Shown: positions 1 through 34,730 of the stretch, in pieces
Layout of the letters: each line of letters opens with the position of its first letter
How positions within the stretch are numbered: position 1 is the first letter of the stretch
NCBI GenBank assembly: GCA_007125985.1
Contig: SLCE01000238.1
Coordinates: 1 to 34,730 of the forward strand
Direction: 5' to 3'
Length of the DNA stretch: 34,730 bases
Source of the DNA: Ectothiorhodospiraceae bacterium
Lineage (GTDB): Bacteria > Pseudomonadota > Gammaproteobacteria > Nitrococcales > Aquisalimonadaceae
The notes under the pieces: model-generated
What the model saw: the letters and a program-made list of their open reading frames with translations, nothing else
What the model was told of the DNA's origin: nothing
Databases searched by the model: none
Translations under genes and position numbers: made by a program

Positions 1-746
1 TCGGCGGCATGGAGAAGATGTCCAAGTCCAAGGGCAACACGGTGGACCCCCAGTCGCTGGTGGAGCGCTACGGTGCCGATACCGTGCGTCTGTTCACCAT
101 GTTTGCCGCGCCGCCGGACCAGTCCCTGGAGTGGTCGGATTCCGGTGTGGAAGGTGGCTATCGCTTCCTCAAACGTCTCTGGCACCTGGTGCACAGTCAC
201 GTGGCGTGCGGCCCGGTGCCGGTGCTGGACGTGGCATCGCTCTCCCCTGCGCAGAAGGACGTGCGGCGGAAGGTGCATGAAACCATCCGCAAGGCCTCGG
301 ACGACGTGGGTCGGCGTTACACGTTCAACACGGCCATCGCCGCCGTGATGGAACTGGTGAATGCCCTGTACAAGGCGGATGAGGATCAGTCCGACCAGGG
401 GCGTGCGGTGATGCAGGAAGGGCTGGAGGCGGCCGTATTGATCCTGGCGCCCATCGTGCCGCATGTCACGCACCGGCTTTGGCAGGCGCTGGGTCACGAG
501 CAGCCGGTGGTGGATGCCGCCTGGCCCGCGGTGGATGAAACCGCCCTTGAGCGGGATTCGCTGAAACTGGTGGTCCAGGTCAACGGCAAGCTGCGCGGGC
601 ATATCGAAGTGCCCAACGACGCGGCCAAGGACGCCATCGAGTCCGAAGCACTGGCCGAGCCCAATGTGCAGCGCTTTATCGATGGCAAGACCGTGCGCAA
701 GGTCATCGTCGTCCCGGGCAAGCTGGTCAACGTCGTGGCAAACTGA
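1..746 (+). CDS. leuS: Leucyl-tRNA synthetase, C-terminal part (5' truncated by window)
   Basis: In-frame ORF open to window start; KMSKSKGN class I aaRS motif, anticodon-binding region, C-terminal VQVNGKLRG...VNVVAN typical of LeuRS. Confidence 0.97.
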
Positions 747-786
747 GTGTAGATCGGGGCAAGGCGTGTTTACATGCCTGCGAGCT

Positions 787-846
787 GGTGGCTTCGAGCG
801 AGCCGCCATTGAGAACGGCTCTCGTTCTGCGGGCGGATTCTCCCGC
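787..846. repeat. Three consecutive small inverted repeats in the leuS-lptE spacer
   Basis: GGTGGCT/AGCCGCC (787-807), AGAACG/CGTTCT (812-828), GCGGG/CCCGC (829-846). Confidence 0.55.
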
Positions 847-892
847 GTAGGATAAATGACACTCGGCAACCCACCGGAAAGGTACCTTTCGG

Positions 893-1396
893 ATGAACAG
901 GCACCGGCTGTCCCTGCTGCTGCTCCCCGTGTTGCTGATCGGCTTGACCGCCTGCGGCTGGCATCTGCGTGGTTCCGCACCGGGGGCCGCGTCGCTGGAA
1001 GGGGTGCGCCTCAGTCTGGACAGCCAGGTGGGGCGTGGGGAGCTTTATCGCGAAGTCTATGTTGCCCTGCAGTCCTCCGGGGTTGATCTGGTGCCCGCCG
1101 GGGCCGGGGTGCCCTCCCTGGTGCTCGCCAATGAATCCCGGCAGAGGCGGGTGATCTCCGGTACTCGGGCTGACGAAGTGCGAGAGTACGAACTGCGCTA
1201 CCGCGTGAGCTGGCGCTTGCGCGACGGCGACGGCGAGGAACTGCAGTCGGGGACCTTCGAGCAGATGCGGGAGTACCGCCGCGACGAGCAGCAGATGCTG
1301 GGCGGCGAGGGTCAGGAGGATGCCATCGTGAACGAATTCCGGCGCGATATCGCTTTCCTGCTCACGGATCGGCTACAGGCCCTGTTGGGCGAGTAG
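893..1396 (+). CDS. lptE: LPS-assembly lipoprotein LptE
   Basis: Lipobox-like LTACGWHLRG after signal peptide, follows leuS and precedes holA as in other gammaproteobacteria. Confidence 0.92.
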   Translation: MNRHRLSLLLLPVLLIGLTACGWHLRGSAPGAASLEGVRLSLDSQVGRGELYREVYVALQSSGVDLVPAGAGVPSLVLANESRQRRVISGTRADEVREYELRYRVSWRLRDGDGEELQSGTFEQMREYRRDEQQMLGGEGQEDAIVNEFRRDIAFLLTDRLQALLGE

Positions 1397-1413
1397 CGGC
1401 GGAGGGCAGGGTT

Positions 1414-2442
1414 ATGCGTGCGCGTTCCGATCAGTTGCCCGGCCTGCTCACGAAGGGCCTCAAGCCTGTTTATATGTTGACCGGCGATGAGCCTCTGCAG
1501 CTGCATGAAGGGCTGGATGCCATCCGCGCGGCTGCCCGTGACGCTGGATATACGGAGCGCGAGGTGCTGGAGGTGGACGCCGGGTTCGACTGGGGTCGCC
1601 TCGCGGCCCTCGCGGATAACCTTTCCCTGTTCGGTGACCGCCGAGTGGTGGAGCTGCGTCTGCCCAGCGGCAAGCCCGGGCAGCAGGGCGCGCGCGCCAT
1701 TGGTGACTACTGCAAGCGCCCCCCGGATGACACCCTGCTGGTGATCGTCAGTGGCAAGCTGGAAGCGAAGGTGCGCAAATCCGCCGCCTGGGTGAAGACC
1801 ATCGACGAAGCCGGGGTGGTAGTGGAAATCTGGCCCGTGGAACCGGCGCAACTGCCGCGCTGGCTCAACGCCCGCATGCAACAGGCCGGGTTGCGGCCGA
1901 CCCCGGAGGCGTTGCAGCTACTGGCGGAACGCGGCGAGGGCAATCTTCTGGCGGCGGTCCAGGAAGTGGAAAAACTGCGCCTGCTGGTGGGTGACGGCAA
2001 TGTGGATCTGGCCACAGTGCAGGCCGCCGTGGCGGACAGCGCCCGCTACGATGTGTTTGATCTCTGCACCGCGGCGCTGCAGGGTGAATCCCGCCGCGTG
2101 GTGCGCATTCTCGGCGGGCTGCGTGAGGAAGGGGTGGAGCCGACTCTGGTGCTTTGGGCGCTGGCGCGGGAGCTCCGCGTGCTGGTGCCGTTATCGGCGC
2201 GCGGCGCCAATGCCAAGGCCGTGCTGAATGGAGCTAAGGTGTTCGGGCCCCGCCAGGCAGCACTGCAGGCGGCAGCGGGGCGGGGAGGGCCTGGCCGCTG
2301 GTCAGCCCTGCTGGCCCGCGCCGCCCGAGCCGACCGTGTGTTCAAGGGCGCGGCCGCGGGTCGCCCCTGGGACGAACTGTTACACTTGAGTCTTGCCATA
2401 GCCGGCACCGAAACGGTGGCCGTGCGTACAGCCATTGAGTAG
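1414..2442 (+). CDS. holA: DNA polymerase III subunit delta
   Basis: 342 aa; [19 protein letters not shown] start and conserved lptE-holA synteny. Confidence 0.94.
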
Positions 2443-2446
2443 AACC

Positions 2447-3715
<1,269 letters not shown>

Positions 3716-4354
3716 ATGAGTACGCTCACCGGTATTTTCGGCGGCACCTTTGACCCCATCCACAACGCCCACCTACGGGTGGCGCTGGATGTGGTGGAAG
3801 CCGGCGGCCTGGAGGCCTTGCGGCTGATCCCCTGTCACATTCCACCGCATCGGGAAACCCCGCAGGTGGATGCCGACACGCGGCTGCACATGCTGCGTCT
3901 GGCCGTGGCCGGTGAACCCCGTTTCCTGGTGGATGATCGGGAGCTGCGGCGTGATGGCCCATCCTGGACTGTGGATACGCTTCGCACACTGCGCAGCGAT
4001 TTTCCCGACCGGCACTTCTGCCTGCTCATGGGGTCCGACAGCTTTCGGGGATTGCCCGGCTGGTCCCGTTGGCAGGAACTCGCCGAACAGGCCCATCTCG
4101 TTGTCATGCAGCGCCCCGATCCGGGGCGTGCGATGCCCGAGGAACTGACCCGCTGGTTGCGAGGGCGGGAGACTGCGGATTGGTCAGTGCTGCACCGGGA
4201 GAGCGCCGGGCGCGTGCTGTTCCAATCGGTCGCACAACTGGCCATCTCGGCCACTGATATCCGCGCCCGGCTGGCCCAGGGCGGTTCAATCCGCTACCTG
4301 GTGCCGGACCCGGTGTGGGATCATATTGAGAAGGCGCGCCTTTATCGGCCTTAA
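3716..4354 (+). CDS. nadD: Nicotinate-nucleotide adenylyltransferase
   Basis: GIFGGTFDPIHNAHLR nucleotidyltransferase motif; ISATDIRARLAQG near C-terminus. Confidence 0.96.
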   Translation: MSTLTGIFGGTFDPIHNAHLRVALDVVEAGGLEALRLIPCHIPPHRETPQVDADTRLHMLRLAVAGEPRFLVDDRELRRDGPSWTVDTLRTLRSDFPDRHFCLLMGSDSFRGLPGWSRWQELAEQAHLVVMQRPDPGRAMPEELTRWLRGRETADWSVLHRESAGRVLFQSVAQLAISATDIRARLAQGGSIRYLVPDPVWDHIEKARLYRP

Positions 4355-4409
4355 GGAAGCGCTGATGCAACTCAGGGTGTGCTGGCTTTGGCTAGTGAAA
4401 GGTTAGTGA

Positions 4410-4823
4410 GTGCAGCGGAACGTAACGCTGTGGAGGTGTGTCATCAGCAAGGATCAGGAAACGCAGGCGCCGGAGCTTTCGGTAGAACAACTCCAGCAGC
4501 TGGTGCTGGACGCGCTGGAGGAGATCAAGGCGCAGGACCCCGTGGTACTGGATGTGCGCGGGAAGACCGGTATCACCGATCTCATGGTGGTCGTTTCGGG
4601 GACATCCAACCGTCACGTCAAGGCGGTGGCGGATGCCGTGGTGGAGCGTACCAAGGAGCAGGGTCTGCGTCCGTTGGGCGTGGAAGGCGGTGAAACCGCG
4701 GAATGGATCCTGGTGGATCTGGGCGATGTGGTGGTGCATGTGATGCTGCCACGCGTGCGGGAACTGTACCGCCTGGAGCGGATCTGGGGCGTGGATGAAG
4801 ACCCGGAGCAGGGGCAGGCCTGA
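4410..4823 (+). CDS. rsfS: Ribosome silencing factor RsfS
   Basis: [26 protein letters not shown]...[23 protein letters not shown] typical; GTG start with GAAAGG upstream; next to nadD. Confidence 0.93.
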
Positions 4824-4835
4824 CCAGCGGGCGGG

Positions 4836-4874
4836 TCCGGCCCGGGGCCGGATGCGGGCAAACGCTGGGCGTTT
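4836..4874. repeat. Two tandem hairpins in the rsfS-rlmH spacer
   Basis: TCCGGCCC-G-GGGCCGGA (4836-4852) and AAACGC-TGG-GCGTTT (4860-4874). Confidence 0.65.
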
Positions 4875-4979
4875 ACCGGCCTACGTCTACTCCCCACCAG
4901 CTGAACGAAGGACGTCGGGTGCTCTGAGCCGAAAAGGCGAAGCGCTACCGGTCGGAGCGGATCCTGAGAGCTGACTGAC

Positions 4980-5447
4980 GTGCGAATACACTTGATCGCC
5001 ATCGGCCAGAAAATGCCCCGCTGGGTGGCGGAAGGCTTTGCTGACTACGCCGGGCGCATGCCACCGGAATGCCGTCTGGAACTGGTGGAACTTCCCCCCG
5101 GGGACCGCGGCAAGGGCGGCAACCCGGCCAGGGCGCGGGAAGTGGAGGCGAACCGCTTGCAGGATGCGCTGCCCAAGGGCGCGCGGGTCATTGTCCTGGA
5201 TCTGAGCGGCAAGCAGTGGTCCACCGAAGACCTCGCCGGACAACTGTCCGGCTGGCTGCAGGGCGGCTGTGACGTGGCACTGCTGGTGGGCGGGCCGGAT
5301 GGGCTGTCGCCGGAGGTCCTGCAACGGGCCGACCAGCGCTGGTGCCTGTCACCCTTGACGCTGCCACACATGCTGGTCAGGGTGTTTGTTGCGGAACAGC
5401 TCTACCGTGCCTGGAGCATCCTGTCCAATCATCCGTATCATCGCTGA
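4980..5447 (+). CDS. rlmH: 23S rRNA (pseudouridine1915-N3)-methyltransferase RlmH
   Basis: MRIHLIAIGQKMPRWVAEGF N-terminus (GTG start), LLVGGPDGLSPEV and EQLYRAWSILSNHPYHR C-terminus. Confidence 0.97.
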   Translation: MRIHLIAIGQKMPRWVAEGFADYAGRMPPECRLELVELPPGDRGKGGNPARAREVEANRLQDALPKGARVIVLDLSGKQWSTEDLAGQLSGWLQGGCDVALLVGGPDGLSPEVLQRADQRWCLSPLTLPHMLVRVFVAEQLYRAWSILSNHPYHR

Positions 5448-5460
5448 CAGAGGATTATCC

Positions 5461-6060
5461 ATGGAACCCGGCAACCCCGACATTTACCTGGCTTCCCGTT
5501 CGCCGCGTCGCCAGGAGCTGCTGCAACAGATGCGCGTGGCGTTCCGGCAACTCGACGTCTCCGTCGATGAGAGCGCACATGACGGCGAGAGCCCGGAGGT
5601 GCATGTGCTGCGACTGGCCCTGGAGAAGGCCCGGGCCGGCTGGCGCGCAGTGGAGAAGTCGGAGCAACCCTTGCCCGTGTTGGGCGCGGATACCGTGGTG
5701 GTGCTGGACGACACCATTCTCGGCAAGCCCGCTGATCGGGACGAGGCGGTCGCCATGCTGCAGGCCCTGTCCGGCCAGACCCATCGGGTGCTCACCGGGG
5801 TCGCCCTGGTGGATGATCGGGAGGCGACCCGGATCAGTGTGAACACGGTCACCTTCCGTGAACTGGACGATGCCGAGATCAAGCGTTACTGGGAAACGGG
5901 CGAGCCGGCGGACAAAGCCGGCGCCTATGCCATACAGGGGCTGGGTGCCGTGTTCGTGGAGCACATGGAGGGCAGCTACACCGGGGTGATGGGCCTGCCA
6001 TTGTTTGAAGTGGCGGACCTGATGGACGAGTTCGACCTGGACTACCGACGCGGCTGGTAA
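5461..6060 (+). CDS. maf: Maf-family nucleoside triphosphate pyrophosphatase
   Basis: IYLASRSPRRQELLQQM and GADTVVVLDDTILGKP motifs; ATG at 5461. Confidence 0.95.
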   Translation: MEPGNPDIYLASRSPRRQELLQQMRVAFRQLDVSVDESAHDGESPEVHVLRLALEKARAGWRAVEKSEQPLPVLGADTVVVLDDTILGKPADRDEAVAMLQALSGQTHRVLTGVALVDDREATRISVNTVTFRELDDAEIKRYWETGEPADKAGAYAIQGLGAVFVEHMEGSYTGVMGLPLFEVADLMDEFDLDYRRGW

Positions 6061-6097
6061 CGGCCACCCTGAAACACTCCAGAACAAGCAGGGCGTG

Positions 6098-7570
6098 ATG
6101 TCCGAAGAGATCCTGATCAACTGCACCCCACAGGAAACACGTGTCGCCGTTGTTGAGAACGGTGTGTTGCAGGAAGTCTGCGTGGAGCGTGAGAGTCGCC
6201 GCGGCTTGGTCGGGAACATCTACAAGGGCCGTGTACAGCGCGTGCTGCCCGGTATGCAGGCGGCATTCATCGAGGTGGGCCTGCAGCGCACAGCCTTCTT
6301 GCATGCGTCCGACATTGCGATTCCTGATGACCAGCCGCTGCCCGAGGGTGAGCGTCGTACCGTGCCGGATATCCAGCAGCTGCTGCGGGACGGCCAGGAA
6401 GTGGTGGTGCAGGTGGTCAAGGACCCGCTGGGCACAAAGGGGGCCCGCCTGACCACCCATCTCACCATCCCATCACGTAATCTCGTGCTGCTGCCGCGTA
6501 ACCGCAGTGTGGGCGTGTCTGCCCGCATCGAGGACGATGGCGAGCGCAACCGCCTGCGCGAGATCGGCCAGCGTTTCCTGGCCGAGGGCGATGACTGCGG
6601 GTATATCATCCGTACCGCGGCGGAGCAGGTGGAGGAGTCCGCCCTGGAGGCGGACCGCCGCTTTCTGCTCAAGCTTTGGGAGTCAGTGCAAAGCCGTATC
6701 GCCACGGGCCCGGTGGGTTCCTGTGTGCACGAGGATCTGCCTCTGGTCCTGCGGGCACTGCGTGATCAGGTCACCATGCAGGTGGAACGCATTCGGGTGG
6801 ATTCCCGGGAGAATTTCCAGAAAGTGCAGGAGTTCTGCGCACAGTTCTTCCCGTATATGGCGGACAGGCTGGAGTATTACCCGGGCGAACGCCCGCTGTT
6901 CGACCTCTACGGGGTCGAGCAGGAAATCCAGCGTGCCTTGTCGCGCAAGGTGGAACTCAAGTCCGGGGGCTACCTGATCATCGACCAGACCGAGGCCATG
7001 ACCACGGTGGACGTGAATACCGGTGGTTATGTGGGGCGGCGGAATCTGGAAGAGACCATTTTCAAGACCAATTTGGAAGCCGCCCAATCCATCGCGCGGC
7101 AGGTGCGGCTGCGCAATCTGGGCGGCATCATCATCATCGACTTCATCGACATGGAGGACGACGAGCACAAGCGCCAGGTGCTGCGCGCACTGGAGAAGGC
7201 GCTGGAGCGGGATTACGCCAAAACCCAGATCAGCAGCGTGTCGGCGCTGGGGCTGGTGGAGATGACGCGCAAGCGCACCCGAGAGAGCTTGGAACATGTC
7301 CTGTGTGAAGCCTGTCCAACCTGTGGTGGACGGGGTACGCTGAAAACGGCGGAGACCGTCTGCTACGAGATATTCCGCGAGATCATGCGCGAGGCGCGCC
7401 AGTTCGATGCCGATAAGCTGTTGGTGCTGGCGGCGCCGGCGGTGGTTGATCTGATGCTGGATGAAGAAAGCATCAGCGTGGCGGAGTTGGAAGAGTTCAT
7501 CGGACGCCCCATCAATCTGCAGTCCGAGCCCCTGTACGCGCAGGATCAGTTCGACGTCGTGCTGATGTAG
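6098..7570 (+). CDS. rng: Ribonuclease G
   Basis: EILINCTPQETRVAVVENG, S1-like region, DRTEAMTTVDVNTGGYVG-like segment, CPTCGGRGTLK zinc-link motif. Confidence 0.96.
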   Translation: MSEEILINCTPQETRVAVVENGVLQEVCVERESRRGLVGNIYKGRVQRVLPGMQAAFIEVGLQRTAFLHASDIAIPDDQPLPEGERRTVPDIQQLLRDGQEVVVQVVKDPLGTKGARLTTHLTIPSRNLVLLPRNRSVGVSARIEDDGERNRLREIGQRFLAEGDDCGYIIRTAAEQVEESALEADRRFLLKLWESVQSRIATGPVGSCVHEDLPLVLRALRDQVTMQVERIRVDSRENFQKVQEFCAQFFPYMADRLEYYPGERPLFDLYGVEQEIQRALSRKVELKSGGYLIIDQTEAMTTVDVNTGGYVGRRNLEETIFKTNLEAAQSIARQVRLRNLGGIIIIDFIDMEDDEHKRQVLRALEKALERDYAKTQISSVSALGLVEMTRKRTRESLEHVLCEACPTCGGRGTLKTAETVCYEIFREIMREARQFDADKLLVLAAPAVVDLMLDEESISVAELEEFIGRPINLQSEPLYAQDQFDVVLM

Positions 7571-7650
7571 CGTCTGTTCCGCCAGCGGTACGGTTTCCTT
7601 CGCAGGTGCAGGTGATGTCCAGCCGTCTGATGTCGCAATCCCGTCAATGC

Positions 7651-7685
7651 AGACCGGCTCACCGGAGGCTCCGGTGAGCCGGTCT
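7651..7685 (+). promoter_or_regulatory. Strong hairpin over the putative yhdP translation start
   Basis: AGACCGGCTCACCGGA-GGC-TCCGGTGAGCCGGTCT: perfect 16-bp stem, 3-nt loop; contains GGAGG and GTG 7674. Confidence 0.75.
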
Positions 7686-10600
7686 ATCCCCGCGTTCCCA
7701 TCACGAATCCGCGGAATCATCCGCTTTGCCGGATACCTTCTGCTGGCCTGTCTGGTGCTGGTCGCGCTGGCGTTCACAGTGCTCAGGCTCGCTGTCGCGT
7801 TGGTGCCGGAATTCCGCGATGACATCACGGGTTGGGTGTCGGATGCCGTGGGGCAGGAAATCCAGGTCCAGCAGCTCGGCGCCCGGCTCCGTGGGGCCAA
7901 GCTGACTCTGGTGCTACAGGACGTGCGTGTTGGTGAGGTCGATCGCCCGGGCCTGGAACTGGACGAAGTCCAGGTGCAGCTGAACGTGCGTGAATCCCTT
8001 CGCTACCGGGACCTGCGCCTGGGGGCGGTGATCGTCCGTGGGCTGGAGCTGACCGCGGAACGGCAACGGGACGGCCGTTATAACCTGGTGGGCATCGGCC
8101 CCGCGCAAGTGGAGCTGCCGCCGCTGGATCTCCTGGATGACCTGCTGCTGCAGCGGTTTACCGTGGTGTTGGAGGGTGCCAGCCTGCGGTTGCATGATCG
8201 GGCCCGGGACGAATGGCACGCGTTTCCCGAACTCGAAGGGCGGTTGCTGAACATGGAGGATGGCCGGCGGCAGCTTAGCGGCCGCCTGCAGGGGCCGGAG
8301 CACTGGTTTTCCCAGCTGGCGTTTATCGCCGAATGGGGTGGCAGCGGCATCCGCAGCATCGCGGAGGCCCCGGTGGATTACTACCTCACCATACGCCAGC
8401 TGCAGCCCCGTGCGGTGGAAGAGGCGGTAATTCCGGCGGGGCACGTGCCTTACGTGAACGGCAGCGGCAACCTGGAAGTGTGGGGGCGGATGGACGCCGG
8501 CATTCCGGGGCTCGGTGGGCATGACCGCCCCTTGGAGTTGGCCGGCTCGGTGCAGCTGCGGGCCAGCGACGGGGTATTGCTGCTTCCGCGCCTGTTCCGG
8601 GGCCCGATTCCGCAGGATCAGCTTGAAGTCATTGCCCGCTGGCACCTCGGCCCGGATGGCTGGCAGGTGGATGTGGATCAGGCCCGTGCCAGCAATGAGG
8701 ACGGCGACGCGGCGGCCCGGGTCCGGGTTGCCCGCCGCAACGACGAGGCGCGGCCGTTCCTGGACATCCGGGCTCACGTGGACGGTCGCCCCGGCAACGC
8801 CGCCAACACCGGACGTTATCTGCCCGCGGCCATCATGCCGCCACCCCTGGTGGACTGGCTGGACATGGCCATCGCCGGTGGCACGGCGCCAAGCGCCGAT
8901 GTGATCTTCTTCGGCCATGCCGGTGACTTTCCCTTCGAGGACAACCAGGGTGTGTTCCGGGTGGAGGCCGATGCCCGGGATGTGACCTTGGCGTACTGGC
9001 CGGAATGGCCTGCCGTCCAGGGATTGGATGGGCGCCTTGTCTTCAATGCCCGGGAGATGCGTATTCTCGCGGACGCCGGCCGCATCGGTGGCGCCCGTGC
9101 CCAACGCGCCGAGGCGCGGATTCCCGTGCTTGGCAAGACGCCGCTCACCATCAGCGGCGGCTTTCTCGGCGAGGGGGATGCCTTGCTCGGTTTCCTCCGC
9201 GATATGCCCCTCACCGGTGAGGGTGTGGATCAGGTGCTGGAACGTCTGCGGCTCGATGGCGAGCACCGGGTGGACCTGGCGCTGATGATTCCCTTCCATG
9301 GGTTGCCCCCGGAACTCGATGGAACAGTAACCCTGCAGGATGGCGCACTCCACTGGCCGGAGCGGGCGTTGACCGTGGATGACCTGCAGGGTGAGGTGCG
9401 CTTCGATCAACGGGGCATCCGTAGCGAGGCTGTTCGCGGCAGTCTCGCCGGAGCGCCGCTGCGGATGGATACGGAAACCTGGATGGAAGGGGATAGCAGC
9501 CGCATCCGCCTCACGGCGGAGTTGGACGATGCGCCCATGCGCGTGGTGGAGGAGCAGATCCCCGCACTGGATTTTCTGCAGGGTTCCAGCAATCTGACCA
9601 TCCAGGCGGAATTTCCGGGATTCATCGGCGACCCTCCTGCTCCCCTGGTGGGGCTGCGTTTCGGCTCCTCGTTGCGCGGTGCCGAGTCCGCCCTGCCGGA
9701 ACCGCTGCGGAAGTCGGCGGACGAGGCCTGGCCTTTTGAACTTGCGCTCGGCATCGGTTCCGGCGGTGTTGGCCCGATCCGCTTCAGTGCCGCGGATCGT
9801 TTGTCCGGCGTGTTGCTGCTGCAGGATGACGGTTCGCCGGAACGTTTGGGGCTGCGTCTGGGTGGCGGCAACGCCACCTTGCCGCCGGACCCGGGACTGT
9901 TTATCAGCGGTGATCTGGAGCAGGCCTCCTTGGAGGAGTGGCTGCGCTACCTGGCCCAGGGTGAAGAGGCGGATCAGGACTTGCCCCTGCGTCAGCTTGA
10001 TCTGGCTGCCCAGTCCCTGCTGATTCACGGTGTTGCTTTCCCCGACGTGGCGCTGCGCCTGACCCGGCAGGCTGATGTCTGGGATCTGCGCCTGTCCGGT
10101 CGCAGTGTCTCGGGGGCCGGAAGTTGGACGGCACAGCGTGGCGGACAGCTTCAAGTGGAGTTGGATCACCTGCGTGTGCCGGCCCTGCCCATGCGGGTCG
10201 CCGAGGGCGCCGGTGATCGGGACAGCACACCCCCGGATCCCGCCCTCTGGCCCGATCAGTGGCCTTTCGCCGCATTGCGTATCAATCGTCTCTACTACCA
10301 GGATGCGGAACTGGGCCGCGTGGTGTTGGACGCGGAGCCTGTGGATGGCGGTTATCGCCTGCGCGGCCTGAGTCTGGAAGGCGGTCACTTCACGCTGGAA
10401 GCGGATGGCGCCTGGGATGCGGACCAGCAGCGAGGGGAAACGCGGCTTAGCTACCGTTTGCGGAGTGACAATCTCGGGAACACGGCGGCGGCCTTCGGCC
10501 GCTCCGGTGTGATCCGAGGTGGGAACGGGCGCGCCTCAGGCGACCTGCGCTGGACGGGCGTGCCCTGGGATTACGGGTTGGATCTCCTGGAAGGGGATTT

Positions 10601-11111
10601 GCGGGCTACGCTGCGGGACGGCCGCCTGCTGCAGGTGGAGCCCGGCGCCGGCCGCCTGCTGGGACTGTTCAGTGTGGCGCTGCTCCCGCGCCGGCTGATG
10701 ATGAACTTTTCGGATGTTGTGGATGAAGGCTTCGAGTTCGACGTGATCCGCGCCGATCTGCATCTGGATCGCGGTGTGGTGGAGCCACGCCAACTGATGA
10801 TGCGCGGCCCGGTGGCGCAGGTGGAGGTCAGCGGCCGCCTGGATCTGCTGCAGGGCAAATACGACCAGACCGTGCTGGTTGCGCCCAGGACCTCGGGTAC
10901 GCTGCCCCTGATCGGCGGTCTGCTGGGCGGGCCGCCGGTGGCTGCGGCGCTGCTGGTGACGCAGCAGGTTTTCCGTGACACCCTGGATCGTGCGGTGGGC
11001 ATGCAGTATCGGGTGACGGGGCCGTTCAATGAGCCCAACATCGAGCGTATCCGCCGGCGGCCGCAGGACGGCGACGATGAACTCGACCCCTTGCAGGTGC
11101 CGGGTTCCTGA
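7674..11111 (+). CDS. yhdP: YhdP family protein (AsmA-like, envelope lipid/phospholipid transport related)
   Basis: Long ORF with one N-terminal TM segment and a C-terminal LLGLFSVALLPRRLMMNFSDVVDEGFEFD AsmA-like segment; rng-yhdP-nitrilase-tldD order. Start chosen as GTG 7674 with GGAGG at 7664-7668; the ORF track starts at ATG 7647. Confidence 0.92.
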   Translation: MSRSIPAFPSRIRGIIRFAGYLLLACLVLVALAFTVLRLAVALVPEFRDDITGWVSDAVGQEIQVQQLGARLRGAKLTLVLQDVRVGEVDRPGLELDEVQVQLNVRESLRYRDLRLGAVIVRGLELTAERQRDGRYNLVGIGPAQVELPPLDLLDDLLLQRFTVVLEGASLRLHDRARDEWHAFPELEGRLLNMEDGRRQLSGRLQGPEHWFSQLAFIAEWGGSGIRSIAEAPVDYYLTIRQLQPRAVEEAVIPAGHVPYVNGSGNLEVWGRMDAGIPGLGGHDRPLELAGSVQLRASDGVLLLPRLFRGPIPQDQLEVIARWHLGPDGWQVDVDQARASNEDGDAAARVRVARRNDEARPFLDIRAHVDGRPGNAANTGRYLPAAIMPPPLVDWLDMAIAGGTAPSADVIFFGHAGDFPFEDNQGVFRVEADARDVTLAYWPEWPAVQGLDGRLVFNAREMRILADAGRIGGARAQRAEARIPVLGKTPLTISGGFLGEGDALLGFLRDMPLTGEGVDQVLERLRLDGEHRVDLALMIPFHGLPPELDGTVTLQDGALHWPERALTVDDLQGEVRFDQRGIRSEAVRGSLAGAPLRMDTETWMEGDSSRIRLTAELDDAPMRVVEEQIPALDFLQGSSNLTIQAEFPGFIGDPPAPLVGLRFGSSLRGAESALPEPLRKSADEAWPFELALGIGSGGVGPIRFSAADRLSGVLLLQDDGSPERLGLRLGGGNATLPPDPGLFISGDLEQASLEEWLRYLAQGEEADQDLPLRQLDLAAQSLLIHGVAFPDVALRLTRQADVWDLRLSGRSVSGAGSWTAQRGGQLQVELDHLRVPALPMRVAEGAGDRDSTPPDPALWPDQWPFAALRINRLYYQDAELGRVVLDAEPVDGGYRLRGLSLEGGHFTLEADGAWDADQQRGETRLSYRLRSDNLGNTAAAFGRSGVIRGGNGRASGDLRWTGVPWDYGLDLLEGDLRATLRDGRLLQVEPGAGRLLGLFSVALLPRRLMMNFSDVVDEGFEFDVIRADLHLDRGVVEPRQLMMRGPVAQVEVSGRLDLLQGKYDQTVLVAPRTSGTLPLIGGLLGGPPVAAALLVTQQVFRDTLDRAVGMQYRVTGPFNEPNIERIRRRPQDGDDELDPLQVPGS

Positions 11112-11156
11112 CACGAACCGGCGTGTGGACGGTACACAGCGTGGAGGAGGTCATCC

Positions 11157-12002
11157 ATGAATCGGGAAATGCTCCGCGATCAGCGCGTTGCCGCCGTGCA
11201 GATGGCGTCCGGGCCGCGGGTGGATGCCAACCTGCAGGAAGTGAGGCGGCTGACCGCCATGGCGGTGGAGCAGGGTGCTTCGCTGGTGGTACTGCCGGAG
11301 AACGTGGCCCTGATGGGCATGAAAGAGACGGACAAGCTGGCCCATCGGGAGCATCCGGGCAAAGGGCCGATGCAGGATTTTTTCGCCGAGGTCGCGGCGC
11401 ACCACGGTATCTGGATCGTTGCGGGCACCATTCCGCTGTTCGGCCCGGAGGAAAACCGGGCGCGACAAAGCTGCCTGCTGTTCGATGACCGCGGCCGGCA
11501 GGTGGCCCGTTACGACAAGATCCACCTGTTCGACGTGGAGGTGGAGGGGGACACCACCTACCGGGAGAGCGCCAGCCTGGCGCCGGGTGACCGCGTGGTG
11601 GTTGTGGACACGCCGTTTGGCCGCCTCGGACTCTCGGTCTGTTACGATCTGCGGTTTCCGGAGCTGTACCGGATCATGGCAGACCAGGGCGTGGAACTTA
11701 TCGTCGCTCCGTCTGCCTTTACTGCCAAGACCGGCGAGGCGCACTGGTCCACGCTCCTGCGTGCCCGGGCCATCGAAAATCTCAGTTATGTAGTTGCCGC
11801 CGCGCAGGGCGGCTACCACGTCAACGGCCGCGACACCCATGGCCACAGCATGATCGTGGACCCATGGGGGCAGGTGCTGGACGAACTCCCGCGCGGCTCC
11901 GGTGTGGTGGTGGCCGATCTGGATCTGGAACGCCTGCGGCGGGTGCGTGAACGCTTCCCGGCGCTGGCCCATCGCCGGTTCCGCTGCCACGGCGGCCGGT
12001 GA
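11157..12002 (+). CDS. Carbon-nitrogen hydrolase family protein (nitrilase/Nit-like amidase)
   Basis: RVAAVQMASG N-terminus, LVVLPENV (Glu), RYDKIHLFD (Lys), LSVCYDLRFPELYR (Cys) nitrilase triad motifs. Confidence 0.94.
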   Translation: MNREMLRDQRVAAVQMASGPRVDANLQEVRRLTAMAVEQGASLVVLPENVALMGMKETDKLAHREHPGKGPMQDFFAEVAAHHGIWIVAGTIPLFGPEENRARQSCLLFDDRGRQVARYDKIHLFDVEVEGDTTYRESASLAPGDRVVVVDTPFGRLGLSVCYDLRFPELYRIMADQGVELIVAPSAFTAKTGEAHWSTLLRARAIENLSYVVAAAQGGYHVNGRDTHGHSMIVDPWGQVLDELPRGSGVVVADLDLERLRRVRERFPALAHRRFRCHGGR

Positions 12003-12031
12003 CCCCAACGCATGATCAGCAAAGGTGAACC

Positions 12032-13471
12032 ATGCAGCAATCCCTGGACATAGCCCGCGAGACCCTGTTTGCCCCCGCCGGCATCGGGGAGTCCGAACTG
12101 GAGCAGGTGTTTGCAAGGCTGATGACGCCCAGTGTGGATATGGCCGATCTCTACTTCCAGAGTTCGCGCCAGGAATCCTGGGTGCTGGAAGACGGCATCA
12201 TCAAGCAGGGCAGCCACAACATCGACCAGGGTGTGGGCGTGCGCGCCATCAGTGGTGAGAAAACCGGCTTTGCCTACTCCGACGATATCGTCATGCCGGC
12301 GCTGCTGGAGGCATCGGGCGCCGCGCGGGCCATTGCCCGGTCCGGTGAATCCGGGCGCCTCAAGGCCTGGGCATCCGGGCGCGGCACCAGTCTCTATACG
12401 CCGCTGGACCCCTTGGAAACCCTGTCCACCGAGGAAAAAATCGACCTGCTGCGCCGGGTGGATGCCGAGGCGCGCCGGCAGGATCCCCGGGTGGAGCAGG
12501 TCATCGTCAGTCTTTCGGGCCTCCACGACGTGGTGCTCGTGGCCGATAGCGATGGCCGCTTGAACGCGGATGTACGCCCATTGGTGCGGCTCAACGTGAT
12601 GGTGCTGGCGTCACAGCACGGCCGTCGCGAAAACGGTTCCGCCGGTGGTGGTGGCCGCGTGGGCTACGAGTATTTTTTGGATGACGACCGGGCCCTGGGG
12701 TATGCCCGGGAAGCGGTACGTCAGGCACTGGTGAATCTGGAAGCAGTGGACGCACCGGCGGGTACCATGCCCGTGGTGTTGGGGCCGGGATGGCCTGGTG
12801 TGTTGCTGCACGAGGCCATCGGCCACGGCCTGGAAGGGGACTTCAACCGCAAGGGCACATCCGCGTTTTCCGGACGCCTGGGCGAGCGCGTGGCGTCCGA
12901 GTACTGCACAGTGGTGGATGATGGCACCCTGGCCGGCCGCCGGGGCTCGCTGAGCGTGGATGACGAGGGTGAACCCAGTCAGTGCACCACGCTGATCGAG
13001 AACGGTATTCTCCGCGGCTACATGCAGGACCGCATGAACGCGCGGCTGATGAAGACGAGCCCCACGGGCAACGGCCGGCGCGAGTCCTACGCACATCTGC
13101 CCATGCCGCGTATGACCAACACCTACATGCTGAACGGGCCGCATGATCCGGATGAGATCATCCGCAGTGTGGATCGCGGGCTGTACGCGGTGAATTTCGG
13201 GGGCGGGCAGGTGGATATCACCTCCGGCAAGTTCGTATTCTCCGCCAGCGAGGCCTACCTTATCGAGAACGGCCGCGTCACCCGCCCCGTTAAAGGGGCC
13301 ACACTGATCGGTAATGGCCCGGATGTGCTCACCCGCGTCAGCATGGTGGGGAACGACATGAAGCTGGACACCGGCATCGGCGTCTGTGGCAAGGACGGGC
13401 AGAGCGTACCCGTGGGGGTGGGTCAGCCCACCCTCAAGGTGGATGCGCTTACGGTCGGGGGTACATCCTGA
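12032..13471 (+). CDS. tldD: Metalloprotease TldD
   Basis: [38 protein letters not shown] contains the HExxxH TldD motif. Confidence 0.97.
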
Positions 13472-13515
13472 CGGGCCGCTTGGAGACCTTGGTGGACGCG
13501 GCGGCACCCAGGATT

Positions 13516-13724
13516 GGGCGGTGGTGGCCGGGTCTGGTGGCTAAACGGCTTGTCGGTCACCGTAACCGGTGACCCGATACCCTGCAGTACTCGGCCCAGG
13601 CGGGGGCTGCCGAACTCGCTCCGGCCCTGACAGGCCTCCGCTCAAACAGGCGGCAGCCCCGTTCCCGCCTGGCCCTGCGTGCTTCGGCTGCGCCGAAAGC
13701 CACCAGACCCGGCCACCACCGCCC
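13516..13724. repeat. ~209-bp palindromic, MITE-like element with perfect 27-bp terminal inverted repeats and nested inverted repeats
   Basis: 13516-13542 GGGCGGTGGTGGCCGGGTCTGGTGGCT is the exact reverse complement of 13698-13724 AGCCACCAGACCCGGCCACCACCGCCC; nested 13596-13612 / 13651-13672 and 13555-13574 inverted repeats. Confidence 0.85.
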
Positions 13725-13766
13725 AGAGGTTGCCTGTGCCGCCATTGATTATGCCCGCAGGCGATG

Positions 13767-13802
13767 CTCTCGCTCAGGCGGTCGGCGCGTTTGAGCGGAG
13801 AG
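13767..13802. repeat. Inverted repeat CTCTCGCTCA ... TGAGCG(G)AGAG upstream of pmbA
   Basis: 10-bp stem with one bulged base, ends ~38 bp before the pmbA ATG. Confidence 0.6.
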
Positions 13803-13840
13803 ATGTTAACCATTTGCTGAACAAGACAGGTAAGAGTGTC

Positions 13841-15196
13841 ATGCAGACGACCTTGACCCGCAATGGCAGCACGCTGCCCTCCCAGGCCGAACTGACCCAG
13901 CTGGTGGAACAGGTCCTGGATGAGGCCAGGCGCTGCGGTGCCACCGCAGCGGAAGCATCGGCCAGCGTGGCCACGGGGCTGTCCGTGGACGTCCGGCAGC
14001 GGGAAGTGGATACGCTGGAGCACCAGCGTGACCGGTCGCTGGCGGTCGCCGTCTATTTCGGCCAGCGTCAGGGAACGGCCAGTTCGGCGGATTTCTCGCC
14101 CGCCTCAGTGCGGGCAACCGTGAAGGCGGCCTGCGCGATCGCGCGGCATACCTCGGAAGACCCGGCCCAGGGGCTTGCCGATCCGGAACTGCTGGCACGG
14201 GATGTGCCGGACCTGGATCTGCATCATCCGTGGGATCTGCAGGCGGACGAGGCCATTGAGTTGGCGCTGGCCTGTGAGGCGGCGGCGCTGGACGCGGATC
14301 CGCGCATCACCAACTCTGACGGCGCCGGTGTGTCGACCAATGCCGCCGTGCGTGTCTACGGTAACAGCAACGGCTTCCTCGGGGCGGTGCGGAGCACCCA
14401 GCACAGCATCAACTGCCGCGTGATCGCCAGCGATGAGGCGGGCATGCAGCGGGATTACTGGTACACCGTCAGCCGGGTGCCCGATGCGCTGGAGGCCGCC
14501 GACCTGGTGGGGCGCAACGCAGCCGAGCAGGCATTGCGCCGGCTGGGTAGTCGCCGCTTGGGTACGCGTAAGGTTCCGGTGGTCTACCATGCGCCGGTCG
14601 CCCGTGGTTTGCTCGGCAATTTCGTCAGTGCGGTCAACGGCGGCGCACTGTATCGGAAGGCGTCCTTCCTGCTGGACAAGCTCGGTGAACCCGTATTTGC
14701 GGACTGGGTACGGCTGTCGGAGCACCCTCATCTACCCCGTGAGCTCGGGAGTGCCGCCTTCGACCATGAAGGGGTGGCCACCCGGGAGCGGGATCTGGTG
14801 CGTGATGGTGTGCTGCAAGGCTATGTGCTCAGCAGCTACTCGGCCCGCAAGCTCGGTATGACCACCACGGGCAACGCGGGCGGTGTGCATAACCTGCGTC
14901 TGGAGCCCGGCCATCGGGATTTCAACGGCCTGCTGGCGGAGATGGGCACCGGTCTGCTCGTGACCGAACTGATGGGGCAGGGCGTGAACCTGGTGACTGG
15001 TGACTACTCCCGGGGTGCCACGGGTTTCTGGGTGGAAAATGGTGAGATTGCCTACCCCGTGGAGGAGATCACCGTGGCCGGCAATCTGCGGGATATATTC
15101 CTGGGGCTGCAGGACGCCGCCACTGATGTGGATACCCGTGGCGGCATTCACACCGGCTCCATTCTGGTGGATGCCATGACAGTGGCTGGCGAATAG
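13841..15196 (+). CDS. pmbA: Metalloprotease PmbA/TldE
   Basis: VATGLSVDVRQREVDTLEHQRDRSLAVAVYFGQRQGTASSADFS; C-terminal GAATGFW-like GATGFWVENGEIAYPVEEITVAGNLRDIFLGL. ATG chosen at 13841. Confidence 0.96.
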   Translation: MQTTLTRNGSTLPSQAELTQLVEQVLDEARRCGATAAEASASVATGLSVDVRQREVDTLEHQRDRSLAVAVYFGQRQGTASSADFSPASVRATVKAACAIARHTSEDPAQGLADPELLARDVPDLDLHHPWDLQADEAIELALACEAAALDADPRITNSDGAGVSTNAAVRVYGNSNGFLGAVRSTQHSINCRVIASDEAGMQRDYWYTVSRVPDALEAADLVGRNAAEQALRRLGSRRLGTRKVPVVYHAPVARGLLGNFVSAVNGGALYRKASFLLDKLGEPVFADWVRLSEHPHLPRELGSAAFDHEGVATRERDLVRDGVLQGYVLSSYSARKLGMTTTGNAGGVHNLRLEPGHRDFNGLLAEMGTGLLVTELMGQGVNLVTGDYSRGATGFWVENGEIAYPVEEITVAGNLRDIFLGLQDAATDVDTRGGIHTGSILVDAMTVAGE

Positions 15197-15237
15197 ACGG
15201 CCGGTAACCGTGCTTGGGGGAGCAGGTTGCCTTGCTG

Positions 15238-15507
15238 TTATTCCTGCTCGCCGAAGCGTTCCGCGACCAGCGCTTCCAGTGCGTCCAGCGCGGTTTCGGC
15301 ACCATCACCCTCGGCAATAAGGGTAATGGTGCTGCCTTTGCCGGCGGCCAGCATCATCACGCCCATGATGCTCTTGCCATTGACCTCCCGTTCGCCGCGC
15401 CGCACACGCACCTGGCAATCAAACTCCGAGGCCTTGGCCACGAGCTTCGCGGCGGCCCGGGCGTGAAGACCGAGCCGGTTGATGATGGTGACGTCGCGTT
15501 CCAGCAA
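15238..15507 (-). CDS. HPr-type phosphocarrier protein (NPr-like)
   Basis: INRLGLHARAAAKLV (phospho-His) and NGKSIMGVMMLAA (Ser site) HPr motifs; 89 aa. Confidence 0.95.
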   Translation of the reverse strand: MLERDVTIINRLGLHARAAAKLVAKASEFDCQVRVRRGEREVNGKSIMGVMMLAAGKGSTITLIAEGDGAETALDALEALVAERFGEQE

Positions 15508-15539
15508 GCGCTTGCTCCTCGATTCTGATTGTTTTCGGT

Positions 15540-15938
15540 TCAGCTGCGTTGGCTGATAACCAGCATGATGCCGTCCCGCCCACCGTCAATAGCGATTCTG
15601 CTCAGCGCGTCCAGCGACAGGCGCGGGTAATTGAAAACACGCAGCAGCATGGGCAGATTGACGCCCGCCACGACGTTGACATGCTCCAGCCCCATGAGGC
15701 GGCAGGCGATATTGCTGGGCGTGGCGCCGTAGGCGTCGGTCAGCACCAGTACGCCGTCGCCGCTGTCGAGCTCGTCCAGCAGACGCCGGGCATTGTCTGC
15801 CAACAGGTCCGGATCCTGGTCCTGGGTAATGGCCAGGGTTGCCGTCTGCACCGGACAGTAGCCCAGCGTGTCCCGTGCGGTGGCCAGGAGTTCCTGACCA
15901 ATGCGGTTATGGGTCACGAGCAGAACCCCGACGCTCAT
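15540..15938 (-). CDS. PTS EIIA component, mannose/fructose family
   Basis: VGVLLVTHNRIGQELLATA with active His; VLVLTDAYGATPSNIA; 132 aa. Confidence 0.92.
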   Translation of the reverse strand: MSVGVLLVTHNRIGQELLATARDTLGYCPVQTATLAITQDQDPDLLADNARRLLDELDSGDGVLVLTDAYGATPSNIACRLMGLEHVNVVAGVNLPMLLRVFNYPRLSLDALSRIAIDGGRDGIMLVISQRS

Positions 15939-16801
15939 GACAACTCCCGATGCCGCAGGCTGACCAGCCCGCGGGACTTCCCGAAATGTGTGGCCAGTTG
16001 TTCGGCCAGATAAACGGAGCGGTGCTGCCCACCGGTGCAGCCGATGGCCACCGTGAGGTAGCTGCGGTTTTCCCGTTCAAACTGCGGTATCCACTCCGCC
16101 AGAAAATCCCGGAGGTGCGTGAACATGCGCGCAACGCCCGGTTGCTGCTCCAGATACCGTTGCACCGCCTCGTCGCGTCCGGTAAGCGGCCGTAGCCCCG
16201 GCTCCCAGTGCGGGTTGGGTAGGCAGCGCACATCGAACACGAAATCCGCGTCCTGGGGGATGCCGTGCTTGAAGCCGAAGGACTGGAACAGAATGGACAG
16301 CGCTTCGGTGCGGGTGCCCAGGCGGTCTTGGATCAGGCCCCGCAATTGGTGGATGGTGGTGGCCGTTGTGTCCACCACCAGATCCGCCTTGGCCTGGATG
16401 GGGCTGAGCAGTTTCCGCTCCAGCGCGATGGCATCGGCCAGCGGCCGGCTTTCCACGCTCAGAGGGTGCCGCCGCCGGGTTTCGCTGAACCGTTTGATCA
16501 GCGTGGCATCATCCGCGTTCAGGAACACGATTTCGGTACGGATGCCGTCCGCGGCCAGTGTCTCCAGCATGTCCGGGAAGCGCGCCAGATCCACTGCCGG
16601 GTTCCGGGCGTCAATACCCACCGCGAACAGGCCACTGGTGCCGGTCATCTCACGCAAGTGATGGCCCAGCCCGGTGAGGAGGGCCACCGGCAGGTTGTCC
16701 ACACAGTAATAGCCCGCGTCCTCCAGTGTATGCAGGGCCACGGTCTTGCCGGATCCGGATAGACCGCTGATGATGACCAGGCGCGTGGTGGTATCAGGCA
16801 T
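15935..16801 (-). CDS. rapZ: RNase adapter protein RapZ (nucleotide-binding, YvcJ family)
   Basis: LVIISGLSGSGKTVALHTLEDAGYYCVDNLP and IGCTGGQHRSVYLAEQLA; ATG at 16801 within a longer ORF. Confidence 0.95.
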   Translation of the reverse strand: MPDTTTRLVIISGLSGSGKTVALHTLEDAGYYCVDNLPVALLTGLGHHLREMTGTSGLFAVGIDARNPAVDLARFPDMLETLAADGIRTEIVFLNADDATLIKRFSETRRRHPLSVESRPLADAIALERKLLSPIQAKADLVVDTTATTIHQLRGLIQDRLGTRTEALSILFQSFGFKHGIPQDADFVFDVRCLPNPHWEPGLRPLTGRDEAVQRYLEQQPGVARMFTHLRDFLAEWIPQFERENRSYLTVAIGCTGGQHRSVYLAEQLATHFGKSRGLVSLRHRELS

Positions 16802-17315
16802 CAGGCTGTACTCCTCGATGGTATTCGCGGTGCCCGTGCAGCCAATAGTGGACAGTGGTTTCGAGCAGTAATGGCAGTGGACGCCCCGGCGCCACCGGAA
16901 AACGGAGACGTGGCCGCGACACTCCCAGCAGCGTCGTTTCGTCCCAGAGGCCCTCCAGGCGTGGCCACCGGCGCCAGTCCTCACCGGCGGGACGCTCCAA
17001 CAGGATCACCAGCGAGATCGCCGCCTGATCGGCCAACGCCGCGGCACCGTAAAGCTGCGCCACGCGCACGAGGCCCAGGCCGCGCACCTCCAACAGTCCA
17101 CGCAATGCCTGGGGGCACCGGCCGATTAGAAGACCATCCGGCTCATGCGCGAGTTCCACGGCGTCGTCCGCCACAAGCTGATGGCCCCGGTCCAGCAGAC
17201 CCAGTGCCAGCTCGCTCTTGCCGCTGCCGCTGTCCCCCTGCAGCAGGATGCCCACATCCCAGACACGCACCAGCGCGCCGGGCACGGTGGGGGCGTGTGC
17301 TGAAGGAGGAGGCAT
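16794..17315 (-). CDS. hprK: HPr kinase/phosphorylase, short form with C-terminal kinase domain only
   Basis: Walker A GDSGSGKSELALGLLDRGHQLVADDAVEL and LLEVRGLGLVRV signature; 173 aa, bounded upstream by the ptsN stop. Confidence 0.9.
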   Translation of the reverse strand: MPPPSAHAPTVPGALVRVWDVGILLQGDSGSGKSELALGLLDRGHQLVADDAVELAHEPDGLLIGRCPQALRGLLEVRGLGLVRVAQLYGAAALADQAAISLVILLERPAGEDWRRWPRLEGLWDETTLLGVSRPRLRFPVAPGRPLPLLLETTVHYWLHGHREYHRGVQPDA

Positions 17316-17330
17316 GGCGGGAGAATCCGC

Positions 17331-17798
17331 CTAGCTGGTTCCGCTGTCCCAGTCGGCGATCAACCGCAGGATCGTGGCAGGATCCCGGGTTGTTCGCAGT
17401 TTCTGGCACAGATTGGCGTCGCTGAACATCTCTGCCAGGCGCGCAAGAATCTGCAGGTGCTCATCGGTGAAATGCTCGGGAACCACAAGCGCAAACAGGA
17501 GATCCACCGGCTGATGATCGAAGGCATCGAAATCGATTCCATCCTGCAGCCGGATCAGGGCCCCCTGTGCCTGGCTGCTACCCTCGATGCGGGCGTGGGG
17601 CAGGGCGACGCCGCGCCCGAGGCCGGTGCTCCCCAGTTTTTCCCGACCGATCAGTTTGTTGAAGATCGTGGTCGGGTTGAGCGCTTCATCGGCCCGGGAG
17701 ACCATTTCGCTCAGCACCTCGAGGCCGCGCTTCTTGCTGCTGACGTCGACATCGCAGGCGATGCGGTCCTCGGTAATCAGGTCTGCAATCTTGATCAT
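17331..17798 (-). CDS. ptsN: PTS IIA-like nitrogen regulatory protein PtsN (EIIA-Ntr)
   Basis: GSTGLGRGVALPHARIEG active His region; 155 aa; rpoN-hpf-ptsN order. Confidence 0.95.
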   Translation of the reverse strand: MIKIADLITEDRIACDVDVSSKKRGLEVLSEMVSRADEALNPTTIFNKLIGREKLGSTGLGRGVALPHARIEGSSQAQGALIRLQDGIDFDAFDHQPVDLLFALVVPEHFTDEHLQILARLAEMFSDANLCQKLRTTRDPATILRLIADWDSGTS

Positions 17799-17824
17799 GC
17801 CGCCTTCACGTCGTGGCTTGCGCA

Positions 17825-17877
17825 GGGGGCGACCAGCGCCGCCCCCGTCACCAGGTCCCGGGCCGGGCCCGGAGACC
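17825..17877. repeat. Two tandem GC-rich inverted repeats in the hpf-ptsN spacer
   Basis: GGGGGCG(17825-17831)/CGCCCCC(17840-17846); GGTCCCGGGCC(17854-17864)/GGCCCGG-A-GACC(17866-17877). Confidence 0.65.
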
Positions 17878-17885
17878 GCCTGTTG

Positions 17886-18236
17886 TCATTCCGCCGCTTC
17901 CTGCGGTGCTTCCTCGGTCATCGCCTTGGCGCTCGCACCCTCGCTGCGGTGATGGTCGCGGAGTTTTTCCTTGTGCTTCTTCACCTGACGGTCGAGCTTG
18001 TCCACCAGGCCGTCAATTGCAGCATACATGTCTTCGGCAGTCGCTTCCGCAAACAGTTTTGCGCCGCTGATGTCCATAGTGGCCTCGGCCTTACGGACGA
18101 GCTTTTCAACGGTAAGGATGGCGTGTACGTCCACCACGTTGTCAAAATGCCGTTCCAGCCGCTGAAACTTCTCGTGCACGTAGTCGCGCAGCGCGTCGGT
18201 CATTTCCACATGGTGCCCGGTGACGTCAATCTGCAT
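17886..18236 (-). CDS. hpf: Ribosome hibernation promoting factor (HPF/YfiA family)
   Basis: MQIDVTGHHVEMTDALRDYVHEKFQRLERHFDN typical N-terminus. Confidence 0.95.
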   Translation of the reverse strand: MQIDVTGHHVEMTDALRDYVHEKFQRLERHFDNVVDVHAILTVEKLVRKAEATMDISGAKLFAEATAEDMYAAIDGLVDKLDRQVKKHKEKLRDHHRSEGASAKAMTEEAPQEAAE

Positions 18237-18251
18237 GGTGGTCTCCTTGCA

Positions 18252-19745
18252 TCAGGCGATGCGTTTACGCTCGTTGGACGACGCAATGGACATGGACTCC
18301 CGATACTTTGCCACGGTCCGGCGCGCCACGTTAATGCCTTCCTGCTTGAGGATCTCGGCAAGCTTGCTGTCGCTCAGCGGCTTACGGCTGTCCTCCTCGC
18401 CGATCAGCCGCTTGATCCGTGCCCGGATGGCCGTGGCTGACGCCTCCTGACCATCCACGGTATGCACGTGGCTGGAGAAGAAGTACTTGAATTCAAACGT
18501 ACCGCGCGGAGTGTACATGTACTTCTGCGTGGTCACACGCGAGATGGTGGATTCGTGCATATCCACCTCTTCAGCCACCTCCCGCAGAACCAGCGGTTTC
18601 ATGGCCTCTTCACCCTGATCGAGAAATTCCTGCTGGTGGCGAACGATGCAGTTGGCCACCTTGAGCAGGGTTTCGTTGCGGCTGCGCAGGCTCTTGATCA
18701 GCCAGCGGGCTTCCTGTAGGTGCTGGCGCAGGGTGGTGTTCTCGTCGCTGCTGTCGGCCCGGCGGACCAGGCTGGCGTAATAGCTGTTGACGCGGATGCG
18801 CGGAGTGGCCTCCGGGTTGAGTTCCACCCGCCAGCCTTCCGGGGCGCGGCGCACGTAGACGTCGGGGGTGACGTACTCCGCGGTGCTGCTGCTGATCTGG
18901 GAGCCTGGCCGAGGGTCCAGTGTGCGGATCAGGGCCAGCACCTCCTGCAACTCGTCCTGACTGAGCTTCATCCGCCGGGTGAGTTGGGCCAGCTGGCGGG
19001 AGCCGAGCAGGTCCAGGTGCCTGTCCACGAGCAGGTGCGCCTCAGTCAGCCAGGGTGTGTCTTCCGGCAGGTTGTCCAGCTGTAGCAGCAAGGCTTCGCG
19101 TGGGTCCAGCGAGGCGACGCCCAAGGGGTCGAAATGCTGGATCAGGTGGCGGACGGCTTCGACTTCGTCCAACTCCACTCCCCATTCGGCGGGCAGGGCG
19201 GCAAGGATGTCATCCAGGGTGCCGGCCAGGTAACCGTCGTCGCGCACCGCGTCGATGATGGCCTCGGCGATGGCCATGTCCCGGTCGCTGAGCCGGGAGA
19301 GTTCGGCCTGTTCGCGCAGGTGTTCCTGCAGGCTGACGCCGCCATGGGCGCGGGCCTCCCAGGCATCCCGCTGTTCCTCGCTTTCCGGCGCGCTGTAACT
19401 GGTGGCGCCGTCGTAGATATCGCCCCAGTCCGAGTCCAGGGGCAGATCATCGGGGATGTCATCGGGTGCCGAGGGTTCGGCCTCGCTGACCTCGCGTTCC
19501 GCCGCCTCGCGCCGGCTTTCCTCGGTCTCTGTCGCCACGTCCTGGGTGCCGGAATCCACGTCTTCGCCGCCATCCGCCAGTTCATCCGGCCCATCCGCCG
19601 GTTCCAGCATGAGGTTGGAGTCCAGGGCCTGCTGGATCTCCGTGTGCAGTTCCAGCGTGGAGAGCTGCAACAGGCGAATGGCCTGCTGAAGCTGCGGGGT
19701 CATGGTGAGGGATTGTCCGAGGCGGAGTTGAAGCGATTGTTTCAT
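18252..19745 (-). CDS. rpoN: RNA polymerase sigma-54 factor
   Basis: [31 protein letters not shown]-terminus; [23 protein letters not shown] RpoN box. Confidence 0.98.
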
Positions 19746-19943
19746 GGCACCTGTCTGGCACGAACACGCATGAGACCGAAACGGTGCGCCTGCTGGGCGC
19801 AGGAGCCGTCAGGGAATTGATCAGTGCTTCCTAAAGAGGCCATCGTAGCTCAATTGCCAGGGAGTGAGAACAGCAGTTGGCCCGAGTCTTGCTTTTCAAT
19901 CCTGTCAAGGTGCAACGACATGGAGATTGATTGCGGTTAGGCG

Positions 19944-20669
19944 TCACAGGCGGAAGCTCTCGCCAAGGTACACTTCGCGAACCTGCTGGTTGGCCAGTAC
20001 CTCCTCCGCACTGCCCTCGGCAATCACCCCGCCACCGCTCAGAATGTAGGCGCGCTCACAGATCCCCAGAGTCTCGCGCACATTATGGTCGGTAATCAGT
20101 ACGCCAATGCCCCGTTCCGCCAGTTGGCGGATGATGCTCTGGATGTCGAGGACGGATATGGGGTCCACGCCGGCAAAGGGTTCATCCAGCAGAATGAATC
20201 GAGGGTCGGCAGCCAGCGCACGTGCGATTTCCACCCGTCGGCGTTCCCCGCCGGAGAGGCTGATGCCCATCTGGTGGTGCAGGTGCGCCACATGGAACTC
20301 TTCCAGCAGTTGCTGCATGCGGTCCCGGCGTTGCTGTTTGCTCAGTTCCGGCCGAGTCTCGAGGATCGCCATGATGTTGTCGGCGACAGAGAGCTTGCGG
20401 AACACCGAAGCCTCCTGGGGCAGATAGCCTATCCCCTTGCGTGCCCGGATATGCATGGGCATCCGGGTCAAGTCCTCGTCGTCCAACAGGATCTGGCCGT
20501 CATCCGCGGGGATCAGGCCCACCACCATGTAGAAACAGGTGGTCTTGCCGGCCCCGTTGGGGCCAAGCAGCCCGACCACCTCGCCGCTGCTGACCTGCAT
20601 GGAGGCGCTCTGCACCACCGTGCGCTTGCGGTAACTTTTCTTCAGATTGATAACGCGCAGCGTACTCAT
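19944..20669 (-). CDS. lptB: LPS export ABC transporter ATP-binding protein LptB
   Basis: [20 protein letters not shown] Walker [17 protein letters not shown] signature, [16 protein letters not shown] Walker B. Confidence 0.97.
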
Positions 20670-21194
20670 TCAGTCTTCGTCGTCCGGGAACAGGGTGATC
20701 CGGATGCGCCGGCCGCTCTGCTCGTCGCCGCGGGCGTCCACCACCTCGGTTTCCAGGTTGTAATGAATGGTCTCGCCGGTGAATTCATTCCGGCCCCGGG
20801 TCAGGCGCCCGCCTTCCAGCAGAATAACGCGCTCCGGACCTGTGGCGTGATATTCCATGCGTGGCGCCTCGGCTCGGACAATGTCCCCATCACCATCCGG
20901 GCGCTGCGTATAGACGGCCGGTGCGCCTTCCACCACCACGTGGTCCAGCTCACGGCCACGGGACCGCGTATGGACGGTCATGCGGTCACCGGTGATCTCA
21001 CGCAGACCCTGGGTGAGGACGACATCACCGGTGTAGACGCTGATGCCAGAGACGTTGTCGATTTCGGCCTGATCGGCGTCCAGTGTGATGGGTTCGTCGC
21101 TCCCTGTCTGGGCGCCGGCCTGCAGTGCGATGGCCATCAGCAGCATGCCCGGGAGGGAATAGGTCAGGGCTTCCTTAATCATCCGCAGGAACAT
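20670..21194 (-). CDS. lptA: Lipopolysaccharide transport periplasmic protein LptA
   Basis: Signal peptide, DEPITLDADQAEIDNVSGISVYTGDVVLTQGLREITGDRM OstA-like fold motif. Confidence 0.95.
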   Translation of the reverse strand: MFLRMIKEALTYSLPGMLLMAIALQAGAQTGSDEPITLDADQAEIDNVSGISVYTGDVVLTQGLREITGDRMTVHTRSRGRELDHVVVEGAPAVYTQRPDGDGDIVRAEAPRMEYHATGPERVILLEGGRLTRGRNEFTGETIHYNLETEVVDARGDEQSGRRIRITLFPDDED

Positions 21195-21750
21195 AGAGTG
21201 CCTCTACCTCGGAGAGCAGCTTGAACAGGTCCCGGTCAAGATAGGCCTCGGCGCCGATGCCGCTGATCCGGGTACCCTCGCGATAGTACACGGCGAATTC
21301 CTCGGTTTCCGCATACTGATCCGCCGGCCGCGCGTAAACGTTGCTGGTATCCACATTGGCTTCCAGGTTGTCCGGCCCCTGGTCCCGGCGGATGGTTACC
21401 TCACCCTCCAGCAGGGCCTGTGTCACCGCGTCCCACGCCCGGCCCTGTTCCGCGCGCAGGTGCCAGGGTTCGCCGGTTTCCGGGTACAGGGTCAGCCAGG
21501 GCGTATCCAGCAGCCACAGGTCCTCGTCCATGAAATGCGTCATCCTGGGCGAACGCAGGCGGTAGGTGGCAACGCCGGCGTCGTTCGTGACATCCAGGAT
21601 AAAGTCCTCGACGAAATAGTCGGGGCGGCGCTCCCGGTCCAGCAGTTCCGTATCCAGTGTCGGTTCGGGTTCCTGCTCGTCCAGAATCCACCATCCCGCC
21701 ACGGCGATGACGGCCGCTGCCACCAGCCGGAACACCCAGCGCTTAGGCAT
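21175..21750 (-). CDS. lptC: LPS export protein LptC
   Basis: N-terminal TM (MPKRWVFRLVAAAVIAVAGWWI), LptC-like domain, between kdsC and lptA; ATG chosen at 21750. Confidence 0.9.
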   Translation of the reverse strand: MPKRWVFRLVAAAVIAVAGWWILDEQEPEPTLDTELLDRERRPDYFVEDFILDVTNDAGVATYRLRSPRMTHFMDEDLWLLDTPWLTLYPETGEPWHLRAEQGRAWDAVTQALLEGEVTIRRDQGPDNLEANVDTSNVYARPADQYAETEEFAVYYREGTRISGIGAEAYLDRDLFKLLSEVEALYVPADD

Positions 21751-22303
21751 GGAGGTATTGCTCCAGCAGGGGCTGCAGCAGCCCCTGGGCGTGCAGAACC
21801 AATTCACAGGCCTCACGCACCGCGCCGCCGCCCCCTGGCCGTTCGCTGCACCAGTGGCAGTGTTGCGCCAGCAGCGGGTGGCCGTTGGGGACGGTGAGCG
21901 CGAGACCGGAGCGCTTCAGGACTTTGAGATCGATCAGATCATCGCCCATGAAGGCGCTCTGTTCCGGGGTCAGCGCCAGCTCCCGTTGCAGCCCCTGCCA
22001 GACCTCAAGCTTGTTCTTCGTCCCCATGTGCAACTGTGGAATACCCAGGTCCCGGGCCCGGCGCTCCAGCGGCGCTGAGCGTCGGGCGGTGACGATGGCG
22101 ACAGTGATCCCGGACTCCAGCAGCATGCGGATGCCCAGGCCGTCGAGGATATTGAAGGGTTTCAGTGTCTCGCCGTCGGGGCCGTACCACACGGTGCCAT
22201 CGGTGAGCACGCCGTCCACGTCCAGCCCCAGCAGACGAATCCGGGCTGCGCGGGCCAACACCGCGTCAGACGGCATCCGGAAACTCACTGCATGGGTCAT
22301 CAC
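21743..22303 (-). CDS. kdsC: 3-deoxy-D-manno-octulosonate 8-phosphate phosphatase KdsC
   Basis: LLGLDVDGVLTDGTVWYGPDGE HAD motif; AFMGDDLIDLKVL. Confidence 0.95.
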   Translation of the reverse strand: MMTHAVSFRMPSDAVLARAARIRLLGLDVDGVLTDGTVWYGPDGETLKPFNILDGLGIRMLLESGITVAIVTARRSAPLERRARDLGIPQLHMGTKNKLEVWQGLQRELALTPEQSAFMGDDLIDLKVLKRSGLALTVPNGHPLLAQHCHWCSERPGGGGAVREACELVLHAQGLLQPLLEQYLHA

Positions 22304-23298
22304 ACCACCCCGGCGCGAAGCAGATCGTGCATATTGATGGCGCCGGCCACGCGACCGTCCCGGTCCAGCACCACAATGCCGTTGATTTTGTGGTTTTCCA
22401 TCACTTGAAGCGCTTCTGCCGCCAGGGCTCCCAGGCGGATGGTTTTCGGTTCCCGGGTCATCACGTCGCCGGCCTGCACCGCATGTATGTCCACGCCGCG
22501 GTCCAGACTGCGCCGCAGATCGCCGTCCGTAAAGACCCCCAGCAGACGATCCCGTTCATCCATGACCAGCGTCATGCCAAGCCCCTTGCGGCTCATTTCC
22601 ACCAGAGCCTCTTTCACCGGGGCCTCCGGGGCGACCCGGGGCAGAGCTTCGCCGGTGTGGATAAGGTCGTCGATCAGCAGCAGCAGTCTGCGGCCAAGCC
22701 GCCCCCCGGGGTGGGAGCGGGCGAAATCCTCGGCCGTGAAGCCGCGGGCCTCCAACAGTGCGACCGCCAGAGCGTCACCCATGGCCAGCGCCGCAGTGGT
22801 GCTGGAGGTGGGCGCAAGATTCAGCGGGCAGGCCTCCTGCGCCACGCTCACATCGATGTTCACCGACGCGGCCCGCGCCAGGGTGGATTCCGGATTGCCG
22901 GTCAGGCTGATGAGCGGTACGCCCAGCCGCTTGATGAGCGGCAGTATGGTGATGATCTCTTCGGTTTCGCCGGAGTTGGACATGGCCAGCACCGCGTCCT
23001 TGGCGGTGATCATCCCCAGATCGCCGTGGCTCGCCTCACCGGGGTGGACGAAGAACGCGGGTGAGCCGGTGCTGGCCAGCGTGGCGGCGATCTTGCTGCC
23101 GATGTGGCCGGATTTGCCCATGCCCAGCACCACGATGCGACCCTCGCAGTCGAGCAGGTGGCGGCAGGCCCTGGCGAAGTCGGCGTCTACCCGGTCGATC
23201 AGGGCGCGGATCGCGTCCGCCTCCATGGCCAGCACGTTGCTGCCCAGTTCCCGCAGTCGCTGGTCGCTGATCGCGTGCGTGATGCGTTGCTCGATCAT
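22300..23298 (-). CDS. kdsD: Arabinose-5-phosphate isomerase KdsD
   Basis: SIS domain GMGKSGHIGSKIAATLASTGSPAFFVHPGEASHGDLGMI plus two CBS domains; ATG at 23298. Confidence 0.95.
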   Translation of the reverse strand: MIEQRITHAISDQRLRELGSNVLAMEADAIRALIDRVDADFARACRHLLDCEGRIVVLGMGKSGHIGSKIAATLASTGSPAFFVHPGEASHGDLGMITAKDAVLAMSNSGETEEIITILPLIKRLGVPLISLTGNPESTLARAASVNIDVSVAQEACPLNLAPTSSTTAALAMGDALAVALLEARGFTAEDFARSHPGGRLGRRLLLLIDDLIHTGEALPRVAPEAPVKEALVEMSRKGLGMTLVMDERDRLLGVFTDGDLRRSLDRGVDIHAVQAGDVMTREPKTIRLGALAAEALQVMENHKINGIVVLDRDGRVAGAINMHDLLRAGVV

Positions 23299-23347
23299 GA
23301 GGGTCCGGCCTTTGTTTTCCACAGTCCCGTAGTATGCCGCGTGATGC

Positions 23348-24295
23348 TCAGAACATAAAAACCACCAGCTGGTAGACGGGGTAGCAGGCAACCAGCAACA
23401 GTCCTAGCCCCCGCCCGATGCGGCCGCGGATGGCCACAGCCAGCGTGACCAACAGCGTCAATGCGCCCATCAGGGCGTAATCCCGGTATAGCACCGCGCC
23501 AGGCAGGACCGCCGGGTGGATCATGGCCGCGGTGCCCATGACCGCCAGTAGGTTGAACAGGTTTGAGCCCAGAATGTTGCCAAGAACCATTGCATATTGC
23601 CGACGACGGGCCGCGGCAACCGCAGTGGCAAGTTCCGGCAGGCTGGTGCCCAGCGCGACGATGGTCAGGCCGATGACCAGATCGCTGACTCCGGCCAGTT
23701 GCGCCAGTTGCACGGCCGACCAGACCAGCACCTGCGCGCTGCCGAGCAGAAGGATCAGGCTGCCGCCGCCCCAGGCCAGGGTTTTCGGTAACCGTGCGGG
23801 CGCCGCTTGTGGCAGGTCGTCGTTGAGCATTGCCGGTGGGTCGCTCAGGCTGGCACAGATCAGCCAGATGAAGGCCAGGGCCAGGCCAAGCAGGAGGAAC
23901 AGTCCTTCCCAGCGGCCCAGCGTGCCGTCCAGCAGTAACAGGGGGACCAGCGCCGTGGCCAGCACCAGAGCGGCGAGTTCCCGTCGGATTTCCCGCCCCT
24001 CCACCAGCAGCGGGGTGATCAAAGCAGCACAGCCTAGAATCAGAGCAATGTTGGCGATATTGGATCCCAGCGCATTGCCGATGGCCAGCCCGGTATTGCC
24101 ACCCAGAGCGGCCAGGGCCGAGACCAGGATTTCCGGCGCCGACGTTCCGAAGCCGATGATCACCAGGCCCACCAGTACCGGCGCCATTCCCAGGCGGAGC
24201 GCCAGGTTGCCGGCCGCGGCGACAAAGCGGTCCGCGCTCCAGGCAAGCACCAGGAAGCACAGCACGATCAGGCTCAAATGCAGTAACAGCGTCAT
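23348..24295 (-). CDS. yrbG: Calcium/sodium antiporter family protein (YrbG-like)
   Basis: Duplicated Na/Ca exchanger motifs GLVIIGFGTSAPEILVSA and GLTIVALGTSLPELATAV. Confidence 0.94.
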   Translation of the reverse strand: MTLLLHLSLIVLCFLVLAWSADRFVAAAGNLALRLGMAPVLVGLVIIGFGTSAPEILVSALAALGGNTGLAIGNALGSNIANIALILGCAALITPLLVEGREIRRELAALVLATALVPLLLLDGTLGRWEGLFLLLGLALAFIWLICASLSDPPAMLNDDLPQAAPARLPKTLAWGGGSLILLLGSAQVLVWSAVQLAQLAGVSDLVIGLTIVALGTSLPELATAVAAARRRQYAMVLGNILGSNLFNLLAVMGTAAMIHPAVLPGAVLYRDYALMGALTLLVTLAVAIRGRIGRGLGLLLVACYPVYQLVVFMF

Positions 24296-24479
24296 CTGGG
24301 GTGCCCTTGACGGAAAGGCGTCATGGTATCCGTTTGCGGCCGTTTGCTGCTATCCGCGGTCGCGTGAATCCTTCGCATGTCCGTGTTCTGCGGCCCCTGT
24401 TGCCGCGTCCCGTCAATTTGACTACCCCGGGGGCTTCACTGATACTCGCCCACTTGATTTCCCGTGATGATCGCACCCC

Positions 24480-25304
24480 ATGACTTCAGCACCCGCAGAC
24501 AAGCCATCGGATGTCCTGGTTGACGTCAAGAATCTGTGCTTCCGGCGCGGCGGACGGGTGATTTTCGAGGGGGTCAGCCTGCAGATCCGCCGCGGTGAGG
24601 TGACCGCGATCATGGGGCCCAGCGGCACCGGGAAAACCACCCTGCTGCGGCTCATCGGCGGCCAGCTGCGCCCGGACAGCGGGACGGTGACCGTCTTGGG
24701 CCAGAACGTGCACAAGCTCGGGCGGGATGCCCTGTTCCGCCTGCGTCGCCGCATGGGCATGCTGTTCCAGAGCGGTGCCCTGTTCACCCACCAGTCGGTG
24801 TTCGAGAATGTGGCCTTCCCGCTGCGGGAGCATACCGATCTGCCGGAGCCCTTGATCCATGATCTGGTGCTGATGAAGCTCCAGGCCGTGGGGCTTCGCG
24901 GCGCGCGGGACATGATGCCCAGTGAACTCTCCGGAGGCATGGCGCGCCGGGTGGCGCTGGCGCGTGCGGTGGCGCTGGACCCCACCATCATGATGTATGA
25001 CGAGCCCTTTGCCGGGCAGGACCCCATCTCCATGGGCGTGCTGGTGACTCTGATCCGCCGCCTCAACGACGCGCTGGGGCTGAGCAGCGTGGTTGTCTCG
25101 CACGACGTGGTGGAGACCTCACAGATCGCGGATACCATTCATGTGCTTTCCGAAGGGCGTGTGGTGGAGTCCGGCTCGCCCGAGGAGCTGGCGCGCAGCG
25201 AGTCCGCCTGGGTAAAGCAGTTCATGCGTGCACTGCCTGATGGGCCGGTGGCCTTCCACTATCCGGGCCCCAGCCTGGAAGATGATCTGCTGGGAGTCCG
25301 TTGA
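24480..25304 (+). CDS. mlaF: Phospholipid transport ABC transporter ATP-binding protein MlaF
   Basis: [52 protein letters not shown]. Confidence 0.96.
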
Positions 25305-26080
25305 TGCTGGGGTTCTTCGCATTATTGGGCCGCAAGACCCTGGACAGCTTCGGGCGGCTGGGCCGCGCCACGCTGTTCCTGTTGCGGGCGCTGGCCGGTT
25401 TGCCGAGCCTGCTGCCAAGGCCGACATTGGTCATCCAGCAGCTGTATTCCATCGGCGTACTGTCACTGCTCATCATTGTTGTGTCCGGTGTCTTCGTGGG
25501 CATGGTGTTGGCGCTCCAGGGCTACAATACGCTGGTGACCTTTGGCGCCGAGCAGTCTTTGGGCGTGCTGGTGGCGTTGTCCCTGCTCCGGGAACTGGGG
25601 CCGGTGGTGACCGCGCTGCTGTTCGCCGGGCGGGCGGGGTCCGCACTGACCGCCGAGATCGGCCTGATGAAGACCACGGAACAGCTTTCGGGCATGGAAA
25701 TGATGGCCGTGGATCCGATGAAGCGCGTGGTGGCGCCGCGGCTGCTGGCCGGCTTCATTGCCATGCCGCTGCTCGCGGCGATCTTCAGTTTTCTCGGCAT
25801 CATGGGCGCCTATGTGGTGAGCGTTGCCACACTGGGCGTGGACGACGGCGCTTTCTGGTCGCAGATGCAGTCCGCGGTGGATTTCCGCGAGGATGTGATG
25901 AACGGCGTGATCAAGAGCCTGGTGTTCGGTTTCGTCGCCAGCTGGATTGCGGTATTCGAGGGGTATGATTGTGAGCCCACCTCAGAAGGGGTGAGCCGTG
26001 CCACCACGCGGACCGTGGTGCATACCTCGCTGGCGGTGCTGGGACTGGACTTCGTCCTCACCGCCGTGATGTTCGGTTAA
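25304..26080 (+). CDS. mlaE: Phospholipid transport permease MlaE
   Basis: MlaE family [59 protein letters not shown]. Confidence 0.96.
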
Positions 26081-26092
26081 TCGGGGGCCGAG

Positions 26093-26560
26093 ATGGCGAA
26101 GCAGCGAATCATCGAGATCTGGGTCGGGCTGTTCGTGGCGGCCGGTTTTGCCGCCCTGTTCGGTCTGGCCATGCAGGTGAGTAATATCCCCGTATTCCAG
26201 ACCACTGAAGGGTATGATGTCACGATGCGCTTCGAGAACGTGGGCGGGCTGCGTGAACGTGCGCCGGTGACCATGTCCGGCGTCCGTGTGGGGCGGGTGA
26301 AATCCATCGCGCTGGATGAGCGGACCTACGAGGCGCTGGTGACCATTACCATCGAGTCCCGGTTCGACCGTATCCCGGAAGACACCTCCGCCAGTATCTT
26401 CACGTCCGGTCTGCTGGGTGAGCAGTACATTGCCCTGGATGCGGGCGGCACCGACTGGTACCTGGAAGAAGGGGACGAGATCGCCCTGACCCAGGGGGCG
26501 TTGGTCCTGGAGCGTCTGATCGGGCGTTTTCTCACCAGCATGGGGCAGGGGGACGACTGA
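26093..26560 (+). CDS. mlaD: Phospholipid transport protein MlaD (MCE domain)
   Basis: N-terminal TM and MCE motif VTMRFENVGGLRERAPVTMSGVRVGRV. Confidence 0.95.
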   Translation: MAKQRIIEIWVGLFVAAGFAALFGLAMQVSNIPVFQTTEGYDVTMRFENVGGLRERAPVTMSGVRVGRVKSIALDERTYEALVTITIESRFDRIPEDTSASIFTSGLLGEQYIALDAGGTDWYLEEGDEIALTQGALVLERLIGRFLTSMGQGDD

Positions 26561-26561
26561 C

Positions 26562-26926
26562 GTGCGCCGACGTCGATCCAACGGCAATCTGCAGTTCGAG
26601 GTCAGCAGCCCCGGGCGGCAGGCGCTGCATGGTGAGTTGTCGGTGGAGTCCGCTCGCGAGCTGTGGGAGCGAGGGCGCACCCTGCTGTTGCAGGGCGAAC
26701 TCACCCTGGACCTGGAGGGGCTTTCACGGGTGGACAGCGCGGGCCTTGCAGCCCTGGTGGCACTGACCCGAGAGGCACGGACGCGCGGAACCCCCCTCGG
26801 CTTTGTTAACATACCGGCCCAGTTGAGGAACCTGGCCGCTGTCTCCGGCGTCGAAGCGCTGCTTCCGCTGGAACCGGCCGGGGATCATGTCAGCCCTGCG
26901 GGGCCCGAGCAGACAGAGCCAAATCC

Positions 26927-26930
<4 letters not shown>
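26562..26930 (+). CDS. mlaB: STAS-domain protein MlaB
   Basis: LDLEGLSRVDSAGLAALVALTREA STAS motif; GTG start 1 nt after the mlaD stop. Confidence 0.85.
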
Positions 26931-28493
<1,563 letters not shown>

Positions 28494-28518
28494 CAGGCGA
28501 ACTGAAACGGCGGGACCG

Positions 28519-29160
28519 ATGAGCAACTCATTGACCATTGCGCTGTCCAAAGGGCGCATCCTGGACGATACGCTGCCGCTGCTGGCGGAATCCGGCATCG
28601 AACCGGCAGAGCCGCCGGGCAGTAGCCGGAAGCTGGTGCTGGACACCACGCAGGCCGGTGTGAAGATTGTCATCCTGCGGGCCACCGACGTGCCCACCTA
28701 TGTCCAATACGGGGCTGCAGATGTCGGTGTCGCAGGAAAGGATGTGCTGATGGAGCACGGCGGGCGCGACCTCTATGAGCCGCTGGATCTGCGGGTTGCC
28801 CGCTGCCGCATGATGGTGGCCGGCAGGCCCGGAGCCAACGAGGGGCACGGCAATCTGCGGGTGGCCACCAAGTTCGTCAACATCGCCCGGCGCTATTTTG
28901 CCGAGCAGGGGCGGCAGGTGGAAACCGTGAAGCTTTACGGGTCCATGGAACTTGCCCCGCTGGCAGGGCTGGCGGACCTGATTGTTGATCTGGTGGATAC
29001 CGGCAACACGCTCAAGGCAAACGGTCTGGAGCCGCTGGAGCACATCGCCGACATCAGTTCGCGGCTGATCGTCAACCGGGCCGCCATGAAAATGAAGCAC
29101 CGTCAGATCAAGGGACTGATCGACCGCCTCGCGGCGGCAGTGGACGCCCGTTCGACCTGA
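28519..29160 (+). CDS. hisG: ATP phosphoribosyltransferase, short form
   Basis: [36 protein letters not shown]; 213 aa, so lacks the C-terminal regulatory domain. Confidence 0.96.
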
Positions 29161-29172
29161 TTGAGGATGGCC

Positions 29173-30480
29173 ATGCTGGACATTACCCGTTTGAGTACCA
29201 CTCAGCCCGATTTCTGGGATGCGTTGCACCGCCTCACCGCCTGGCAGCAGGATCACGAATCCCGGGTGGACGAGGCCGTGAGTGAGATCCTGCAGGCCGT
29301 GCGTGAGGAGGGTGATACCGCCGTCCTGCGCTATACGCGGCGCTTCGACCGCCTGGAGGCGGAATCGCTGGCTGATCTGGAACTGGGGCAGGAGCGATTG
29401 CGCGTGGCCTTCGAGGATCTGCCGGAGGAGCAACGGCAGGCGCTGGAGTTCGCCGCTGACCGCATTCGCACCTATGCGGAGCGGCAGAAGGGGGCGTCCT
29501 GGTCCTACGAGGAAGCGGACGGCACCGTGCTGGGCCAGAAGGTCACGCCGCTGGACCGGGTCGGGCTTTACGTGCCCGGCGGCAAGGCGGCGTACCCGTC
29601 ATCGGTGCTGATGAACGCCATTCCCGCCCACGTAGCCGGCGTGGAGGACATCATCATGGTGGTGCCGGCTCCGGATGGTGAGCTTTCGCCCATGGTGCTG
29701 GCGGCTGCCTGGCTGGGCGGTGTGTCCCGGGTGTTCACTGTGGGTGGTGCCCAGGCCGTCGCCGCGCTGGCCTACGGCACCGAAACCATCCCGGCGGTGG
29801 ACAAGATTGTCGGCCCCGGCAATGCCTATGTGGCGGAGGCCAAACGCCGCGTATTCGGTGTGGTGGGCATCGACATGATTGCCGGCCCTTCGGAGATCCT
29901 GGTTGTCTGCGACGGCCAGACCGATCCGGACTGGATCGCCATGGACCTGTTCTCCCAGGCCGAGCACGACGAGGAGGCACAGGCCATCCTGGTGTGCCCG
30001 GAGCCGCTGTATCTGGATCAGGTGCAGGCCTCCATTGAGCGCCTGCTGCCGCAGATGGAACGGTCCGACATCATCCGCGCCTCCCTGACGAATCGCGGTG
30101 CGCTGATCTGCGTGCGCGACCTGGTGGAAGCGGAGGATGTGGTCAACTTCGTTGCCCCGGAGCACCTGGAGCTCTCGGTGGCCGAACCGGAGAAAATGGC
30201 GGACCGAATCCGCCATGCCGGCGCCATTTTCATGGGGCGGCATACCGCGGAGGTGCTGGGGGACTACGTGGCCGGGCCGAATCATGTCCTGCCCACCTCG
30301 CGTACGGCGCGCTTCGCCTCGCCGCTGGGCGTCTATGACTTCCAGAAGCGCAGCAGCATGATCCAGTGTTCGCCGGCCGGTGGTCGCCGCCTGGGTGCGC
30401 AGGCCAGTGTTCTGGCGCGGGCTGAAGGGCTGACCGCGCACGCCCGCTCCGCAGAATACCGGGTGGAGGATGAGGAGTGA
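29173..30480 (+). CDS. hisD: Histidinol dehydrogenase
   Basis: [42 protein letters not shown]; start chosen with GAGGA at 29163-29167 (ORF track starts at TTG 29161). Confidence 0.96.
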
Positions 30481-31565
30481 GCCAGCCCGCCGATCTGATC
30501 CGCGCTCTGGTGCGCCCGGCCGTGCAATCCATGCAGGCCTATCATGTGCCGCCCGCCACCGGTCTGGTGAAGCTGGACGCCATGGAGAACCCTTATGGCT
30601 GGCCGGAGGAACTCGTTGACGGCTGGCTGGGACGGGTGCGGCAGGCGCAACTGAACCGCTACCCGGACCCGTCGGCCGCTGAATTGAAGCAGCGTATGCG
30701 CCAGGCGCTGGACATCCCGGACGGCGCCGAATTGCTGCTGGGCAACGGCTCGGACGAACTGATCCAGTTGCTGGGCATGGCCCTGGGCGGCGCCGGGCGC
30801 ACTGTGCTCACCGCCGGGCCGGGCTTCGCCATGTACCGGCTGATCGCGCTGTTTACCGGCATGCGCTACGAGGAGGTGCCGCTGCGGGAAGGTGATTTCG
30901 CGCTGGACCTCGACGCCATGCTTGCGGCTATCGCAGCGCACCGTCCGACCATTGTTTATCTGGCCTATCCGAACAACCCCACAGGTAATGCCTTCGACCG
31001 GGCGGCGGTGCAGGCCGTGATTGAGGCCGCCCCGGGCGTGGTGGTGCTGGACGAGGCCTATCATGCCTTCTGCGGCGAAAGCTTTGCCGATGCCCTGGCG
31101 CAGCACCCGAACCTGCTGGTGATGCGCACGGTGTCCAAAATGGGGCTGGCTGGGTTGCGTCTGGGCTATCTGATGGGCCATCCCGACTGGCTGGCAGAGT
31201 TCGAAAAATGCCGGCTCCCGTACAACATCAGTGTGCTGACACAACTCAGTGCCCGGTTCGCGCTGGAGCACGTGGAGGTGTTCGCCGAGCAGACCCGACG
31301 CCTGCGTGAGGAACGGGAGCGGCTGTTTGCCGCGCTGGAGGCGATGGATGCGCTCACCGTCTGGCCCAGTCGCGCCAATTTCATCACCTTCCGGGTGCCG
31401 GAAGGGCGCGCGGTCTCTGTGCATGCGGGGCTCCGTGAGCAGGGCGTGTTGATCAAGAAGCTGGATGGTTCGCATCCCATGCTCGGTGATTGCCTGCGAG
31501 TCACGGTGGGAACGCCGGAAGAGAACGGGCAGTTCCTCCGGGCTCTGGAGCGCGCACTGGGCTAG
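30477..31565 (+). CDS. hisC: Histidinol-phosphate aminotransferase
   Basis: [40 protein letters not shown] (PLP lysine); GTG start overlaps the hisD stop. Confidence 0.96.
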
Positions 31566-31579
31566 GAAACGGTTCGTCT

Positions 31580-32761
31580 CTAGCGCAATTCCCGCGCGGA
31601 GGGGCGTTCCTTCACGGTGAGACTCCAGTTGCGGCGCTCTCCGCCGCTCAGGCCGCTGGCGGTCAGCGTCTCTCCCGGTTGCTGGGCGCTGACCAGATGC
31701 AGCAGATCCTGCACGTTCGCCACATCCTGATCATCAATGCGCAGGATGATATCACCGGGCGCCAGGCCGGCTTCCTGGGCCGGGCCGCCGCGCATGACTC
31801 CGGCCACCACCACGCCGCGGTTGCTGTCCAGGTCGAACGAGGCCGCCAGTTGCGGCGTTAGGTTCTGCACCTCGACGCCTGCCCAGCCGCGAATCACCCG
31901 ACCATGCTCGATGATGTTTTCCATCACCCCGCGGGCCAGGCGTCCCGGGATGGCAAAACCGATCCCATGGGATCCGCCGGAACGGGTGAAGATAGCCGTA
32001 TTGACCCCTACCAACTCACCGTGGGCATTAATCAGTGCCCCACCGGAGTTGCCGGGGTTGATGGCTGCATCGGTCTGGATGAAGTTCTCGAAGGTGGATA
32101 GACCCAGCTGGCTGCGTCCGGTCGCGCTGACAATGCCCTGGGTCACGGTCTGGCCGACTCCGAAGGGGTTGCCGATGGCCAGAACTACATCGCCGACGCG
32201 CAACTCCTCGGAGCGCCCCAGCGTGATCACCGGCAGACCGGTGAGCTCGATGTGCAGTACGGCCAGATCCGTCTCCGGGTCGGTCCCCACCACATGTGCT
32301 TCCGCGGAGCGGCCGTCATTCAGGGCCACCTGGATCTCGTCGGCACTGTCGATGACGTGATTGTTGGTCAGCACATAGCCGGTGCTGGAGATGATGACCC
32401 CCGATCCGAGATTGGTCTCGGTGCGCTCGCGTTCCTGCTCTCGCTCGCCGAAGAAACGGCGGAACAGCGGGTCATCATAGAACGGGTGCTCCGGGCGGGT
32501 GACCCGCTTCGCCGTGAAAATGTTGACCACCGCGGGTGCGGCCGCCTCCACCGCATCCGCGTACGAGACCGGGCCACTCTCCCGTGCAGGCCGTCCATCC
32601 ACCTCCGGCGCCGCCGGCGCCTCGTACACCTCCACCACCCTCGGCAATTCCATCTGACGCGGCCCGAGCAGTTCAGGGAACAGCCATAGCACACCGCCGG
32701 CCACGACTATGCCGATGGCAAAATAGACGATCACGGTGCGGTAGAAGCGGCGGGTGTTCAT
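31580..32761 (-). CDS. Trypsin-like serine protease with one PDZ domain (DegS/AlgW-like, S1C)
   Basis: N-terminal TM anchor, NNHVIDSADEIQV (His), ETDLAVLHIE (Asp), NPGNSGGALINAHGELVGVNTAI (Ser), single PDZ; ATG at 32761. Confidence 0.92.
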   Translation of the reverse strand: MNTRRFYRTVIVYFAIGIVVAGGVLWLFPELLGPRQMELPRVVEVYEAPAAPEVDGRPARESGPVSYADAVEAAAPAVVNIFTAKRVTRPEHPFYDDPLFRRFFGEREQERERTETNLGSGVIISSTGYVLTNNHVIDSADEIQVALNDGRSAEAHVVGTDPETDLAVLHIELTGLPVITLGRSEELRVGDVVLAIGNPFGVGQTVTQGIVSATGRSQLGLSTFENFIQTDAAINPGNSGGALINAHGELVGVNTAIFTRSGGSHGIGFAIPGRLARGVMENIIEHGRVIRGWAGVEVQNLTPQLAASFDLDSNRGVVVAGVMRGGPAQEAGLAPGDIILRIDDQDVANVQDLLHLVSAQQPGETLTASGLSGGERRNWSLTVKERPSARELR

Positions 32762-32870
32762 CCTGTGCCAGTCGGTTCCTTGGTGGCGGAGGCCATAAGG
32801 CGATATCTTCTGATATGCGGGGTATTCTAACCCATTTGCCGGGGTCACCGCAGAGCGAACGAGACGAGAC

Positions 32871-33629
32871 ATGGCGGAACGGGCTACGTTGCTGGATCAC
32901 ATCGATGAACTGTTGCAGGCCGGGCAATTCCAGGATTACGCACCCAACGGCTTGCAGGTGGAAGGCCGTTCCGGAATACAGCGGCTCATGACCGGCGTGA
33001 CCGCAAGCCAGGCGCTGCTGGATGAGGCCGTGGCCTGGCGGGCGGATGCCGTGCTGGTCCATCACGGTTACTTCTGGAAAGGCGAAGACCCCCGTGTCAG
33101 GGGCATGAAGGCGCGGCGCCTGCGCACCCTGCTGGAAGCCGGGATCAATCTGTTCGCCTACCATCTGCCGCTGGACGCGCATCCTGAACTGGGCAACAAC
33201 GCCCAACTTGCCCGACGGCTGGGTCTGGAGGTCAGCGGTAGTTTCGGCACCGGGACGGCGTTGGATCTGGGGTACCTGGGCCAGTTGCCGGAGCCGGAAC
33301 CGTTGCATGCCTTCGTGCGTCGCGTGGCGGAGGCACTGGGGCGCGAGCCGCAGGTCGTTGATGGCGGTGGCCACCCGGTGTTCCGGGTCGCCTGGTGTAC
33401 CGGGGCAGCCCAGGGATTTATTGATGCTGCGGCGGATCAGGGCGTGGACCTGTACCTGTCCGGTGAGATTTCCGAGCCGACGGTGCACGTGGCCCGCGAG
33501 CGGGGCCTGCACTATCTTGCGGCGGGACACCATGCCACCGAGCGTTATGGCGTTCAGGCGCTGGGCGCGCATCTTGCGCAGCGCTTTGATTTAATGCACC
33601 GATTCGTTGATGTGGACAGCCCTGCATAG
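32871..33629 (+). CDS. Nif3-like dinuclear metal center protein (YbgI family)
   Basis: NGLQVEGRSGIQRLMTGVTAS, VHHGYFWKG, FAYHLPLDAHPELGNNAQLA, GHHATERYGVQAL motifs. Confidence 0.95.
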   Translation: MAERATLLDHIDELLQAGQFQDYAPNGLQVEGRSGIQRLMTGVTASQALLDEAVAWRADAVLVHHGYFWKGEDPRVRGMKARRLRTLLEAGINLFAYHLPLDAHPELGNNAQLARRLGLEVSGSFGTGTALDLGYLGQLPEPEPLHAFVRRVAEALGREPQVVDGGGHPVFRVAWCTGAAQGFIDAAADQGVDLYLSGEISEPTVHVARERGLHYLAAGHHATERYGVQALGAHLAQRFDLMHRFVDVDSPA

Positions 33630-33820
33630 GCGGCGGAGGCACTCTCATTGACCTGCGCACGGCATGGCCCGCTTGACCTGTTTGGCCCGATGTTGGATCC
33701 TTGTGCGCCGTGCCGGCGGGGTGTCGGGTGAACTGCGCCCGCGAAATGCGACTTTTCCGCAATCGGTCACCGAATCAAACCAATTCCAGTTCTAGTTTCA
33801 ACCCAATTCAGGGGGCGTAA

Positions 33821-34414
33821 ATGAATCAGGATGGCGCGGATAAGAGCAGACGCCGTTTTCTGACCGCGGCCACGACCGTGGTCGGCGGGGTCGGCGCGGC
33901 CTTCTTGGCAGTCCCGTTCCTCGCATACTGGAAGCCCAGCGCCAAGGCCCGGGCTGCGGGTGCTCCGGTCGAGGTGGATGTCAGTCAGCTGGAAGTCGGT
34001 CAGCTGATCAATGTCGAATGGCGCGGAAACCCGGTCTGGGTGTTCAGGCGCACCGAGCAGAACATCGAGGATCTGGAGCGGCTGGAAGGTGTGCTCCGGG
34101 ATCCGGATTCCCAGCAGGATCAGCAGCCGGAGTACGCGCGGAACAAGCACCGGTCCATCAGGCCGGATGTGATGGTGCTGGTGGGGATCTGCACGCACTT
34201 GGGATGTTCGCCGCTGTTCCATCCCGACAGTCGGCCGCAGGGCATGGGTCGTGAATGGCATGGCGGGTTCTTCTGCCCCTGCCATGGCTCCTTCTTCGAC
34301 CTGGCCGGACGTGTCTACACGGGTGTGCCGGCGTCCACCAATCTGGTCGTGCCGCCACATTATTTCATCGATGATGACACCGTGCTGATTGGCGAAGACG
34401 AGGGGGCTGCCTGA
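33821..34414 (+). CDS. petA: Ubiquinol-cytochrome c reductase iron-sulfur (Rieske) subunit
   Basis: Tat-type SRRRFLTAATTVVGG leader; CTHLGCSP and CPCHGS Rieske cluster motifs. Confidence 0.97.
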   Translation: MNQDGADKSRRRFLTAATTVVGGVGAAFLAVPFLAYWKPSAKARAAGAPVEVDVSQLEVGQLINVEWRGNPVWVFRRTEQNIEDLERLEGVLRDPDSQQDQQPEYARNKHRSIRPDVMVLVGICTHLGCSPLFHPDSRPQGMGREWHGGFFCPCHGSFFDLAGRVYTGVPASTNLVVPPHYFIDDDTVLIGEDEGAA

Positions 34415-34730
34415 TGAGCGAGACCAAGAGCGGTGGCCTGATGGGCTGGATCGACGCGCGATTCCCCGCCACCAAGATGTGGAACGAGCACATTGGGGAG
34501 TATTACGCGCCCAAGAACTTCAACTTCTGGTACTACTTCGGGTCGCTGGCGCTGTTGGTGCTGGTTATTCAGGTCCTCTCCGGTATCTGGCTGACCATGA
34601 ACTACGTGCCGTCCGGGGCCGAGGCGTTCACCTCCGTCGAGTACATCATGCGCGACGTGGAGTGGGGCTGGCTGATCCGTTATATCCACACCACGGGCGC
34701 TTCCGCGTTCTTCGTGGTTGTGTATCTGCA
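34414..34730 (+). CDS. petB: Cytochrome b subunit of bc1 complex, N-terminal part (truncated by window)
   Basis: ATG overlaps the petA stop (TGATG); translation NFWYYFGSLALLVLVIQVLSGIWLTMNYVPS...RYIHTTGASAFFVVVYL typical of cytochrome b. Confidence 0.95.
   Translation, partial: MSETKSGGLMGWIDARFPATKMWNEHIGEYYAPKNFNFWYYFGSLALLVLVIQVLSGIWLTMNYVPSGAEAFTSVEYIMRDVEWGWLIRYIHTTGASAFFVVVYL

Follow-up and report, generated by a model that had tools for sequence, protein, structure and literature searches.

Repeats of the REP/REPIN/BIME type, which are RAYT-associated, are dispersed intergenic hairpins with covarying stems that often occur as convergent pairs. Some REP dimers lie within longer palindromes, and GT pairs are often observed in GTAG REPs (PMC3733652). 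YPAL and ERIC are non-coding palindromes of about 130-170 bp that form a single long hairpin and are dispersed between genes. These families are defined by a sequence that is common along the element. Both have been named as enterobacterial interspersed palindromic repeats (PMC2267715). MITEs (e.g. Correia elements and MITEAba12) are short and non-autonomous and carry terminal inverted repeats, while the attC sites of integrons have stems that vary yet stay paired and are recognised through their folded structure.

We analysed a palindrome in the spacer between tldD and pmbA of an Ectothiorhodospiraceae bacterium; the whole stretch of 34,730 nucleotides that was studied is called the window below. 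This element is best compared with REP/REPIN and with YPAL, ERIC and similar long palindromic repeats. In contrast to REP/REPIN, however, the core is about 50 nt long and has, in place of the GTAG/CGTC tag at the foot of the hairpin, a conserved loop of the 19-nt class, the whole unit measures 200-350 bp and is without a linked Y1 transposase, and the covariation is strictly Watson-Crick. Inverted hairpin pairs, a feature of REP/REPIN, were found in the family, and in the window itself only as a tentative partner remnant. From YPAL and ERIC the element is set apart by description, as here the loop alone is conserved and the arms are copy-specific. Unlike in MITEs, the terminal repeats are not conserved between copies, and neither a target duplication nor a parent IS was found. 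The element differs from attC in lacking RYYYAAC/GTTRRRY boxes on either strand and a cassette array, as well as in size and loop. Unusual features are the arms, which are copy-specific yet mirrored, the conserved loop, and the fact that no mobiliser was found.

The unit in the tldD-pmbA spacer, its second copy and empty sites

The unit spans 211 bp (13515-13725), ends in perfect inverted repeats of 28 bp and interrupts neither tldD nor pmbA (Table 1). The original prediction had placed a palindrome of about 209 bp with 27-bp ends between these genes; the palindrome was confirmed. As had been noted, the two ends are perfect reverse complements of each other, over 28 nt when T13515 and A13725 are counted, and all of the nested palindromes that had been listed are present. 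Such an arrangement was also rightly regarded as beyond chance, since perfect inverted repeats of 28 bp separated by at most 300 bp are expected only about 1e-9 times (analytic estimate from window size and composition). The suggested folding check gave -147 kcal/mol for the RNA fold of the element, compared to -103.7 ± 4.9 kcal/mol for dinucleotide shuffles (z = -8.9). In agreement with the prediction, no convincing ORF lies inside (overlapping it are a frame of 160 aa on the reverse strand and one that extends pmbA at its 5' end), and no direct target duplication was found next to the window arms. A direct-repeat pair matching the one around the core hairpin is also present in related copies of the element. 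The sequence of the P2 stem is wholly different in G010 and G014.

Table 1. Positions of the palindromic unit, its parts and the neighbouring genes in the window
Feature	Position	Strand	Remarks
tldD	12032..13471	+	upstream gene; TGA stop 13469-13471
Left terminal arm	13515..13542	+	28 bp; perfect inverted repeat with right arm
5' side hairpin P2	13555..13574	+	GGTCACCGTAACCGGTGACC; palindrome GGTCACCG-TAAC-CGGTGACC
Direct repeat (imperfect), first copy	13582..13594	+	CTGCAGTACTCGG; brackets core hairpin
Stem P3, 5' strand	13596..13604	+	nested pair CCAGGCGGG/CCCGCCTGG
Stem P4, 5' strand	13603..13612	+	nested pair GGGGCTGCCG/CGGCAGCCCC; covarying, beneath conserved loop; two-base overlap with the end of the P3 run
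Core hairpin	13606..13657	+	match to covariance model R1, 61.7 bits
Conserved loop, 5' half	13613..13623	+	AACTCGCTCCG
Apical hairpin	13623..13636	+	GGCCCTGACAGGCC; variable, covarying; GGTCCTGACTGACC in copy 2
Conserved loop, 3' half	13638..13648	+	CCGCTCAAACA
Stem P4, 3' strand	13651..13660	+	
Stem P3, 3' strand	13664..13672	+	
Bracketing direct repeat, second copy	13675..13687	+	CTGCGTGCTTCGG
Small hairpin	13683..13697	+	TTCGGCTGCGCCGAA
Right terminal arm	13698..13725	-	pairs perfectly with left arm
Candidate partner remnant	13767..13802	-	CTCCGCTCAAAC on the minus strand; 12-nt core match (13789-13800 on the plus strand); tentative
pmbA	13840..15196	+	downstream gene; ATG 13840 most likely the start, judged from the start aligned in L017

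When the window's own 3.24-Mb draft genome was searched for copies, a second one was found, showing that the element is not single-copy. It is split between the end of contig C29 (inside the left arm) and the start of C243 (inside the element). In two genomes of the same genus, G001 and G002, the genes that flank this copy are found on a single contig at a distance of 0.6-1 kb, and the two pieces are therefore very probably one copy. The interiors of copies 1 and 2 are identical at 134 of 149 positions (90%); between their arms there are two indels and one substitution, and every one of these changes appears in both arms as a mirror image. Beside copy 2 (L002, about 230-270, on C243) we noticed a short palindrome, GGTGGCAACCGCGTTCGGCGGTTACCACC, of which G001 has several copies of 82-86% identity and which looks like an unrelated REP-type repeat.

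The orthologous spacer was compared as well. In L017, the closest relative with the locus (TldD 93% identical), the tldD-pmbA spacer is about 25 nt long and element-free, so that either the window acquired the element here by insertion or L017 lost it. Also missing from L017 are about 44 nt upstream and about 95 nt downstream of the element, the downstream part including CTCCGCTCAAAC. The stretch at 13767-13802 may possibly be a degenerate remnant of a convergent partner copy, a tentative assignment based on the short core match; a complete core was not recovered there by R1 with filters off. The same stretch holds the inverted repeat CTCTCGCTCAGGCGG...GTTTGAGCGGAGAG.

Empty sites were observed at other loci too. 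Two loci of G037 are empty in G039, and the fabI-ppiD site is empty in G041, G043, G029 and G031. At such sites, where the relatives are about 80% identical or the spacers are rearranged, neither a target-site duplication nor a precise excision could be made out cleanly, and no target duplication was seen by eye at the other measured family copies.

A structured repeat family of Gammaproteobacteria

The palindrome in the window is real and belongs to a widespread family of structured repeats; it had not been annotated before. The family members have a conserved, strand-specific loop, AACTCGCT-(variable hairpin)-CTYCGCTCARACA, and the stems that carry it covary freely, their sequences being unrelated between lineages and complementary within each. 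In an alignment of copies from within the order and from further families, the full loop consensus was AACTCGCT-NCG-(variable hairpin)-CTY-CGCTCARACA. R1 is a covariance model of the inner core hairpin with 23 training sequences; the window copy, which is one of them, falls within the core family by its R1 score.

With R1 the family was detected in 9 of 59 relatives (E<=0.01) and, among 187 Gammaproteobacteria drawn evenly, in 13 (E<=0.001), which is about 7% and includes the doubtful G068, where the match looks like a coding chance match. The other new class members that were sampled have a complete loop on a paired stem. Independent members outside the training set were thus found in new genomes, and 11 hand-picked genomes contained 2-24 copies each. 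An exact-pattern search of the phylum sample gave no genome outside Gammaproteobacteria, and reversed control patterns gave zero matches.

Eight viral contigs were matched in the pattern search. The matches in L123, L124 and L127 look genuine; in L122, L125, L126 and L128 they resemble chance matches or matches to coding sequence. In L124, an IMG/VR contig classed as viral, a low-GC core hairpin (11121-11160) has kept the loop on stems that are AT-richer. Plasmid and phage collections gave no blastn match with the window element and one weak intergenic match, in a Comamonas plasmid, with the elements of relatives. Rfam had no match to the window spacer up to E=5 and none over the element at 13 family loci. 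A text search of papers did not find the motif sequence, and no described repeat family with such an architecture was recognised in the open-access literature searched; a prior name may exist elsewhere. The family, scattered across Gammaproteobacteria, is apparently undescribed.

The stems showed strong covariation. In A2, 85.9% of the cells were paired compared to 65.7% after shuffling, and 91 cells were double-changed compared to 28.1 ± 4.6 in shuffles, pair counts that lean towards structure because A2 was fitted to the model. The covariation score was 0.387, against 0.103 for shuffled sequences and background levels (<=0.096) for slid controls. In helix 1 only 5 one-sided (G-U) changes were counted beside 69 double changes. 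Such a scarcity of one-sided changes suggests constraint or mutation at the DNA level rather than selection on an RNA.

Mirrored arms and convergent pairs

Among the copies measured in the order, the outer arms are 26-57 bp long, and their distance to the core is almost constant. In nearly every copy the two arms agree with each other at 92-100%, but between the copies of one genome they are often almost unrelated. In G022, for instance, the cores are 92-99% identical, whereas the arms are 100% identical within and 59-67% between copies, the latter being only slightly closer than shuffled sequences. In a trio of G014 copies, whose 141-bp cores differ at 1-4 sites, one position in the arm is taken by CTGTTTC, CCTGCCC or GCTTTCC, each perfectly mirrored in the opposite arm. 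In addition, the arms of the fabI-ppiD element, which is common to G019 and G025, have changed in parallel on both sides. Recognisable arm homology (79-87%) was seen between L193, L195 and L199 of G037. Long perfect arms were not found around the core matches of most class members outside the order and are therefore a lineage feature.

Template switching homogenises the arms of inverted repeats and causes clustered mutations (PMC8604942, PMC8794818). We infer that the mirroring of the arms is best explained by this process, in single steps. Polymerase template switching between the close inverted arms would rewrite one from the other, and the arms would stay perfect as changes enter both at once. 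Point mutation with selection is disfavoured, because many coordinated arm changes would have been needed while the core barely moved. As for the fast divergence of the arms, gene conversion of cores between copies is a possible alternative. The arms would provide a natural record of template-switch rewriting, with compensatory, multi-base, mirrored changes between near-identical copies in one genome. Such changes are usually taken as proof of RNA-structure selection, which calls for caution in covariation-based RNA discovery.

Neighbouring copies at most 420 bp apart were convergent in 21 cases, on the same strand in one and divergent in none. The spacing of convergent pairs depends on the lineage and is near 200, 295, 330 or 360 bp; four further convergent pairs in G205 are 182-183 bp apart. 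With respect to genes, copies were found in co-directional (tldD>pmbA), convergent (fabI/ppiD, L166 and L167) and divergent settings (L195 before efp, L156 and L164).

A few convergent pairs lie 1-2 kb apart with other DNA between them. An autonomous version of the repeat was looked for inside such wide pairs (G087 and G558), and no transposase was found. In G087 (L104:1500-2770) convergent cores spanning 1.28 kb enclose about 1.2 kb with a 143-aa ORF that has no Pfam match, and this region could be cargo. The convergent pairs of G558 enclose ordinary genes and sRNA-Xcc1-like structures. Sub-threshold matches to RF02221 (sRNA-Xcc1; 34-39 bits, cut-off 53) were seen in this genome at L270:838-908, L271:901-971 and L131:1233-1303 and 1831-1901; those in L270 and L271 are inside the DNA between convergent repeat pairs, and the small ORFs that come after them have no Pfam family above the cut-off.

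Probable mobility and competing explanations

Taken at its most plausible, the window palindrome is a dispersed, non-autonomous structured DNA repeat, probably mobile, with arms kept by template switching, a reading that we hold to be rather probable. The varied gene settings and the several empty sites favour a repeat that is dispersed and probably mobile over a cis-acting RNA, and from the presence and absence of copies across species the repeat probably is, or recently was, mobile. The chromosomal repeat family considered in the original prediction is borne out by the second copy in the genome, the members across the order and the class, and the empty site in the closest relative. A putative enzyme would move the unit in trans, reading the folded single-stranded core and not the arms, in analogy to REPIN hairpins, which are moved by RAYT transposases. 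As the terminal repeats are not common to the copies, the conserved loop on the folded single strand is the best candidate for recognition. The window copy would have arrived between tldD and pmbA once its lineage had separated from the nearest sequenced relative, and no role in tldD or pmbA expression is evident. No mobilising enzyme was found; if the repeat is mobile, an enzyme that reads the loop should be findable.

These features could be taken further to a new class of mobile element recognised by its structure, in which the enzyme would read the folded single-stranded core via the loop, move convergent pairs as units and regenerate the arms via a hairpin intermediate. We regard this as unlikely. 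If true, the terminal repeats would be regenerated in each cycle, one arm serving as template for the other, instead of being inherited.

Alternatively, the element could be a unit of the REPIN kind that is mobilised by a tyrosine transposase (Y1/RAYT or TIRYT), with convergent hairpin pairs excised as single-stranded DNA. Both the hairpin architecture and the convergent pairing at fixed spacing resemble REP dimers, and besides the dimers inside longer palindromes there is a precedent in RAYT-like genes with flanking TIRs (PMC3733652). However, the element has no GTAG on either strand and a single CGTC, on the minus strand and outside the arms. Moreover, none of 30 Y1_Tnp loci had a convincing core (one match was marginal, E=0.02), and no Y1_Tnp gene was present in G014, which has 19 copies, or in G010, G025, G043 and G564, a set that includes draft assemblies in which the gene may be missed. 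This makes such a unit distinctly unlikely.

The original prediction had also proposed a structured RNA in the tldD-pmbA transcript. A regulatory RNA, or an mRNA stabiliser or terminator, would be in keeping with the very stable predicted fold, the strand-specific conserved loop and the position just downstream of tldD. This proposal is argued against by the lack of an Rfam match, by the same spacer being without the element in the sister species, by copies between convergent and divergent as well as co-directional genes, and by G-U pairs being almost missing from the covarying helices. In addition, there is no intrinsic-terminator-like site, and a scan of the element for transcription terminators and promoters gave none. 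We therefore consider an RNA function very unlikely.

The non-autonomous MITE suggested at the outset holds in so far as the repeat is dispersed and non-autonomous. With a classical MITE, a deleted IS remnant whose terminal inverted repeats are recognised by a transposase, the element has in common that it is short, non-coding and multi-copy, with perfect terminal inverted repeats and empty sites in relatives. Such an identity is nevertheless very improbable, since the terminal repeats are not common to the copies, even to those with 92-99% identical cores, there is no target duplication at window copy 1, no partner transposase was found, and no IS with matching termini was among the own-genome matches. 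Equally improbable is that the arms were made at insertion by fold-back copying of the target (an inverted target duplication), or that the core enters pre-existing palindromes: the arms do differ at every locus, and their outermost 7 nt (CGACCTT) at the efp site of G037 resemble the native flank, but the empty site in G039 has no arm or hairpin, some copies have arm homology (the three G037 loci above), and the G022 arms are slightly closer than shuffled ones.

Members of the family were found at contig ends in several of the draft assemblies examined. At one of the G037 loci (L166, on contig C276), 86 nt of the left flank match contig C34 of G039 at 94%, and this stretch looks like a second, unrelated repeat.
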